Virus record (IMG/VR): IMGVR_UViG_3300020428_000007
Span: 124,001 to 188,000 of that record
From: a virus
Length of the DNA: 64,000 bases
Direction: 5' to 3' (one strand)
Shown: piece by piece, positions 1 to 64,000 of the stretch
Layout: each line of letters opens with the position of its first letter
How positions within the stretch are numbered: position 1 is the first letter of the stretch
Translations under genes and position numbers: made by a program
The notes under the pieces: model-generated
The model's input: the letters and a program-made list of their open reading frames with translations, nothing else
Told to the model about the DNA's origin: nothing
Database searches by the model: none

Positions 1-123
1 CCTAACACCTTGTGCATACTTGCTCTTTGGATGCGCTTCAATATAAGCTTTGCGAGTAGCTGGCGAAGCTTTCTTCCACCAGCCTGCTTCTTCGGCAGAT
101 AAACTAGTTATGCCGTAATCCAT
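1..123 (-). CDS. 5' part of an unrecognised gene, cut by the window edge
   Basis: The reverse strand reads an open frame of 41 codons from an ATG at 123 to the window edge. The N-terminus contains a WWKKASPATRKAYIEAHP stretch, a short Trp/Lys/His-Pro motif of the kind I associate with N-terminal or linker regions of virion and prohead proteins of large phages; that link is a recollection of pattern, not proof. The start lies two bases after the stop of the preceding gene, so it belongs to the same transcription unit. The product cannot be named from this fragment. Confidence 0.6.
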   Translation of the reverse strand, partial: MDYGITSLSAEEAGWWKKASPATRKAYIEAHPKSKYAQGVR

Positions 124-125
124 AA

Positions 126-587
126 TTAACTCAACATTGAAATAACGTTTCGTAAAATTTCAGCTTCGGGTATCTTGTACTTTTCAGATACTTGAGCTAA
201 AGACTGAGTAAGCTTTTCTTTCACTTCATTAGAGGCAAGAGAAAGGTCTTTCTTTCGTTCACGATCTAAAGCTTTGTTCGTATTTTTGATAAACGTAGGT
301 GCTAGTGAGTTTAACACTCTTTCTATATCACCGATTTCAAGTTTACCAATATTGTACTCTTCGCGAAAAGCTACTATGTCTCGGTTGTTGCCTTTGATCA
401 TATTCTTAGTAAAAGTAATAATCTCTTCTGGCTTTAGCTTGGAAGTAGCTGTAATTTCAGATATCTCACCTAGAGCCTTCTTTGCGGCATGAATGTTTCC
501 ATCAATAGCACTTTTTGCAAATTTTATTACATTTTTGATTAGCACACTAGAGCTTGCTAAAGAGGTTAAAGGTACACTTACTTTCAT
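126..587 (-). CDS. hypothetical protein, 153 aa, helical
   Basis: I place the start at the ATG at 587-585, which overlaps the stop of the upstream glycosyltransferase gene as ATGA and so suggests translational coupling. A longer reading from a TTG at 617 is possible but would overlap the upstream gene by 34 bases. The protein is rich in Lys, Glu, Ile and Ser and looks mostly alpha-helical, with no Cys, no signal peptide and no membrane segment. No domain was recognised. Tight spacing to genes on both sides supports that it is translated. Confidence 0.6.
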   Translation of the reverse strand: MKVSVPLTSLASSSVLIKNVIKFAKSAIDGNIHAAKKALGEISEITATSKLKPEEIITFTKNMIKGNNRDIVAFREEYNIGKLEIGDIERVLNSLAPTFIKNTNKALDRERKKDLSLASNEVKEKLTQSLAQVSEKYKIPEAEILRNVISMLS

Positions 588-1708
588 TTCGTTTGTCTCT
601 GCATAGAAGCTAGCCAATGTATGTTCTCAGATATACGAACAAGGTCTTCTTGTGGAACATACTGTTTAAATTCCATAATAAGATGTGCGTAAGATCTGGC
701 AGCACCTTCGTAGTCACCTAGTTCACTACGAGCCTTACCGTTCAAGTCATACGCTTGCCATAGCAATTCGTTGTTCTTGTTATAAATTACATTCTTAGAC
801 TTGTTGAGGGCTGCTCCCATCATTCTATCAGTCCAGAATAGAATACCTATTGCATCATCTTTGTAGTAATGAGAATAGGCTAAGTACAACATTACTTCTA
901 TGTGATTTATATCTAAGGCAAGTGCTTTATAAAGAGTAGATTCATTATCTATACCTAACTGCCTTTCTGCAAAAGACCGTAGTATGTAAGAATCAATCAT
1001 TTGTGCAGTATCTACCATTTCAGTAAATCTAGACATATCGTGTAGAACCGCATAACACTCTGCAAAATCATCTTTATAGAAAAGTTCGCGGGCATAATAG
1101 TGAGCACATCTTAAATCAGTACCGTTCTTAAAGTACTGGTCACGCAATAGTTCTATATAGTTGCGCGGCTTCTTTGGGTCTGGATGATGTGTAAACTCAA
1201 TAGAAGTAAGAGCATATTCTGATTTATCTTTTTCTAACAGTAACTCGTGGCAGGCATATTTCCAATAGAACCCTCTAGCCGAGTGTATCTTTGACTGAGT
1301 GTAAGTTACAGTATCAGAGAACTTCATTGTAGTTTTCAAACAATGAAACTTGCGGTCAATAGGTATATCGTAATCGATAATAGTAGAAGCAAGAGTTTCA
1401 TACCACTTATCAGATATACGTTCATCTAAGTCTGCCCACATTAGTAGGTCATATATGCCGAGACTACGCTGCGCTATCTCCATTGCCATGTTACGTGCAA
1501 TGCTAAAATTAAAAGGGCGAATATCTGCTTGATGAACTTCGATTGCAGGAAATTCATCTTTTAATGACTCTGCAAGTTGTACAGAATTATCGGTGCTGCC
1601 TGTATCAAGCAAAACAATTCTATGTGCGTATGGTACGAACTGCTCCACAAACGGTCTTAAGTTAGCAGCCTCGTTTTTCATTATCGCATATATAGAAATC
1701 TTAAACAT
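584..1708 (-). CDS. glycosyltransferase family 2, with helical repeat C-terminus
   Basis: The N-terminal 120 residues have the GT-A fold pattern of family 2 glycosyltransferases. There is a start of the KISIYAIMKNEAANL type, the nucleotide-binding segment LLDTGSTDN (about residues 33-41) and a DLD metal-binding motif (93-95, in MWADLDERISD). The family moves a sugar from a nucleotide sugar to an acceptor, which here is unknown. Residues 205-374 are helical and Tyr/Ala-rich with TPR-like spacing, as in other GT2-TPR fusions. In a phage such an enzyme could modify virion proteins, phage DNA or host surface sugars; nothing here decides between them. The gene overlaps its upstream neighbour by 8 bases. 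Confidence 0.85.
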   Translation of the reverse strand: MFKISIYAIMKNEAANLRPFVEQFVPYAHRIVLLDTGSTDNSVQLAESLKDEFPAIEVHQADIRPFNFSIARNMAMEIAQRSLGIYDLLMWADLDERISDKWYETLASTIIDYDIPIDRKFHCLKTTMKFSDTVTYTQSKIHSARGFYWKYACHELLLEKDKSEYALTSIEFTHHPDPKKPRNYIELLRDQYFKNGTDLRCAHYYARELFYKDDFAECYAVLHDMSRFTEMVDTAQMIDSYILRSFAERQLGIDNESTLYKALALDINHIEVMLYLAYSHYYKDDAIGILFWTDRMMGAALNKSKNVIYNKNNELLWQAYDLNGKARSELGDYEGAARSYAHLIMEFKQYVPQEDLVRISENIHWLASMQRQTK

Positions 1709-2630
1709 TATTTATCTCTCTTATATTTCCGCTTTCCCACCACTTATCGCCGTAGTCAGCCGTTATTTCAAAAGTGTATTCATCGTACTTACTATAATCA
1801 AGACCTATATTCACATCATAGTAATACGGTACACCATTACGATAGCCACCAAACTGTCTGCGTGTCCTGTGATGGAAATAATTCTTCTGTACAAGAACTA
1901 AAGTATATGGACGTTTAGTAGGTCTGTACGGTACATCTGAGTCTCCATCAAAACCCATTAAGTCAGCATCAGACTCTATATCAAAGTCATAATACTTATT
2001 GGCTCTATCTATCATTCTAGGATAATGACCCGTAGTATAATTAGACTCGTACTGGGTTTTGTATAATAACTTATCGCGAGAATAGACTCGGTTCTTTCCG
2101 CTAGAATCGTCTACGTATTTGAAGTCTTTCCAATACCAAGCAAAATGAGTAAACAGAGGAGTTGGTTCAGATGCAGGTTGGTAGGTAGTTAAGTCTACGC
2201 TGTACTTTCCATCTTCTCTACGTAAGTCTGTGAACTGAGAACCGTACCAACGAATAACTTCAATAGAAATTTGAGCCATTAAGCTTCGCTGAGTACCATT
2301 GGATAATACATACGTGAAACAGTCGGGACCTAAGTAGCCTGAACGGGAGGTATAAATGAGAGAAGGCCCGCCAGTATCTATACTGACGAACCCTTTAGAT
2401 GGAGGTTCAGCTACTATTGGATTTAATCTCCACCCGCGCTGAACGGGAATTTTACTTAACACTTCTGGATCTGGACTTGTGAATGTCTCTGGATCACGCG
2501 CACCTTGCAAACTCCAATCTCTAAGATTAATTTCAAGAGGCTGCCCTGTACGAGCGACAACCTCTAAGTCTGGTGCGTAAGGAACGTAGTTTCTCCAATA
2601 TTCAAGAGAAAGCATTTTTCCATACATCAT
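1701..2630 (-). CDS. putative virion protein with an Ig/cadherin-like domain
   Basis: The start chosen is the ATG at 2630, because AAGGA lies 8 bases upstream of it. A TTG at 2684 in the same frame would overlap the ligase gene and has no comparable ribosome site. The 309-residue product is rich in Tyr, Trp and Asp. A segment near residues 75-125 (motif GYLGPDCFTYVLSNGTQRS) resembles the repeat core of bacterial Ig-like or cadherin-like domains found in surface and tail proteins. No signal peptide or membrane helix is seen. A structural or adhesion role is inferred from that motif alone. Confidence 0.6.
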   Translation of the reverse strand: MMYGKMLSLEYWRNYVPYAPDLEVVARTGQPLEINLRDWSLQGARDPETFTSPDPEVLSKIPVQRGWRLNPIVAEPPSKGFVSIDTGGPSLIYTSRSGYLGPDCFTYVLSNGTQRSLMAQISIEVIRWYGSQFTDLRREDGKYSVDLTTYQPASEPTPLFTHFAWYWKDFKYVDDSSGKNRVYSRDKLLYKTQYESNYTTGHYPRMIDRANKYYDFDIESDADLMGFDGDSDVPYRPTKRPYTLVLVQKNYFHHRTRRQFGGYRNGVPYYYDVNIGLDYSKYDEYTFEITADYGDKWWESGNIREINNV

Positions 2631-2655
2631 GGTAGAATTCCTTATAGGTATTTGC

Positions 2656-4677
2656 CTACATATACTTTCTTCTAAATTGTTCAAGAGTTAGAATAGGAAT
2701 ATCTCTTTCTTCCGCCAAATCTACTTTCGAACTAGTGTAAGATTCATCTTTGATGATAAGCATAGTTGTATCGGCTTTCATGTTTTGAACAGTACCACCT
2801 TGCTGAGTAATCCACGCTTGAACCTCTTTATCTCTAGCACCGGTCAAAGTTATCTTTTCACCGTCTAGTAGGTCACCAACCGCTTCTTCTTTTTGAGGTA
2901 GTTCTAAGTCTACACTTAAATTATCAGCAAGCTTGAATATCTTAGGTAAAGCTACTGCAAAGTTTCTAGCTATTTGCTTGAAGCCGTGAAGAGCCTGCAC
3001 TTTATCTACAATATATTGTGTAGACTCGTCTTCCCACTCAAACACTTCTTCGCCGTAAGCATCTACAATCTTTTGCACACGCTCTAAACTAAAGTTGTCT
3101 ATGTATCCAGAAGCTACTGCAAAGTTTACAAAGTTAGGTGCATTAAGGCATTTGTCTACTTCTGAGATAAGCTTCTTAATAGTTTGAGTACCAAAGCTTT
3201 CAATGCCTTCCAAGTCTTTAACTCGAATGCGCTTAATCTTTAGAGGTGAAGTATAGCCAAGGTCATATAGCTTTTTGAATGTACTTTCTTTAAAGCCGTC
3301 CATACCTAGTGCAACAAAGAAGTGTGTCAGTCGCTTAACTCTAGATGTACTGCTTTGTGCAGACTTACCAGCATATACAGCGTGAACACCTTTCTCTTTG
3401 TATTCGTATGGAGGCTCAGCAGGTTTTCGAGAAGCTTTAACTACTTCAACAATATAGGGAATAACGCCGCCAGAACGAACTACTTTAATCTTCGCACCTA
3501 CGTTAATAGGCTTAACTTGAAGTCCAAGCTTTGCATCACTCTTTTTAAATCCATTGCGAATGTAAAACAAAGAATGCGCTAAGAAGTTTGAAACAGTAAC
3601 ACCGCCAAGTCTTATAGGGTCTATTGAGATAGTTGGTATGATAGTTTTGTTTCTAGATATCTCCCAATCAACAGACTTAACAGAAACTATCTGCATTGCC
3701 GATTCACTATTCTCTTTAAAAGCAACTGCATGTTTGGCATTTGTTCTTTGAGGTGTGTACGGTATATCTTTAGCTACAATGATTCCATCAATCTCGTATT
3801 CGCTTTGATTAATTCGAACATCATAGATTTGACTTAGTGAGTTGCTTGGGTCATCTGCTTCAAAGTTGTCAGACGTAACGCTCCAAACGGTTTTGAACTT
3901 TAAGCGCTTTAGAAGCTGTAACTGTTTAGAGATAGGTCCACCTGCTGTTCGACCCTCTTGTATCTCGTAACAAACAACGTCCACATCTTTCATGTGTCGT
4001 TGGTATTGCTTAAAGTCTTTTGAGCTAGACATTTTATTAAGGATACCACCTGCCATATTACGTGCAGCTTTAAAAGTTCCCTTGCTGTTTTTAGTAGAGT
4101 CGTGCTTTGCATCAAACGTAGATGTTTTAACAATAGCTTCTGACCTAACTATGAAACGTGTCTTGATAGGAATCTTTTTAGGTATTCTTAGATAAGGAAT
4201 CCAATGTGATATGTCTTGACCTACAGCACCGTCACCACGCGTAGCAGCTTGAACACAAACACCTTTATCGTACACTAGCTGTAGGCTTATTCCGTCAAGC
4301 TTATCCATTATAGTGTAAGACTGTTTGGGGTCTATAAACCTAGTTAGCGCTTTTGTGTTTGGTTTTATCTTGCTCATGCTAGGCATGAACACTGGAAGTT
4401 TAACTTCGATTCTTCCTTTTGGTACAGGTGCGCCAACGGTTTTCCAAATAGCGTTACGTGGATTATTTGTTTTAACAATTTCTTCTACTTCATCGTAGTG
4501 ACTGTCAGGCAATAGCTCTTTCTTGTTCGTATAGTATTCACGTAGAACCTTTATCGCCGCAATCTGAACAGTCTTTGGATACTCTTCAATAGAGCTTGGG
4601 TCTGCTAGAGCATTGAGTATAGCTTTCTTAACTCTGCTATCTATTTTAGCTCTTGAAATTCTTAACTTATAGTTCAT
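2656..4677 (-). CDS. ligA: NAD-dependent DNA ligase
   Basis: The adenylation site KLDG is at residues 126-129, so Lys126 would be the AMP-carrying lysine, and it is followed by the TRGDGAVGQDIS motif typical of LigA. The order is nucleotidyltransferase domain, OB-fold, helix-hairpin-helix region and a C-terminal BRCT domain (about 605-673). The family seals DNA nicks using NAD, as in Okazaki fragment joining. At 673 residues the length is normal, but the four-cysteine zinc finger expected between OB-fold and HhH has no cysteines here (the region around YAGKSAQSSTSR). The N-terminal Ia domain also looks divergent. The gene overlaps the upstream reading frame by 11 bases. Confidence 0.93.
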   Translation of the reverse strand: MNYKLRISRAKIDSRVKKAILNALADPSSIEEYPKTVQIAAIKVLREYYTNKKELLPDSHYDEVEEIVKTNNPRNAIWKTVGAPVPKGRIEVKLPVFMPSMSKIKPNTKALTRFIDPKQSYTIMDKLDGISLQLVYDKGVCVQAATRGDGAVGQDISHWIPYLRIPKKIPIKTRFIVRSEAIVKTSTFDAKHDSTKNSKGTFKAARNMAGGILNKMSSSKDFKQYQRHMKDVDVVCYEIQEGRTAGGPISKQLQLLKRLKFKTVWSVTSDNFEADDPSNSLSQIYDVRINQSEYEIDGIIVAKDIPYTPQRTNAKHAVAFKENSESAMQIVSVKSVDWEISRNKTIIPTISIDPIRLGGVTVSNFLAHSLFYIRNGFKKSDAKLGLQVKPINVGAKIKVVRSGGVIPYIVEVVKASRKPAEPPYEYKEKGVHAVYAGKSAQSSTSRVKRLTHFFVALGMDGFKESTFKKLYDLGYTSPLKIKRIRVKDLEGIESFGTQTIKKLISEVDKCLNAPNFVNFAVASGYIDNFSLERVQKIVDAYGEEVFEWEDESTQYIVDKVQALHGFKQIARNFAVALPKIFKLADNLSVDLELPQKEEAVGDLLDGEKITLTGARDKEVQAWITQQGGTVQNMKADTTMLIIKDESYTSSKVDLAEERDIPILTLEQFRRKYM

Positions 4678-4975
4678 TAGAAACCTTAATGCCTATGCTG
4701 ACTTTTTCAGGCGCGTAGATAAACATTACTTCGTCTTCAAAAGTTTCTGAGTTGTGTGTTATTTTAATATGAGATACTGGACGATCACTACCTCGGCCTT
4801 CGCCTTCTAGATTTAGTACATATAACAAGTCGTTCTCTGTAACGATATCGTTCTTAAAGTAGAAGAATACACTATCACCAACAAGCCTCTTTTCTATTTC
4901 AACTTTAGGTCTTTTCTCTGTTAGCGCAGACCAGTGTACGGTCATTTCTGTTAGTGTTATTGGTTTGAAACTCAT
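4667..4975 (-). CDS. hypothetical protein, 102 aa
   Basis: A good ribosome site (AGAGGA, 5 bases before the ATG at 4975) supports this start although it lies inside the 3' end of the upstream gene (71-base overlap). The product is a mixed alpha/beta sequence with alternating hydrophobic strands (SVFFYFKND, DEVMFIYAPEK) and no cysteine. No family was recognised. Its stop overlaps the ligase start by 11 bases, so it is probably co-translated with the ligase. Confidence 0.6.
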   Translation of the reverse strand: MSFKPITLTEMTVHWSALTEKRPKVEIEKRLVGDSVFFYFKNDIVTENDLLYVLNLEGEGRGSDRPVSHIKITHNSETFEDEVMFIYAPEKVSIGIKVSNEL

Positions 4976-5108
4976 GTGATTCCTCTACGCGTATCAAATC
5001 GTCTATACCGTAAAAGCCTACAATAAATGCAGGCTTAACGTCTTTTGCTTTTTTATATCCGCCTTTACCATCATGAATAACAGCATCGCCGGGTCGTATT
5101 CTATCCAC
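4905..5108 (-). CDS. small hypothetical protein, GTG start
   Basis: The frame starts with GTG at 5108, 5 bases after an AGAGGA ribosome site, and overlaps the stop of the upstream gene by 8 bases. The 67-residue product starts MDRIRPGDAVIHDGKGGYKK and looks like a small beta-barrel of the SH3/KOW kind. The last 23 codons overlap the next gene in another frame. The good ribosome site and the uninterrupted frame through the 130 bases between neighbours make it likely real. Confidence 0.55.
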   Translation of the reverse strand: MDRIRPGDAVIHDGKGGYKKAKDVKPAFIVGFYGIDDLIRVEESHEFQTNNTNRNDRTLVCANREKT

Positions 5109-5421
5109 TTTTATCCTCTTTATCTAAACAAATATGAGCAACAAAATTTCCATCTTCTTCCGATATAGCACACCGAAGAACCTTGCAGTTAGGATTAAGC
5201 ATCGAGTACTCAGACATATCCATGTTAAATGATTCTAGTACTTGCTCTACTGTAGGCAGCGTATCCATCTGACTATAATCGTAAACAATACCATCGTCTT
5301 CCTGTGTCACATTAGGATATGAACGGTTATGTTCTTCTGCTATCTTATCAATAGCTTTACGCCAACTATTCATTAAGTTTGAAATAGGTTGGTCGGTTTC
5401 TTCTTTCCAATCTATAGACAT
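5101..5421 (-). CDS. hypothetical protein, 106 aa, acidic
   Basis: An ATG-started frame placed between two genes with 2-base and 8-base junctions. The product is acidic with helical character in the N-terminal half and two cysteines in the C-terminal half (NPNCKVLRCAISEEDG). No recognised domain, signal peptide or membrane segment. Its position next to the small GTG-start gene and the long acidic protein suggests a shared transcript; no function is assigned. Confidence 0.6.
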   Translation of the reverse strand: MSIDWKEETDQPISNLMNSWRKAIDKIAEEHNRSYPNVTQEDDGIVYDYSQMDTLPTVEQVLESFNMDMSEYSMLNPNCKVLRCAISEEDGNFVAHICLDKEDKSG

Positions 5422-5423
5422 AG

Positions 5424-7205
5424 TTAACTCGTTATCGGTTCGTTAGATTTGTCGTAGTTTTCCATATTGTTAAAGTACTTAGTAAACTCTTTTGGATTAA
5501 GCTTACGTACAAAGTCGGCTTCTTTCTCAATAGACTGATTAGTCTTCGAGCTAATACGAACTGTTTGATATTCCATTGGGTCATTAGTAATGTCGTAGAC
5601 CTTGTATACCGTAATAGAATCGTTTTTCTTTAGAGGGTAGATATCAAGAATTAGATATTCGCGTTGTTCAGTCTTGTCTTCCTTAAACTGAATTACATCG
5701 CCTTCCTCATACGCTTTAGTCTCTTCGACGTCCTCAACAGACTCGGGGTCTTCATCCTCTTCTGCGAGTTCAACATCTTCGTCTTCATCATACGATTCTT
5801 GCTCAATGTCATCCAGATCGACAGGCTCTTCGCTTTCATCCTCTTCAATCTCTTCGACTTCTTCTGTATCTTCCTGTACTTCATCATCGGGATCGTCCTC
5901 TATCTCGGTTTCTTCTTCCGACTCTTCAAGCTCAGATTCTTCTTCGATATCTGGATCTTCTTCATCGTCTGGAAGTTCTTCGTCTTCGTCCTCAAAATCG
6001 GCTTCTTCTTCCTCGTCTTCATCTTCTTCCATAGATTGAGAAAGTTCTTCTCGCATATCACCTATTTCAGAATCAAGACTTTGACCTATAGCATCAGAGT
6101 CTGCATCGACAGAAACAATTTCGTCTTCATCGATTATATCATCGCCTTCTAGGTCAATGTTATCAATGTCATCAAGATCATCAAAGTCAAAATCACCGTC
6201 ATCATCGGCTGCCATGTCGTCTAAGTCTGCAACAACTTTCTCTTTGTCTTGCATTCGCTTAGAAGATTCTTCAATGACAATATCGTCCATATCTTTTACA
6301 GGCGCATAAATTGAAGGTGCAACATCTTGCATACCAGCCAAACGTAAAGCCTCTTTACGAGCCTTTTCTTGCTTCTCTAATTTCTTGCGCTGTATTTCTT
6401 CAAGACGTTTTTGTTTGGCTTCTCGCTTAGCCTCTTTGATTTTTTCACGAGCTTCTTTTTCTTTTAGAGCTTTGGAAATCTCTCTATCTTTTTTAAGTCT
6501 CTTTATCTCGTCCAATGTAACTTTTCCTTTAAGCCATCTGTTTAGCGGCAGTAAAGGTGAATTCTCTACTAGGTAGTCATACTTGTCTGTAGGAATCGCC
6601 CAGCTAGTACCATCAGGAAAAGCAATAACACCTCCACGACTTTCCTTTAAAAATCGAAGACCAAACACTTGGCCTTTTTCCATTTCAAAGAACTTGTCTA
6701 GTGTTTTGCTGTACTTAAACTTTGGAACGTTAAGCTTTCGCCACTGGTAGTTTTGAAAGAACACACCGTGCTTACTTTCTGGTACAGGTCTAGAAGCATT
6801 ACGCGTTGGATAGTATCTATCTGCGGCGGTATCATAGACACGAGTATTGGGATTTTCAATAGGTCGTCTAGGTGCGCGTGGAGAAGAATTCTTGTTTCCT
6901 CTCCCTGCTCTAACGTCTTCTATTTTTGGTGCTTTACGTTTGTGAGATCGTTTAACTAGGTTAACTAGATCATTCTCTGATATTGGATAAGCTACATAAT
7001 ACTTATCAGGAAAGATTAAGTAAGCGCGATTGCCACGAATAGGTTTAATACCAAATACAGCTTTAGGTGGAATAGAGATATCAAAGTTTCCCGATTCCAT
7101 CTTTTTGGTTCTTAGACCTTTATACGTGTACCAATTGTATTGCGGTAAATCAGAATACTTTACTGCTACGCTTACGGATTCTAATTCATTTATATTCTCA
7201 AACAT
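5424..7205 (-). CDS. large protein with a duplicated N-terminal domain and a long acidic tract
   Basis: Four parts can be seen. Residues about 22-80 and 150-215 look like two copies of one domain: both run Tyr-x-Trp, then VFGIKPI or VFGLRFL, then a FPDKYYVAYPI or FPDGTSWAIPT strand pair. Residues 230-290 form a Lys/Glu/Arg helix, probably a coiled coil. Residues 320-500 are almost continuous Asp/Glu with few hydrophobic residues. Residues 500-593 form a compact domain beginning GDVIQFKED. No family was recognised. A long acidic tract can bind basic proteins or mimic DNA, so a chaperone, scaffold or DNA-mimic role is possible, but this is inference. Confidence 0.75.
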   Translation of the reverse strand: MFENINELESVSVAVKYSDLPQYNWYTYKGLRTKKMESGNFDISIPPKAVFGIKPIRGNRAYLIFPDKYYVAYPISENDLVNLVKRSHKRKAPKIEDVRAGRGNKNSSPRAPRRPIENPNTRVYDTAADRYYPTRNASRPVPESKHGVFFQNYQWRKLNVPKFKYSKTLDKFFEMEKGQVFGLRFLKESRGGVIAFPDGTSWAIPTDKYDYLVENSPLLPLNRWLKGKVTLDEIKRLKKDREISKALKEKEAREKIKEAKREAKQKRLEEIQRKKLEKQEKARKEALRLAGMQDVAPSIYAPVKDMDDIVIEESSKRMQDKEKVVADLDDMAADDDGDFDFDDLDDIDNIDLEGDDIIDEDEIVSVDADSDAIGQSLDSEIGDMREELSQSMEEDEDEEEEADFEDEDEELPDDEEDPDIEEESELEESEEETEIEDDPDDEVQEDTEEVEEIEEDESEEPVDLDDIEQESYDEDEDVELAEEDEDPESVEDVEETKAYEEGDVIQFKEDKTEQREYLILDIYPLKKNDSITVYKVYDITNDPMEYQTVRISSKTNQSIEKEADFVRKLNPKEFTKYFNNMENYDKSNEPITS

Positions 7206-7216
7206 GACGTTTCCTA

Positions 7217-10200
7217 TTAACCGCCTTTAATGTAGCCGGTGCTTGGACAACCATAACAGCTATTAACACAGGGAAGTTTTTGAGCCCATATCCAACAGCC
7301 TGGAGATACTTCATACGTTCTAACAGCAGGACCTTCTACACCCCATACTCCAATAGCATTGGCTAGTGCTGCATTCTCAGTCGCAAAATAGCCACTGTCT
7401 AAACAGTTTTCATTGCCTAAAGCTACGCAATCACTTTCAGTAATTGTAACCGTACGGCTTCCTAATGAAGTGTATGAGAAAGTATCTAGCGAAACAAATG
7501 TTGGTGCAAATAAGGACACCTCAGAATGATATGTATAGTCAGTGACTGCATTAGGTTTATCTATAAACGCAGACTCTAAATCATCAACCTTTAAAGTATA
7601 TCCAGACTGGTATTTAATATTGTATAAGTTGTCTACTACAGTTTTATTTACAGTATTCGAAGTCAAACCCTGAACACCGTCTACTTCGACTTTCAGGTAA
7701 TGTACTGCTTTACCTACTGCCCTAGCGTGTTTATTCCAACCTATTTCTAAATTAACAACAGAACTAGATATAGGTTTATTGAAGTCTACAGCAAATGCCT
7801 TAGCAGCCTCTAAATTAGGTTTAGAGAACTCTTGGATAAAGAACTTACCCATATCAAAAGTTAGTTTACCATACTCGTATTCAATAAAGCCTAAATCGTT
7901 TCGTGTAAAGATTCTAAACTCACGTTCATGCTCTAACGATAATACAGAACGCTTTTTGAAATCAATAGAAGTAACAGCGTCTGACCTATCAGTGTCTGTA
8001 ACAAACTCGCCCTGCTCAGTAAAAGGCATTTCGGCAAAGTTACGAATAAACTCTTGATTGCGATAAGTAAGATAGTTAGTGTTAGCACCCTTGGTATAAT
8101 CTATACTTACACTGTACGCAATAGGAGAAGTAGTTTTATCAAAGTCTGTTTCAGTGTATGGTTTTATACCTGATGCACCTTTAACGTATTCTATTTCTTG
8201 ACCTGTAGTAGTTGAGCGATTAGAACGTAAGTATTCTACGTCCATACCATAAGCCGAGTGTAGTGACTTAACAGATTCAAATTTGTCTATAAAGAAAGAG
8301 GGGTTAGAAGACCTCTCTGCTTGCGACTTAGCAACATCAAGAATTGGTCGATTAGACTTTGAGTAGTTAGCACCTTTATATTGGAAATCAAAAGTAGCTG
8401 GAACAACAATACTGGATTCCAAGTTTTTCTCTACCAATATATTAGGTAAAGAGGTGGGAACAATTTCTCGCTCCAAAGCAAAAGACTTTGCAACAATAAC
8501 ATCTGCTTCTGCATCATAATGATTAACACTTACACCTGACTGACCTATAGCTTCTGCATCTTCTCTATCGATGTAAGGAGCAAGCTCTCTACTTTGAATT
8601 GCATCAGTAGTCTTTAAGCTTTGAATGTTCCAACTGCCTTGCGATATACCACTAACAACTCTATGAACTGTAGTACTTCCATAAACACCTAATGCATAAC
8701 CTACTAGCTGTATGTCAGAACCGCCAGCAACACGAATTGACTTCTGTTCGTATAGAACACCTTTATAGTTTAATTCATCTGGACTAATCTCACTAGGCAC
8801 AGACCCGTTAATTAAAGGAATAGTATTTCTTGGTATGATAATATCGACACTGAATTCAGAACTAACTGAGTCTAAGTTTATTACTTCTGATTGAAGCTTA
8901 TCACCTAAAGTAACACCTTTAATTGTTCCAAAGTCTAGAGGCACCATTGACATAGATGGAAGTGTAGTAACTATCCAGGTCACGCTAGTTTTACACATAG
9001 ATAATACAAGCTGGTGGGCTGTACCGAATACAGGTTTAGTAGTAAGCTTTAACTGTACACTGTCTCCACTTTCAATAGCAGCACTTTGTCCTACATCAAC
9101 ACCATTAACGATAATAGAACTATTGTAATCGTCATTAATTCTAGCAAGAGTAGGTTCTGCCGTATCTATAATGATAGCATCGGAAATAAATTCACTACCT
9201 AGTTCAGCATAGAAGATATCGATAAAATCAGAACGAGCTTCTGGTTTATTTTCATCACGAGGTTCTTCACTTCGCGTAGTTATAACCCAAGTGCTTTCAA
9301 AGATACCACCCCATGTAACAGTACTAAATGTTTCTTGGCAATTTTCTTCATGACTAGTAGCAGCAATGTATACGCGATCACCGTTTGAAACAGTTGTCGA
9401 AGAACCTACGTCTACCCCATTTTTGTAGATAGTTCCGTAGTCTAGCTCCATTGTACATTCGATAACATCAAGACCATGAATCTGTATAGCGTTAGAAATA
9501 TAGCCTGTGTTAGTTTCAGCAAACTGATTGTTATTCCATGTAGTATCTATAGGTATTAACCTTTTAAGCTCTGGACTAGCAGTAAATGAATATGCATGTT
9601 GTCCTAGAACAAAATCAATTCGTCTTGCTTTACCTCCGGGAATGCTTACTTCAAAGTAGAACTCACCATAAGGCTGTATGACAGTTCCATTTGTAAAAGA
9701 ACCTTCCTCAGTATTAACACTTACTTCTACGTCTGAATCATCTGGGTACAAGTATAAGGTTACAGGGTTTCGTACACCATCAATAGTGTAAGTATCACTT
9801 CTACCAGTACCACCAACCGGAATATCGATAATACTTTTATAGTCGATTGGATCTGGGTCTCCGTCGGATACGATAAGTCTTTCGTCAATATCTGGATAAA
9901 GACAAGACGCAATAAGGACAGAGTTAGCATTATTAAAATATAGCTCATAACTATGACTCGGTAAATCAATCCTATCAATTACTCGTAGCGAAGAGTCGAG
10001 CTTCAACAATTCAGATTCAACTATATCGGAAACGTATAAAGTTTCGTTATCTCTATCATAGGCGAGTCCGTCTAAATAGCCCTGTCCTTGAAAGAAACTT
10101 GTTAGTAATATCGTGTGATTGTTTTCAAAGTCTAACTCTACTATTGTTATTTTTCGTTCCTGTCTATGCGTTATGTAAAGTCTACCTAAAACACTTTCGT

Positions 10201-11146
10201 AAAACATAGAAGAAGCGAAAGCTGGCAAGCTAACAGAATGGTCTAACGTAGAACCAAGAACAAAATCTACAGAGGTCTCTGTAAGGACAGCGCAGTACTC
10301 GTTAACTTGATACAGTCTATGAGGTTTGCGTATTAGCGTAAGAGTCTCAGTCGAAGTAACAGAACCAAAATCATCTACGGTTATAACGGTTAGGTCATTA
10401 GAGTCTCGGTGTGCTACATAGATAACATTTAAAACACTTGTAATAGAAATAGGAGCAGTTACATCAATAGTACCAATCTCACTATATGCAGTGTTTAGTA
10501 ATTGTATTTTGTTTGAATGTTCAAAAGCTACTGCAAAGAATATACGCTTTTCAGAGGACGCAGAAAATACAGTCGTAGAATCTACAGGCCCATCGTAGTC
10601 AGTATCAATACGACCTACAAATACGCCTTCTGCATCCAATATAGAAATCTTATTTAAGTAATAATCTAACACATGATATTTTGTTCTAAGAATAGAGACC
10701 GCGCCTTTATCCACTTTTTTATCTGTTAGATTTTGAACAACTGGCTCAGCGCTATCACTAGATAGAGTAACAACACTGCTATTATCCTGAGCAACCCACT
10801 CAGAATCTGGTAATACTTCCCATGCGTACTTTCCGTTAAGCGCATCGTTGTACTCAAAGGTTTCATCGAACTTATTAATTAGTGCAAATGTACCAACAAG
10901 CTCTTCGTCTTGAAAAAGCTGAGCAAAACGAGGAATGCCCAGAGAAGACCCAGAAGTAGCTCGTACTTCCACAGTATCTCCGGACACAGCATTCGTAGAC
11001 GAACCTCGTTCGTTTCCATTTACTATAATAGTTCCTATGCTTACACGCAATGAAACCAATACTTCATCGGTAAGTATATATGCAGGATTTGAAATCTCTA
11101 CAGTATTAGGCTCTAGACCTGATTTATATCCAAGATCGTATAACAT
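7217..11146 (-). CDS. large tail or adhesion protein with beta-propeller
   Basis: This 1309-residue protein begins with an ATG whose TAATG overlaps the upstream stop. Residues about 20-70, 545-625 and 650-728 are three copies of a small beta domain with the core NGxxxGSS..V..GDxV.(I/L).(A/T)TS, two of them ending with STWVITT or TWIVTT. Residues about 150-445 carry a repeating pattern (LYVSDIVESELLKLD, IYVAHRDSNDLTVI, LYITHRQERKITIVE) that fits a YVTN/NHL-like beta-propeller. The last 60 residues are Cys/Gly/Trp-rich (CWIWAQKLPCVNSCYGCP). Such architecture is typical of host-recognition or baseplate-associated tail proteins; the exact receptor role is inferred. It sits at the end of the tail gene cluster. 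Confidence 0.75.
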   Translation of the reverse strand: MLYDLGYKSGLEPNTVEISNPAYILTDEVLVSLRVSIGTIIVNGNERGSSTNAVSGDTVEVRATSGSSLGIPRFAQLFQDEELVGTFALINKFDETFEYNDALNGKYAWEVLPDSEWVAQDNSSVVTLSSDSAEPVVQNLTDKKVDKGAVSILRTKYHVLDYYLNKISILDAEGVFVGRIDTDYDGPVDSTTVFSASSEKRIFFAVAFEHSNKIQLLNTAYSEIGTIDVTAPISITSVLNVIYVAHRDSNDLTVITVDDFGSVTSTETLTLIRKPHRLYQVNEYCAVLTETSVDFVLGSTLDHSVSLPAFASSMFYESVLGRLYITHRQERKITIVELDFENNHTILLTSFFQGQGYLDGLAYDRDNETLYVSDIVESELLKLDSSLRVIDRIDLPSHSYELYFNNANSVLIASCLYPDIDERLIVSDGDPDPIDYKSIIDIPVGGTGRSDTYTIDGVRNPVTLYLYPDDSDVEVSVNTEEGSFTNGTVIQPYGEFYFEVSIPGGKARRIDFVLGQHAYSFTASPELKRLIPIDTTWNNNQFAETNTGYISNAIQIHGLDVIECTMELDYGTIYKNGVDVGSSTTVSNGDRVYIAATSHEENCQETFSTVTWGGIFESTWVITTRSEEPRDENKPEARSDFIDIFYAELGSEFISDAIIIDTAEPTLARINDDYNSSIIVNGVDVGQSAAIESGDSVQLKLTTKPVFGTAHQLVLSMCKTSVTWIVTTLPSMSMVPLDFGTIKGVTLGDKLQSEVINLDSVSSEFSVDIIIPRNTIPLINGSVPSEISPDELNYKGVLYEQKSIRVAGGSDIQLVGYALGVYGSTTVHRVVSGISQGSWNIQSLKTTDAIQSRELAPYIDREDAEAIGQSGVSVNHYDAEADVIVAKSFALEREIVPTSLPNILVEKNLESSIVVPATFDFQYKGANYSKSNRPILDVAKSQAERSSNPSFFIDKFESVKSLHSAYGMDVEYLRSNRSTTTGQEIEYVKGASGIKPYTETDFDKTTSPIAYSVSIDYTKGANTNYLTYRNQEFIRNFAEMPFTEQGEFVTDTDRSDAVTSIDFKKRSVLSLEHEREFRIFTRNDLGFIEYEYGKLTFDMGKFFIQEFSKPNLEAAKAFAVDFNKPISSSVVNLEIGWNKHARAVGKAVHYLKVEVDGVQGLTSNTVNKTVVDNLYNIKYQSGYTLKVDDLESAFIDKPNAVTDYTYHSEVSLFAPTFVSLDTFSYTSLGSRTVTITESDCVALGNENCLDSGYFATENAALANAIGVWGVEGPAVRTYEVSPGCWIWAQKLPCVNSCYGCPSTGYIKGG

Positions 11147-11475
11147 TATTCACCTACAATCTTCGTAGTTCCATTCATTGACACTTCACGGATGAAGCTT
11201 TTAAGTGCGATAGACTTTTGAGAAAAGCTTACCTTTTCAAAATCTCTACCATCAAACATGTTCAAGTGCATAGAGCAAAAGCGGTAGATACAGTTAGAAA
11301 TAGCTACTGACCTGCTTTCACAGGACGTAGTAAATCGTTCTCGTCTATTTTTATATTCGACTTGTACTACGTATTCTTTTACGTTACTAGTACTTTTAAT
11401 TTTCGGTCTAAGTGGTGGGTACAAAGACCCACCATATTTATAAACCGATGCACTTAAAGGAATTGCATGTTCCAC
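11146..11475 (-). CDS. hypothetical protein, 109 aa, GTG start
   Basis: The frame has only a GTG at 11475 as an early start; it begins 6 bases after the upstream stop and its own stop overlaps the next ATG as TAATG. I see no convincing ribosome site, so translation may depend on coupling. The product has an alternating strand pattern in the middle (KEYVVQVEYKNRRERFT) and three cysteines (SCESRSVAISNCIYRFC). No family recognised. Position between tail genes suggests a small tail-associated protein. Confidence 0.6.
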   Translation of the reverse strand: MEHAIPLSASVYKYGGSLYPPLRPKIKSTSNVKEYVVQVEYKNRRERFTTSCESRSVAISNCIYRFCSMHLNMFDGRDFEKVSFSQKSIALKSFIREVSMNGTTKIVGE

Positions 11476-11481
11476 GACACG

Positions 11482-12522
11482 TTAACGGGAAATAGTAATT
11501 CCCATTCCCTCGGTCTGGAAGTAAATACGCATACCTTTGTTGTCTTCGTGGTTAGCATTCAGTGCGCGATATTTACGAGGCTGAGCTTCACCATAAACAC
11601 TAACCTCATGTTGGGCATACTGAGAAGTAACGTCAGCACTTGCATAGGCAATAATGTCTAACTCATGCGGATATGAATAGCGCTGAGTGTTCAAGCCACG
11701 AGGAAAGTTAATGATGTATTTACCATCTTCATAGATAGATGTTTGCTGAATGCTGTTAATGATTCGCGTACTATCCGCAGTATCTACAGTAGCAGAGACC
11801 GGGAATGTAGGAGCGTTAACGTCTTTCTCGCGAACAACAAACTTCATGATACCATCTAGTTCAGAAGTATTTAAGTCTGAACCGCCACCACCTGTATGAG
11901 AGAATACGCAGAACAGAGGTGCTTTACCATCTACTACGATTGCACCAGTTGAATCTACCATACGACCAATAGTGAACCAAGCAAACTTGTCACCGTCACC
12001 GTCGTAAGATTCAGCCCACATACAGAAAGCGATACCACGGTCTGTAACGGTTAAAAAGTATGAAATAGGAACAGATTCTTCGTCGTTTCCATCAAATCCC
12101 CAATTCTCGTAAGAGAAGAAATGATTGCGGTCACCGCCAGTTAACACTTGGCTATTTTTAAACATGAAACCTGATTTAGAAACGTTGGTATTGTTACCAT
12201 CTGTTTTTGAAGTAGCTACTGTAACTTCACCCCCATCACCAAGAAGTAGCTGAGTAGGTGTAAAGGTATAGATATCCAGTACGTCATCAGCATCGTCTGC
12301 AACAATGTAAAGAAGCCAAGGCTGGTCTTCATCACCTGCTAGAGGGTCAACTGTAGTATCAGGTTTTAATAGAATGCTCTTGTGTGAATCTACTAAAGAC
12401 AAATCCGCATTCTGGTCATCTACGCTAACTAAACTAAAACCGTTAGCTGTCAGGTCAGTTGCAAGAGTAGCGATAAGATTTTCTACACTTACAAAGTTAT
12501 TCTTTTCGACTGTAAAGCCCAT
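11482..12522 (-). CDS. tail family A paralogue 1 (346 aa)
   Basis: First of five related proteins encoded between 11482 and 17252 (listed from low to high coordinate). Shared features are an N-terminal helix with the end ANGF, a TTVDPLAGDEDQPW strand block near residue 60, a central A..SYDxxGDxFxWF motif, and a C-terminal block around TADSxRIIN, QRYxYPHELDxIAYxSADV and NxGMRI. These are tail or baseplate proteins by context (same cluster as the sheath). A 30-base stretch at 12316-12345 is identical to one in the next gene (13528-13557), so duplication or gene conversion was recent. No catalytic motif seen. Confidence 0.7.
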   Translation of the reverse strand: MGFTVEKNNFVSVENLIATLATDLTANGFSLVSVDDQNADLSLVDSHKSILLKPDTTVDPLAGDEDQPWLLYIVADDADDVLDIYTFTPTQLLLGDGGEVTVATSKTDGNNTNVSKSGFMFKNSQVLTGGDRNHFFSYENWGFDGNDEESVPISYFLTVTDRGIAFCMWAESYDGDGDKFAWFTIGRMVDSTGAIVVDGKAPLFCVFSHTGGGGSDLNTSELDGIMKFVVREKDVNAPTFPVSATVDTADSTRIINSIQQTSIYEDGKYIINFPRGLNTQRYSYPHELDIIAYASADVTSQYAQHEVSVYGEAQPRKYRALNANHEDNKGMRIYFQTEGMGITISR

Positions 12523-12534
12523 TGTAGTCTCCTA

Positions 12535-13734
12535 TTAATCGATTCCGTTACCGCTTGTTTGCATTACCATACGCATACCTTTATTATACGTAGAGTTAGC
12601 ACCAAGTCCGGCGTATTCACGAGCAGCACTTTCACCGTAGAAAGTAAGCTCGATAGTGTTGTCGTGTGAGATAGCATCGGCACTAGTGTAGCCAATCATA
12701 TCTAGCTCATGAGGATAGCCGTAACGTTGAGAGTTTAGTCCATTAGGAAAATGAACAATAAACTTCTCGTCTTCGCCAATTGCAACCTGCTGCACTGCAT
12801 TGATAATACGATTACTATCCGCAGTATCTACAGTAGCAGAAACAGGAAATGTAGGAGTGGTAACGTCTGCTTCACGAGTAACCATGTACAGGACTTGTGT
12901 AGGGTTTGATACGTTAAGATTTTTATCGCCATTACCCTCTAGTGAGAATACGGTAAACAGCGGACTCTTACCATCAACAATAACAGCACCATTGTCTTTG
13001 TCTACCATTCGCTGAGTACAGAACCAAGCTTGGTTTTGACCTTCGCTGTCATAAGACTCACCCCACAATGCAAATGCAATTCCATGGTCTGAGATTGAAA
13101 GACGATAGCTAAGTGGGTGTGCAGCGAAGTCACCTACACGACCCCAGTTTGGTTGATTCTTCTGAGTGAAATCTTTTTCTTGGTTTTGTTTATCGTCATT
13201 AAAACAATAGAAAAAGCCGTTAGTATAGTCCCTAGCAGTACCCGAACCACCTTTAATGTCTAAGTGTGTACGAATCAAACTATCGTAACCTAAGAAGCCC
13301 GCACCTTGTTCAGTTTGCTCACGAGTACCATAGCCTGATGCATTATAAGGCATAAAGTCTTTAAAGTACTTGTAAGCAATTCTCCACGTACCATCTGGAT
13401 TCTCTACAATCTGAGTAGGTGTGCATATCCAAACACGTAGCCAGTTTTGATGACCGTCACTGAACTTGTACGATAGCTTACCAGAACCGTCATCGCCTAC
13501 AGTAGATCGTGCTGTAATAAACACAATCCAAGGCTGGTCTTCATCACCTGCTAGAGGATCTACAGTTGTAGTAGCTTTCAAACAAACAGACTCTGTTTCG
13601 TCTGTTGGTGTTCCAGCACCCGCTGCACCGTTTAAGTAGATTACTTCAAATCCATTACTTGCCATATCATTAGCTACAGCAGTAAGTAACTGAGTGGCTT
13701 TTGAGTAACCTTGGCGTTTAACGCTAAAGCCCAT
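12535..13734 (-). CDS. tail family A paralogue 2 (399 aa, longest)
   Basis: Carries all family A blocks: MGFSVKRQGY start, TTVDPLAGDEDQPW, the ESYDSEGQNQAWF centre and the TADSNRIIN to NKGMRM C-terminus. It is about 55-65 residues longer than its relatives because of an insertion at roughly residues 75-190, rich in Gly, Asn and aromatic residues, between the conserved N-terminal block and the central motif. The insertion is where the family varies most and could be an exposed loop or accessory lobe. It lies 12 bases from its relative downstream. Confidence 0.7.
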   Translation of the reverse strand: MGFSVKRQGYSKATQLLTAVANDMASNGFEVIYLNGAAGAGTPTDETESVCLKATTTVDPLAGDEDQPWIVFITARSTVGDDGSGKLSYKFSDGHQNWLRVWICTPTQIVENPDGTWRIAYKYFKDFMPYNASGYGTREQTEQGAGFLGYDSLIRTHLDIKGGSGTARDYTNGFFYCFNDDKQNQEKDFTQKNQPNWGRVGDFAAHPLSYRLSISDHGIAFALWGESYDSEGQNQAWFCTQRMVDKDNGAVIVDGKSPLFTVFSLEGNGDKNLNVSNPTQVLYMVTREADVTTPTFPVSATVDTADSNRIINAVQQVAIGEDEKFIVHFPNGLNSQRYGYPHELDMIGYTSADAISHDNTIELTFYGESAAREYAGLGANSTYNKGMRMVMQTSGNGID

Positions 13735-13749
13735 GTTTATTCTCCAAAA

Positions 13750-14751
13750 TTATTCACCGCCTTCCGTCCAGAACATAACGCGCATACCTTTGTTGAAAGG
13801 TTGTTGTGCATTCATTCCGACATACTTGCGGGCAGTTGCTTCGTTAAAAGGATTTACTTCAAGTTCTATTGATTGACTTAATACATCGGCAGATATAATA
13901 CCAATTAAATCTAGCTGGTGGATATATCCATAACGCTGTGTACATAGTCCGTTGGGAAAGGTCATTACAATAGTATCGTCCTCTCTTATAGAAACTTGTT
14001 GCTTACTATTGATAATACGATTGCTATCGGCAGTGTCAGTTGTAGCAGATACAGGAAATGTAGGTGCGTTAACATCTTTCTCACGAACAACGAATTGATA
14101 AATATCGTCAATGTCGTTTGTTCTTGAAGCAGCAAGACCTCTAGTTGAGAATACACAAAATAGAGGACTCTTGCCTTTAGTTACCACACTGCCTGATTTA
14201 GTTACCATACGTTGACAACAAAGCCAGAAGAACTTATCACCTGCATTGTCGTAAGACTCCACCCAAATAGAAAGAGTAAATCCATGCGGATGAAATGAAA
14301 CTTGGTAACTCATTGGGTTAGCTTGTGTGTCGCTGCCTAATATGTCCCAATTCTCAAAGCTTACAGTTCGTGAACTTCCAGCTTCTGAACCAATCCTATT
14401 CAAACTACCTTTAGTAAGCTTGCCACTCAAGTAATCAGTTTCATCAACTGCTCTACGTACTGCAATACGGAAGTCACCGTCTATGTCTATTACTTGATCT
14501 CGTCCAGTAATATAAAAGTCCAACCACTGCTCCTGTTCGTCATAGAATAACGATAAAGACCAAGGTTGATTAGAGACTATTGGGTCAACGATAGAAGTAG
14601 CGTTCATACAAACTTTAGAGTTTATATTTGCAATGCTGTCAGTAGCTGTTCCGTCTACGTTAACAACATCAAACCCATTAGCCTTTAAAATACCTACGAG
14701 ATCAACGACAAGACTTTTAAATGTAGAAAAGCCATTACGTTGAATATTCAT
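13750..14751 (-). CDS. tail family A paralogue 3 (333 aa)
   Basis: Recognised by the family blocks ILKANGFDVVNVDG, TSIVDPIVSNQPW, ESYDNAGDKFFWL, KDVNAPTFPVSATTDTADSN and NKGMRVMFWTEGG. The N-terminus lacks the MGF start of some relatives (MNIQRNGF instead), matching paralogue 5. It ends one base into the start of the upstream relative. A virion role is inferred from the cluster. Confidence 0.7.
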   Translation of the reverse strand: MNIQRNGFSTFKSLVVDLVGILKANGFDVVNVDGTATDSIANINSKVCMNATSIVDPIVSNQPWSLSLFYDEQEQWLDFYITGRDQVIDIDGDFRIAVRRAVDETDYLSGKLTKGSLNRIGSEAGSSRTVSFENWDILGSDTQANPMSYQVSFHPHGFTLSIWVESYDNAGDKFFWLCCQRMVTKSGSVVTKGKSPLFCVFSTRGLAASRTNDIDDIYQFVVREKDVNAPTFPVSATTDTADSNRIINSKQQVSIREDDTIVMTFPNGLCTQRYGYIHQLDLIGIISADVLSQSIELEVNPFNEATARKYVGMNAQQPFNKGMRVMFWTEGGE

Positions 14752-15767
14752 TATGCAATACCTGCACCTTTAGTTAGACACATGATACGCATACCAGTGT
14801 TCTTAGGGAAGTTAGCCTGCATACCTACGTATTCTCTGTTCTCACCTTCATCGTACATGCCGATTGGTACTACTTGGTTTTGAGAAATAACGTCTGCGCT
14901 AGTGTAAGCAATCATATCTAACTCGTAAGCGTAAGCATAACGTTGTGTGTTAATGCCTTGTGGAAAGAAAACAATATATTTGTTCTCTTCTGATAACGCT
15001 ACTTGCTGAATAGGATTGATAATAGCACGAGAGTCAGGTCCTGATTTAACTGCGCTTTCAGGTCTGGTAGGTGCGTTGATATCTGTTTCGTAAACAACGA
15101 ATTGAAGTATTCCGTTTTCTACTGCATCAAGGTTTTCTGAGTCTGCAATGTCTGTACTTCCACCACCTGCTGTAGCAAATACACAAAACAAAGGACTCTT
15201 GCCTGTAGTTACTACAGTACCATCTTTCTGCACAGGTCTTTGAATAGTAAACCAGCTAAAACAATCGCCAGCTTTATCGAAAGATTCTGCCCAAACAAAG
15301 AAGCTTATACCATGATCGGAAATAGACAGTCGGAAACTTATTGGAATAGCGCGAGGGTCTACGCCGCCAATGTTGAAACAACTCCAATTAGAATCTGTTC
15401 TAGACATGAACTTAGTGTTCGGGTCATCAACCTTGTTGTTTAAGAACATGTGACCTGATTGTGTACCAGTAGCATTAGCAGCTACAGTAAACGTGTCAGT
15501 GATTTGAGTATTATGTACTGCCCAAAAGCGTAGGTATCCACCTTGTGCTTCTGTAGCATCCATGACTAGTCGCCATTCTTGGTCAACTGGATCTACACTA
15601 GCAGTCGGAGCAAATACATAACTTGTTGTACTATCACTCGGCGCTGGATTTGTAGCACTACCATTAACTGCAAGCAAGGTGAAGCCGTTAGCTATTAGTA
15701 AGTCTGCAAGATCTTTACCGAGCTTTTGTACAGATACGTAATTGTTACGTTCTACGGAAAAGCCCAT
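14751..15767 (-). CDS. tail family A paralogue 4 (338 aa)
   Basis: Has the family pattern MGFSVERNNYVSVQKL, TASVDPVDQEW, ESFDKAGDCFSWF and NTQRYAYAYELDMIAYTSADV, but the TADS motif is changed to KSGPDSRAIIN and the ETDINAPTRP segment also departs from the others. It is thus a diverged member of the group. It overlaps the next gene by one base (ATG/TAA junction) and is separated from paralogue 5 by an unrelated 146-codon gene. Confidence 0.7.
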   Translation of the reverse strand: MGFSVERNNYVSVQKLGKDLADLLIANGFTLLAVNGSATNPAPSDSTTSYVFAPTASVDPVDQEWRLVMDATEAQGGYLRFWAVHNTQITDTFTVAANATGTQSGHMFLNNKVDDPNTKFMSRTDSNWSCFNIGGVDPRAIPISFRLSISDHGISFFVWAESFDKAGDCFSWFTIQRPVQKDGTVVTTGKSPLFCVFATAGGGSTDIADSENLDAVENGILQFVVYETDINAPTRPESAVKSGPDSRAIINPIQQVALSEENKYIVFFPQGINTQRYAYAYELDMIAYTSADVISQNQVVPIGMYDEGENREYVGMQANFPKNTGMRIMCLTKGAGIA

Positions 15768-15780
15768 CTAAGTTCTCCTG

Positions 15781-16221
15781 TTAAAGAAAGCGTTTGAAGT
15801 CAAATAGACCTCTTTCGTGTTTAAAATGATTTATCAGAATCTTAAATTCTTCTGAATTTCTGTCCATCCACTCGGCTGGTGGGTTAGCGTGTTGGATAAA
15901 GTCTTTGTTAAACTTTCTATACTCATTAGCAAACTTTGGATCAGAGTTAAGCTTTTGTTGCATCAACTCGCCGTCTATTTCGTTCTTTCGAGAAAACGCA
16001 TCATAGAGTCTGTTCTTAGCATCTTTGCCGTAAAGAAAAATGAAAAGCTCTGGACGTTTGTATTTACGGTAGAGTTCTAAAGCTTCAAAGAAAACTTCCG
16101 CAACTTTAATTATGTCGGCGGTCTTTGTTTCCAAGTAATAAATCTTGTTCATTACTTTTTGAAACTCTGCCGCTAAGCCTATCTTGACTATCTTTCCAGA
16201 TAGAGTCATTAGTACTTTCAT
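15781..16221 (-). CDS. hypothetical protein between tail paralogues
   Basis: A 146-residue, Lys/Phe/Glu-rich, mainly helical protein with a hydrophobic N-terminus (MKVLMTLSGKIVKIGLAAEF) that is too polar for a clear signal peptide. It interrupts the family A array and shares nothing visible with it. No catalytic motif was recognised. Its stop-to-start spacing on both sides is very tight (TAATG with the gene at 16221), so it is part of the operon. It may be an inserted accessory gene. Confidence 0.6.
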   Translation of the reverse strand: MKVLMTLSGKIVKIGLAAEFQKVMNKIYYLETKTADIIKVAEVFFEALELYRKYKRPELFIFLYGKDAKNRLYDAFSRKNEIDGELMQQKLNSDPKFANEYRKFNKDFIQHANPPAEWMDRNSEEFKILINHFKHERGLFDFKRFL

Positions 16222-17252
16222 TACATTCCCTTACCGCCAATCTGACAAAGTATTCTCATACCCTTATTGTCTTTAACGTTAGCATTAAGAGCTTTGTAGG
16301 TACGTGCTGTTTCTTCGCCAAATACAGTAAAGCTAGGTCGTGACCATTGGCTTAATACGTCGGCACTTGTATAAGCTATCATATCTAGCTTGTAGTCGTA
16401 TAGATAACGAGGAGTGCTAAAGCCTTGTGGAAATCTAATCACATAGCTATTATCTTCAAGTATGGAAACCTGCTGTACTGGATTAATCATGGGAAAGCTA
16501 TCCGCAGTAGGAATACAAGCAGATGCAGGAGGAATAGGTTTGTTTACGTCATCTTCACGTACAACGAAATAGTAGATAGAGTTATATACTACTGCATTAG
16601 ACGCATCATTGAGATAGCGGTCTTCGCCTAATCCACGCTGAGAGAACATACACATTAACGGACTCTTACCCTCTGTGATAATAAGACCTGTGTTGCAATC
16701 GACTGGACGTTGAATGAGAAACCAATTGAAACAGTCACCTGCATTGTCAAATGATTCAGCCCACATTGAAAAGAATACACCGTGATCGGTAATAGACAAA
16801 TGGTAGCTAAGAGGAATAGCTTTAATGTCTACATTATCAGGTTTGAAGCACGACCAAAGAGTTCTATCTTTGTGTCTAGTAAAGAACTCAGAACCGCTTA
16901 CTTCTCGGTCACTTGAGTTCTTTGGACTTAATCTACCAGATTCTCGTTTTTCTTCATACTCAGTAGGAGATTGCGTATCATCAATCTGAGTAGGCGTACA
17001 AACCCAAAAATTAATATATTGGCCTGAATCGCTGCAATCCATTATAAGAAGCCAAGGTTGATTTTCGTCTTCTGCTAACGGGTCTACAGAGGTAGTAGCT
17101 TTGAAGATATACTGCTTAGTATTAGGAGTGATTTGACCTCCATAGAACTTATCTGTGGCTATAACCTCGAAAGCACCGCTAATGTTTAAATCAGTAGCTA
17201 ACTGAAAGCCTAGTCGATTTAAGTCAGTAAAGCCGTTACGTTCTACATTCAT
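16221..17252 (-). CDS. tail family A paralogue 5 (343 aa)
   Basis: First family A member in the direction of transcription. It carries TTSVDPLAEDENQPW, ESFDNAGDCFNWF, PTADSFPMINPVQQVSI, DYKLDMIAYTSADV and NKGMRILCQIGGKGM. In place of the NAPTFP segment it reads REDDVNKPIPPAS. It begins with MNVERNGF. A TAATG junction links it to the upstream gene at 17252. The role as tail or baseplate appendage is inferred from synteny with the sheath cluster. Confidence 0.7.
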   Translation of the reverse strand: MNVERNGFTDLNRLGFQLATDLNISGAFEVIATDKFYGGQITPNTKQYIFKATTSVDPLAEDENQPWLLIMDCSDSGQYINFWVCTPTQIDDTQSPTEYEEKRESGRLSPKNSSDREVSGSEFFTRHKDRTLWSCFKPDNVDIKAIPLSYHLSITDHGVFFSMWAESFDNAGDCFNWFLIQRPVDCNTGLIITEGKSPLMCMFSQRGLGEDRYLNDASNAVVYNSIYYFVVREDDVNKPIPPASACIPTADSFPMINPVQQVSILEDNSYVIRFPQGFSTPRYLYDYKLDMIAYTSADVLSQWSRPSFTVFGEETARTYKALNANVKDNKGMRILCQIGGKGM

Positions 17253-18055
17253 TATTCTAACACCAAATAAGTTAATGTCATTTTAGGGGTAATAGGTCCG
17301 TCACCGACATTAGTAAATCTAAAATAAGCACTTCGAGTAGAGGGTTCTTCCATGTTAGCTAAGAAGCTATATCTACGAAAGAACTCATAAGAGCCGTCAT
17401 CTGAAACACGAATACCTTGGTCAACCAATAGATTAACATCAGATATAAAAGTATATGGATTCAAATCAGAACGATTAGGTCCTGTGAAGCCTTCAACTTT
17501 CAAATCGTATGCATTTACTTCTAGCTTCAACATCATAATCGTTTTGCCTACATCAGGAATAACGAAGTCATGAGTTTCACCAGACTGCATTTGCTCAGGC
17601 GCTGTATACTCTACAATACCACGAGAACCTGCATTAGATATATAATCCATCCACACAGGTTTGCTTTGAGCATTAAGACCAAGAATCTGACCGGGTGTGC
17701 CTGGCACTGGTACTATACGATTCGGGTCTATGCTTAAAGTATTTTCACCAAGAACTTGAATAGGAGCTTCGACTTGGTAGTCTGCACCAAACTTTAACTC
17801 TTCCCAAGTTTCTTTATCTGCCGTTAGCTTGTAGATGGTAGAATCTTCTACCACATAAGCAAGCTGTCCTTCTTTACGGGCATCAAACTGTTCTAGCATA
17901 CCATTAAAAGACTTACGCTTAGAATCTTCTATCCAAGTGTTGCGGTCAGCTATCGTTTTGAATACACGATAGCCGCCTTTAAGATAAGAGTCTTCAATAA
18001 GATATGGTATGTTAGCACTAGAAGGCACAAAGTAACTAGTAGCTGAAATTGGCAT
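17252..18055 (-). CDS. putative tail or baseplate protein, 267 aa
   Basis: The N-terminal half has a segment common in tail fibre and baseplate-associated proteins: KGGYRVFKTIADRNTWI near residue 26, then EGQLAYVVEDSTIYKLTAD. A proline/glycine-rich linker (PVPGTPGQILGL) follows near residue 118, then a beta-rich C-terminal domain resembling a receptor-facing jelly-roll or similar head. No cysteine pair or catalytic motif. It lies between the Ig-repeat protein and the family A array, which supports a structural role; the precise part of the tail is unknown. Confidence 0.65.
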   Translation of the reverse strand: MPISATSYFVPSSANIPYLIEDSYLKGGYRVFKTIADRNTWIEDSKRKSFNGMLEQFDARKEGQLAYVVEDSTIYKLTADKETWEELKFGADYQVEAPIQVLGENTLSIDPNRIVPVPGTPGQILGLNAQSKPVWMDYISNAGSRGIVEYTAPEQMQSGETHDFVIPDVGKTIMMLKLEVNAYDLKVEGFTGPNRSDLNPYTFISDVNLLVDQGIRVSDDGSYEFFRRYSFLANMEEPSTRSAYFRFTNVGDGPITPKMTLTYLVLE

Positions 18056-18067
18056 ACCTTACTCCTA

Positions 18068-20581
18068 TTATGCTTCACCAGATGCTGCGCTACCACTTCC
18101 ATAAGTAATGCTGAACGTTGCAGCAGGTCCGAATGCGAAGTCTGTACGATAGACGTAGTAGTCTGTACCACCAATGTTGATTTCAGCAGGTGAACCAAAT
18201 TCACCGTCGTTGAGAGAGTGTTTACCCATATCCCAACTACCAGCTTGGTTATTGCCTGTATTGACAATATACAGATAGCCCCAATCTTTTGGATAAAGAA
18301 TAAAGCCTTGCTCTTCGTTATTGTCGTTAAGAGGACCTACTGTAATCTCTTCACCAGATGTACCAGTTAGTTCACCACCACCTAACGGATTAGAGTCAGT
18401 TAGTAGATCGTAGAACGCTGGACTTGCGTAGTCTGCTCTATAGTCTTGGATAGGTGCAACACCGTAACGTGGTGAAACATCGCTATCAGCAACATTAAGT
18501 GCAAGCGTATCTTGAACAGTAGTACCGTTCTCAGTATATGTACCTCGAATAGTAACAACCTTATTGCCTGTAACGTCACCAAGAAGAACATCGTTATTGT
18601 TCACACCAGTAAACGTACTTCCATACGCATTACCAACAAACGAACGGCTAAGACTAGGACTAGTTTTAACGTTTGCTGTACTACCATCGTTGTAAGTAAC
18701 AACGTAAGTAATTATTGCAGTCTGACCCTCAGTGTATTCAGTACCACTATCAGTAGATACTTCAAGAGATACAGGTACAAGTGCGGCAGCAATGATATCA
18801 ACGTCTTTAGTTGCAGACATTGTTTGACCTTGAATCTCATGAGAAGCAGAGATTGTTACCTGCTGATCAGAGTCAACATCATTAGCAGTTAACACACCTG
18901 ACGATGCAATCGAACCGTATGTATTACCTGCTGTAATTGACCAAGTTGGATCATTAGTAAAGTCCTGAGTAGAACTATCATCGTAAGTAACACGCAAGCG
19001 GTACTGTGAAGTAGTCTGCTCGTTAACAGAGTTCGCACCAACAATTACAGCACTAATAGGTGCTGGTGGGTTATTGATAAGTGCAACGTCCAAGTTAGCT
19101 CGTACTGTATTACCATATTCAGTAAATTCAGCAGTTAGCCTTACTGAGCGGTCTTGATTGATAGAGCCAGCAGTTAGTTCCTGTCCATTCAATGTGCTAT
19201 ATGCATTGCTTGACTGTGCAAACGAATCAGGAGTAAATGGAACAACTTCTGAACCATCATCGTACACAAGCTTAACTGTGTAGTTAGCCGATTCGCCCTC
19301 AGCAAGAGAAGTAGGCCCAATGATTTCAAGTGATTGAATAAGGGGGTCTGTATCAAGAATCGTAACAGTCTTAGATGCAGTAACTTCAACACCGTCATAC
19401 GTATAAGACGCATCAAGAACAGTAGTCTTGTCACCACCATTAACTTCTTTAGCCGTAAGTAAGGCAGTACCGTTAATAGTAGCATAGTTAGTTTGACTAC
19501 TTGTAATACTATCAGCAATAACGTCCTGAGTAGAGTTGTCGTTAAACGTAGCACGGACAACATACTGGAACGTTGTATTTTCGTCGATAGCATTATCACC
19601 AACAATTTCTAAACCAACTACTTCAAGACCTACAGAAACCTGAACGTTATGAGTATCAGTAACTGTGATTCCATCTTCTGTATACGAAGCGCTTAAAACC
19701 ACCTGCGTATTTGAAGTAACATTATTGGTAGTAAAGTCACCTTGTACATTGATAGAAGATATAGAAGTATTAGACGTAGTAAACGAGTTCGGCTGTACTT
19801 GGGCAGTAGTTCCATCAGCGTAGTAGGCTGTCACTGTAAATACTGCGGAATCTTGCTCTGGTACATTGGTAGGTCCGTTAATAGAGATACCAATCAGTGA
19901 ACGGTCGATTTCTACCATATCGTCCTCAGTCGGAAACTTCCAAATAGCAATCCATTCGTTTGGATTGCTTTCACTCTGACCGATAATGAATAACATCATA
20001 CCTTGCTGCGGCGGCGCTGACGTAGAAACAAGAGCATAATCATTAGCATTAATTTTAATCTTGGTTCTTGGATAGTCGGGGTGCGTATGGAAAGTAGGAT
20101 ACCGATCATCTGAGTTACGTGGGTCTTCAATTGAAACGACACGAGACTCAGCTTCTTCTGCGCTAAGTACAACCAAACCATGCTTATTTCTTGCAGCAGG
20201 ACCTGTAGGCTCTGCGTCTGTAGTAATACCATGCAAGCGAGGGTCTTCTACTACTGGTGAGTAATACTGGTCAGGAGTCCATAGATCTGCATACGCTTGA
20301 ATCTCTTCCCATGAATTTTTATAGAAGCCTGTATCAGCGTGACTGATACGCTTCAATGCTTTCTGATAAGCTGGATGTTCAGGGTCAGCAGGCAACCAAA
20401 TAACGTTATATGGAAGTTGACTGAATGTAGGTTCAAAGAAAGAAACTACCACAATAAACAATCTGTTTGGGTGTGAACGCTCTGGCTGTATCTCAAACTT
20501 AATAGGAGTATCGGGTGCTACGTTTCGATAACCTGCAAGTGTAAGATAATTACTGATAAAATCAATTAATTGTTGATCCAT
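18068..20581 (-). CDS. tail protein with five Ig-like (Big_2-type) repeats
   Basis: This 837-residue protein has three parts. Residues 1-225 match the N-terminal module of the two smaller proteins at 20938 and 21676 (LPYNVIWLP, then YQKALKRIS, then a short HTHPDYPRT segment). Residues about 229-318, 322-410, 416-502, 508-598 and 603-698 are five Ig-like repeats, each with a (L/V).(I/V).G...(V/L).E opening, a Y.DGST or Y.DDST core and an ASYT..G..V end. Residues 705-837 form a Tyr/Gly-rich tip. Ig-like repeats in phage tail proteins are thought to help contact with cell-surface glycans. It shares 1 base with the next gene at 20581. Confidence 0.8.
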   Translation of the reverse strand: MDQQLIDFISNYLTLAGYRNVAPDTPIKFEIQPERSHPNRLFIVVVSFFEPTFSQLPYNVIWLPADPEHPAYQKALKRISHADTGFYKNSWEEIQAYADLWTPDQYYSPVVEDPRLHGITTDAEPTGPAARNKHGLVVLSAEEAESRVVSIEDPRNSDDRYPTFHTHPDYPRTKIKINANDYALVSTSAPPQQGMMLFIIGQSESNPNEWIAIWKFPTEDDMVEIDRSLIGISINGPTNVPEQDSAVFTVTAYYADGTTAQVQPNSFTTSNTSISSINVQGDFTTNNVTSNTQVVLSASYTEDGITVTDTHNVQVSVGLEVVGLEIVGDNAIDENTTFQYVVRATFNDNSTQDVIADSITSSQTNYATINGTALLTAKEVNGGDKTTVLDASYTYDGVEVTASKTVTILDTDPLIQSLEIIGPTSLAEGESANYTVKLVYDDGSEVVPFTPDSFAQSSNAYSTLNGQELTAGSINQDRSVRLTAEFTEYGNTVRANLDVALINNPPAPISAVIVGANSVNEQTTSQYRLRVTYDDSSTQDFTNDPTWSITAGNTYGSIASSGVLTANDVDSDQQVTISASHEIQGQTMSATKDVDIIAAALVPVSLEVSTDSGTEYTEGQTAIITYVVTYNDGSTANVKTSPSLSRSFVGNAYGSTFTGVNNNDVLLGDVTGNKVVTIRGTYTENGTTVQDTLALNVADSDVSPRYGVAPIQDYRADYASPAFYDLLTDSNPLGGGELTGTSGEEITVGPLNDNNEEQGFILYPKDWGYLYIVNTGNNQAGSWDMGKHSLNDGEFGSPAEINIGGTDYYVYRTDFAFGPAATFSITYGSGSAASGEA

Positions 20582-20928
20582 TATTCTTCTCCCTCAGCGA
20601 CCTGAAAAGATTGAATGATATCAACGGTGGTAACTCCATCAGTTAATATACATCTTAAATCTACAGTTCCGGGTTGGTCAAACGTTACGTCAAAGTACTC
20701 TGCTTCTACGTGCGTAGGATTGTCAGGTAGTGGAACGTTGATAGGTGGGCCGTATTCAATACTGGCTTTCATATCTACTACTGACATATCTGTAGGATTG
20801 AACCAGCCTACAAAGTGCATTTCGTTTTGATCGTTTTCTCCCCAAATAGGCATGAGAACACGTTTAGTTGTACCGAGTGGAATCTTGTCAGGATGACTGA
20901 CTCCGTATCGAGTTGTTGTACTTGGCAT
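20581..20928 (-). CDS. small beta-rich tail-cluster protein, 115 aa
   Basis: The sequence alternates short strands (KRVLMPIW, EAEYFDVTFDQPGTVDLRCIL, VDIIQSFQV) in the manner of a single Ig-like domain. It is encoded between two paralogues of family B and directly before the Ig-repeat protein, overlapping it by one base. No enzyme motif. It could be a separate Ig-like module or a tail accessory protein; this is inferred from fold pattern and place. Confidence 0.6.
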   Translation of the reverse strand: MPSTTTRYGVSHPDKIPLGTTKRVLMPIWGENDQNEMHFVGWFNPTDMSVVDMKASIEYGPPINVPLPDNPTHVEAEYFDVTFDQPGTVDLRCILTDGVTTVDIIQSFQVAEGEE

Positions 20929-20937
20929 GGTAGCTCC

Positions 20938-21663
20938 CTACGCTAAAACAATATCAGCAGATACAATAGAGTAACCAGACAAGCTATCGGCGCGTGACGG
21001 GTTATCTTTGTCTAACTCAGTTACCGCAGGATAGATTTGATTAGCAGTCAATCCATTCCATGCGCTATCTCCTAAGAAGTCTGCCAATGCAGTACCACCT
21101 TCTACAGGAGCCCCATTCGAAATAACTACAGCGCGTCCTGTAGTTGCCAGCCTTGTTGCTGGAACTTCATCATGCATTTCATCATGCGGAAGTGGATAAC
21201 GCGAATCACTAAGAGTAGGGTCGCCCTCAGTAATAACAACAGGGTCTCCTGGGTTAGTTGATGCAACTGTCAGTCGAACAGTACCAAGCGTACTAGAACT
21301 AGCTTCTTCTGTAGTAGGCAGAAGATTATCTTGTGGGTCCCAGAATTGTTCGTCCCACAATTCGTCGAATGTATTAACTTTGTTCCAAGTATGGTTGAAC
21401 GTACCTGTACTTGGAGTAGCCTTTGATTCACGGCGATACATGGTTAAATAGTCAGAGCGCGAACTGTCAAACTGAATCCAAAGAACATTCAAAGGAAGTT
21501 GCATTTCATGAGGTTCAGTTTTAGAAGCTACAATTGTAGTAGTCTTCAATATAGTCGGGTTCGTCTTTCTAACTACGATAGGTGTATTATGTTCAGAGAT
21601 ATTGGTATACGACATAATTCCCAAAACATAATCACGTAGTTTTTGTGATTGAGCGTCAGCCAT
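20938..21663 (-). CDS. tail family B paralogue (241 aa)
   Basis: Related to the genes at 21676 and 18068. The three share an N-terminal block with NTPIV, then LPLNVLWIQF, then Y..(R/K)(R/K).SK. They also share a block ending in D..LSDSRYP before a His-containing loop (PHDEMHDEVPATRLA here, KAHTHEESPATMLA in the neighbour). The C-terminal part is short and Gly/Ser/Ala-rich. It appears to be a tail protein built on the same base module without Ig repeats. Confidence 0.65.
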   Translation of the reverse strand: MADAQSQKLRDYVLGIMSYTNISEHNTPIVVRKTNPTILKTTTIVASKTEPHEMQLPLNVLWIQFDSSRSDYLTMYRRESKATPSTGTFNHTWNKVNTFDELWDEQFWDPQDNLLPTTEEASSSTLGTVRLTVASTNPGDPVVITEGDPTLSDSRYPLPHDEMHDEVPATRLATTGRAVVISNGAPVEGGTALADFLGDSAWNGLTANQIYPAVTELDKDNPSRADSLSGYSIVSADIVLA

Positions 21664-21675
21664 AGGAATACCTTA

Positions 21676-22320
21676 TTAAGTTAAATCGTCAGGTTTGATT
21701 TTACGCCAAACCAAATCACCAGCATCATCAAAAAGAAGTGCTGCGCCTACTTCTGGAACGCTATCAATAATATTAGCGTGACCTGTAGCGTGAGCCAACA
21801 TAGTAGCAGGACTTTCTTCGTGTGTATGCGCTTTTGGTGTACGAGAGTTAGAAAGACGTTCATCGCCTTCCACAATAGCAACTGGATAATCACTATCGAT
21901 TGGGTCTATGCTGAGTCGTACTTTACCTAGTGCTTCTGTAGTAGCAAAAGGAACTGGACTAACACCAACAAGTGTTAAGTCACTTGGGTCATACACCTGC
22001 TCTTCAAGAACATCTTCATAGAAGTATAGAACTTCCCAATCTTGCGTAATGTTTTCAGATTGAAAAATACCAGGGTCTTTAGATATTCTACGAAGTGCTT
22101 TACGGTACAACATACTGTCAGGCCTAAAGCATATCCACACGACGTTCATAGGAAGAACCATATTAATAGGCTCTCCCTGCGCACATACAATAGCGTATGT
22201 GCGATTAGTTGAAACGTCGGTATGTCGCATAACAATAGGTGTATCTTCGGATTGCTCATTGATACCCGACAACTTCTCTAAGTTAGAGATAAGTTGTTCG
22301 AGCTTATATTCCATACCCAT
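21676..22320 (-). CDS. tail family B paralogue (214 aa)
   Basis: The shortest family B member. N-terminal helix, then EDTPIVMRHTD, LPMNVVWICF, YRKALRRISKDPGIF, and a C-terminal block DERLSNSRTPKAHTHEESPA. It is the first gene after the sheath, 10 bases away. The module repeats in 20938 and at the N-terminus of 18068, so it is likely the common docking part of a tail appendage set; that role is inference. Confidence 0.65.
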   Translation of the reverse strand: MGMEYKLEQLISNLEKLSGINEQSEDTPIVMRHTDVSTNRTYAIVCAQGEPINMVLPMNVVWICFRPDSMLYRKALRRISKDPGIFQSENITQDWEVLYFYEDVLEEQVYDPSDLTLVGVSPVPFATTEALGKVRLSIDPIDSDYPVAIVEGDERLSNSRTPKAHTHEESPATMLAHATGHANIIDSVPEVGAALLFDDAGDLVWRKIKPDDLT

Positions 22321-22330
22321 AAAATTTACC

Positions 22331-23974
22331 TTATAGTGTTGCGCGTGAACCAGTTGGATTCACATTGAACGTTACGTGAATTCGCTTAGCCGCGATAACA
22401 GGGTCCATTACCATATCTAGAACTAGATCACCATTGGCAATTGTATCGTTAGTGTTGTTTCGTTCATCACAAATGTTCTGATACTCGTAAACACCACGAC
22501 CTAAACGAATAGGTTCTAGAATTGAATCAGCAATACCACGAATTCTATCACGTAGTAACTGATCGTTTGGACGGAACACACCGCGCAGTGCTGAACGCTG
22601 TGCAGTTTTAAGAACGTAGTTTACTAGGCGAACAACGTTAACGTACTGGAATGCAGTTGCATCTTTCTGAGTAGTTTGTTGTCCCCAAATGACATAACCG
22701 CCACCACGAGGCATTTTGCGAATTGGATTGATTTGAGCCTTATCCAATGCATCACGAGCACCTTGATCATAGTGAACACGAGTACCAAGAATTTCAAGAG
22801 TACCTAGTTCGATACCAGCAGGAGCAAACCATAGCGCACGATTGTTATCAGCTTTGGCAAATGATGCAGCTACATAACCGCTTGGTGGTACATATAGCTC
22901 TAGGTCATTAACCGAATCGTATACGAGAACGTCACTTCCATAAATAGCACTAGCACGGCTAGACATATTAAGAATGTTGTTCTTGTAGTTAATCGCGTCT
23001 GCTACTTCTTGCTTATCGCTAGGTAAGTCTAGGATAGCAACACTATCGCCACGACCTAAAGAGATTTCATTTAATGCATGATGTACAGTGTGGTGAGTAT
23101 ATCCGCAGTTAACAAGAATATCGATATCGACTTCTTCTGGGTCGCTGTAATGCTCTTGCCAAGCTTCGATGATTTGATCGTTAGTTACTGGAAGACCGTC
23201 GCTACCGCCGTCTAGAACAATGCTAGCTTTAGATACGATTTGGAATTCTGAACACAGGTCATTGTTCTTAACGCGAATCAGTTTAGACTTCTTGTTAATA
23301 ACATCTTCGATGAATAGCTGATTGCCTTCTTCATCAACTTCATGATGACGAGTAACAAGAAACGATTCATCAGGACGCGTCTGACCTGTAGCTTTAGCAG
23401 CAAACACATCTACGTAGAAGTGTAATGGGTTATGACCGTTACCGCGAATAGCAACACCAGCAGGATTAGATGGACGTACTTGAACTACGACACCGTTGTT
23501 CCATTCACCTGGGTCAGCAGCACAGAAGTACGCTACCAAGTTAGAAACGCCTGGAGTTGTTGGGGTAAAGCCAAGTGTATTAAGAGGGTCTTCGATGCCT
23601 TCTGGATCATTCGTTGTTTGATTAGTCCAGTTACTCATTGCCAACTGAGGGTTCTGAGCATTAACATCGTCAACTGTAAGGTAAGTACCGGCTGTCAGCG
23701 CTTTGTTAACTACACGAGTTACATAGCACATGCTAGACTGGTAAAGGAAAGGTTCAACTGAATAGTACATATAACCAAATTCAGGACCGCCAGCACCAAA
23801 TTGTGCTTTATAGTCTGCGAAATCAGTTACCAATGTACGTTGACCTACAGGGCCGCGTGGTGCGCCGCCAACAAATGCTGCAATAGAGCTTGGAGCATTT
23901 GCAGGGCGTTCACTTAAATCTTTGATATAAGTGTATACCCCGTAAGCTGGATTAGATGGATTTATGATAGACAT
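22331..23974 (-). CDS. contractile tail sheath protein
   Basis: The 547-residue sequence has the order and motifs of phage tail sheath proteins. The N-terminal part carries AAFVGGAPRGPVGQRTLVTDFADYKAQFG, so SIAAFVGGAPRGP-like and FADYKAQFG motifs. A long middle domain follows, then a C-terminal part with the RGGGYVIWGQQT motif (here PRGGGYVIWGQQ), LRDRIRGIADSILEPI and the closing strand RIHVTFNVNPTG. Sheath subunits stack around the tail tube and contract to drive it into the host cell. This identifies the phage as a myovirus. AGGGAG lies 5 bases before the ATG. A promoter-like sequence sits upstream at 24032-24059. Confidence 0.95.
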   Translation of the reverse strand: MSIINPSNPAYGVYTYIKDLSERPANAPSSIAAFVGGAPRGPVGQRTLVTDFADYKAQFGAGGPEFGYMYYSVEPFLYQSSMCYVTRVVNKALTAGTYLTVDDVNAQNPQLAMSNWTNQTTNDPEGIEDPLNTLGFTPTTPGVSNLVAYFCAADPGEWNNGVVVQVRPSNPAGVAIRGNGHNPLHFYVDVFAAKATGQTRPDESFLVTRHHEVDEEGNQLFIEDVINKKSKLIRVKNNDLCSEFQIVSKASIVLDGGSDGLPVTNDQIIEAWQEHYSDPEEVDIDILVNCGYTHHTVHHALNEISLGRGDSVAILDLPSDKQEVADAINYKNNILNMSSRASAIYGSDVLVYDSVNDLELYVPPSGYVAASFAKADNNRALWFAPAGIELGTLEILGTRVHYDQGARDALDKAQINPIRKMPRGGGYVIWGQQTTQKDATAFQYVNVVRLVNYVLKTAQRSALRGVFRPNDQLLRDRIRGIADSILEPIRLGRGVYEYQNICDERNNTNDTIANGDLVLDMVMDPVIAAKRIHVTFNVNPTGSRATL

Positions 23975-24031
23975 AATTACTCCCTAAAAGGACTATATAA
24001 AGGCTGAATTTCACAGCAATCTTTATATAAA

Positions 24032-24059
24032 ATTATAAAACTTTAAGAGAGTAAGTAAA
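24032..24059 (-). promoter_or_regulatory. candidate sigma70-type promoter for the tail sheath gene
   Basis: On the minus strand TTTACT (24059-24054) is followed after 16 bases by TATAAT (24037-24032), a good match to a sigma70 -35/-10 pair with a perfect -10. The predicted start would be near 24025, giving a leader of about 50 bases before the sheath ATG. A further TATATAAAG and a TTTATATAG lie downstream in the leader and could also serve as late-type TATA boxes. No experiment is implied. Confidence 0.35.
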
Positions 24060-24062
24060 CCG

Positions 24063-24929
24063 TTATTCAAAGAAATCGAAAGAAGAATCAGGCTCAGCAG
24101 GGTTTGGTATATCCATTTCTACATCAAATTCGAAATAGCCACCTTTTAAATCTTTAATCTTTCTTTCGTATTCTTTGATTTTGCTTTTATAGAACTGAAT
24201 TGTTTCTTTAAGAATAGAGCGATACAAACCAGAAGCAGGAACTGAACCGTTTTGAAGGTACATAGTAATAACAAAATAGAATTCATCTTGTTTAAATTCT
24301 GATATCTCGTACTCTACGTTTTTCAATTCTGTTTGAAGAGAGATAACCCTAGCTTCAAGTTCTTCGTATGCAGTTAGTTCCGCAGGTTGGAGTCGGCGAG
24401 CTTCTGCAATTGCTCTTGCTCTATCCGACTTATTCTTTACACGCTCCCATATTTGTTCAAGAGCATGTATGTCTAAAACTGAGTATGCACCTTTAGCTTC
24501 ATAGTAGTAATTAACTAGCGGGCTATTCGGGTCAATTTTATCAGGATGGGTTCTGTTTGATATCTTGTAGAATAGTTTCTTACAAAGCTTTTTGACTTTT
24601 GCGTTAGGCTTATGAACTACATCATCCAGTCTATCTATATCTTTTTGATATTCTTCACGTTTACGACTTCTACGCTTATCAGTATCAGAAGCAACCTGCA
24701 ACTCCCTGAGAAGTCTTTCAAACTCGTCGTAAGTGTCCATGTAAATTGCTTTGAAGCGCTCAGACGTTTCAATGTCTTCCGTACTGTAAGGTGTAACGGC
24801 TTCTACTACTTCTGTTTTAATCGAAGCTAGCTTTTCCAATTCATCATAGGCTTTATCGATTTTGAGTTTAAGAGTTGCTTCGTCTAGACCGTTAAAGTCT
24901 TTAGGAACATATACAACAGGAAGAGTCAC
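24063..24929 (-). CDS. J-domain protein (DnaJ-like co-chaperone), GTG start
   Basis: I place the start at a GTG (24929) preceded by TTGGAGACTAAT, a ribosome site used for other genes in this window. A TTG upstream is in frame but lies across a terminator-like hairpin. Around residues 115-165 the protein has the J-domain core: helix (KKLCKKLFYKISNRT), the HPDK loop (HPD at 128-130) and a following helix ending in a variable AYSVLD. J-domains stimulate the ATPase of host Hsp70 (DnaK). The rest is coiled coil: long charged helices at 40-110 and 180-270, with an acidic tail. The gene ends just before the sheath promoter. Confidence 0.75.
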   Translation of the reverse strand: MTLPVVYVPKDFNGLDEATLKLKIDKAYDELEKLASIKTEVVEAVTPYSTEDIETSERFKAIYMDTYDEFERLLRELQVASDTDKRRSRKREEYQKDIDRLDDVVHKPNAKVKKLCKKLFYKISNRTHPDKIDPNSPLVNYYYEAKGAYSVLDIHALEQIWERVKNKSDRARAIAEARRLQPAELTAYEELEARVISLQTELKNVEYEISEFKQDEFYFVITMYLQNGSVPASGLYRSILKETIQFYKSKIKEYERKIKDLKGGYFEFDVEMDIPNPAEPDSSFDFFE

Positions 24930-24944
24930 ATTAGTCTCCAATAT

Positions 24945-24968
24945 AGTTAAAGGAGGCAAACGCCTCCT
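24945..24968 (-). terminator. Rho-independent terminator-like hairpin
   Basis: On the minus strand the arms AGGAGGC and GCCTCCT (24968-24962 and 24957-24951) form a perfect 7-bp stem with a 4-base loop, GTTT, followed by TTTAAC. It lies in the 55-base gap between the small gene ending at 24985 and the J-domain gene starting at 24929. The U tract is short, so termination may be partial. Confidence 0.55.
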
Positions 24969-24984
24969 AATCAATTTAAGCAGT

Positions 24985-25173
24985 CTAGCGATTAAGCTGA
25001 CCGATATCTTTCGACAGCAAAGCGCTTATGTCTTCTGGTACTTCGTTTCGTACATGCAGATGCTTTCGCAACCAAGCAAGGTTTGCACCGTGCTTGTCTA
25101 CAACTCTACGATTACTAGGTATGTCTAATTTTTTGTTTTGTAAGAATGCGTTTAGACGTTCCAGCTCACTCAT
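24985..25173 (-). CDS. small hypothetical protein, 62 aa
   Basis: An ATG-started frame with AAGGA about 10 bases upstream, 4 bases from the gene at 25178 and ending just before a terminator-like hairpin. The product is hydrophilic and helical with the central motif GANLAWLRKHLHVRN. No domain recognised. Its position is that of the last gene of an operon. Confidence 0.55.
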   Translation of the reverse strand: MSELERLNAFLQNKKLDIPSNRRVVDKHGANLAWLRKHLHVRNEVPEDISALLSKDIGQLNR

Positions 25174-25177
25174 TGAT

Positions 25178-26071
25178 TTATTTTCCTTTTTCCTTGTAGT
25201 GAAGTTCTACTGTGTTAGAAGACAATGCAACAGGATACACCTCTTCTAGTTCAACAGTAGACTCGATTAAGGTAACATTATTGATACCTGTAATTATACC
25301 CTCAACTGCGTATACAGATATGGGCAAATCTTGTTGAGTAAGAACTTTCCAAGCTTCTAAAGCTTTGAACACTTCTTTAGATTTATCTTCATACGAAATC
25401 TTGATAGTGTTGTTCTTATACGAAACCTGAGAATGCGAAATAATATCAAGACTTGTATAACCTAGAGACTCTACCAAATAAGCGGGCATCTTAGTAGTAA
25501 TAACCGCACCATCCTTAATTTTGCTTTCTTGAATACAAGCCACAAGAGAAAAGTATTCAGTTAGTGCAAAAGAAGGAGTTTCTTCTGAGTACTTGCTATA
25601 AAGGTGGTCAACAAGGTCTGGAATGTCCATTTTGAGTTTAGACTGAATAAGTTCAAACTCTTTAGAACTGCTACGTTTAGATAACATGGTTTCCATGCTG
25701 TTCTTCCAAGCCTGTTCTTTAGTTCCTAGATTAGACTCGATTACTTCTTTTGCAGTAGCACCGCCGTACACGCCTTCTGATTTAAAGTAAGAAACCGCAA
25801 TGTCTGGAACATCACTATGAGAACCACCATCAACTTGAACTTTACGAGCCTCTAACATGGCTTCGTTTATCCAAAGACGTTCATACTCTTCGGGAGTTAC
25901 GTAGTCTTTAATGGGAAGTGGGCTGCGCATACTGTGAACATATCGGTAGTAGTAAACACCAAAAGGTTTAATACGATGTTCTTGTATTTGCTTACTTGCC
26001 AAGTCAAAAGAGAAGAAGTTTAAACCGAATAAGCCTGCTCTTGCTTTATAGAAGACGTTTACTTTTTTCAT
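25178..26071 (-). CDS. hypothetical protein, 297 aa
   Basis: Mixed alpha/beta protein with an N-terminal aromatic stretch (KARAGLFGLNFFSFDLAS) and a central Ser/Lys-rich helical part. No catalytic motif, cysteine cluster or signal peptide was seen. The start TAATG overlaps the upstream stop. I do not recognise the family. Its neighbours are the replication-type genes at 26071 and 26714, so a replication or transcription accessory role is possible but unsupported. Confidence 0.6.
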   Translation of the reverse strand: MKKVNVFYKARAGLFGLNFFSFDLASKQIQEHRIKPFGVYYYRYVHSMRSPLPIKDYVTPEEYERLWINEAMLEARKVQVDGGSHSDVPDIAVSYFKSEGVYGGATAKEVIESNLGTKEQAWKNSMETMLSKRSSSKEFELIQSKLKMDIPDLVDHLYSKYSEETPSFALTEYFSLVACIQESKIKDGAVITTKMPAYLVESLGYTSLDIISHSQVSYKNNTIKISYEDKSKEVFKALEAWKVLTQQDLPISVYAVEGIITGINNVTLIESTVELEEVYPVALSSNTVELHYKEKGK

Positions 26072-26694
26072 TATATATCCAAATTTAAAGAACCAATTTT
26101 ATTCTGAGGACCTATACGTATAGCATGGTTTAATTGCATATACAGTCTCTTGCTAAAGAACTCAACTGGGTTGTTACCTGAGTGTACTACGATTCGCGGT
26201 ATTTTATCGAAGTACGTTAAAATGTCTCTTAGTGTTTCTATTCTTTGAGGAGTAGAGTCATCGGTGACATTGCTTAAAATTAGAAGAGAAGGCTTCTGAT
26301 CACGTATCTTATCTATATAGCCGTAAGAAGTATCGGAGTACATTCTATACCAGAGTGGCTTACTTCTGCACTTGCTTTCAGGGTCAGTGTAATCAAATGC
26401 CGCACTTTCCATTACAGTTGCTGCAAAACACTTAGCGCGTAAATCAGATGGATAACTGTTTACACAGGCGATAGTAGGTTCAGATAGTGGGTCAGATATT
26501 AGCTTCTTCGCGGAAGTTAACTGCTGGGCTACTGAGATAATGTTAGACTTTATATCTTCTCGAATTACAGGTTTAAACTGTACTAAACTTTCTTCCAGTT
26601 CAAACTTGATTGAAGAGCCTTGCAGGACAGAGTTATCTAAACCTCTAGCCTGCATTATTTTTAGTATGTGCTTATCGTATTTAAAAGTAATCAT
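26071..26694 (-). CDS. hypothetical protein, 207 aa, possible degenerate AAA+-like
   Basis: The segment KPSLLILSNVTDDSTPQRI followed by helix and RIVVHSG near residues 133-170 is like the Walker B and sensor-1 strands of DnaC/IstB-type helicase loaders, but the expected P-loop is missing: the corresponding place reads PTIACVNSYPSDL. It may be an inactive relative or an unrelated Rossmann-type fold. It lies directly downstream of the helicase gene at 26714. I regard the link as weak. Confidence 0.55.
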   Translation of the reverse strand: MITFKYDKHILKIMQARGLDNSVLQGSSIKFELEESLVQFKPVIREDIKSNIISVAQQLTSAKKLISDPLSEPTIACVNSYPSDLRAKCFAATVMESAAFDYTDPESKCRSKPLWYRMYSDTSYGYIDKIRDQKPSLLILSNVTDDSTPQRIETLRDILTYFDKIPRIVVHSGNNPVEFFSKRLYMQLNHAIRIGPQNKIGSLNLDI

Positions 26695-26713
26695 AGACTC
26701 TATTTACAGTATT

Positions 26714-28381
26714 TTACCAACTACGCAATAACGGCTTTTCCATGGGCTTTGACTTTGCTTTCTTTTGCTTGCGTGTCTTAGCCATTGTTTCTAATTCGCG
26801 AATTTCACTTTCAGAGTATTCAGAATAGTCAACGTTGTGTTTTCCATACTCATTGCCTGTCATACCTACGTTTTCAGAATACCAGTCAAGTGCTTGTCTG
26901 CTAAACTTGAAACCTAAGTTGTTGCTGTGTCTCCAAGTAGACTTAAAACAACCAATAGACTGACCTAGTTCTGGGTCAACAAACATTCTAATGATTGGCG
27001 ATTGCTTTGGTACATCTTCCGATGCAGGAGTTAGAATACGAGAAGATTCCTGTTCCCACTTTGGTTCGTTAGACATAGGCATACCGTAGTAATGAGTGTC
27101 CCATCTTGGTACGTTCAAACCCACCTGCAATAAGCTACGAGTACCACACACTAATCGAATAGTACCTGAACGAGCATCATCAAGAATTTGTTCACGTAAG
27201 TCTTTATGCTTCTTAGTAGCGCCTCCAACAAACTGGGCTGCAATAGTACTACCCCAAGCATTGTTAATTGTTTTAACTATTTCATCAGAGTGATAAACAG
27301 TATAGACAGGAAACACAATAGACCGATTAGCTTCTAGGTCTTTCAGAAGCATATCTATAATCATATCGTTACGTTTCTTGTGAGTTGCTAGGAAACGCAT
27401 TGCACCAGTCCAAGCGCTAGGATGTTTACTTTGATAAGCGCGTTTGTTTTTAGGTACTACTTTATGAGTTTCATGAACATAGATAGTTGGTGTCATAGTT
27501 TCTATCTTTGCTTCTGCAACCGTAGGACCTACAAGCTCACGTACAAGATAATGTTTTTTATCTTTTCGTTTATCAGTAGCAGTACAACCACCTTTAAACT
27601 TGGTACGAACTGAGCTAACTAGTCTAGAGAATTCTGAGGCGTTTGCCTTTTGAATTTCATCTATCCATAGAGTACCAAAGTTTTCGTTCAACCACTTCTT
27701 ACGCTTCTTGCCGTTCTTGTCACTAATCAATGACTGATACGTCATGATGCCAATTTGAAACTCTTCGAAGTCAGACTTTGAATTCATCCAACCGTAAAGC
27801 TTCTTGCCGTACTTCTCTTCAAGCTGAGGCAGATTGGTATGCGCTACGATTTCTTTTAAGAAGTTATTCAGATAGTCACGCTGGTCAGCAACAATAACCA
27901 TACGTCTACCCATCTTTATCCCGATAGCAATTGAAGTAACTGTCTTACCAGTACGAGGCGGAGCTTTGATAATACCATGCTTTGCTTCTGCCCAGTCTTC
28001 TACTAAAGGAATCTGCTTTTCACGTAAAGAACCCGTAAACTTGACGGGAACTGTGAACTTCTTATCAGTACGTAAATCAACTACTTTGAATTGACTATAC
28101 TCGATTCCAAATTTGTCTTCGATTTTTAAACGGTCACCGATAGGTAGTGCTGCATAAGTAACACCTTTATGAACGTGAGTAGACCAAGTTCTAGTGCAAC
28201 CTAAGTATCCACCTAATTCGCACGACGCACACTCTTCGGTAAATCTAATACGTCTAAATTCGCAGTCTTTGCAAATCATATCATCATAACGGTGGTGGTC
28301 ATAATGCTTTTTCAAATCTTCGTCATCAATGTAATCGATAGGGATATACATCTTTGCGCGTAGATAAATCTTATCGCTCAT
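26714..28381 (-). CDS. SF2 DNA/RNA helicase, UvsW-like
   Basis: A 555-residue superfamily 2 helicase: Walker A APPRTGKT (residues 140-147, Lys146), motif II DEIQ (241-244), motif III GCTATDKRKD near 270, and a second RecA-like domain with MPMSNEPKWEQESSRILTP as motif VI region. The N-terminus has a zinc-ribbon-like cluster (C37, C40, C51, C54, C62). UvsW-type enzymes of phages unwind branched DNA and R-loops. The order zinc region, then helicase core, differs from T4 UvsW. The start overlaps the upstream gene by 11 bases. Confidence 0.88.
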   Translation of the reverse strand: MSDKIYLRAKMYIPIDYIDDEDLKKHYDHHRYDDMICKDCEFRRIRFTEECASCELGGYLGCTRTWSTHVHKGVTYAALPIGDRLKIEDKFGIEYSQFKVVDLRTDKKFTVPVKFTGSLREKQIPLVEDWAEAKHGIIKAPPRTGKTVTSIAIGIKMGRRMVIVADQRDYLNNFLKEIVAHTNLPQLEEKYGKKLYGWMNSKSDFEEFQIGIMTYQSLISDKNGKKRKKWLNENFGTLWIDEIQKANASEFSRLVSSVRTKFKGGCTATDKRKDKKHYLVRELVGPTVAEAKIETMTPTIYVHETHKVVPKNKRAYQSKHPSAWTGAMRFLATHKKRNDMIIDMLLKDLEANRSIVFPVYTVYHSDEIVKTINNAWGSTIAAQFVGGATKKHKDLREQILDDARSGTIRLVCGTRSLLQVGLNVPRWDTHYYGMPMSNEPKWEQESSRILTPASEDVPKQSPIIRMFVDPELGQSIGCFKSTWRHSNNLGFKFSRQALDWYSENVGMTGNEYGKHNVDYSEYSESEIRELETMAKTRKQKKAKSKPMEKPLLRSW

Positions 28382-28763
28382 TGAACACCTGACTAGCTAT
28401 ATGAAACAGTATGCTGCAATATATCTTATTACAACGTGTAGAAACTCTCGGCTCTGGAATATCCATACTTGTGAAAACCTTATCAACATAAGTTCTTTCA
28501 AGCAAGTTTACATATTTATCCATAGGGCCCATGTTTGGGTCATCAAAGTCTACTATACAAGAACGTTGATTGCTCCACTCCCCATGAAACGGTGATTGAA
28601 AAAATGAAAAGCTTCCATGGTCTAATCCACCAGTAGGGACAATGCCTACTGTATTCAAAGAGTTAGAGTACCTAAGCGCATACGTCCAGTAATTTAAACG
28701 CTGACGCTCTGAATTAAATTCTACATGATAAGTCTGACCTGATGGAACGTTATTGATTTCCAT
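28371..28763 (-). CDS. hypothetical protein, 130 aa
   Basis: ATG-started frame overlapping the helicase start by 11 bases and the small upstream gene by 14. The product has aromatic, Gly- and Ser-rich strands in the N-terminal half (GGLDHGSFSFFQSPFHGEW) and three cysteines. No domain recognised. It lies in the replication region but no function is assigned. Confidence 0.55.
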   Translation of the reverse strand: MEINNVPSGQTYHVEFNSERQRLNYWTYALRYSNSLNTVGIVPTGGLDHGSFSFFQSPFHGEWSNQRSCIVDFDDPNMGPMDKYVNLLERTYVDKVFTSMDIPEPRVSTRCNKIYCSILFHIASQVFNER

Positions 28764-28881
28764 TTTTAATACACCACGCTAAATACGTTAACGGAACTTG
28801 ATTAGCCTTTAACATAGGCAATCTGTACTGAAAGTGATATTGACGAAAATTTTCAAAATCAAAACCATCTATAAATTCCAC
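28750..28881 (-). CDS. very small protein, 43 aa, GTG start
   Basis: Reading the minus strand from the GTG at 28881 gives an open frame of 43 codons ending in TAA at 28750. The start overlaps the stop of the upstream gene as TAGTG, and GGAG lies 8 bases before it. It fills the only gap in the region and has the C-terminal segment LPMLKANQVPLTYLAWCIKNG. That faintly recalls short phage domains of the (K)GxPLxxxPxxYLxW type; the similarity is weak. It is too short for confident family assignment. Confidence 0.5.
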   Translation of the reverse strand: MEFIDGFDFENFRQYHFQYRLPMLKANQVPLTYLAWCIKNGNQ

Positions 28882-29420
28882 TAGCCTATCTCCGTATAAT
28901 CGCGCTTAGCAAGAATCTGGAAAGCATCAATCAGGTGCTTGACTGTAAAGCTAGCCTTATCGATATCTTCTAAGTATATTTTAAGAATTGTAATTAACTC
29001 ATGAGTATCATTCAGATATTCATGGAACTTGTTCATTACTGCCTTAATAAAAGCCTTACGTTCTTCTTTAGTACGTATGTGCTTCATGTCTTGGCTGTAT
29101 CGAACTAAAAAATAAGATTCAAAAGCCTCAATCATTTTACTTAATGACACATGCGCTTCTGTAGCTGAAACAAGTATCTCACTATATCGATGCCTGTTAG
29201 TTGTGTCTTTGATTGCAGCTTCTGTTAGATTCTTTACAAAGTTAGGATGCCCAGGCGACAGCTTATGTATCATGCGTGTCTTGTGTAGCATTTTCAATTC
29301 GTCTTTGTATTCATCGAATGGTATTTGAAAAAGGTCAGAAGTATCAAAAGTACTTTTAAGTCTTTTGTATCTTGTATCTCTTCTTAAAAGGGACCGTACT
29401 TGATCATCTTGTGCAGACAT
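28881..29420 (-). CDS. hypothetical helical protein, 179 aa
   Basis: Lys/Glu/His-rich alpha-helical sequence without recognisable catalytic residues. The N-terminus is MSAQDDQVRSLLRRD; a middle region MLHKTRMIHKLSPGHPNF precedes several amphipathic helices. It lies between the clamp-cluster gene at 29421 and the small GTG gene, with no gaps. Its place near clamp, polymerase and helicase suggests a replication accessory, which is inference. Confidence 0.6.
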   Translation of the reverse strand: MSAQDDQVRSLLRRDTRYKRLKSTFDTSDLFQIPFDEYKDELKMLHKTRMIHKLSPGHPNFVKNLTEAAIKDTTNRHRYSEILVSATEAHVSLSKMIEAFESYFLVRYSQDMKHIRTKEERKAFIKAVMNKFHEYLNDTHELITILKIYLEDIDKASFTVKHLIDAFQILAKRDYTEIG

Positions 29421-29843
29421 TTAAAGTACCACAAATTTGTTTATGTTAGGAGTGTCTGGGACTAACAGCAATGAACCCTCACTATCTGAGTACGCATACG
29501 TACCACCAAAGGATTCTGTTTTTAACTGTAGCATTTCGGAAAGGGTGCTATCTAATATAGTCATAGAAGACTGTTTTAGTATAAGCTTCTTAGAGTTGAC
29601 TATAAAAAGAGACCCAACAACCGTTTCTTCGTCGGACTCTATCAGATACTGAATGCATTCAATGCTATGCTGCATTTTAGTATCTAGAAGAACAGTGAGG
29701 TCTTTGTAATCTAGAGTCGAATTATAAAACAGTGCTATATGCTGGCGACCATTAGGTGCAAGACCCAAGTTAACAAAAGTGTTCAACTCAGGTTCTTGCT
29801 TCAAACTAAAAGTCTTGTTGATATCTTTTAACGGACTCTTCAC
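29421..29843 (-). CDS. hypothetical protein, 140 aa, GTG start
   Basis: The start is a GTG at 29843 that overlaps the stop of the clamp gene as TAGTG. No clear ribosome site precedes it, so it probably depends on translational coupling with the clamp. The product has alternating strands and helices and no Cys-based motif apart from one Cys (IECIQYL). No family recognised. Confidence 0.55.
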   Translation of the reverse strand: MKSPLKDINKTFSLKQEPELNTFVNLGLAPNGRQHIALFYNSTLDYKDLTVLLDTKMQHSIECIQYLIESDEETVVGSLFIVNSKKLILKQSSMTILDSTLSEMLQLKTESFGGTYAYSDSEGSLLLVPDTPNINKFVVL

Positions 29844-31156
29844 TACTGTTTCAATGAAGCTGTCTGTCTAATATTGATAGTGCCAAAGTCATCAGTCATT
29901 TTATGGTATACTGTAATAGCTGTAGGCGAGTCGCCTTCAAGATGTTTAAGTTTACACATTACGCTGCCTTCTTTGACATTGTTAAGAACGTCAGCAAGTA
30001 TCTTAGGGTGAATAGCTACTTCGTTCTTCTTTACTGTCTTAGGTACTTTAGAGTAGTCGATAATGTTTGATACATCGCCGTGCTCATTGCTGAATGCAAA
30101 CTCAACACCTGACTTGCCGAAATTCAAGTTAACATACCCGCTCTGATTAGAAGTCATTAGAGTTCCAATGCTGGCTAACGTATCCAAGCTGTCTTTGACT
30201 GGAATAGAATACATGCCGTCAGTTGGGGCATTTTCGTAATCTGAGAAAGTTTCAATAACGTGGTCTAACATCTTTGTATCCAACTCTTGTAGAGGAGGAA
30301 GACCTATAAGTACGTTATCTGATAGAACTCTAAATCCAGACTCTTCAACAAAGAAGCTTGCTGTGTCTTCGTCATCTTCGGACAGTACGCGGTTAACTAC
30401 ATTGAAGATATCGCTAGAGATAACTAGATTGAAGTCTCTTCCCATACCAGAAGACAAGTCAGCTTCCATTAGGTTGATAACCCATCGATTAACAACAGCA
30501 ACAGTAAGTCTATCGTCTTTAATGCTGATGTTCATAGGACTAACGGCTTTATCGTCGTGGTGATCGATAACACGAGTACGCTGTGAAGCTACACGCAATC
30601 TGTTTAATAACTCAGAACCAATTGCATCTTTTCTAGAGATACCAACAAAGATTTCATTCACTGCTGGAATCTGGTCAACAGTTATTGGGTTAGTCTTCAA
30701 TGCAGACTTGAATTTACCCGATACGATTTTAAGTTCAGAACCGTCATAGTCACATTGCATTGCACCGCGCTTGTTGATAACACGCTTTAGAATTTCCGCA
30801 TCAATGTTAAAGCAACCTGATACATCAACTTCTATTCCAGTGTTAATAGCAATGTGCGTATCCGTAGAATAACCTACTAGATACAAGAAACCTTCGTATG
30901 CAACAAACAAGTGCTTGCGCATAACGTTGTTAGCGTTAACGAATCCAGTAATAACAGTAAGGCTATCAAGCAAAGAAGAAAGGGTCTTGCCTTCTATTTC
31001 AAAGCTAAACGAGTTAGAGCTTAGCTTTTCATTAATCTGGATTTTAAACAGCTTTTCGTTGCTAACTGCTTTACTAGATGTTTTAGGTTTGCGGGTGGAG
31101 GCTCGCGTCTTAGTAGTCTTAGAAGACCGTGTACGTTTTCTTTTTACGTCAGTCAT
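29843..31156 (-). CDS. probable DNA sliding clamp (DnaN-like)
   Basis: The 437-residue protein has the mixed beta pattern of a three-domain beta clamp. In particular MQCDYDGSELKIVSGKFKSALKT followed by the PITVDQIP turn matches the end of a DnaN domain (x-I-x-SGKFxxxLxT). A basic, Arg/Thr/Lys-rich extension occupies residues 1-45 (KRKRTRSSKTTKTRAST) and is absent from usual 366-residue clamps. Sliding clamps encircle DNA and hold the polymerase. Its place next to a family A polymerase and in the same genome as a DnaX-like loader fits. Divergence lowers certainty. Confidence 0.65.
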   Translation of the reverse strand: MTDVKRKRTRSSKTTKTRASTRKPKTSSKAVSNEKLFKIQINEKLSSNSFSFEIEGKTLSSLLDSLTVITGFVNANNVMRKHLFVAYEGFLYLVGYSTDTHIAINTGIEVDVSGCFNIDAEILKRVINKRGAMQCDYDGSELKIVSGKFKSALKTNPITVDQIPAVNEIFVGISRKDAIGSELLNRLRVASQRTRVIDHHDDKAVSPMNISIKDDRLTVAVVNRWVINLMEADLSSGMGRDFNLVISSDIFNVVNRVLSEDDEDTASFFVEESGFRVLSDNVLIGLPPLQELDTKMLDHVIETFSDYENAPTDGMYSIPVKDSLDTLASIGTLMTSNQSGYVNLNFGKSGVEFAFSNEHGDVSNIIDYSKVPKTVKKNEVAIHPKILADVLNNVKEGSVMCKLKHLEGDSPTAITVYHKMTDDFGTINIRQTASLKQ

Positions 31157-31479
31157 TATTTATCTTCCATATCTGAATTCTTACTATTTACAGTTTGTGT
31201 GTCTTCTACGTGAAAACCTGCAATTCTTCCATGAACAAAGTCTACTGTAAGAGTATATCTATCTGTTTCTAAAGGCATTGCACCTAGCAGAACACCAAAT
31301 ACGTTTGTAGACAATCTAGTATCGTCTATTTTAAAACAGTGGCAGTCAGTCTGAGATAGAGCGACAGAACAAACGTAGATAGGCATAAATATTGCTTCTA
31401 TTACATTGCGGTCTGCCGCTAACATTTCATTCAGACGATTAGATATAGTGGTAAGTAAATCTAAATCGTTGCTTTCCAT
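31156..31479 (-). CDS. hypothetical protein, 107 aa
   Basis: A short protein encoded between DNA polymerase and clamp with TAATG junctions on both sides. The middle has a hydrophobic strand with Cys residues (PIYVCSVALSQTDCHCFKID). No motif for an enzyme. Close co-translation with polymerase and clamp suggests a replisome accessory, but this is inference only. Confidence 0.6.
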   Translation of the reverse strand: MESNDLDLLTTISNRLNEMLAADRNVIEAIFMPIYVCSVALSQTDCHCFKIDDTRLSTNVFGVLLGAMPLETDRYTLTVDFVHGRIAGFHVEDTQTVNSKNSDMEDK

Positions 31480-34400
31480 TACTCAGCCATTTCCTCTCTA
31501 TATTGTTCGAGGGCTTTAAGGCGCTCTGACTCTCTACGTGCAATCTGCATAAGGCGTTTGTGTTTGAAAGATTTCTCTTTTCCTTTCTTCTCTTCTGATG
31601 CTTTAAGCTTAGCAAGCTTAGAAAGGTTAGCCTTAATCTCTGACACAAAGCTCTTAGCTTCTTGCTTGTCTTTCTTAGAACGTATGTCTTCGCCTTTGGA
31701 TTCAATATCAATACCGTTAGACCAGAGTTGTTTCTTCATCCAGTCAGGCATGGTATCGTATTGAGTTTCCATGATTGTGTGATACGCTGCATCGATATCT
31801 AAATCAGAATGCCCTAAGTCCTCTACTTGGTCTTTAAGCGTTTGCTTTATGATATCTTTAATTCCTTCATACGAGAAGTCCCAGCCTTTCACATGTTTCT
31901 CAGTAGCGCCAATTTCAAAATCGATTTCTGGTAACGATGTGAAAGTAAACCCTTTGATGCGGTTTTGAACTTGCTTAACTACTTCTGTAGTCAATCCACG
32001 CTCAATCAAATCAAGAGCTAACCAAACGTCTTCGTAACCTACTTCAACTGTAACCGAGTCATGCACAGACACAGATAGGTGCATATCAGGGTAGTGACCT
32101 GTCTTTTCGTAATGCTCATACATCATTCTGTTAATGTTTCTAATTCCAATCATCATTAAGTCAGAACCAAAACCCTGCACTGGACTGTTAACCGATCTAC
32201 GCTCTTGGCTAGAGTTAACGAAACCAAAGTTAGGATATTCAGAAGGCAGCATCAAAGACCACAAGTGTCTACGTCTTCCAACTGGCGATTCAACGAATAG
32301 GTTCTTACGTGCAAAGTTTTTAATTTTCTCGAACCACTTCAATCCAACAGGGAAACGTTTTAAGAACTTAGCTTTCAAGTCTACGATTTCATCTACTGTT
32401 CTTCCAGAAGAAGCAGCAAGGCCTTTATCACCTTGTTGATAGATTAGACCGAAGATTACTGTCTTAACTGAGTTACGTAATTCTGCAATCTTCTCGCGCA
32501 TAGTAATTGGAATACCAAAGAAGTAACTAGTATTCAAACGGTGAACGTCACCTTCGTCTACTATTCGTCGAGCAATCAGTTCATCAGGAACTGCTCTGAA
32601 TCTGTTACGTAAGTCAGCACCAGTCTGGAACAAGTCTGCAACGCCTTGGTCGCCTGAGATAATAGACCAACCACGTACTTCGTGAGCAGAGTAATCCACT
32701 TTTATTAACAGCTTGCCGGGTCTAGAGGCAAAGATACGTTTAATGAGTTTACCAAGCTCACTACGACTTGGAATCTGCTGCAAGTTCGGGTCAGATGCAG
32801 ATGTTCGTCCAGTAACAACTTTTTGATAGCTATATCTCGGTCGAATACGTTGGTCGAACTTAAAGTCTTCGTTAGTAGCCCACAACTTCAACAGATTTTT
32901 AACGTAAGCAGATTTTAACTTGTTAGCCTTCTGCCATTCTGTATAAAGCGAAACAATCTTGTTGTCTTTGTGGAACTTCTGAAAGTCTTTATCTAGTTTG
33001 TATTGCAAGTCACCATTAGCTCGTTTCTTCTTGCCAGGGTCACCAACAGGTTCTAGCTCTAGAACATCAAAGAACAACATTTGTTTGTGTTCTTCTTTGT
33101 TTAATGAAAAGTTTTCTTTTGCTGTAGTCTTACCAAATAGACCATGCTTAGGAACATTACGGTCTTTAGATATTAACTCGTTAACTTTACGCACTGCATC
33201 TGACGTATAGATAGCAGCTTCAATCTTAGCAATCTCTGTATTAATAGGACTGTTAGGATGTTCAAGCTTGAACAAGTACTCTACATCAGCATACGCACCT
33301 GTAGATTCCAGACAGCTAAACGTATGAATCTGATCACTAATCTGATTGCCCACCAGCTTTTCATAAAGCTTATAGTCAATATCTTTAGCGCGTTCTATTT
33401 GCTTGTAGTAGATGTGCCAAGGAACAATAACGTCCAGACTACAGTATTCAAGAACAGGTTCGTCTAGGTCTACTTGATGAATTGTAGCTCGTGCTTCTTT
33501 ACCAAACGAACTGGTATAGAAACTTCTACAACCGTATTGCATAGACAGGTTTGCCAAGCTGTAATAACCATTACCAAGCAACGTACCTAAGAACTTCATG
33601 TTCTCGTCCATTGCAAACTCACCAGCCTGTATATCCCACACATCACATCGATAGTATCTAACACCAAAGTTACTACGCATGATGTTCAAATCGAACTGGG
33701 CATTTGTATAAACTTGGAAACGGTTACGTGCTTGCTTTTCAAAGAACTTTCTAAACAGACTACGAATAAGCTTTAGCTCAGAAGGAGTAAACGGTGTGCT
33801 ATAGTGATAAATAGGTATGATAAACGCTGTCTTACCATCGTCACTCATTTGAACAGTTTGTATTTTACTACACACCCTGTACAAGCCGTCTGTCTCTGTA
33901 TCGATTGCGAGTATTTCAGCTTTAGCCATTCGTTTTAGACACTTCTTGAATTTATCAATAGTATCTACGTATTCGATTTTGTAGTTTCGCTTTTTCTCGT
34001 CTGCTACAAAAGGTATCGCATAACGCAAATCACCACCATCTAAGGTGGTAACTAAGTTACGTGCCATATAACCAAGTAAGTTTGGAGTGTTTGTAGGGTT
34101 AGACCTAGATTCAAGAACGGAGTTAAAGCTTAGACTAGCAACATGCTTAAACTCATGTGATTTATTTTGGTACTCTACACTGGTATCGACAGGCACACCT
34201 AAAAAGTGTTGATCGAAGTTCTTAAACTCCAATATCGTTTCTCTATTGAGTGCGTATTGCGGGTCTTTACCAAAGGTATGAACAATGTCAGGTTTGTAGT
34301 CCGTTATTATCTTCTTCAATCTTCTGCTAAACTCTAGCTTAGCTTCGTTTTGAAAATCTTCGGACTCCTTGTAAGTCTTAAAACAATTGAAGTTTACGAT

Positions 34401-34670
34401 AAGATAATCGAATTCATCAATGCTGTATTCTGACTGATAGTAGTCATACGCTAAATCCGTAAGACCGAAGAATACACTATCAGTGTAGCCGCTTAGTATC
34501 TCACCATTCTTTAAGTCTTCGGTAGGAACATGATCCAACACAAAGAGAATTTTACCAGCGGGCTTTTTAGCTTTATGTTTGAGTAGTGCCAAATCGCCGC
34601 CAAACTTTTCAACACGTTCAACGTAGCGATTTTTAAACTCAAAATCAAAATCAATATAAGTCTGAGACAT
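31479..34670 (-). CDS. polA: DNA polymerase I, family A, with 3'-5' exonuclease
   Basis: The exonuclease domain has LAIDTETDG (D257, E259), NAQFDLN (D327) and YCSLD (Y409, D413). The polymerase domain has TGRTSASDPNLQQIP (620-634), motif A KVDYSAHEVR (D659), motif B R732, K736, F740 and Y744 in RNSVKTVIFGLIY, and motif C VHDS (H870, D871). All catalytic residues are present. An N-terminal 230-residue region of Rossmann-like pattern precedes the exonuclease; it may be a uracil-DNA glycosylase-like domain as in some phage polymerases, which is not certain. A 120-residue Lys/Glu-rich tail follows the palm. This is the likely replicative polymerase. Confidence 0.96.
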   Translation of the reverse strand: MSQTYIDFDFEFKNRYVERVEKFGGDLALLKHKAKKPAGKILFVLDHVPTEDLKNGEILSGYTDSVFFGLTDLAYDYYQSEYSIDEFDYLIVNFNCFKTYKESEDFQNEAKLEFSRRLKKIITDYKPDIVHTFGKDPQYALNRETILEFKNFDQHFLGVPVDTSVEYQNKSHEFKHVASLSFNSVLESRSNPTNTPNLLGYMARNLVTTLDGGDLRYAIPFVADEKKRNYKIEYVDTIDKFKKCLKRMAKAEILAIDTETDGLYRVCSKIQTVQMSDDGKTAFIIPIYHYSTPFTPSELKLIRSLFRKFFEKQARNRFQVYTNAQFDLNIMRSNFGVRYYRCDVWDIQAGEFAMDENMKFLGTLLGNGYYSLANLSMQYGCRSFYTSSFGKEARATIHQVDLDEPVLEYCSLDVIVPWHIYYKQIERAKDIDYKLYEKLVGNQISDQIHTFSCLESTGAYADVEYLFKLEHPNSPINTEIAKIEAAIYTSDAVRKVNELISKDRNVPKHGLFGKTTAKENFSLNKEEHKQMLFFDVLELEPVGDPGKKKRANGDLQYKLDKDFQKFHKDNKIVSLYTEWQKANKLKSAYVKNLLKLWATNEDFKFDQRIRPRYSYQKVVTGRTSASDPNLQQIPSRSELGKLIKRIFASRPGKLLIKVDYSAHEVRGWSIISGDQGVADLFQTGADLRNRFRAVPDELIARRIVDEGDVHRLNTSYFFGIPITMREKIAELRNSVKTVIFGLIYQQGDKGLAASSGRTVDEIVDLKAKFLKRFPVGLKWFEKIKNFARKNLFVESPVGRRRHLWSLMLPSEYPNFGFVNSSQERRSVNSPVQGFGSDLMMIGIRNINRMMYEHYEKTGHYPDMHLSVSVHDSVTVEVGYEDVWLALDLIERGLTTEVVKQVQNRIKGFTFTSLPEIDFEIGATEKHVKGWDFSYEGIKDIIKQTLKDQVEDLGHSDLDIDAAYHTIMETQYDTMPDWMKKQLWSNGIDIESKGEDIRSKKDKQEAKSFVSEIKANLSKLAKLKASEEKKGKEKSFKHKRLMQIARRESERLKALEQYREEMAE

Positions 34671-34706
34671 ATTGGGCTTTTATCAGTTAATTGAACTCAA
34701 TGGTAC

Positions 34707-34718
34707 TTTACACTTTTT
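34707..34718 (-). promoter_or_regulatory. shared 12-base upstream element (TTTACACTTTTT)
   Basis: The 12-base string TTTACACTTTTT (plus strand) lies 37 bases before the polymerase ATG and recurs exactly at 58955-58966 before the clamp loader gene; a copy with one change is at 63823-63834. On the coding strand it reads AAAAAGTGTAAA. All sit in rare intergenic gaps. It may be part of a phage early promoter or regulator site; no function is known. Confidence 0.3.
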
Positions 34719-34732
34719 CATATTGCAGACAC

Positions 34733-34758
34733 GAAAAAGGGAAGCCGAAGCTTCCCCT
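34733..34758 (-). terminator. Rho-independent terminator
   Basis: On the minus strand, GGGGAAGC is followed by the tetraloop TTCG and GCTTCCC, then TTTTTC. The stem is 7 bp, the loop is of the very stable UUCG type, and a T run of 5 follows. It lies between the end of the peptidoglycan-binding-like gene (34762) and the DNA polymerase start (34670), in the gap that also contains a shared upstream element. Confidence 0.85.
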
Positions 34759-34761
34759 TTG

Positions 34762-35205
34762 TTAACCCGGTAATTTACGGGTCTTTTGATTAGAAGATTT
34801 AGACGAATCTTTATCTTCTGAATCTTTTTTGTCTTCAACAGGTTTAGACTTTTGAGCCTGAACAACATCTTCGAGCTTTTCTGCCTTCACTGTTTCGCGA
34901 CGATTATCATACACTTCAGGCAAATCTCCTAACCACTCACGAATACGTTCATCTGTCAGTTCATCACATTTCAGATATCCACGATTCATTGGGTCAAGAT
35001 AAATTCCTGTAGGAAACTTACTGTTAGCATTAAGTTCAAATGGCATACCACCATTCGGATATGCAGGCTTGAATTTGGGACTTCTTTCAAACTCTTGCTT
35101 TGCTGCAATAGTCTGCTTAGACCAAATACCATCACACTTGCCTGTATAGTAACCTAATGCTTTCAAAATCATTTGCTGATTCTGAATAAGTCGTCTGTTA
35201 ACCAT
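34762..35205 (-). CDS. small protein with peptidoglycan-binding-like domain
   Basis: Residues about 5-42 (IQNQQMILKALGYYTGKCDGIWSKQTIAAKQEFE) fit the PG_binding_1 pattern: Q..L..LGYY.G..DGI....T..A...F. The domain normally binds cell-wall peptidoglycan, often beside a lytic enzyme. Here it is alone; residues 45-100 are unassigned and the C-terminus is a low-complexity Lys/Asp/Ser tail. It may be a lysis or virion accessory, or the fold may be used for another purpose. It is flanked by terminators on both sides, so it may form its own transcript. Confidence 0.6.
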   Translation of the reverse strand: MVNRRLIQNQQMILKALGYYTGKCDGIWSKQTIAAKQEFERSPKFKPAYPNGGMPFELNANSKFPTGIYLDPMNRGYLKCDELTDERIREWLGDLPEVYDNRRETVKAEKLEDVVQAQKSKPVEDKKDSEDKDSSKSSNQKTRKLPG

Positions 35206-35219
35206 AGTGACTCCTGTTA

Positions 35220-35247
35220 AGAGAAAGCAAGGGATTAATTCCCTTGC
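35220..35247 (-). terminator. terminator hairpin that includes a stop codon
   Basis: The minus strand reads GCAAGGGA, ATTAA, TCCCTTGC then TTTCTC: a perfect 8-bp stem with a 5-base loop. The stop codon TAA of the giant helicase gene (35235-35237) lies in this loop and the last codons of its ...LQGN end form part of the 5' arm. Stop and terminator are thus compressed into one element. Confidence 0.75.
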
Positions 35248-38200
35248 AGTTCTCGATTGTGTTCTCTGGTACGAACAGGTTTAAGTTGAGCTAAGTCTTT
35301 TGCAAGTTCTTCCATGTTAGTAATGGTATAACCTGCTTTACGTAAATCACGAATCTTAGCTTTCGCGTTAGTTCTGTTCACAGCAAAGAAGACCGCCATG
35401 CCTGGGTGAAGTTTCCACTTACCAAATTTACCAGCGCCCGGCATTGTTTTACCAATGTGCTTTTGCATTAACGGGTTAGTTTTCATATCCACTGTTAGAC
35501 GTAAACGATCATCTAAGATAGCTGGATAGATTTTGATAACTTTTCTGTTCTGAGACTGACGGTGTCTAGTACGGAAGAAGTTAGGTAAGTCTGCTTGTAC
35601 CTTAACAGCTAATTGAAGATTGAAACCTAAAGTACGAGTTTCTTCTTCAAACGCGTCCATTACAGCACCAAGACGGTTTGCACTAGGCTGATCATATCCG
35701 ATGTTATCTTCAATGTAGTCTAGAGCTTTTTCGAAGTGCATATAACGCTGGAACTCACAGTAAGCAAATTCACCAAACGGTGCAAAACCTAGACTCTTCA
35801 AGTCTGCCGCATCTGGGTCATCAGCGTTAACGTGAAGCGCAAGGAAACCATTATAGACAGAAGCAATAACTTCGATGTTCATATCTTTAATTGGCTTACC
35901 TGAATCATCAACAGTCTGTACTTTACCAGTGTTATCTTTAGGTAGTTCAGAAACTTTGGTAATTCCTGCATTAACAGGACGACCTTCTTTGATGTTCTCT
36001 TCACGTTTCTTCTTCTTCTCGTCCAAGCGGTCTTGCTGCTTACGTTTCTTCTCGATTTCTCGATTACGTGCAGCTTCTTGCTCACGACGGGCATCTTCGG
36101 CTTGCTTAGCTTTACGTGCTTCGCGTTCAATACGCTTACGTTCAGTTTCAGTAGCCCAAGGCTTATTGGTTTTGAAGAATCTGTCTAAATCTGCTTGTGA
36201 TACTTTGGCAGCAACAAACACTTTACGACTATCAACTTTACCCAATTCATCGTTTGCGTTGTAACGAATCTGTAGAACAGAAACAGGCTGACGCGGGTCA
36301 ATAACTTTCTTACCATCACGCATAATAAAGTTTTTAGACCAACCTACTACAGTACCTGTACCAAACTCAGTACGAACAGGAAGACCACGAATCAGTTTAG
36401 TAACGTCTTGCTCTGTTACATTAAGAAGAGCTTCTATATTGTTATCGAAGTTCTTCTCCGTCCACTGACCGTACCATGATGGAAAATCGATTAGACCAAA
36501 ACCGTCTGGATCAGGAATCTTCTGGTTCGCTAAGATAGGCACATTGTCTATTCTAGCAAAGTCTTCTTCGATAGGTACAATAGGTAAGTTCTGCATCGTT
36601 GCCAATGTAGTCTTACGCATTTCGTGGAACTCTTGACCCTCAATAGCATTAAGCTTAGCTTTAGCTTCGAAGTGTTCCCAAAAACCAGCAATGCCCTCAG
36701 TAGCCGCTTTGATGAGAGTAGGAATGTTCATCTTGATTGGGTCAAGAGTCATTTCCATAATCGCATCGTAACGTGGGTTACCTTTTTCATCGAACTTGGT
36801 TTTGTCTATTGTCTTCCACATCAAACGTGCAATCTTGGCAACCTCTAGTGAACTCTTAGTGATTAACCAATCGATGTAGATAACTTCTCGACGCATATCC
36901 CCAGGCTTACCATCTACAATCTTAGCAGCAGACGGGTCAGGTCGGAAGATACGTGCAGTAGACTGTTCGTAGTCACCTGGCGACCAAGGCGTTTCAACAC
37001 GAATAATACGTGAAGCCATTTGCATGTTGTGCCCTTCTGAAATTGCTTGTTCGTTAGCAATCAGAATACGCACTTCTGGGTCGTTCTTAAAGTCTTCGAT
37101 TTGTTGCCACTTGTCATCTAACTGACCGTGGAATCTTCGAGCCATACCTTTGTAACGCTCTGGTAAAGCTGCATAGATAGCATCGGTACTACGAGTATAA
37201 CGACAGAAGATAAGAACCTTACCATGCATTTCCTCTTTCCAGTTTTCTGTATCTTCTGTAGGAGGAATTACGCTAGCTGGTGTTTCACGACGTTTCAACG
37301 ATACTTCATCTGTCTCTAGACGACGGCGCATGAATCGACGCTTTTCATATTCAACAACATCAAGCTCACGCACTTTCATGCCCGGCTCCCAATGTTGAAT
37401 AACAGCAGTTGCATTATAATCGCCTGAATACTTATCAACTTTGAAGTGTCTGTCTAGACGTTCAACAACGGCACGAACCTTTGGTGTCTGATAATCACTT
37501 GGAACGTTAGCAGCTTTAGCCGCATCTTGGAAAGCTTCATCACCCCAAGGGTCAGTAAGAATCTGTTCCAATCGTTGCATGTGACCGTCAAACTTCATCG
37601 GGTCAATCATTGCCAATTCGTCATCTTCATCAAAATCTAAATCGACAGTATCGTTGTCTTCGCTATCTTCGGTCTTTTTCTTTTTAGACGCGTTACTGAT
37701 AGCAGCATTCAGTTCGTCAAACGTTTGCTCTAACAGAGCCATGTAGGTCTTAAAGAAAACCTCGTTGTATGGGTCTTTATCGTCATCCAATTCAATCTCT
37801 AAGAAAGAGTCAATTGGATTCGGAAGCATGAAGGCCCATTCTTTACGCTTAACAGTAATAACCGCTGCGTGTTGACCTAGCTTACTACGAACACGAACAG
37901 CACCATCAGGTTCATCGGCATCGATAGCAAAGTCATCTGGTGTACGGAAGATGTGAGAAGAGAACAAAGCACTTTGTCCTACAGCATCTTTTAGTAGACC
38001 GTGAATGAATGTACCAGTAAGCAAACGAGTGTATAAAACCCCAGGCATTGTAAATATTTGTTTAACAGTAGAGTGTACTGCCGACACGTTACCTGCTGCT
38101 GGGTCAAATGTTTTTGCTTTATGTGATTCATCAAGAGCCACATAGTTAAAGCCAAGACGTTTAATAAACTCAGTACCACCGTAAAGCTTCAACTTCTGAG

Positions 38201-41021
38201 GGCCGTAAGAAATATCTTGCGCACCATTTTTTAAGAAGTGAATACCAGTGAAGAACATTGTATTACGAGGAGCGTTACGGACAAGCTCTTCTAAACGTTC
38301 CATGCCCCAAGTTTCGAAAGACTCTTTGGTAATAGGAACAGCATTCCAAGTACCTTTAGTAATCTTCGCCAAGTCTTCACTCCAGTTAGCACATAGACGG
38401 TCTGGTGAAATGATGATGGGCTTGATAGGCTCACCTGCTTCTGCTGCCATAGAACCAATATCTAACAACAGCGTAATAGTTTTACCACCACCTGGGTGAA
38501 TATCTAGAAGCGCATGTTTTGGCTTACGACGTAAGTACTTGTGAGCTTTAATTTGGTGAGGGAATACTTGACTGCCCTCAGCAATGCCCGGCATACGAAT
38601 ATCTTCAACGTCAATCGATTCATCAGGCTGATACGACTCTGCTTCTTCTTCCGCTTGTCTAAAGATATCTACCGCGTTAGGTACATACTTTGAATACATA
38701 AACGCAAGAGGCATGATAACACGACTAACTGTAGTAAATGGTAATGAATAGCCACCTATAATTGGGTTAAACTCTTGAAGAGGCTTAGTTAAAAGCTTAA
38801 CGTCTGCTTTGGTAATCGCTTCACATGCTTTCTTAAATACAAGACCACCTAAGTAGTTGTACAAGTTACCAAACTCATACATCGAACTAGACTGCGGGTG
38901 GAAGTAAGCGTTATGGTCACGAGCTTCTGTGTGAGCGTTATCGATACCAACTTCATCAACAAGAATCTTGTATAGGTTAGTACCCGGCGTTGCAGTAGCA
39001 TCACGCATTGCATCTAGAAGAAGAACATAGATAACGTTAGCTTCTGAGTTTTCATCTTTAACTAACAGATTGCCGCGTTCATCTAGATACTTACTATATA
39101 AAGTACGGTCTAGAGGTGAACTAGACAGGTCTGTAAGGTCTAGCTCTTGCATAGCTTCTTTTATGATGACCTGCAAGTCACGCATAGCATTCTTACGTGA
39201 TAAGAATACCATAGTCTGTAGCAAGTTTTTAAATTGCTTAGAGTAGACGAAAGAAAACAGACTAGAGATATCCCGACCGTCATAGATAGACGTAGCCTTT
39301 AATTCTTTTTCGCCAACCATTTCTGCAAAGTCAGTTCCAGGCACCATGTAGTTAAGAGTTTCTAAAAACGTCTTAGCTTGACGGCGTTCGCCTTCTTCTG
39401 AGAAATCGTAACCAAGGTAATCAGAAATAGCCAGTGCGCTTGGTGTAGTAGTACCATTCATATCGGTTGATAACTGAGTGAATGGGCTACCAGTACCAGT
39501 AGTAAGAAAAACATTGTAGTCCCAGTTAAACGCGATTAGTGAACCACGAAAACGAGAAAGTTCTTCTTTACTGCTACGAACAGACTTTTCGATATTTGGG
39601 TCTTGCTTTGCTACTGCGAATGCTTTACTTAGAAGCGTTTTGCTTTCAGTAAGAGGAGCACCTGCTGCGTATGAGGCACGCAATGCATCTTCCATCTTAG
39701 CTTCGTATTCTGCCGCGTTATCTAAATCAACGTCATCAGCACGAGGCATAAAGCTAAGAAGTCCACGAGGGGACACACAAATACGATCTTCGTTTACACG
39801 ACCTGGGTCTTGTGGATAGCCGTTCTCTTCGCGGTGCTTAATAAGAATGCTGTTCTTAGAAGCTGGAACAATGTAACGAGGAATCTTGTTCCATTGCGCA
39901 CCATGAGTAGCAGAACCTTTAGTACGCATATATACGCGTGACCATTGCGTAACCCAAGTACTTAACGCGTAGTAGTTAAGTGAGCCGTCTGTAGTTTGAG
40001 AAATATAGTCAACAAACTCTTTAGGCATGTGGATAGAGTACGAAACAGAAAACTTCGAAAGTTTAGCAGCTTCGCGAGTAACCAAGTCTTCGTTTATAGG
40101 TGCTTTAGGCTCCAAGTACGAATCAGGGTTTTCTTGCTTGTACGCGTATTCACCAGCGTAAGAAGCATACTCTTCCGCAATAGTTCTATCAGGCGCAATC
40201 ATAATCAAGAATGAGTACGTATCATTCATTACTGGGTTATTAGGAATTGAATCAAAGATATCAATTGAGAAACCCATGTTGCGGGCAAACACCTGATTCA
40301 ACATCTTAAAGTCGAAGTCTACTGGAATAGAAGCCTGCTTCCATTCGTGAGCATTTGAAACATCAGACGCCTTACCAAAGATCATTTGGTGAATTTCATC
40401 CATTGTCTTCAAAGCATTTTGCGCGACTTCACTTTCATAGTGCTGCAAGCGAGTTGTTTCGTATGTGCCATTCTTAGGGTTAGACATAGGCTTAACATCG
40501 TACTGATCGATGTAGCTAGTAAAACCAGAAGAAACTGCACTAGTGTAGTTAGGAGTACCGACAAACTTAATGTCTTTACCGCCTTTATATTTCTTACTTT
40601 CTTCAATGATGTGGTATTGACCGCTACCAATAGTAGCAAGGAATCCTTTAATGAATTCGTCTTTAACTTTTGGCAAGTCTGTTACTGACTTAATCATTGA
40701 TAAGCGACTTAGAAAAGCCGACTGTAAGTCTTCTGGTGAATAGTCTTCAAGGACTCCACCGTTAGTTACAGCGTAAGCAAGAAGACGCTGTAAGTTGTTA
40801 AACATTATAGAGATATCAATAGCGTTAATAGCTAACTGCGGAATCTCACGGCCTTTTACCTGCTCAGTTTTCTTAGAAGCAAAGAAGCGCTGTTCAAAGC
40901 GGTCGTTGTCTTTTTCAGAAAGTTTAACAGGTGCTAGGTCATCGACTAGTGAGTCGAATGAACCACTTAGACTCTGTAACGTGTGAGAGACTACAGTACT
41001 CACCTTAGATTCTACGAGCAT
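35235..41021 (-). CDS. giant SF2/Snf2-type helicase, 1928 aa
   Basis: Residues about 815-1040 carry the first RecA domain: FPHQIKAHKYL (820-830), Walker A HPGGGKT (842-848, Lys847), DESH (964-967) and LLTGTF. The second, at about 1280-1420, has VLIFCRYTRS, ISEGHNMQMASRIIRVETPWSPGDYEQSTARIFRP. That is a Snf2-like arrangement. The first 800 residues are unassigned and probably form a separate domain set; the last 400 include a Lys/Arg/Glu helix and end near the terminator. Very large helicases with long N-terminal parts occur in giant phages, some in the virion; whether this one is packaged is unknown. It sits between replication genes and virion genes. Confidence 0.85.
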   Translation of the reverse strand: MLVESKVSTVVSHTLQSLSGSFDSLVDDLAPVKLSEKDNDRFEQRFFASKKTEQVKGREIPQLAINAIDISIMFNNLQRLLAYAVTNGGVLEDYSPEDLQSAFLSRLSMIKSVTDLPKVKDEFIKGFLATIGSGQYHIIEESKKYKGGKDIKFVGTPNYTSAVSSGFTSYIDQYDVKPMSNPKNGTYETTRLQHYESEVAQNALKTMDEIHQMIFGKASDVSNAHEWKQASIPVDFDFKMLNQVFARNMGFSIDIFDSIPNNPVMNDTYSFLIMIAPDRTIAEEYASYAGEYAYKQENPDSYLEPKAPINEDLVTREAAKLSKFSVSYSIHMPKEFVDYISQTTDGSLNYYALSTWVTQWSRVYMRTKGSATHGAQWNKIPRYIVPASKNSILIKHREENGYPQDPGRVNEDRICVSPRGLLSFMPRADDVDLDNAAEYEAKMEDALRASYAAGAPLTESKTLLSKAFAVAKQDPNIEKSVRSSKEELSRFRGSLIAFNWDYNVFLTTGTGSPFTQLSTDMNGTTTPSALAISDYLGYDFSEEGERRQAKTFLETLNYMVPGTDFAEMVGEKELKATSIYDGRDISSLFSFVYSKQFKNLLQTMVFLSRKNAMRDLQVIIKEAMQELDLTDLSSSPLDRTLYSKYLDERGNLLVKDENSEANVIYVLLLDAMRDATATPGTNLYKILVDEVGIDNAHTEARDHNAYFHPQSSSMYEFGNLYNYLGGLVFKKACEAITKADVKLLTKPLQEFNPIIGGYSLPFTTVSRVIMPLAFMYSKYVPNAVDIFRQAEEEAESYQPDESIDVEDIRMPGIAEGSQVFPHQIKAHKYLRRKPKHALLDIHPGGGKTITLLLDIGSMAAEAGEPIKPIIISPDRLCANWSEDLAKITKGTWNAVPITKESFETWGMERLEELVRNAPRNTMFFTGIHFLKNGAQDISYGPQKLKLYGGTEFIKRLGFNYVALDESHKAKTFDPAAGNVSAVHSTVKQIFTMPGVLYTRLLTGTFIHGLLKDAVGQSALFSSHIFRTPDDFAIDADEPDGAVRVRSKLGQHAAVITVKRKEWAFMLPNPIDSFLEIELDDDKDPYNEVFFKTYMALLEQTFDELNAAISNASKKKKTEDSEDNDTVDLDFDEDDELAMIDPMKFDGHMQRLEQILTDPWGDEAFQDAAKAANVPSDYQTPKVRAVVERLDRHFKVDKYSGDYNATAVIQHWEPGMKVRELDVVEYEKRRFMRRRLETDEVSLKRRETPASVIPPTEDTENWKEEMHGKVLIFCRYTRSTDAIYAALPERYKGMARRFHGQLDDKWQQIEDFKNDPEVRILIANEQAISEGHNMQMASRIIRVETPWSPGDYEQSTARIFRPDPSAAKIVDGKPGDMRREVIYIDWLITKSSLEVAKIARLMWKTIDKTKFDEKGNPRYDAIMEMTLDPIKMNIPTLIKAATEGIAGFWEHFEAKAKLNAIEGQEFHEMRKTTLATMQNLPIVPIEEDFARIDNVPILANQKIPDPDGFGLIDFPSWYGQWTEKNFDNNIEALLNVTEQDVTKLIRGLPVRTEFGTGTVVGWSKNFIMRDGKKVIDPRQPVSVLQIRYNANDELGKVDSRKVFVAAKVSQADLDRFFKTNKPWATETERKRIEREARKAKQAEDARREQEAARNREIEKKRKQQDRLDEKKKKREENIKEGRPVNAGITKVSELPKDNTGKVQTVDDSGKPIKDMNIEVIASVYNGFLALHVNADDPDAADLKSLGFAPFGEFAYCEFQRYMHFEKALDYIEDNIGYDQPSANRLGAVMDAFEEETRTLGFNLQLAVKVQADLPNFFRTRHRQSQNRKVIKIYPAILDDRLRLTVDMKTNPLMQKHIGKTMPGAGKFGKWKLHPGMAVFFAVNRTNAKAKIRDLRKAGYTITNMEELAKDLAQLKPVRTREHNRELQGN

Positions 41022-41030
41022 GGTAAATCC

Positions 41031-41588
41031 TTAGTCAATATAGTTATGCCAAAAATCTGGGTAATCCAGCGAATGTTGTCGGGCTTCGTCAATCAGCATA
41101 GTAGCGTAGATTTTACGAAACTTGGGTTTGTATGTTCGCCAGAATTCAGGATTGCTGTACTGAAACATTACATCAGCGAAACGATTAGCAAGCAAGTAAT
41201 TACTAAACTGTTCACGAATGTTCGCGATAAGTAGATCATCCTCTGCGTCTTCATCAGAGAACACCGACTGACCGTCATAGAATTCGTCGTCATCTGCGGC
41301 TGAAATATTTTCAAGCGCCGATCGGTTTTTGCTATCCATAACCATAACAAGTTTAAGCAATGAATTAATCAAAGCATCTTTGTCTTTAGGTTCTTCGGGC
41401 AGTGTAAAGTTGTTCTTGACTGCAATGTCACGAATGGAACTGAGAATATTTTCATTCTCAACACCTAAATCGCCAGTCGTAGTAGAACTATTGGATAGAA
41501 GGCGCCCTACTATTTCTTGTGCTTCTTGAGAATACTTTGAGCAGTCCTTAAGAACCTGCAAAAAGCTATCATTTGTTTTGTTCATCAT
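41031..41588 (-). CDS. hypothetical protein, 185 aa
   Basis: A helical protein with a Ser/Asp-rich acidic stretch in the middle (SAADDDEFYDGQSVFSDEDAEDD) and a C-terminal part rich in aromatics (SNPEFWRTYKPKFRK...DYPDFWHNYID). It starts with ATGATG and lies 9 bases from the giant helicase start. No domain recognised. Candidate virion or helicase-associated protein by position only. Confidence 0.6.
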   Translation of the reverse strand: MMNKTNDSFLQVLKDCSKYSQEAQEIVGRLLSNSSTTTGDLGVENENILSSIRDIAVKNNFTLPEEPKDKDALINSLLKLVMVMDSKNRSALENISAADDDEFYDGQSVFSDEDAEDDLLIANIREQFSNYLLANRFADVMFQYSNPEFWRTYKPKFRKIYATMLIDEARQHSLDYPDFWHNYID

Positions 41589-41594
41589 GTTACC

Positions 41595-42389
41595 TTAAAC
41601 TTTTGATAGTACGGTGTCTAAACTTTTGAGCAAGCTATTCGAATCAGACATTGATACAACACCAGAATAAGTGCTGTATTGCATAACAGCTAGACTAGTA
41701 CCGTTGTTAAGAAAACGTAGGTCATAGTTTTTGTTGTAGTACCAACCATATTCAGGAATGTTCATCAAAGAAGAAACATCTTGGGGCTTATTATAGGTTA
41801 GAGTATTGTGTTTCCCTCTATACAAGTAACCGTCAAGATAAGTTTCTAAGATAAAGTCTACAGTAGCTTTTCTGTACCTGCTTTCCATAGTATCCATTTG
41901 ACCTAAAACAGGTATCTGCTTTTTCTTAGGAAAGAGTAAATACAAGGTCTTTATAACAGGGAAAGGACATACATTAAACTTGCTACTTTCTGGTGTCTTG
42001 TTCGGCAAAATCATCTGATAGGATACGTCCCTAATAGAGAAATACTTCAATGCCTTACACAAGTTTAAATTACTTAATGTGAGTCTATATTCTGATTTTA
42101 CACTCAGAAGTAGGTCATTCTTGATTGTTTCAAGGACCCTGAATGGAGGTGTAATATGGTTGTTCTGTAGAAAGCAAGCCCAAACCATTAGAACATTGTA
42201 GTTAAAATCTACAGGTACTCTATCAGTAACAAGCTGATTCACATAAGGCGAGTTTATGAAAGCAGTCCAAAGTTGCTGCATTTCCTCTGAACCTAGTTCG
42301 GGAGATCTAGGAGGAAACTTAGCGCTCAGTCTATGCTGTATTGAACCACCTGCGCGTTTGACTACGCTAGCTCTTGCTTCTCTTATCAT
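41595..42389 (-). CDS. hypothetical protein, 264 aa
   Basis: I take the ATG at 42389 (MIREARASVVKRAGG), since GGAAG lies 8 bases upstream. A GTG at 42440 in frame would overlap the HNH gene by 74 bases and lacks a ribosome site. The protein has hydrophobic helices in the middle (NVLMVWACFLQNN) and a Tyr-rich segment later (ETYLDGYLYRGKHN). No catalytic motif recognised. It sits after the HNH gene and may be a structural protein. Confidence 0.6.
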   Translation of the reverse strand: MIREARASVVKRAGGSIQHRLSAKFPPRSPELGSEEMQQLWTAFINSPYVNQLVTDRVPVDFNYNVLMVWACFLQNNHITPPFRVLETIKNDLLLSVKSEYRLTLSNLNLCKALKYFSIRDVSYQMILPNKTPESSKFNVCPFPVIKTLYLLFPKKKQIPVLGQMDTMESRYRKATVDFILETYLDGYLYRGKHNTLTYNKPQDVSSLMNIPEYGWYYNKNYDLRFLNNGTSLAVMQYSTYSGVVSMSDSNSLLKSLDTVLSKV

Positions 42390-42777
42390 TGCGTATCTTC
42401 CGTATTCTTTCTGCTGAACCTTTAAGAAGCTTACCACCACGTTTGTTAGCTTTGCCTAACTTGTTGCTATGACAATCGCTACATAGAGTAGTTAGATTAT
42501 ATGCGACAGTCTTACCACCTCTAGATATAGGTATAATGTGGTCAACAGTCAAAACAACATTGCTGTACTCGCCGGGAAAACAACACGCACCGCATCTTGT
42601 ACACGTATGATTATCACGTATAAGAATTGATTCACGTATAGCAGCCCAGTTTTCTGTGTAGTGATTAATAGAAGTTCCTTGCACACTACGTATGCGATCA
42701 GAAGTACGTACACGACCTCTTAGACCTGTAGCATTACGTTGTGCAAGTCCACCTCTACGTTTCTTTCCTATGCTCAT
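42367..42777 (-). CDS. free-standing HNH endonuclease
   Basis: Zinc-binding Cys pairs are at C59/C62 and C99/C102, with the core LTVDHIIP (D79, H80), N94 in YNLTTLC and H103. This is the Cys4-type HNH fold with a metal-bound His-Asn-His centre and cuts DNA. The N-terminus (KKRRGGLAQRN) is basic, as in DNA-binding extensions. Free-standing HNH genes in phages often act as homing enzymes; in other cases they serve in DNA packaging. ATGA overlaps the stop of the preceding gene. The basic C-terminal tail overlaps the next gene by 23 bases. Confidence 0.9.
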   Translation of the reverse strand: MSIGKKRRGGLAQRNATGLRGRVRTSDRIRSVQGTSINHYTENWAAIRESILIRDNHTCTRCGACCFPGEYSNVVLTVDHIIPISRGGKTVAYNLTTLCSDCHSNKLGKANKRGGKLLKGSAERIRKIRNDKRSKS

Positions 42778-43484
42778 TTGTTACCAGCCGAGAATAATGC
42801 ATCAGCAGCTTTATTACCACTGTTTACAGATTCCTGTATCTTAACTCCTGCTTCACGGGCATAGTTAGATAGCTTTTCTTTGACTAGTATTACAACGCTT
42901 GGCTCTAATGTAGTCTGTAGATAAGACATAACCTCTTTGTGATATTCCACAATAGCAGCCGCACTAGAGTGAGCTAGAGGTTTAACTATTTGGTCTTTAA
43001 TCATTTCAGAGAACTGAGAAAAGTCAGACATAGCTTTCATATCTGCAATAATCTCACGCATTTCTGCATAAGCCTTTAAAGCCGCATACATATCTTTACT
43101 TTGGTTGGTTTCAAGATATTTCTTTTCTGCAATACGAGCCATACGACTAAGTGTTTTAAACATGTGTCCGTATTCGTTAACATGTTTTATTTCATCCTGC
43201 ATTACATCAGGAAGTTTATCTAATAGCTCGGCTTGGTGTTGTTCAAATTCATCTATCAAAGCAAGCGATTGCGTTTTGTCTACTGGAGGCTTTTTACGGG
43301 CAGCTTTAGATTTAGTTGATTTATCTTTTGGTGCTGCACTACGAGCTTTGCGTTTGCGTACCCTCTTTTTAGGAGTTTCTGTTTCTTTCGTGTCTTCTAC
43401 TTCTACACGTTTGCGTCTTCTTATACGCTTCTTACTAGGAGTCTCAATATTGAAGTCCCCTAATTCCATTTCTTTAATTGCCAT
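42774..43484 (-). CDS. hypothetical protein with basic N-terminal tail, 236 aa
   Basis: Residues 17-70 are Lys/Arg-rich and probably disordered (KKRIRRRKRVEVEDTKE, then RVRKRKARSAAPKDKS). Residues 75-236 are helical with charged heptads and an Ala-rich end. There is no enzyme motif. Similar basic tails occur at the start of the clamp and clamp loader. The gene follows a terminator and precedes the HNH gene by an ATGA junction. A DNA-binding or virion-internal role is possible. Confidence 0.6.
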   Translation of the reverse strand: MAIKEMELGDFNIETPSKKRIRRRKRVEVEDTKETETPKKRVRKRKARSAAPKDKSTKSKAARKKPPVDKTQSLALIDEFEQHQAELLDKLPDVMQDEIKHVNEYGHMFKTLSRMARIAEKKYLETNQSKDMYAALKAYAEMREIIADMKAMSDFSQFSEMIKDQIVKPLAHSSAAAIVEYHKEVMSYLQTTLEPSVVILVKEKLSNYAREAGVKIQESVNSGNKAADALFSAGNK

Positions 43485-43497
43485 AATTGCTCCAAAA

Positions 43498-43525
43498 GCA
43501 AAAAAGGGCCAATCAAGGCCCTTTT
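43498..43525 (-). terminator. Rho-independent terminator
   Basis: On the minus strand AAAAGGGCC, loop TTGATT, GGCCCTTTT and further Ts. The stem is 9 bp and perfect. It lies in the gap between the probable virion gene at 43546-44373 and the basic-tail protein at 43484. It would end the transcript through the virion genes. Confidence 0.85.
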
Positions 43526-43545
43526 GTCACAGCTTGGTATTGGGC

Positions 43546-44373
43546 TTACGCGAATACGTGCTGGCGAATACGTTTTTGAAGTTCTGCAAAGTACTTAGGA
43601 GCATGGCCGTATACACGACGATAGTAATCTACAAGTTGCTGTACTTGTGTCTTACCAACATTACCAACTGCCGCAGAAGCTTCTTGCTCTGGCTCTGGAT
43701 AGTCAACGAAGCCCATGTTTCCGACAACTTGCTTATCGCTAATCGTTACAGGCTTTTCGGCGTCGCTAGCTAGTACGCTTAGATTACCAGTATAAGAAGC
43801 TGATGAATCAGATTCAAATTCAGGTGAAATAACAAAACCGAACTGAGTGCGTCCAGCATCTACAAACGAAACGTAATCACCAGACTTAGGATGATTCGCT
43901 ACAGTGCTTGAAGATGAAGCAAGCGCAGAGAAGTACTGAGGGTCAGAACCTTTACTGATTGGTACGCTACATTGTGCAAGCAAGCCAGCTAGTTCTTCTG
44001 GATTGTCTACAGTGTTCGAACGAACCGCAATACGACCGCTTTCAGTTTCTTCAACGTTCCAGATACGCTCTTGATCATCAAGAAACATGTTCTTAGAAAG
44101 TGAGCGGAAACCTAGCTCTTCCATGTTATCAGTAACAGGAAGTGCAGCATGAGAAAGGGTCATCATACCTTGAATAACTTTACGTACAGGTTCATCATTT
44201 AATACAACGAAAGACCCAGCTACAGCACTAAGCTTGCCTTGAGTTTCATTGTGCATTTGAACCATAGCCTGTTTAGCATCTACAGATTCACCACGCGAAT
44301 GATGTACACTAGCAGTTACTAAAACATGGTCGCCGTTAACTATCTCATAGTCACGAATTTTAAGTGTTTGCAT
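43546..44373 (-). CDS. probable virion protein, 275 aa
   Basis: The start is the ATG at 44373, preceded by TTGGAGATACCA; a TTG at 44385 gives four more residues but no better site. The protein is Ala/Ser/Val/Gly-rich with alternating strands, and a C-terminal helix LVDYYRRVYGHAPKYFAELQKRI. Composition, strong ribosome site and the strong terminator behind it fit an abundant virion protein. No homologue was recognised. Confidence 0.6.
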   Translation of the reverse strand: MQTLKIRDYEIVNGDHVLVTASVHHSRGESVDAKQAMVQMHNETQGKLSAVAGSFVVLNDEPVRKVIQGMMTLSHAALPVTDNMEELGFRSLSKNMFLDDQERIWNVEETESGRIAVRSNTVDNPEELAGLLAQCSVPISKGSDPQYFSALASSSSTVANHPKSGDYVSFVDAGRTQFGFVISPEFESDSSASYTGNLSVLASDAEKPVTISDKQVVGNMGFVDYPEPEQEASAAVGNVGKTQVQQLVDYYRRVYGHAPKYFAELQKRIRQHVFA

Positions 44374-44416
44374 TGGTATCTCCAACAGAAAATTTTTATC
44401 CTACACGTTAAATTAC

Positions 44417-45640
44417 TTAACGTCTGCCTCTAGATGGACTAGAAACCCATCCGTTTAGTGAACCGCCAAAACCAGTTCCACCATATCCAAGTTTGGTTGT
44501 TGGTGCATTAGTAATTCTAACTTTACCAAACGCATTACCAAAGCTTAGTTGGTTTCTACCGGCGCTGCCGTCACCAGAAGTATGTCCAGCTTTAACCAAC
44601 AATTTCTTGTATGGTAGCAGACGTTGATCAATATAACTTTCGATTCTTCCAATAGCTCCCTCGATTGCAGGAGTACGATCCACATTCAACGAAACAGTTT
44701 GACCAGAAAAGTCAAAAGCTAATGCACCTTCCGCTTGTATTTGCGAACTGAGTGCAAAGAACGAAGCACAGTTAACCCAAGCTTCAAGAATGTGACCTTG
44801 CATATTCATACCAGTAAATCCTGTAATATGAGGAGGTAACTGGTTAAACATGTTAAGACCACGGTGAAGATACGTAATCATATCTCCCATTGTATAATCA
44901 AGACTTGGAATAACATTATCAATGCGGGCTTTGTTAATGTAGCTTTCAACTTGACTGATAGCTACCATAACCTGCGGCGTCATTACCCACAAATTCTGAT
45001 TGTACATCTTTGGTACAGCGCTAGGAGAGTTTGGTACTAGCTGAGCCATGAACGTATACGGTTCAAACCCTACTATTGGAAAACAATCTGCTACACGCAA
45101 GTTAGTACGAGTACTGCTTGTAGTGTATTTAACTGAATCCACAACCCCAGGCTCTACAAGAACATGTTCGAAAACAGGTTGGTTGTTTAGATACGCAGAT
45201 ATATAAAGTCGTTCGCCTTTGGCATGATTGTAAGGGAATGGCAATAGTATGTCTATCCACCCTTGCCCTTTAACCTGCTTAAAGTAAACTGCATCACTAT
45301 CTCTGCTTTCAATTCCCGGCTCAACAACTATAAAAGATTTTAGCTGGTGGTTTTGTCCAGTGTCATCAACTACTTTCCAAACAGTTTGGAACTTAGTAGA
45401 GTCTTCTAAATCCATATATGGAATAGAGAAGTCTATCTGCCACTGACCGGGGAGTAAATCAGGAGTTGCAATACCCTGTGCAATAATGCTACGGTCTTCG
45501 TCGTTGTCATATAAAATAACTTCAACGCCGGTAGTAGTTTCATGCGGTAGAATCGGGTCATCAAAATCATCAAGAAGAATTTCTTTCAAATTTATCGTAT
45601 CGCCTTCAACCACTGTAGGGACAATGTTTGTTTGTGCCAT
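44417..45640 (-). CDS. putative virion structural protein, 407 aa
   Basis: N-terminal half is beta-rich (TINLKEILLDDFDDP, WQIDFSIPYMD, TVWKVVDDTGQ) as in Ig-like or beta-sandwich domains. The C-terminal half is helical with DYTMGDMITYLHRGLNMFNQ and a Gly/Ser-rich tail (KLGYGGTGFGGSLNG). The segment SLNVDRTPAIEGAIGRIES is of a kind I recall from structural proteins of large phages. Start TAATG-type junction with the gene at 45640. No enzyme motif. Confidence 0.6.
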   Translation of the reverse strand: MAQTNIVPTVVEGDTINLKEILLDDFDDPILPHETTTGVEVILYDNDEDRSIIAQGIATPDLLPGQWQIDFSIPYMDLEDSTKFQTVWKVVDDTGQNHQLKSFIVVEPGIESRDSDAVYFKQVKGQGWIDILLPFPYNHAKGERLYISAYLNNQPVFEHVLVEPGVVDSVKYTTSSTRTNLRVADCFPIVGFEPYTFMAQLVPNSPSAVPKMYNQNLWVMTPQVMVAISQVESYINKARIDNVIPSLDYTMGDMITYLHRGLNMFNQLPPHITGFTGMNMQGHILEAWVNCASFFALSSQIQAEGALAFDFSGQTVSLNVDRTPAIEGAIGRIESYIDQRLLPYKKLLVKAGHTSGDGSAGRNQLSFGNAFGKVRITNAPTTKLGYGGTGFGGSLNGWVSSPSRGRR

Positions 45641-46764
45641 TATATGATTCCCTCTAGCAGTTTTTGTAAACGCACATCATGCCTAGTCAGATTGACATAA
45701 GCTCGTTTACCGTCACTAATAAATTGATAAAAACTGGACTGCACAGCAGGTTCTTCAAATGCTCTACGGTAGTTTGCCAATTCTTCTTTTGCGTCTGCTC
45801 TGTCTAAGTCTGAACCTGAGTAGCCGCCATAAACGAGAACGTTCATAAGATGAAGCAATGCAAAGCAATTGTCAGTTACTTCTATTTGGTCGTTACTTAA
45901 AATCTGATTGAAGTCTTGAATGCCTTTAGTTAGGTAATCATAGATTCCACCTACTTCTGAATGAAGCTCTTTATAAATAGAGCTATTAGAAGTTGGAATA
46001 ATATCAGCTAAGTGAACCAAGTAATAAAGACCGAATTCATCTATGTTCAAGAATCTAGGCGATAGTAGGTTCTGAGCTTTAAACCAAAATTCTTTACAGT
46101 ACAACCAGTACGGCATTGGAGTGTCGTTAAACATGTTTCGAATACTTTTTCCAAAATACCGAGTATACATGGTAAACGCAGACAGGTTGCCTGATGCATC
46201 ATCGTGGTTGTAGTTGGTATTGTACCAATCTTTATAAAGAACAAATGATTTAGATAGAAGACCTATCGAGTTATACAGATAAATCAATTCACGTTCAGTA
46301 TTAAAAGATAAACTAAGACGGCGAAGAGAGGACTTATCAAAACTGATAGTTAGATACGTGTAGGAAGAACCACCGGTTGACCAGTAAGAAACTGTATCGA
46401 CACCATCTGAGTTCTTTTCTTTAGAATTGAGTTCAGGAAGTCTTTTTGAATAAGGGCGTGCCGATAGAGCAAAAGTAAACGCCAGTCCTGTATTGAATCC
46501 AATAACAGAATCAGGTGGCGATATAGAGTAGCCGGTGGACCTTGCATTAACGTAGTTTGTTACGTTTATTAAAGACAAAGTGTCCGCGTAACTGAAAACA
46601 GATTTATCTTCATAGAATATACGAAAGATTAATTCTGCTAGCTCACCAACTTGCTGTCCGAAGTTCTCTTTATTAAAACGAGAATAAGAGCCCAGCAAAC
46701 CGTTTACTGGACTCAATCGAAAAGTTGTTGGTACGTGTTTGTGTAGCTTAGAGTTCTGGCTCAT
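45640..46764 (-). CDS. hypothetical protein, 374 aa, Tyr/Phe-rich
   Basis: Mixed sequence unusually rich in Tyr, Phe and Ser, with many short strands and few Cys (YWLYCKEFWFKAQNLLSP). No recognised domain. The start overlaps the upstream gene by 17 bases and its stop meets the next gene at 45640. Grouped with virion genes by place. Confidence 0.6.
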   Translation of the reverse strand: MSQNSKLHKHVPTTFRLSPVNGLLGSYSRFNKENFGQQVGELAELIFRIFYEDKSVFSYADTLSLINVTNYVNARSTGYSISPPDSVIGFNTGLAFTFALSARPYSKRLPELNSKEKNSDGVDTVSYWSTGGSSYTYLTISFDKSSLRRLSLSFNTERELIYLYNSIGLLSKSFVLYKDWYNTNYNHDDASGNLSAFTMYTRYFGKSIRNMFNDTPMPYWLYCKEFWFKAQNLLSPRFLNIDEFGLYYLVHLADIIPTSNSSIYKELHSEVGGIYDYLTKGIQDFNQILSNDQIEVTDNCFALLHLMNVLVYGGYSGSDLDRADAKEELANYRRAFEEPAVQSSFYQFISDGKRAYVNLTRHDVRLQKLLEGII

Positions 46765-48034
46765 GGTCGTTAATCACGCTTTGAATTAACTGCTGACTAA
46801 CGAGTGTGCTAAGGTCTAGTCTCTTAGCAAGTTCGCTAACCTGCTTTACAAACGATTTTACGTTATCGTCGCGAATAGAGCTTAATGAGAAAACAAAGTA
46901 AGGATTGCCTGAGCGACTGCTCTTGGCTTCTTTGTATGTCAAGTTTGCGCTTGGTGTACGACGGCCGTTAACAGTCTTCTTACGTAAGAAGATAGAACGA
47001 ATTAACGGGAACAACGTTTCTAATAGCTCTGACTTTTCACGAGGGCTAATAGACTTTGAATATTGAACGTATAAGTTCTTATTGTGGAATCGAACCTTTT
47101 TAATGTGTCGGCTGACTTCCGAAATAATACTTCCTTTACGCTGCATTTGTTGACGCTGTTTAGCAGTACCAAAACGAGTACGGCTCTTGACCGAGTTCAA
47201 TTCATCGATATGATTGATAGCTAGGATTTTAGCTTTTAGCTGTTTTAAACTATCTAGCTCAATACCGATAGGGAACGTGCCTGGAACTTTAGGGTCTTTC
47301 AACGAAGTAATGTGTGGTGCTAATTCACTTGTATTCAAATCTAGTACACTTGTGTATACGTAGCTATAGTTCTCGTAAATAAAGCCTTCCGCGTTTGAAA
47401 GATCTTCAACAGTAACAAATGTCTGAAAGTAGATATGGTCTTTAGAGGGAGACAGTACGAAACTATTGATAGATAGACCTGTATAGTTTTCATCAGGAAT
47501 GCTATTTTCAACAATTTCTTCAAGAATTTTTACTTGTCGTGAATGCTCTTTAGGCATATAGTTGCGTGATAGCTTTTGCATAGCATTAAGCTGTTCGCGT
47601 TTAATCTTACCTGCTTCACGGATAATGTGTTTGATACTTTCGATTGCTCTCTTCGATTCATCCATCTTAGAAAACGTTTTAGAGCTTAAAATACGGATAG
47701 CCGCATTTAAGTCTTCGATAGCATCATTCAATTCTTCAATAGCAGAAGAATTGTCAGATAAATCTTTTGGACTAGGAGCTTTAATCTTATCCAAGACCGT
47801 ACGCATACCACCCTTCTTAGACTGGGTTGGTCGCGGTTGGTTTGCTATATCTCCAAGTTCTATTTCATTTGCAGATAAACTAATTACCAAAGCTTTAGAA
47901 GAACTAAGCCCTTTAAGAAGTCTGTTTGTGGACTTACCGACTGTTTCAATTTTCTTTTTGATAGAATCGACAATACCCAAAACATCATTTAAGGAACGAG
48001 CCTTTTGAAGTTTATCTAAGTTAGACTTTTTCAT
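46748..48034 (-). CDS. hypothetical protein, 428 aa, coiled-coil N-terminus
   Basis: Residues 85-185 form a long charged helix (SSAIEELNDAIEDLNAAIRI, KMDESKRAIESIKHIIREAGKIKREQL), probably a coiled coil. Residues 200-330 are beta-rich, and 330-428 are basic with a RSIFLRKKTVNGRRTP segment. No catalytic motif was recognised. It comes first in the block after two terminators at 48060-48124. Likely virion-associated or DNA-binding; inference. Confidence 0.6.
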   Translation of the reverse strand: MKKSNLDKLQKARSLNDVLGIVDSIKKKIETVGKSTNRLLKGLSSSKALVISLSANEIELGDIANQPRPTQSKKGGMRTVLDKIKAPSPKDLSDNSSAIEELNDAIEDLNAAIRILSSKTFSKMDESKRAIESIKHIIREAGKIKREQLNAMQKLSRNYMPKEHSRQVKILEEIVENSIPDENYTGLSINSFVLSPSKDHIYFQTFVTVEDLSNAEGFIYENYSYVYTSVLDLNTSELAPHITSLKDPKVPGTFPIGIELDSLKQLKAKILAINHIDELNSVKSRTRFGTAKQRQQMQRKGSIISEVSRHIKKVRFHNKNLYVQYSKSISPREKSELLETLFPLIRSIFLRKKTVNGRRTPSANLTYKEAKSSRSGNPYFVFSLSSIRDDNVKSFVKQVSELAKRLDLSTLVSQQLIQSVINDHEPEL

Positions 48035-48059
48035 GATGAATCCAAATTTGAGTCTTGGT

Positions 48060-48100
48060 AAGAGAAAAAGGAGAATTCCAGCTACAGAACTCTCCTTTTT
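48060..48100 (-). terminator. Rho-independent terminator, long stem
   Basis: Minus strand: AAAAAGGAGA, then AGTTC and GAATT partly paired around a TGTAGCTG loop, then TCTCCTTTTT. A 10-bp outer stem extends by 4-5 further pairs with one G-T. It follows another hairpin and lies between the H1-like gene and the gene at 48034. Confidence 0.8.
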
Positions 48101-48103
48101 TGG

Positions 48104-48124
48104 AAAAAGCCTTTAGTACAGGCT
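48104..48124 (-). terminator. Short terminator hairpin after the H1-like gene
   Basis: Minus strand: AGCCT, loop GTACTAA, AGGCT, then TTTTTCC. A 5-bp stem with a T5 run, starting 8 bases after the stop of the H1-like gene. With the following longer hairpin it makes a tandem terminator. Confidence 0.6.
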
Positions 48125-48132
48125 AAATTGTA

Positions 48133-48702
48133 TTACTTCTTGGTTGCGCGAGGTCTGCGGCGAGGAGTCTTAGCTGGAGCTTTAGCTGGAGCTTTAGCTG
48201 GAGCTTTAGGAGACATAGAAGCAGGACGCTTAGGTTCCTTGCCTTTATGTGCTTCCATCTTCTTAGTGTTCGCTGCGCGACGCTTATCCAAAGCCGCATC
48301 TTGCTTCTTCTTAAGGTCTTCTTTGTACTTACGGAAGTCCTCAACTAAAGATTCGCGAAGAGTCTTACCAGCTTTACGCCATGCGTCCATCTTAGCTTTG
48401 TAAGCTTCACGCGCTTTTGCAGCAGCGCCACCTGATTTACCGCCTTTGGCAGGAGTTCTACCACCACCTTTACCATTACGGCGTTCTTCAAGAACTTTAG
48501 CACGTTCTTGTTCGAACTTTTTCTCTTTAGGCGTCTTTTTCTTCTCACGAAGCTCACGAGCCTTTTTCTCTTTCTGCTTCTCAGCAGCAGTTTTAGTTAC
48601 ACGAGGTTTAGTACCGCGAGGTTTACGACGAGTAGTAGGGGCGTTAACGCTACCTACTTTAGAACCAACACCGGCATTCTTACGAGGCGTTCTAGCAGCC
48701 AT
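48133..48702 (-). CDS. histone H1-like basic protein
   Basis: The 189-residue sequence is dominated by Lys, Ala, Arg and Pro. Residues 1-95 are basic and Thr/Gly-rich. Residues about 96-150 form a helical segment (AREAYKAKMDAWRKAGKTL, RKYKEDLKKKQDAAL) that could be an HMG-like or coiled part. The C-terminus has APAK three times, then PRRRPRATKK, as in the tail of histone H1 and of bacterial Hc1-like proteins. It likely binds or compacts DNA, perhaps phage DNA in the virion or the infected cell. A strong TTGGAGATATATT ribosome site and its own terminators suggest high expression. Low-complexity sequence makes homology hard to prove. Confidence 0.7.
   Translation of the reverse strand: MAARTPRKNAGVGSKVGSVNAPTTRRKPRGTKPRVTKTAAEKQKEKKARELREKKKTPKEKKFEQERAKVLEERRNGKGGGRTPAKGGKSGGAAAKAREAYKAKMDAWRKAGKTLRESLVEDFRKYKEDLKKKQDAALDKRRAANTKKMEAHKGKEPKRPASMSPKAPAKAPAKAPAKTPRRRPRATKK
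48171..48206 (-). repeat. three 12-base direct repeats coding for APAK
   Basis: The string TAGCTGGAGCTT occurs three times in perfect tandem (48171-48182, 48183-48194, 48195-48206). On the coding strand it gives the K-A-P-A units of the H1-like tail. Exact identity at DNA level suggests recent slippage or selection on copy number. Confidence 0.9.
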
Positions 48703-48896
48703 AATATATCTCCAACATTCAAAAGTAAAATATAGTACGATAGTACCAGATTATTAAATTACGTCTGATACTAGAACTATTTGAGTAAAAGTACTTGACG
48801 CGTCAAGAATAAATTAATCATTCTTGCTACTATAAAATTAATAATCTAAGAGATAAAATGAAAAAAATTTAGGCATACTGAGGCAAAAAATTTACA
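48703..48896 (-). promoter_or_regulatory. intergenic region with a 14-bp palindrome
   Basis: This 194-base gap has no gene. It holds the perfect palindrome CTTGACGCGTCAAG (48794-48807), containing the -35-like TTGACG. A second inverted repeat, CAAGAAT with ATTCTTG (48804-48810 and 48820-48826), overlaps it and would compete with it. A -10-like TATAGT lies on the coding strand near 48829-48834 and a TACTAT nearer the gene. The palindrome could be an operator controlling the H1-like gene. The left part (48840-48896) is A/T-rich and lies downstream of the SbcD stop without a clear terminator. Confidence 0.4.
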
Positions 48897-49958
48897 TTAA
48901 ATTTCAGTGCTCAATCCAAGCTCTGAAATAACTTCACGAACCATTTCTTTACCGCGCATATATTCTGACTTAGTGTGACCGCTAGATTTAAACGCACCAA
49001 CAAGACCTTTATATGGGTCAATTTTAGGAATGTCTGTAGTCTGTTCCATGAAGTCTGCAAGCTCGTTGTTGTTCTTGACTGCTCTACCATCTTTGTTTTC
49101 CCATAGCTGAACTATATTAGGATTACTAAGCATTAAGTTCTCAGGAACTACAACCCCTTCTGCCGTATAGATTCTATATCTAATTCCAGGCTCAGTAGAA
49201 AGCTTAGCAAACTGACTAGCTGTTTCTATATGTTCAGTAAGAAGTCTGAACCCAGGCTTGTTGTCTACAAATCTATGTTGTACCGCAAGCTTGCCTTCTT
49301 TCTCTTTAGCTCTGAACTCTATGAAACCCTTTGGAAGACTTTCACCAAAGTTAGTTTGATACGGAGAGCCGTTGTATATAACTCTGCGTTTCTTTAAGTG
49401 TTGATATTGGTGAATGTGCCCACTGATATTAAAGTCTTTGCGTGGACTTTTAAATTCTTTGTGAGACTTCAACGTTCTACCATTGTCACCGACAGCACCA
49501 GTATATTCAACGTGTACCATATTCAAACAAGGTCGTCTGTTTGGTAAAGCCTCCATTTCTGGGTGGTTCATCATATTGACTACGATACCATCAATCTCTA
49601 ACTGTTCAGGAGTTAGAAATAGTTTGAAGTTATTAAAGAATCCGTTGTCAGTTAGAATCTGCAACAAATCCATTGAAGTCTTAGATATATCAGAGAAGTC
49701 GTGGTTGCCACCTGTGTAGTACAGGTTAAGTACGTTGTCATACTTCTTTAAGAACGATATCAATGCAATATATGTAGAGGCTTCCATCTTGTGAGTGTCG
49801 CTAATATCGCCCGGTATAATAACGTGTTGGATACCTTGCTTGATAGCATACTTACAAATCTTATCGATTTCTCTTAGCTGTCTTTCTACGTGGTCGTGCG
49901 GATACAGCTTCTTTAGTTTTTCCAGATGCCAATCGCTTGTCGATATTGCGTGAAGCAT
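48897..49958 (-). CDS. SbcD/Mre11-like nuclease subunit (gp47-like)
   Basis: All metallophosphoesterase motifs are visible: SDWH (D9, H11), PGD (D51, in IPGDISD), GGNHD (N85, H86, D87), VHV (H149) and GHIH (H181, H183). The protein pairs with the SbcC-like product of 53033-55480 to process DNA ends, as gp46/gp47 do in T4, where the complex serves recombination and degradation of host DNA. A C-terminal helical part follows at about 245-353. The first 98 bases of the coding sequence overlap the preceding gene in another frame. Confidence 0.92.
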   Translation of the reverse strand: MLHAISTSDWHLEKLKKLYPHDHVERQLREIDKICKYAIKQGIQHVIIPGDISDTHKMEASTYIALISFLKKYDNVLNLYYTGGNHDFSDISKTSMDLLQILTDNGFFNNFKLFLTPEQLEIDGIVVNMMNHPEMEALPNRRPCLNMVHVEYTGAVGDNGRTLKSHKEFKSPRKDFNISGHIHQYQHLKKRRVIYNGSPYQTNFGESLPKGFIEFRAKEKEGKLAVQHRFVDNKPGFRLLTEHIETASQFAKLSTEPGIRYRIYTAEGVVVPENLMLSNPNIVQLWENKDGRAVKNNNELADFMEQTTDIPKIDPYKGLVGAFKSSGHTKSEYMRGKEMVREVISELGLSTEI

Positions 49959-50253
49959 TACGTTTCTCTTCCTCTAAGTCTGATGATACTCGCCATGAAT
50001 TAAAAAACTTTTCTAGTGCTTTTTGTTTTACCTTTTCACTAGGCCAAGCTTCTTTGCGAGTAATATTCTTTTCTTGGTCACCGTCACAATCGTAAGATGC
50101 TAATACGTTTCCGTCTTTGTCTTCTTCGCGGAATCTACAAAACATAAGTTTGTTATCGGCATCACGTACTGTGAAGTTGTAGGACATAAGGGTATAGAAA
50201 GTCCATACCCTTCGATTTCCAGCAGGATTTTTGGTAGCTACTTCAATGTGCAT
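49861..50253 (-). CDS. hypothetical protein with basic tail overlapping the nuclease gene
   Basis: The start at 50253 has GAGAGG 4 bases upstream. Residues 1-75 form a small mixed domain (VWTFYTLMSYNFTVRDADNK) and the last 33 residues are basic (KRLASGKTKEAVSARPRRKTAKRNR) and encoded in the 98-base overlap with the SbcD gene. The overlap is the longest in the window. No family recognised. Confidence 0.65.
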   Translation of the reverse strand: MHIEVATKNPAGNRRVWTFYTLMSYNFTVRDADNKLMFCRFREEDKDGNVLASYDCDGDQEKNITRKEAWPSEKVKQKALEKFFNSWRVSSDLEEEKRNASRNIDKRLASGKTKEAVSARPRRKTAKRNR

Positions 50254-50663
50254 AGAACCTCTCTAATACCACTAACGTTAACTGAATATTTATTCTCAGT
50301 CTTATTTACAGTATTAGAGTTTACTAGTACAACAAGTATCTTTTCGAGGTCTTGGAAGGAGAGGAGTACATTGTATAACGCCACGTACTCTTTGATGATA
50401 TTGGTTTTAAAGAACTCTTTAGGTTCTATGTTGTGTCTTTTATAACTTGCTTTCTCTGGATTGTTAAACATCGAATGTAGGTTACATCGAATGCCTCTAG
50501 CATGAGCAAGTATATTGAAGACCCTAACAAAAGGGTCTTTTGGAGATTGGTATGAATACTGGTACGGTTGTAAGAATCTTCCGTACCATTCATTTAGATT
50601 ATCTACATCAAACGATTCAGATAGGTCTATTAGGATTTTAGCAATCTTCACTTTCAAATTCAT
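50238..50663 (-). CDS. hypothetical protein, 141 aa
   Basis: ATG start at 50663, overlapped by the upstream frame's end by 26 bases and its own end overlapping the next start by 16. The sequence is helical with aromatic residues (YGRFLQPYQYSYQSPKDPF) and a C-terminal strand-like stretch. No motif recognised. Confidence 0.55.
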   Translation of the reverse strand: MNLKVKIAKILIDLSESFDVDNLNEWYGRFLQPYQYSYQSPKDPFVRVFNILAHARGIRCNLHSMFNNPEKASYKRHNIEPKEFFKTNIIKEYVALYNVLLSFQDLEKILVVLVNSNTVNKTENKYSVNVSGIREVLCTLK

Positions 50664-51264
50664 CCACGGTTTCTGGTATGACTATGTGTGTCACATCAAC
50701 GTTAAAGAAATATGCGTACTTCAACATTTCGGTGTTAAGGTAGTACATGTTACGATACTTGATTAACCATTTATCGCGTACAAGCTTTTCACAAATATTC
50801 TTAACACTAGAACGGTCACCTCGGAACTTGTATATGTCACGAATGTTGCGATATAGTTCATTGTACGTCATACCTAGAGTATTGATACCTAACGCTACTA
50901 GGTCAATATTCAAAGTCTTTAGAATATCAGCTTTGTCTTCTGCGTCCAGTTCAGCAAACTTAAAGTCGCTGTTATCTATGCCTTGAAAAGCAAGGTTAAA
51001 GCTATGCATAGTAGGGAAATAAGGACTAAAGTCTGTTTGCGTGTTGTACTCAACTAGACACGCCGTAATCTTGTGTGCAGTAGGTTGATTAAACATTGTC
51101 GCGTTAGTAAATTCGGTATCCATTAGAACTTCTCGAAAGAAGTCATAGAAAGTTTTGGCATTCGAAAACACTATTGACTTGTTACCGTCACCATCTACTT
51201 TGTAATTGTCTGCTTCAAAGGCTTTAAATGTTCTAGTGTTTAGAAGTTCTTTTTCGTTTAGCAC
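50638..51264 (-). CDS. hypothetical protein with possible winged-helix C-terminus, GTG start
   Basis: GTG at 51264 has AAGGAG 8 bases before it. The protein ends with a segment at about 135-185 (YNELYRNIRDIYKFRGDRSS, VKNICEKLVRDKWL) with the spacing of a winged helix-turn-helix (two helices, then a strand pair with RNMYYLN). The first 100 residues are unassigned and contain aromatic-rich strands. A DNA-binding role is a weak inference. Its first 32 bases overlap the upstream gene. Confidence 0.55.
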   Translation of the reverse strand: MLNEKELLNTRTFKAFEADNYKVDGDGNKSIVFSNAKTFYDFFREVLMDTEFTNATMFNQPTAHKITACLVEYNTQTDFSPYFPTMHSFNLAFQGIDNSDFKFAELDAEDKADILKTLNIDLVALGINTLGMTYNELYRNIRDIYKFRGDRSSVKNICEKLVRDKWLIKYRNMYYLNTEMLKYAYFFNVDVTHIVIPETVDEFESEDC

Positions 51265-52075
51265 CTGTGCTGCTCCTTAACTTTTTAATTGTTACATCTG
51301 GAATAGGTAAGCTTTCGTCTAACTCTATTACTTTTGATATGTATCGCAAGTCGTAAGCCTGTAGTGAATGCTTTCTAGCTATTGCATTTATGTTAGGCTT
51401 GTCATGGGCTCTAACATCTGCAAAAGCTTCTTTGAATGCTTCTGCGACTGGACTAGATAAAAGGTCTAAAAAGGCCTGTCTTTTATTTTTAGTAATAGAG
51501 AACTCGCTAACTTTTAAAGAGTCTAGAAGGTCTTCCAACTCTTCAACACTTCCACCTTTATATATCCAACTGCAAACAACAAAAGTATATTGTTTTTGAA
51601 TCGGAGCTTTAAGACCATAAATGATTGTCATGAGCGGAGTAGTGATTGTAAGAATGCTTTTGATTTTGTGAAGAACAGTCTTTTGAAAATCTATACGAGT
51701 CCTAATCAAGTCCTCAGATTGAGCCTTATTGAATATATCTAAGTCTAAAGACTTTATGTTATACGTATTATCTACCGAATCATAATCAAAGTCTAAATAG
51801 TTACAACCTTCAATTTCAGTAGTTCTAAAATCTGGCGCGAAAACAAAAACGTTTCTGTCTGATAGAGTACTATTATTAACTATACTAAAATTATTCAGCA
51901 GGTCTTTAAAGGACAAGAATAATATGTTGCTCTTCAACTGCTTAAACGTAGTTTTGTCTATACGCTTATGAAAAGGATTTACGTAGTAGTCTCTTTTAGA
52001 TATTAGCCCTTCTTGCATCATCCACATTAGAGTTTGCTCTGGCGAATGATGGGCAACGATAAATACTTTAGCCAT
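51233..52075 (-). CDS. hypothetical protein with possible HTH and basic tail
   Basis: Starts MAKVFIVAHHSPEQTL, then an unassigned alpha/beta part. Near residues 222-255 the segment NINAIARKHSLQAYDLRYI has the pattern of a helix-turn-helix. The last 15 residues are basic (KKLRSSTGAKRKRTSKH) and fall in the overlap with the next gene. It is joined to the DHH-like gene by a TAATG-type junction. A regulatory or recombination accessory role is possible but unproven. Confidence 0.55.
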   Translation of the reverse strand: MAKVFIVAHHSPEQTLMWMMQEGLISKRDYYVNPFHKRIDKTTFKQLKSNILFLSFKDLLNNFSIVNNSTLSDRNVFVFAPDFRTTEIEGCNYLDFDYDSVDNTYNIKSLDLDIFNKAQSEDLIRTRIDFQKTVLHKIKSILTITTPLMTIIYGLKAPIQKQYTFVVCSWIYKGGSVEELEDLLDSLKVSEFSITKNKRQAFLDLLSSPVAEAFKEAFADVRAHDKPNINAIARKHSLQAYDLRYISKVIELDESLPIPDVTIKKLRSSTGAKRKRTSKH

Positions 52076-53028
52076 TACTCTCCTGTCCCTGAATGAATTT
52101 TAACATAGTCCATAGCTGACTTATCTTTTTCAAAAGACTTCATCAATCGGTCTAAGTCCTCTGGAAGAGTTTTAGTGTTGGTTGTAAATCCACCGACTGT
52201 AGTAGAACCACCACCTTCCATTAGTTGACAAATTTTTCCTGCATTTAGATTAGACTTCAATGTTGTTCGAATAGACCAAAACCGCTTAGAGCCTGAATCT
52301 ACATAACTTACAGCAACACCTGTAGTTTCGCTAAGCTTTATTAAACACGGGTCAACAAACGTCTTTGGAATATTTAATATAGGTACTTGTCGGTCAAGTA
52401 TCTCGTAGTACTCAGCTTTGTCGTTGTAGCTATTAACAAGACTAGTAATAAGCTTGTTATAGTGGTGACCTTCACTAATTAAATCACTCATACCAGAAAG
52501 CAAATTTCTGTTTAATGTATTCTGGAAGAAACTATTCAGACTAACAAAGTCACTGTACACGCTTAGGCCCATACAGATGAAAGTACTGTTAGGAACTTTA
52601 GGCGGATTACGGTTAAATAGAACGTCTTCTATGGCTAAGAAGAATGGAGATACAGGTTCATCTTCAACAAAGTGCGACCACGTTAAACAACAACTTGCTC
52701 TATCTTGAGTATGAATAAGTTTAACGTTGTCATGCTGTTTAGCAATTGGGTCAAAGACTGCGCGAGTAGATGGATGGTGGTCAATGAATACCACCTGCTT
52801 AGCTACATATAAAGCATTATCGATATGCTTACGTGCGATAGACAAACCGAGAATGTATATAACCTTTCCAGTTAGGTCATAGTCTTGGAATCTATCTAAA
52901 GAACTATAATCAATTCCCTCATAGTGAGCAGAGTGTTGCAGTCTTCTCCAAGCCGCGTATGCTGCGGCTCTTCCGTTCAATGTACCTTCGTGGTAAAAGA
53001 TGACTGTATCTTTAGGTAACTTTTGCAT
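52075..53028 (-). CDS. DHH-family phosphoesterase-like protein, probably inactive
   Basis: Overall pattern of DHH enzymes (RecJ, NrnA, oligoribonuclease-like NrnB group): FYHEGTLNGRAAAYAAWRRL opening, VIYILGLS second strand, FIDHHPS (D83, H84, H85) as motif III, and a C-terminal GGGSTTVGGF (272-281). Active relatives read FYHxxCxDGxxAAY, with D at position 18 here replaced by N; the second Asp (LDFS) is replaced by Gly (LGLS); and the GGGHxxAaG His is replaced. So two metal ligands and the substrate-binding His are missing. It is likely a degenerate member with a structural or binding role. Next to the SbcC gene. Confidence 0.8.
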   Translation of the reverse strand: MQKLPKDTVIFYHEGTLNGRAAAYAAWRRLQHSAHYEGIDYSSLDRFQDYDLTGKVIYILGLSIARKHIDNALYVAKQVVFIDHHPSTRAVFDPIAKQHDNVKLIHTQDRASCCLTWSHFVEDEPVSPFFLAIEDVLFNRNPPKVPNSTFICMGLSVYSDFVSLNSFFQNTLNRNLLSGMSDLISEGHHYNKLITSLVNSYNDKAEYYEILDRQVPILNIPKTFVDPCLIKLSETTGVAVSYVDSGSKRFWSIRTTLKSNLNAGKICQLMEGGGSTTVGGFTTNTKTLPEDLDRLMKSFEKDKSAMDYVKIHSGTGE

Positions 53029-53032
53029 AGCA

Positions 53033-55480
53033 CTATTCCCGATTAAGCGTACTAGTTCCGTCTTTCTTCTCGACAGTCCAAATCTCTGCCTCTTTAAATA
53101 GGTCTGTAGACTTTGGAGTAATCCAGAATATGTGAGGCACTAGTGTTCTAAGCTTAGGTAAAAATTCCTTAGCAAGGTGTTCACGAACTGCATCACTACA
53201 TGCACTGTCTGGTTCATCTAGTACCATAAAGTTTGTTCGTCTATTAGAAGGCAATAAAGGTAACACTGATATAGCAAATAGAAGTCTAAAACAGTTTGTC
53301 TCAGCTCCTGAAAGTCTAGATATGTCACTAATCTTTCCATTCTTTCTTATCGCAATAGCTTCGATACCTTTAGTTCCGGCTTCCATTTTAAATTGCATAG
53401 TCTCAGGGAAAACCATGTGACTAAATCTATTAAGGTTAGATTCGATTAGCTTCATTATTCGAATAGCGTGTTGAAGTTTCAAGTTGCTATTGCCGTAAGC
53501 TTTATACAAAGTCTCTACAATCTTTTTCTCTTGGATTATAGGTTGAGCTTCGGCTAGCTTGCCTTCCGTATCCATTTTAAGATTGGTAAGCACTTGCCAA
53601 TTGGACTTTGCATTTTCTAAAGCAATAAGACGCTTTTCATCACGCTCTAGGTTTTCGTTTATGTCCGCTATATCTTCGGCTATAGTATCTAACTCGCTAT
53701 TAGCTGTAGCAGTTAGCTTACTGAATATGTCAACTAGCTTTGTAAATTTCGAATCACGTAAAAGATTACTGCAAACCTGTTTGTTTTTACGGCTGATAGA
53801 ATCTAAGTTCGATATAAAAGACTTAGCCTTAGAAAACTGTTCGTCGTAGTATTCCAAATCATCAAGCAGTTCATCTATTCTATCGATAGACAAATCAGGA
53901 TATGTAATCTTTCCTTTAGGCTTAGCAGGTGGTTCGAGTGATTCAATTATTTCAGATAGACGTTTTAAATCTTCCACTGACCGTACATAGATTTCCCACT
54001 CTTCTAAGAAAGACTGCTCTTGTTTGATTTCACCATTGAGTTCTTCAAGGTCTTCATTGAGAGAGTCGTCCTCAGTATCTGCATCTGTATCAGCAACGAT
54101 TTCTTTGTAACGTTTAGCAAGTTCGTAGGCTTCTGCCGCATCTTCTAACTCAGGAAGTTTAGCTCTGGCTCTTTTTGCATTAGCTTGTAGCTTTTTAACA
54201 TCCAGTGACTGTAAACACGTTGGGCAATTCTCATGACCGTCCAAGTCTTTAGCAATGTCTACAATCATTTGTAGATTAGATATTTCAGAAGCTGGGCTAC
54301 TCTTAGGTGCAGCAGCAATACTATCATAACCAAGTTCGTTAAGCTGTCCGATAATCTTATCTATCTTACGTGCAACACGCTCATGCTCTTTAAGCTTGTC
54401 CTCTATTTCGGCACGCTCGTCAATCATTTCTTTTATGTTTGACTTCATTTCATCTATGTAAGAATCTATTTCAGAATCTTTCATAGAATCGGCTTGCTCA
54501 AATATAGACAAGTCTTCTAAACCTTTAGCTAAGTCTCCCACTTCTTGTTCCAACTTTTGTTTACGCTGGTGGAACTTTTTCAGTTTGGCATCATAGCTTT
54601 CTTGTTGTTCCATGTACTCAACTTGGTCTTCGAGTACATTAGTAAGGTCGGGAAGGTTCTCGAATTCACCAAGACCGTCATCCACAATTTCTTGTAGAGA
54701 TTTAAAAAGTTCTAAGAGCTTCTTATATGAAGTGACCTTACTGTTCTCTGTATTGCGTTCTGAATAAAGCTCTTCGATATCTTTGCGGTCTTGCTCTACA
54801 GAAGCTTGAAGTTCTTTGAGTTCAGCGTTGTATCTTTTATCCCACTGAACACCGTTAAGTTCGCGCTCTAGCTTTTGAAGCTCTGCACTCAATGCTTGGA
54901 ACTCGATTTCTTTGTCTTTGATTTTTGAAAGGCGCGTAGCAAATTGCGCTCGTACTAAATCAAAGAAGTGTAAGTCAAACAGATTAGTAATGAATGATAG
55001 TCGGTCAGCAGCCTTTGCTTTTTGAAAAGGACAGTTGCGCTGTGACTGTATATAGCTGGTGGCGTAGAACTCTTCTGGCGATAAAGTCCAATGTTTAGAA
55101 AACAGGTCTCTAGCGATTGTACCTTTCTGAGCCTTTTGGTCTTCACCATCTAGATAGAACTTGTACTTAGAACCAACTTGTTCAAGCTTAGCTTCATGGG
55201 GTGAGTTACTGTTTTGTACAGTAAGACCTATAACAGACCCTCTGTTTTCATGGAATACTTTCTTGTTGTTTTTTATTAGTGAAAGAGGGTCTGACTCGTA
55301 TGCTGCAACAGGAAGAGAAGAGAAGAGCAAGCTTTTGCCTGCTCCATTTGAGTTGTCAGCAATATTGCTATCACGGTTTATGCCGTGTATGACAACAAAG
55401 CCGTTGTTGTCTTCAATGTCGATAGTTACTTCTTTAAAAAGTACTACGTTTTTTAATTCTATTTTTAATAGTCGGTTCAT
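53033..55480 (-). CDS. SbcC/Rad50-like ATPase (gp46-like)
   Basis: N-terminal ATPase half with Walker A DNSNGAGKS (42-50), long coiled-coil arms (about 180-400 and 430-640), the zinc hook CPTC (C419, C422) and C-terminal half with signature motif SRLSGAETNC and Walker B FMVLDEPDS. This is the ATPase partner of the gp47-like nuclease encoded downstream. The complex tethers and resects DNA ends. At 815 residues it is shorter than bacterial SbcC (about 1050) and longer than T4 gp46 (about 560), because the coiled coils are intermediate in length. Confidence 0.94.
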   Translation of the reverse strand: MNRLLKIELKNVVLFKEVTIDIEDNNGFVVIHGINRDSNIADNSNGAGKSLLFSSLPVAAYESDPLSLIKNNKKVFHENRGSVIGLTVQNSNSPHEAKLEQVGSKYKFYLDGEDQKAQKGTIARDLFSKHWTLSPEEFYATSYIQSQRNCPFQKAKAADRLSFITNLFDLHFFDLVRAQFATRLSKIKDKEIEFQALSAELQKLERELNGVQWDKRYNAELKELQASVEQDRKDIEELYSERNTENSKVTSYKKLLELFKSLQEIVDDGLGEFENLPDLTNVLEDQVEYMEQQESYDAKLKKFHQRKQKLEQEVGDLAKGLEDLSIFEQADSMKDSEIDSYIDEMKSNIKEMIDERAEIEDKLKEHERVARKIDKIIGQLNELGYDSIAAAPKSSPASEISNLQMIVDIAKDLDGHENCPTCLQSLDVKKLQANAKRARAKLPELEDAAEAYELAKRYKEIVADTDADTEDDSLNEDLEELNGEIKQEQSFLEEWEIYVRSVEDLKRLSEIIESLEPPAKPKGKITYPDLSIDRIDELLDDLEYYDEQFSKAKSFISNLDSISRKNKQVCSNLLRDSKFTKLVDIFSKLTATANSELDTIAEDIADINENLERDEKRLIALENAKSNWQVLTNLKMDTEGKLAEAQPIIQEKKIVETLYKAYGNSNLKLQHAIRIMKLIESNLNRFSHMVFPETMQFKMEAGTKGIEAIAIRKNGKISDISRLSGAETNCFRLLFAISVLPLLPSNRRTNFMVLDEPDSACSDAVREHLAKEFLPKLRTLVPHIFWITPKSTDLFKEAEIWTVEKKDGTSTLNRE

Positions 55481-56229
55481 TGTATTTCGTAGTGTTCTCT
55501 ATCTAACTTGTAATGAGGTTTCAAAACATCATCGTAGGTATTCTTAATAAGCTTAGCTAGCTTTTTATTTATTCCAAATCTTTCTTTACATATTTCTAGC
55601 GATTTAGAAAATGAACCGTCTTTAGTGCGCAAGCTAGATGCAGTCCAGTCGCAACACATTTCAAGAACGTCTAGTAACGTCATACCTTCAACACCTTTAG
55701 AATAATGTTCTGGGTGGTGGCGATTGCAAGCATAGTGATTATCAAGTGCAGGCTTTAACCCAGCTAAACAGGCTTTGTATTCATCTGAACCAAAAGTAAT
55801 AGTTTTAAGCTTAGGAGTGAACTCAGTAAATAGCTCGATTTCTTTTTTACCTAGCTTTGACTGATCGTGTGTTACCATTCTTCCAGTAAGCGTAGACACT
55901 ACAAAGGCAGAGAAAGACTTGTCACTAGGTTTCATCAAAGTCAGAGTGTTACTAATTATATTATCCACCTGCGCATCGCCTGATTCAACATTAGGATTAA
56001 CTGAATTCATATATGCTAACAGATTAGGAATATTGAACTTGGATACTTTCAAAGAAGAAGCACGGTCACTTAACTCCGTAAATTTTGTTAAATGATTATT
56101 TCGCAAGTACGAGTAATCATCGGAGTCCTCTAGAAACTCTTCTATTGAATGGTGAATAAAGCGCTGTACGTTCCAGATGTGCTGATAAGTTTCAAAGCCA
56201 ATTAATTTTTGTTCGTCTGAGTATTGCAT
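55477..56229 (-). CDS. DUF5662-like protein
   Basis: The middle has the signature VTHDQSKLGKKEIELF and then HHPEHY followed by MTLLDVLEMCCDWTAS, which match the pattern of DUF5662 phage proteins (HD(x)SK, then N.HHPEH, then EM..DW). The family has a putative metal-binding helical fold like HD-domain hydrolases; the reaction is unknown. It overlaps SbcC by 4 bases and the upstream gene by 28. Confidence 0.65.
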   Translation of the reverse strand: MQYSDEQKLIGFETYQHIWNVQRFIHHSIEEFLEDSDDYSYLRNNHLTKFTELSDRASSLKVSKFNIPNLLAYMNSVNPNVESGDAQVDNIISNTLTLMKPSDKSFSAFVVSTLTGRMVTHDQSKLGKKEIELFTEFTPKLKTITFGSDEYKACLAGLKPALDNHYACNRHHPEHYSKGVEGMTLLDVLEMCCDWTASSLRTKDGSFSKSLEICKERFGINKKLAKLIKNTYDDVLKPHYKLDREHYEIQ

Positions 56230-56702
56230 TTTAATTCCTGTAACCTAATTATATGGGTATGATAGAAAGTTATATCTTCTATAGCTTGATAGCAATAATC
56301 GTTTCGGTTCGCTCTTATGCTAACAGTAAATCCAGAAGGTCTTTCTAGCTTCAATAAAAAATCAAGAATGTGATCTCTAAGATAGATAACATCTGTTCTT
56401 GACCATTCATCTAGGTTGTTCAAATGAATACCTAGCTTTTTAGATATTTTAACCAGTCCAAGTAAGCGCTGGTATGAAACAGCGGAGTACTTACCTTTAG
56501 TTACTTTATCGCTAAGATTAGTGTACTCTTCTAAGACTCGATTAAATTTTTCTTCGGCGTTGTCAGGAGTAAGACGAGAAGAGAATTTTTTATTTTCGAA
56601 GTTTCCGCTAATACCAAAATAAACTACGTCTTGATGTAGTCTATCGATGCGCCTAGTTAAGTCTCTACATTCACGATTTAAAGTATAAAGATCTGAACTC
56701 AT
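56202..56702 (-). CDS. hypothetical protein, 166 aa, helical
   Basis: Charged, largely helical (DLTRRIDRLHQDVVYFGI) with a strand region near the end (SGFTVSIRANRNDYCY). No family recognised. The start is followed in the upstream direction by a terminator hairpin at 56722-56742. First gene of the transcript that also contains the DUF5662, SbcC, DHH and SbcD genes. Confidence 0.6.
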   Translation of the reverse strand: MSSDLYTLNRECRDLTRRIDRLHQDVVYFGISGNFENKKFSSRLTPDNAEEKFNRVLEEYTNLSDKVTKGKYSAVSYQRLLGLVKISKKLGIHLNNLDEWSRTDVIYLRDHILDFLLKLERPSGFTVSIRANRNDYCYQAIEDITFYHTHIIRLQELKCNTQTNKN

Positions 56703-56721
56703 AAATACGTACCTGAAATAG

Positions 56722-56742
56722 AAAAAGGGAGCTATTGCCCCC
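56722..56742 (-). terminator. Rho-independent terminator
   Basis: Minus strand: GGGGGC, loop AATA, GCTCCC, then TTTTTC. The stem has 6 pairs including one G-T. It lies after the MazG-like gene (stop at 56763) and before the gene starting at 56702. Confidence 0.7.
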
Positions 56743-56762
56743 TGTATAAGTTTACCAGAATT

Positions 56763-57401
56763 TTATTCTGAGATTTCTTGAAGGCGTCGAGCAGCCCAAT
56801 CAAAAGTAAACGCTGAGAAGTCAACACCGCAAAGCTCTTTAAGAACGCTATCCATATCTGGATTCGGGTGATTCTTAGGCTTGATAAGCTTACCGTCTTC
56901 GCGGAAGTAGTGACCGTCTTTGAACTTGGCAATGTTGTTGTAATCGACTTCTTTAGTGAACGGTTGTAGAGGAACACCAAACATCGAAGCAGTGCCATTT
57001 GCAATTACGCTAGAGTCAATCGCACCGTCAATGATTTCTTTCAGATTGAATTGACCGTCTGCAAAGAACTCAAACGCTTCGTTAGCTTTAGCTGCCGATA
57101 AATTCTCACCTACAAAGTCAGGATGAACTTTAACAGATACACCAAGACCGCGAATCATTTCCAAACACTCTTCCAATTGAAGAGCAGCGCGAAGCAATGC
57201 ATGTTCAGCCGTAATGCCGTCAACAGTTACTTTGTGATTAACAACTTGTTTTTCGTTGTGCTTAGAACATTCTTCACAGAAAGCAGTAACGCGAACCTGA
57301 TGTAAATCAGCATGGTACATAGTACTGTCTTTAGGCAAGTTGCCGATAAAGTTGTCTACGAATTTTTGCTCTTCACTTACTTGCGTCAGTTTGTCACTCA
57401 T
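56763..57401 (-). CDS. MazG-like nucleotide pyrophosphohydrolase
   Basis: The alpha-helical NTP-PPase pattern is clear: QLEECLEMI (E77, E78 and E81), then KEIIDGAIDSSVIANGTAS (E122, D125) and the closing EVDYNNIAKFKDGHYFREDGK segment with the NxAKF.DG type ending and KP.NHPNPDMDSVL. This group removes pyrophosphate from NTPs or dNTPs and can alter nucleotide or ppGpp pools. An N-terminal extension with C42/C45 (FCEECSKHN) is unusual. It lies next to the clamp loader and a small gene; a role in nucleotide balance during replication is inferred. Confidence 0.75.
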   Translation of the reverse strand: MSDKLTQVSEEQKFVDNFIGNLPKDSTMYHADLHQVRVTAFCEECSKHNEKQVVNHKVTVDGITAEHALLRAALQLEECLEMIRGLGVSVKVHPDFVGENLSAAKANEAFEFFADGQFNLKEIIDGAIDSSVIANGTASMFGVPLQPFTKEVDYNNIAKFKDGHYFREDGKLIKPKNHPNPDMDSVLKELCGVDFSAFTFDWAARRLQEISE

Positions 57402-57411
57402 TTTATTTTCC

Positions 57412-57603
57412 TTAAGGTTGTTTTCGTCTTTCTAACATTGTATTAGCTAGTTCGTAAGACCAACTTGCAATTTGCGAATTACTTAAATTGGGCTTACTGA
57501 TTAAGATAGACTTCATTGCTTCAATAGCAATCTTATCGCGAAGCTCTACGAGATTTACTCGGCTTTCTTGATTTAGAGCGTAGTTTATTGTTTCTTGATC
57601 CAT
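57412..57603 (-). CDS. small phage protein, 63 aa
   Basis: ATG at 57603 with an AGAGGA site 8 bases upstream. The sequence has the loose pattern LRDKIAIEAMKSIL...ASWSYELANTMLERR, like the small phage proteins of LRDYFAA..A/AYEIADAMLKAR type. Its first 71 bases overlap the clamp loader 3' end in another frame. Function unknown. Confidence 0.6.
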   Translation of the reverse strand: MDQETINYALNQESRVNLVELRDKIAIEAMKSILISKPNLSNSQIASWSYELANTMLERRKQP

Positions 57604-58906
57604 CTTCTGAATCCTCTTCGTCTTCGTGTTCGATTATACCTAGTTCTCTAGGCTTGTTTCCAGCATCAGCACTAAGTCGTGCAAAGATTACATCTTCAAC
57701 AACCATTGAAGAGAAGCGAACACGCAAATGGTTAGCGGCATTGATAGCAGGCACAGTCAAAATAGTGTGATGTGCTTTATCCAGAATGTCAGCAACCTTA
57801 ACAATCAAAGGCAAAGATACGTTAATCTTTTCTTTGTGCTTAGTTTCTAGATTCTTCTTAGCAGTGAAATAGCTCTTGCCGATAGGTGGAACATAGTTCA
57901 CTAACTTAACAACATAATCGGTATACCACTTCAAGAACCATGCAAGCTTGTTAATAAACTCGTGAGTGTTTTCTACTCGGCTAAGAATGTTCATCATTCC
58001 AAATAGGTCTTGGGACACAGTATACACAAAGAAAGATACAGCAAGCTTTTCACTGTCTGCGCCAGAAGACTGCTCATAAAGTTGAACAACTGATTTATCA
58101 TCTAGAGCCGCATCGCCTGAAGCAACAGCACTTAGCAATCCATCTAATTGAGAAAGAGCTAATCGCACTTGACCTTGAGAGTATTCGGCAATAGTCATTA
58201 ATGCGTCTTCAAGATTGTCTTCTTTAGAAGTCTCGATGCCTTCTAGCTCAACAATATCGTGTAGACGCTCAGCAATTAGTTCAGGCGCTACAGGTCTTAG
58301 TGCTAAGTCTTGGCAGCGATTGAACATAGTCTTTTTAATCTTGTCTACTTCGGTAGTACAAAGTATCCAAATAGTTTTAGGGCTTGGTTGTTCTAAAGGA
58401 ATTAATAGAGCTTCAAGCGCTTTACCAGATAGAAGATGAACTTCATCAACTATATTAAAGCGACGGCGGTAGCGAGGACTAGTGTTAGACGTAGCAACAA
58501 GATTACGCATATCGTCAACACCTGATTGCTCCCCTGCGTTAACGTAAGTAACATCGGGAAGTTCTTTTTCGTATGAACAGTAACTACATTTACCACATGC
58601 AGAAAGAGTTTCACAGTTCACGTAACGGGCGATAAGCATTGCAAGCGTTGTTTTGCCAGCACCAGTTTCACCGTGAATGAGAATAGTTTGAGGGAAAGTT
58701 TTGGACTTAATCCAACCTTTAATTTTCTTAACAGAGGCTTCCTGCCCAACATAGTCTTCAAGAACTTTAGGACGATATTGAGCAGCAAGATTTCGAGTGA
58801 CAATATCAAATGATTCATTTGACTCAGTACTCTTTTTAGAAGTGCGGGTTCTCGACGGTTTTTTAGTTCCAGTGCGAGTTCGTGCAGTACGTTGACGTTG
58901 TGCCAT
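57533..58906 (-). CDS. clamp loader large subunit (DnaX/gp44-like)
   Basis: AAA+ ATPase: QYRPKVLEDYVGQ (44-55), Walker A GETGAGKT (79-86), a zinc module with C98, C104, C107 and C110 (SACGKCSYC) as in bacterial DnaX, Walker B/DEVH (153-157), and sensor 1 WILCTTE followed by FNRCQ (the SRC-like box reads NRC). The basic N-terminus (residues 1-30, RTRTGTKKPSRTRTSKK) and a basic C-terminus are additions. The protein would load the clamp encoded at 29843-31156. Its leader carries a large inverted repeat. Confidence 0.9.
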   Translation of the reverse strand: MAQRQRTARTRTGTKKPSRTRTSKKSTESNESFDIVTRNLAAQYRPKVLEDYVGQEASVKKIKGWIKSKTFPQTILIHGETGAGKTTLAMLIARYVNCETLSACGKCSYCSYEKELPDVTYVNAGEQSGVDDMRNLVATSNTSPRYRRRFNIVDEVHLLSGKALEALLIPLEQPSPKTIWILCTTEVDKIKKTMFNRCQDLALRPVAPELIAERLHDIVELEGIETSKEDNLEDALMTIAEYSQGQVRLALSQLDGLLSAVASGDAALDDKSVVQLYEQSSGADSEKLAVSFFVYTVSQDLFGMMNILSRVENTHEFINKLAWFLKWYTDYVVKLVNYVPPIGKSYFTAKKNLETKHKEKINVSLPLIVKVADILDKAHHTILTVPAINAANHLRVRFSSMVVEDVIFARLSADAGNKPRELGIIEHEDEEDSEDGSRNNKLRSKSRKPSKSRRASR

Positions 58907-58951
58907 GTGCTATGTAACCTCAAAAGATTTTTGATACTAGTTGTATAGCAC
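58907..58951 (-). promoter_or_regulatory. inverted repeat in the clamp loader leader, candidate translational operator
   Basis: On the mRNA strand GTGCTATACAAC (58951-58940) pairs with GTTACATAGCAC (58918-58907): 7 perfect pairs, a 2x2 mismatch and 3 more pairs. The loop holds a second stem, TCAAAA-ATC-TTTTGA. The 3' arm ends directly before the ATG (58906), and the only purine tract (TGAGG) lies at the top of the outer stem. Folding would hide ribosome access. TGCTATACA on the same arm also resembles an extended -10 box, so a transcriptional role is an alternative. Confidence 0.45.
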
Positions 58952-58954
58952 ATA

Positions 58955-58966
58955 TTTACACTTTTT
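58955..58966 (-). promoter_or_regulatory. shared 12-base upstream element (TTTACACTTTTT)
   Basis: Second exact copy of the element seen before the polymerase gene (34707-34718), 49 bases before the clamp loader ATG and partly inside the end of the preceding gene's stop region (the upstream gene's stop codon is at 58965). The same element at two replication genes suggests coordinated control. Confidence 0.3.
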
Positions 58967-59600
58967 ACTTTCTAGCTTTGTAGTTGGAATTTCCAAAATA
59001 TCGAAGCGCTAACTGCATAGCTTTAGCTTTCCATTGAGGTACGCCTCTAATAAGCAAACTCAAATAGAATAAAAAGTCACTATTGTCTTTTGTTAGATAT
59101 CTAATACACTCAGTAGGAGTGTCTAGGTATCCTATATGCTCCAAACTCATTTCAATAGGAACACGATACATCAAGTCATGTAATACAGCAGGCTTAGCGG
59201 CACGACCTAATGGACTTACTAACCACCACAAGATTTGTGGACTGCTAACAAAATCAGTTACGAAGCCTGGGAGTATAACAATGTGAACGTATGTTTCAAC
59301 AATGTCATTACCTACATCGCGTTGTCGATTAATTGAAACCTCGTAACCTTTATTTGGATTCATGTATACCCAAAAGTAAAAGTCCATTGACTCTTTAAGA
59401 ATAAAGTCTTTGCCATTATCGTCAAGTTCAACGATTGGGTTTTGCAGAAACGTTTTAGTATACGGTCTAAAGTTTGGAAATTTGTGCGTTTGCACCGATC
59501 TGATTAGTGCTTTTCCTCTTATATGCTTAACCAGCTTTACAGTCTCACCTTTTTGTTGAGGGGCAGTTTCGGTAAAGTCTTTAAGAATCTCTGAATACAT
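58965..59600 (-). CDS. DUF1353 protein
   Basis: The segment PGFVTDFVSSPQILWWLVSPL followed by GRAAKPAVLHDLMYR (about 110-146) is the DUF1353 signature, found in many phages and some mobile islands. The family is of unknown function; the conserved Asp-Phe-x-Ser-x-Pro and HD pair suggest a metal-linked hydrolase or a structural role. Length (211) is somewhat above the usual 150-180 because of an N-terminal extension. TAA lies 58 bases before the clamp loader start. Confidence 0.75.
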   Translation of the reverse strand: MYSEILKDFTETAPQQKGETVKLVKHIRGKALIRSVQTHKFPNFRPYTKTFLQNPIVELDDNGKDFILKESMDFYFWVYMNPNKGYEVSINRQRDVGNDIVETYVHIVILPGFVTDFVSSPQILWWLVSPLGRAAKPAVLHDLMYRVPIEMSLEHIGYLDTPTECIRYLTKDNSDFLFYLSLLIRGVPQWKAKAMQLALRYFGNSNYKARK

Positions 59601-59602
59601 CG

Positions 59603-60277
59603 CTAGAGTCCTTTTTTATTTTTGATTTGAAGAATAACGTCACGAACTTCTTCAATGTTTTGATTAACAGATCGGTTACTGCAAATAGTACCATGAGTTT
59701 CTATGTGAGAATTCCAAGAGCGAAGACTCTTTATGACATAAGTGTCTGGGTCTTCTTGGGCTTCTTGGATAATACCGGCACTATCTTCGATAACTAGGTC
59801 TAAGTCATCTGCTATATGATCGAGAATGAATTCTATTTTGCTGACACCGTAACCTAGAACTGCAAGTGCATCATATTCTAAGTTGTTACGATGTAAAAAG
59901 TTGAATGAATTACTATAACCCTTTGGATGAAAACCTCTATGCGTTACTACAGCTATATAGAATCCATAGTATCGAAGTATTGCAAAAAGGTGAGGCACAT
60001 AAGAATACAGTAGCGGTTGATTCATGTAATCAAACGATTGAAGAAAAGCCAGCGTATCACCATTATGTCTACCTAGTTGCGGAAAGGATTTGTGAAGCTG
60101 CAAATCTTCTAAATCATCAATTAGAACTTTTGTTTTATATCTATCATTAAGATGGTCTAGTAGAATTTGTGTGCATGGATAAATAACATCATCTATATCT
60201 ACAAGTACTACAGGTTGACCTTCTTTGTGAGGTGTTTTAATATTTAGCTTAGAGGCAGCGCTTACTTGCTTTAACAT
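59603..60277 (-). CDS. HAD-superfamily phosphatase
   Basis: I choose the ATG at 60277, since TTGGAG lies 5 bases upstream; the ATG at 60331 has no ribosome site and would add a hydrophobic stretch of 18 residues. HAD motif I is VVLVDIDDVIYP (D27, D29 in this numbering), motif II is VVTHRG, and a Lys-containing helix plus VIEDSAG stand for motifs III and IV. Enzymes of this pattern include 5'(3')-deoxyribonucleotidases, which act on nucleotide pools. Substrate not determined. Confidence 0.75.
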   Translation of the reverse strand: MLKQVSAASKLNIKTPHKEGQPVVLVDIDDVIYPCTQILLDHLNDRYKTKVLIDDLEDLQLHKSFPQLGRHNGDTLAFLQSFDYMNQPLLYSYVPHLFAILRYYGFYIAVVTHRGFHPKGYSNSFNFLHRNNLEYDALAVLGYGVSKIEFILDHIADDLDLVIEDSAGIIQEAQEDPDTYVIKSLRSWNSHIETHGTICSNRSVNQNIEEVRDVILQIKNKKGL

Positions 60278-60334
60278 ATTAACTCCAATTTTTATTATTG
60301 CGCATATTGAAATTACAAGTAAGCGCAACATTTG

Positions 60335-60664
60335 TTATGGTATATGGATAGAACTTGTTTGTTCGATATATGCTTTTTCAATATCTACAGGTATTTCAAA
60401 AATAGCCAAGACAGAAGAGTTTTCCAAAGTCACTTGTGCATCTGGATACAAGGTAAGAAAAGGTTTATCTATTGATAGACCCATTTGAACACCTTGTGGA
60501 GTTTGTTGAGGTTGAAGATGCAGTTCACGAACTTTTTCAATAACCAAAGATTCAGTAGTATGAGAAATAGAATGAACAGTGGCAAGCAATTCAACACCTG
60601 ATAGATGTTTGATGTATACAGGCTTACCTATTTTATTCGGTAGACTTCGCATTTCGATTTGCAT
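60335..60664 (-). CDS. small beta-rich phage protein, LSm-like pattern
   Basis: AAAGGA lies 6 bases before the ATG (60664). The sequence VYIKHLSGVELLATVHSI, SLVIEKVRELHLQP, PFLTLYPDAQVTLENSSVLAI, then helix AYIEQ resembles the small phage proteins with an LSm-like barrel and a loop of the M.PF... type. I give this a low weight. Function unknown. It overlaps the upstream gene by 37 bases. Confidence 0.6.
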   Translation of the reverse strand: MQIEMRSLPNKIGKPVYIKHLSGVELLATVHSISHTTESLVIEKVRELHLQPQQTPQGVQMGLSIDKPFLTLYPDAQVTLENSSVLAIFEIPVDIEKAYIEQTSSIHIP

Positions 60665-60987
60665 TTTGTTTCCTTTATAGTTTCGTCAAGTGCATCTAAA
60701 GCCCAAGCGCTTAGAGGCGTATCAAGACGTATTCTTTCTGAATGTCTAAAGACATTTACGATACTACTACCAACCCAGTATCTGGAAACATGATTGACTT
60801 TACTATCAATGTATCCATGACCACCAGCTTGTATAGTGTGAGCTTCTAACAAGTCGCCGTTAAGCTCCTTAACAAAGCGTTCAACTTTTCTGTCGAACTC
60901 TTCTCTTTCTTGTTTGGTATCAGTTCTAAAATAAAGACCGATTCCGATTTTGATTAATCTAAGACCTAACTTATCTTTGAAGTTCAT
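60628..60987 (-). CDS. hypothetical protein, 119 aa
   Basis: Mixed helix and strand sequence with a GGHGYIDSKVNHVSRYWVGSS core and two C-terminal cysteines (KETKCKSKCEVYRI). The start at 60987 overlaps the upstream stop by 4 bases (ATGA type). No family recognised. Confidence 0.55.
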   Translation of the reverse strand: MNFKDKLGLRLIKIGIGLYFRTDTKQEREEFDRKVERFVKELNGDLLEAHTIQAGGHGYIDSKVNHVSRYWVGSSIVNVFRHSERIRLDTPLSAWALDALDETIKETKCKSKCEVYRIK

Positions 60988-61382
60988 TTGCTTAAAATCC
61001 TATAAATGGTTTCTGCTGCACTACCATTAACTTTAATCACATTGTATATATGTGACTTAGGTATTTTGAATACAGTACTGTGTGATACAAAAGGATTAGC
61101 AGGATATAGATGAACAACTTCCTGATCACCTATTTTATCAAGCTTCAATTTAAAGCACTTGTTAAAGTTAATGATATATTCCTTGATTGCACCAGTAGCA
61201 CCTAACCATGTTTCACCGTTTGCCAAGGTAAAGATATAATACCAGACTTCGGCAGATGAAGACCCAGTTAAATCGCTATCGTAGAACGAGAACGTAAAGC
61301 TATCTTGATTTAAGAAAGCTGATGCCGATTCAAAAGTAGTTGGAACTTTTATTGTGTGCGCAATAAGATAAGGTTTGTCCAT
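60984..61382 (-). CDS. hypothetical protein, 132 aa
   Basis: Beta-rich sequence (SFTFSFYDSDLTG, AEVWYYIFTLANGETWLG, VVHLYPANPF) with a C-terminal helix. One Cys. No catalytic motif or signal peptide. Probably an early accessory gene in this cluster of small proteins. Confidence 0.55.
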   Translation of the reverse strand: MDKPYLIAHTIKVPTTFESASAFLNQDSFTFSFYDSDLTGSSSAEVWYYIFTLANGETWLGATGAIKEYIINFNKCFKLKLDKIGDQEVVHLYPANPFVSHSTVFKIPKSHIYNVIKVNGSAAETIYRILSK

Positions 61383-61386
61383 AATT

Positions 61387-62382
61387 TTACTCGTAAGTTT
61401 TTACTAAGCTTTTAACAGTAGCCTTACAGCCTTTGACAACATCTTTAGGCAATTTACGTCCAAGCAAGAAATAACTAAAAGACTCTGCAAAGAATTCTTT
61501 AACGTTCTTCATTGCGTACTCGGTTACGTCTATCTTAAACATTGGATTGTCTGTCACTACAGGCCAAAGCTCTTTAAACTTGTCGGGCTTATTAAGGGCT
61601 AGTGACTCGAACTCCTCAGTATCGATGTGATGAACTTTCTTAACGTATGCGATTACTTCTTTGAACGCGTCGTGTTCGTCTGGGTTTTCAGACTTCAATT
61701 CTTTCATCATATCTTTGAAGCGAACACCTGTCTTAGTGATTTCTACAACGATATCCGCTAGCTCTTGAAGCTCGGTCTCACCGTAACGATTAATATCATT
61801 ACGTTTGTTGAAGCTACTAGACCAACGTGCTCTGTAGTCGCGAGGCAATTGTCTGAACCAAACACCATGCGAAGATTCGTGCAAGATATAATACACAAGC
61901 TCGTCTACGTTTGTTAGGTCAGTAGGAGTAAGTAGCAGAATATCTTCGAATCCCTCTTGACCTGTTTTAGAATGGTAAGCACCTTGCATTCTACTGACGT
62001 TGGGTTTAACTTGAATCTTAGACAGACAAGAAGCGAACCCGAACGCATCATGCTTTTCAAGAATTTCTTTTGCTTTCTTGAACGCTTTAATCAAGCAACG
62101 CTTTTCCCGATCATCTATTTCGCGGAAGATATCAACTTTAATAGGCCAACCTACTGCAAGGTCGTCTAGATAGATAATGATAGTCTGTCCGTACACTTTG
62201 CCACCTATCTTAGGAGTCTTACCTAGGTTAGCTAGCATTTCAGAAGACTTAAATTCAATAGTCTGCTGGTCGTGAGTTTCCATGCCGTCTTCTTTTAACA
62301 ACTTTCCTTTCGCATACGCTAAGCCAAAGTGCGTCTTGCCTTCTACCTCTACAACAACGTAGTCGTCTTTTCCATACTTCAT
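61387..62382 (-). CDS. putative HEXXH zinc metallopeptidase
   Basis: The helix YYILHESSHGVWF has the HExxH motif (H168, E169, H172). A downstream helix VKEFFAESFSYFLLGRKLP (E296 or E300 as a third metal ligand) gives the gluzincin-like arrangement (HExxH...E). The first 80 residues are a small beta domain. The enzyme would cut a protein, either a host target or a virion precursor; nothing in the sequence shows the substrate. There is no signal peptide, so it should act in the cytoplasm or be packaged. Confidence 0.7.
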   Translation of the reverse strand: MKYGKDDYVVVEVEGKTHFGLAYAKGKLLKEDGMETHDQQTIEFKSSEMLANLGKTPKIGGKVYGQTIIIYLDDLAVGWPIKVDIFREIDDREKRCLIKAFKKAKEILEKHDAFGFASCLSKIQVKPNVSRMQGAYHSKTGQEGFEDILLLTPTDLTNVDELVYYILHESSHGVWFRQLPRDYRARWSSSFNKRNDINRYGETELQELADIVVEITKTGVRFKDMMKELKSENPDEHDAFKEVIAYVKKVHHIDTEEFESLALNKPDKFKELWPVVTDNPMFKIDVTEYAMKNVKEFFAESFSYFLLGRKLPKDVVKGCKATVKSLVKTYE

Positions 62383-62399
62383 TTGAATGTACCTTTATT

Positions 62400-63458
62400 C
62401 TAACACTTATACTCTTTACAGATTCCGACCCACGTATATCCAGAGGTGTACAGTGCTTTGATATCTCGCTTGATATCGTCTTTATCTCCCGTAACGCCTC
62501 GCTCTTGCAAACACGAATACAAATACTCAGTTACGTCAGATATAGGATACGAGGATATCTGCATTAGATCCAAAACGTTATCGATAGTAAGTTCTGTATC
62601 AGGTATATCCATAATGTAGTTGAGATAGAAATCAACCGTGTCTAGCTTTGAACGCTTGTGAATTAGTGCTGATATTTCTGCACTGAGTGCCGTCTTTTCG
62701 GTTCTGTATCTCGCACCCATAGTACGTAAATGCATAATCTCTTTATCAAGATAGCTGTCAAGGTCGTTGCGTATGTTCAACAACTTGATAACGTCCTTGT
62801 ATTTGCACCGAGTCTCGCTAGTAAACGTGTCGTAAGTTTCTTTATACGACTGCGCGATTTGAATAGCATCAACTAAGGCATTAGTTGATTTATTTATATT
62901 CTCGAAGTCTTGTTTTTCTAAGTCAGGACTATCAGGCATGTTTCTAAAAGCACGAATAATTGCATCTAGCTTTTTATTCTCTTCTAATGCGGTAGGAAAT
63001 TTGCGTCTTTCCGCTATAGCAAAAAGACCGGGTGTATAGATAGGATTGACTGTTAGCTTTTCTATTACTTTACGAATAGGCAATTCTATATAGAAGTTAA
63101 AATAATCTTTGTTGCTATACTGACTAACAAAGTAAGTTTTCAGTCTAGAAAATGAAGCGGTCTTCTTCTGTAGCAACTCCATTTCAAGATCGTGTTGATT
63201 CTCTAAAACCTGATTAGCGGCTAAGCGTTCTCGAAACTCGTCAATCTTTTCAGTGATTAAAACTGACTGCTTAGACCGTTCTGGAATAGACTTTCGCGCT
63301 CTGTTAGAAATAACAGTAGCTATTCTACTATTACCAATTAGACCCGATAGACCTGATATGTCTACGCCGTTTACACTCACAATACGCGCATTACGCAACA
63401 TATCTTTGAAGTGTGCTATTGCTTTCGCTTGTAAAATATTAGTTTTATTATCATTCAT
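62400..63458 (-). CDS. hypothetical protein, 352 aa, first gene of the block
   Basis: Helical, charged protein (EKIDEFRERLAANQVLENQ, then ELLQKKTASFSRLKTYFVS) with three cysteines near the end. AAGG lies 8 bases before the ATG at 63458. No domain recognised. It is the first gene downstream of a 542-base non-coding region and so probably the first of a long transcript. Confidence 0.6.
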   Translation of the reverse strand: MNDNKTNILQAKAIAHFKDMLRNARIVSVNGVDISGLSGLIGNSRIATVISNRARKSIPERSKQSVLITEKIDEFRERLAANQVLENQHDLEMELLQKKTASFSRLKTYFVSQYSNKDYFNFYIELPIRKVIEKLTVNPIYTPGLFAIAERRKFPTALEENKKLDAIIRAFRNMPDSPDLEKQDFENINKSTNALVDAIQIAQSYKETYDTFTSETRCKYKDVIKLLNIRNDLDSYLDKEIMHLRTMGARYRTEKTALSAEISALIHKRSKLDTVDFYLNYIMDIPDTELTIDNVLDLMQISSYPISDVTEYLYSCLQERGVTGDKDDIKRDIKALYTSGYTWVGICKEYKC

Positions 63459-63567
63459 TGTAATAACCTTATAAGCAGATCTATCCCATTAAAGATCAAT
63501 TAGAACTATATAAATCATAGATTTTTAATGTTCTTTAATTGTTTAACTTTTTAATTGTTTAAGTTTC

Positions 63568-63593
63568 TTTTTTTTTTTTTTTTTTTTTTTTTT
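63568..63593. repeat. 26-base poly-T run
   Basis: An uninterrupted run of 26 T residues (A on the minus strand). Such runs are rare in phage genomes outside of intergenic regions and are liable to slippage, so its exact length in the sequence is uncertain. Confidence 0.85.
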
Positions 63594-63618
63594 GCAATTC
63601 CAATCAAAGATTCAATTG

Positions 63619-63754
63619 TATATATGGTCCGAACCGCTTTTCTAAAAGATCTTTATAATTGCTTAATCTTACATTGATAGAAAATCGGAAGATTTATAAT
63701 TATGTATCAAGATACAATCTATATATCAACCGAACCGCTTTTCAAAAATCTTTT
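63619..63754. repeat. imperfect direct repeat, two copies 101 bases apart
   Basis: Copy 1 (63619-63654) and copy 2 (63720-63754) share TATATAT, three variable bases, CCGAACCGCTTTTC (14 identical bases) and then a related A-rich and ATCTTT end. Both lie on one strand and in the same spacing. Possible iterons, promoter boxes or operator pair. Confidence 0.75.
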
Positions 63755-63945
63755 CAATTAAAAAATTCAGGTTAAAAAATCGATCACATATAATTAGTGT
63801 ATTAGTTTAGTTCAAAGAACTATTTACAGTTTTTCACTTTGCAGGCTTGTGAAAATCGAACAAAAAACAATCAATTTTTAACGACCTTCAACTTGTTCAT
63901 TTTCGTGGATTTTCAATTTACTATAGTATATACGCTCTGTGCTTA

Positions 63946-63963
63946 GTCTATATATGTATAGAC
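63946..63963. repeat. inverted repeat near the right window edge
   Basis: GTCTATA, loop TATG, TATAGAC: a perfect 7-bp stem. It lies about 20 bases beyond a possible stop of a leftward gene entering from the right, so could act in termination, although no T run follows; or it may be an operator. Confidence 0.45.
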
Positions 63964-64000
63964 AGCAAATTCACCTTTTAACCTAGAACTTTGAGGTGGT

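Follow-up and report, generated by a model that had tools for sequence, protein, structure and literature searches.

In bacteriophage T4, the genes e, soc, 49 and I-TevI carry a late promoter within a hairpin that sequesters the ribosome-binding site (RBS) (PMC3014915). Long transcripts of the lysis gene e and of the homing endonuclease gene I-TevI fold shut, whereas promoter-proximal transcripts without the 5' strand of the hairpin are translated (PMC3014915). T4 gene 43 also has a hairpin in its leader, some 40 bases before the start codon, and the polymerase binds it (PMC3014915).

Here we describe the leader of a clamp-loader gene in a 64,000-nt stretch of viral DNA (the window), which is part of an incomplete 200-kb viral contig. 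The leader resembles those of e, soc, 49 and I-TevI in that the Shine-Dalgarno (SD) sequence and the AUG are predicted to be paired in RNA initiated upstream, and in that the promoter overlaps the 5' arm, with a predicted start inside this arm. It differs in the gene it serves, a replication clamp loader and not a lysis or homing gene, and in its promoter: T4 late promoters use TATAAATA, which is read by gp55, whereas the promoter in the window is TGTAAATA and the phage is a jumbo phage of the PaBG/Lu11 group. TATAAATA occurs in 13 copies in this phage, none of them upstream of a gene, and the leader would thus work in a T4-like manner but outside the T4 late-promoter set. With the gene 43 operator the leader shares a hairpin before a replication gene; unlike that operator, its hairpin contains the SD and the AUG, and the loop is not conserved in relatives.

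The clamp-loader gene and its upstream neighbour

57533-58906, minus strand: clamp loader (DNA polymerase III gamma/tau-like), 457 aa, assigned by PHROG 5846, Pfam and identity to NCTB
58965-59600, minus strand: co-directional upstream DUF1353 gene, assigned by ORF list and domain match

Searches with the clamp-loader protein revealed PHROG 5846 'clamp loader of DNA polymerase' (E 4.9e-71) and Pfam DNA_pol3_delta2 (2e-22). Among annotated phages, NCTB is the closest at this gene with 55% protein identity, followed by the 'Lupandier' jumbo phages PaBG, Lu11 and those of Dickeya and Erwinia (31-39%; PMC7412058). The window phage belongs to the PaBG/Lu11/NCTB group of jumbo myophages. The start codon is the ATG at 58906-58904 on the minus strand, the only credible start because an in-frame TAG lies just upstream. 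A 63-aa ORF (57412-57603) overlaps the final 71 bases of the gene in a different frame and sits beneath the low-complexity basic C-terminal tail of the clamp loader.

The leader comprises 58 nt between the end of the DUF1353 gene (58965) and the ATG at 58906. On the minus strand the sequence from 58966 to 58907 reads AAAAAGTGTAAATATGTGCTATACAACTAGTATCAAAAATCTTTTGAGGTTACATAGCAC, followed by the ATG. No terminator-like site was found between the DUF1353 gene and the clamp loader, and the next upstream promoter found on the same strand is at 63828 (minus strand), which makes read-through RNA into the clamp-loader gene plausible. In the Dickeya and Erwinia phages and in G001 (IMGVR_UViG_3300033997_000243), the intrinsic terminator of the upstream operon stands directly before the clamp-loader promoter. 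The window phage is without this terminator and has an RBS hairpin instead; JA13 and G001 carry both.

Folding of the leader

58940-58953, minus strand: 5' arm of the outer hairpin, ATGTGCTATACAAC, overlapping the promoter end and the predicted start site (folding)
58905-58918, minus strand: 3' arm of the outer hairpin, GTTACATAGCACAT, covering the SD-AUG spacer and the AU of the start codon (folding)
58920-58934, minus strand: inner hairpin TCAAAA-ATC-TTTTGA, kept in the short transcript (folding)
58918-58921, minus strand: SD-like GAGG, 11 nt before the ATG (sequence)

The first-pass annotation had described a 12-base inverted repeat with 10 of 12 bases matching, which ends exactly at the ATG. 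The claimed pairing between GTGCTATACAAC and GTTACATAGCAC holds; its end point has to be shifted, as two more bases pair and take in the AU of the ATG. Folding of the leader with RNAfold, a check that the annotation had suggested, gave -15.6 kcal/mol (z -3.2), and 1 of 200 shuffled sequences folded as well. When the promoter motif and the ATG were held fixed and the rest was shuffled, the fold energy had a p value of 0.006. Among 217 leaders of this phage, for which all gene starts other than that of the clamp loader were picked by a simple script, the clamp-loader leader ranks 14th by plain folding energy, but in no other leader does an arm that pairs perfectly over at least 9 bp extend as far as the start codon. 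The purine-rich tract reported at the top of the outer stem is present as GAGG, positioned at the base of the inner stem and 11 nt from the AUG. The predicted fold buries both SD and AUG, which supports the earlier suggestion of a structured leader able to limit clamp-loader translation. A search of the window against Rfam 15 revealed no match above the gathering score, and a tRNA search found none.

The antisense strand of a tail-sheath-like gene (window 23718-23732) carries a perfect 15-base copy of GTTACATAGCACATG. Pairing in trans of the tail-sheath mRNA with the clamp-loader start through GTTACATAGCACATG was considered and rejected as probably due to chance, because matches of this kind elsewhere exist for 20 of the 217 leaders.

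A phage promoter element on the 5' arm

58953-58960, minus strand: phage promoter element AAAAGTGTAAATA with core TGTAAATA, preceded by AAAAG, predicted -10-like (enrichment, conservation, Lu11 annotation)
58944-58948, minus strand: predicted transcription start region, here CTATA (promoter alignment)
58942-58950, minus strand: extended -10-like TGCTATACA, not needed to explain the promoter (motif count)

The 5' arm of the hairpin carries a phage promoter that the first-pass annotation had missed. Of all 8-mers in this phage, its core TGTAAATA shows the strongest enrichment upstream of genes (10 of 25 copies at most 65 nt before genes, p 2e-9), and its copies usually read AAAA(C/G)TGTAAATA. 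Other copies stand before a baseplate gene and before genes that encode the sliding clamp, a topoisomerase II subunit, a 5'-3' exonuclease and a ParB-like protein. The copy before the clamp loader departs from the consensus, with GTG for CTG and CTA for GTA. In G001 and in the Dickeya phage JA13 the commonest upstream 8-mer is CTGTAAAT.

All 18 lineages that were compared in detail have the TGTAAATA element before the clamp-loader gene, and an alignment of the relatives' clamp-loader leaders showed, as their common feature, a TGTAAAT element about 25 to 55 nt upstream of the start. In the Lu11 record (JQ768459), the depositors labelled CTGTAAATAGTAGGTA / CTGTAAATANNNNGTA as a putative middle/late promoter, including a copy before the clamp loader. 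The Lu11 element CTGTAAATANNNNGTA is therefore the same as that in the window and stands at the same place, but it is known as a promoter by annotation only, and Lu11 is without the RBS hairpin. A literature search found no paper that describes TGTAAATA as a promoter element of phages. A sigma-70-family factor of the PaBG gene 118 type is present in NCTB, PaBG, Lu11, JA13, Alexandra, GR11A and G001, and a factor of this family, encoded by the phage, probably reads the TGTAAATA promoter. The partial 200-kb record of the window phage revealed no match for a phage sigma gene (sigma-70 domain, PaBG-type sigma). The extended -10-like sequence TGCTATACA noticed earlier is indeed present at 58942-58950, but its near-matches occur at chance frequency (21 found, 20.7 expected).

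A second upstream-enriched 8-mer in this phage, TAATTTAA, has 7 of 19 copies before genes (e.g. at window positions 44415 and 48761, minus strand). It is the top upstream 8-mer in Lu11 (8 of 13 copies before genes) and a candidate for a second promoter class. Elsewhere in the record of this phage, two TGTAAATA promoters lie on the 5' arm of terminator-like hairpins, one at 196117 on the plus strand (TGTAAATACCCAG..CTGGGTATTTTT) and one at 96465 on the minus strand (AAAGGGCTGC..GTAGCCCTTTTTTT). RNA from the promoter at 196117 would be without the 5' arm and would thus escape the terminator.

Predicted start site and opening of the ribosome site

An alignment of the promoters showed a GTA 5-7 nt after TGTAAAT in most clamp-loader leaders. 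This is the spacing expected from a -10 element to +1, so the GTA marks the likely transcription start. The equivalent position in the window is CTATA (58948-58944), within the 5' arm (58953-58940). Transcripts from the TGTAAATA promoter are thus predicted to start inside the 5' arm and to lose the outer stem.

The predicted cost of opening the region from -18 to +6 is 15.2 kcal/mol in read-through RNA and 7.2 kcal/mol in RNA from 58946, so that the ribosome site would be about 8 kcal/mol cheaper to open in the promoter-started RNA; the drop falls between the start points 58953 and 58948. The predicted probability that the AUG is unpaired rises from 0.06 in the read-through RNA to 0.52 in RNA from 58946. 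For GAGG the corresponding values are 0.01 and 0.12, and in the short RNA the weak inner hairpin is predicted still to cover part of GAGG.

On balance we regard the leader as probably a transcription-start-dependent translation switch for the clamp loader. Read-through RNA from upstream genes would hold both arms, and its outer stem would pair the SD-AUG region with promoter-derived sequence and leave the clamp loader untranslated. RNA begun at the TGTAAATA promoter of the phage would start in the 5' arm, have no outer stem and be translatable. Synthesis of the clamp loader would thereby be coupled to the use of its own promoter. The first-pass annotation had counted a transcript start inside the repeat against control by the leader. 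The promoter geometry predicts just such a start, yet in the proposed switch this becomes the mechanism, with only the read-through RNA folding shut.

Comparison with related phages

Neither arm nor loop of the hairpin has any sequence in common with the 22 other clamp-loader leaders. In NCTB, the nearest relative, a different gene lies upstream of the clamp loader, the start is an overlapping one, and there is no hairpin. A search for close relatives of the window phage found none; JA13 and JA29, the only usable pair of leaders, have unchanged arms and two changes in the loop.

Pairing between promoter and RBS was found at the clamp loader in four other lineages, with arms unrelated in sequence. 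In G001, GTAAATCCTAG pairs with CTAGAGGATTTAC (shuffle p 0.012), and in the Dickeya phages JA13, JA29 and JA33, CTGTAAATTCC pairs with GGAATTCAG (shuffle p 0.001 for JA13). Alcaligenes phage Afa-NA1 has AGGACT / AGTCCT over AAGGAG (shuffle p 0.017), and Yersinia phage fHe-Yen9-02 has AAGCAATA / TATTGTTT adjoining GGAG (shuffle p 0.019). The window leader gave p 0.059 for pairing of the pre-start segment with the RBS when the strictest, narrowest segment was used, and 0.031-0.043 with other segment choices. Including the window, the pairing is thus present in 5 of 18 lineages and absent in about 13, Lu11 among them. Over the 18 lineages, the combined Fisher value is 0.002 and the binomial probability of four lineages at p <= 0.05 is 0.011; the lineages are related, so their independence is approximate, and the test was chosen after the first few leaders had been seen. 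L084 has the promoter without the hairpin, although its 39% identity to the window phage equals that of the hairpin-bearing G001, which implies that the lock has been gained and lost.

Promoter-to-RBS pairing as a genome-wide rule was rejected: among 50 promoter-driven genes from four phages, 5 reached p <= 0.05 where 2.5 were expected (Fisher 0.13). The clamp loader accounts for three of these five, in three of the four phages. A promoter-to-RBS hairpin of 13 bp, near-perfect in its pairing, was also seen in G001, at a 233-aa gene that lies immediately before a gene for a FEN-like exonuclease (L053:8408-9109; G001 249109, minus strand). Its arms TAAATCTTTCT / GGAGAGATTTA give -12.3 kcal/mol, against 0 for RNA from the predicted start.

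Alternative explanations

The first-pass annotation had proposed, with T4 gene 43 as its example, that the clamp loader or another replisome protein binds the hairpin. This would be a translational operator with repression in the style of T4 gene 43, gene 32 or RegA. T4 replication proteins do regulate in this manner (PMC3014915), and here a replication gene has its ribosome site within the hairpin. A binding site of this kind is nevertheless unlikely, as most relatives lack the hairpin and none of the 22 other leaders offers a common arm or loop that a protein might recognise; the hairpin also engulfs the SD and AUG. Moreover, the 5' arm coincides with the promoter, so RNA derived from this promoter would be without the operator. 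Nothing specific speaks in favour of self-repression by the clamp loader. Even less probable is an operator at the DNA level, in which the inverted repeat is the binding site for a negative or positive regulator of the overlapping promoter, or TGCTATACA serves as an extended -10 for the host RNA polymerase. The inverted arms do flank the downstream side of the promoter and TGCTATACA does match an extended -10, but such near-matches are no more frequent than chance and none of the other promoters in the window carries the arm sequence. The reach of the 3' arm to the start codon is directly explained by RNA pairing, and what relatives keep is the pairing geometry and not the sequence.

The hairpin might also be incidental, with the promoter driving the gene and the inverted repeat having no regulatory effect. 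The restriction of the pairing to 5 of 18 lineages, the modest excess among the 50 promoter-driven genes and the 14th rank by folding energy all fit this explanation, which we consider unlikely rather than far-fetched. Against it stand the long perfect arm to the start codon, unique among the 217 leaders, the energy p value of 0.006 and the recurrence of the pairing at the clamp loader in unrelated sequence.

Implications

Start-dependent translation switches are known, and the gene and the phage group are new for this kind of control. The promoter at 63828 is of the same class as that of the clamp loader; a clean early/late division is therefore not supported, and the switch may serve to insulate the gene from read-through and not to divide early strictly from late expression. 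More tentatively, a replication-gene promoter of the PaBG/Lu11 group may repeatedly have evolved into an antisense of its own ribosome site. One short element would then be both promoter and translation lock for the clamp loader, and it would have arisen independently, each time with a different sequence, in five or more lineages; we hold this broader idea to be possible but not yet probable.

The proposed switch would extend the control scheme of T4 e, soc, 49 and I-TevI (PMC3014915) to a gene of the core replisome in an unrelated group of giant phages. It also provides a testable promoter element for the group, AAAACTGTAAATN4-6GTA, which stands before the genes of its clamp loader, sliding clamp, exonuclease and topoisomerase. 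If the switch operates as proposed, promoter choice and mRNA folding would jointly set the timing of the replisome in these phages.
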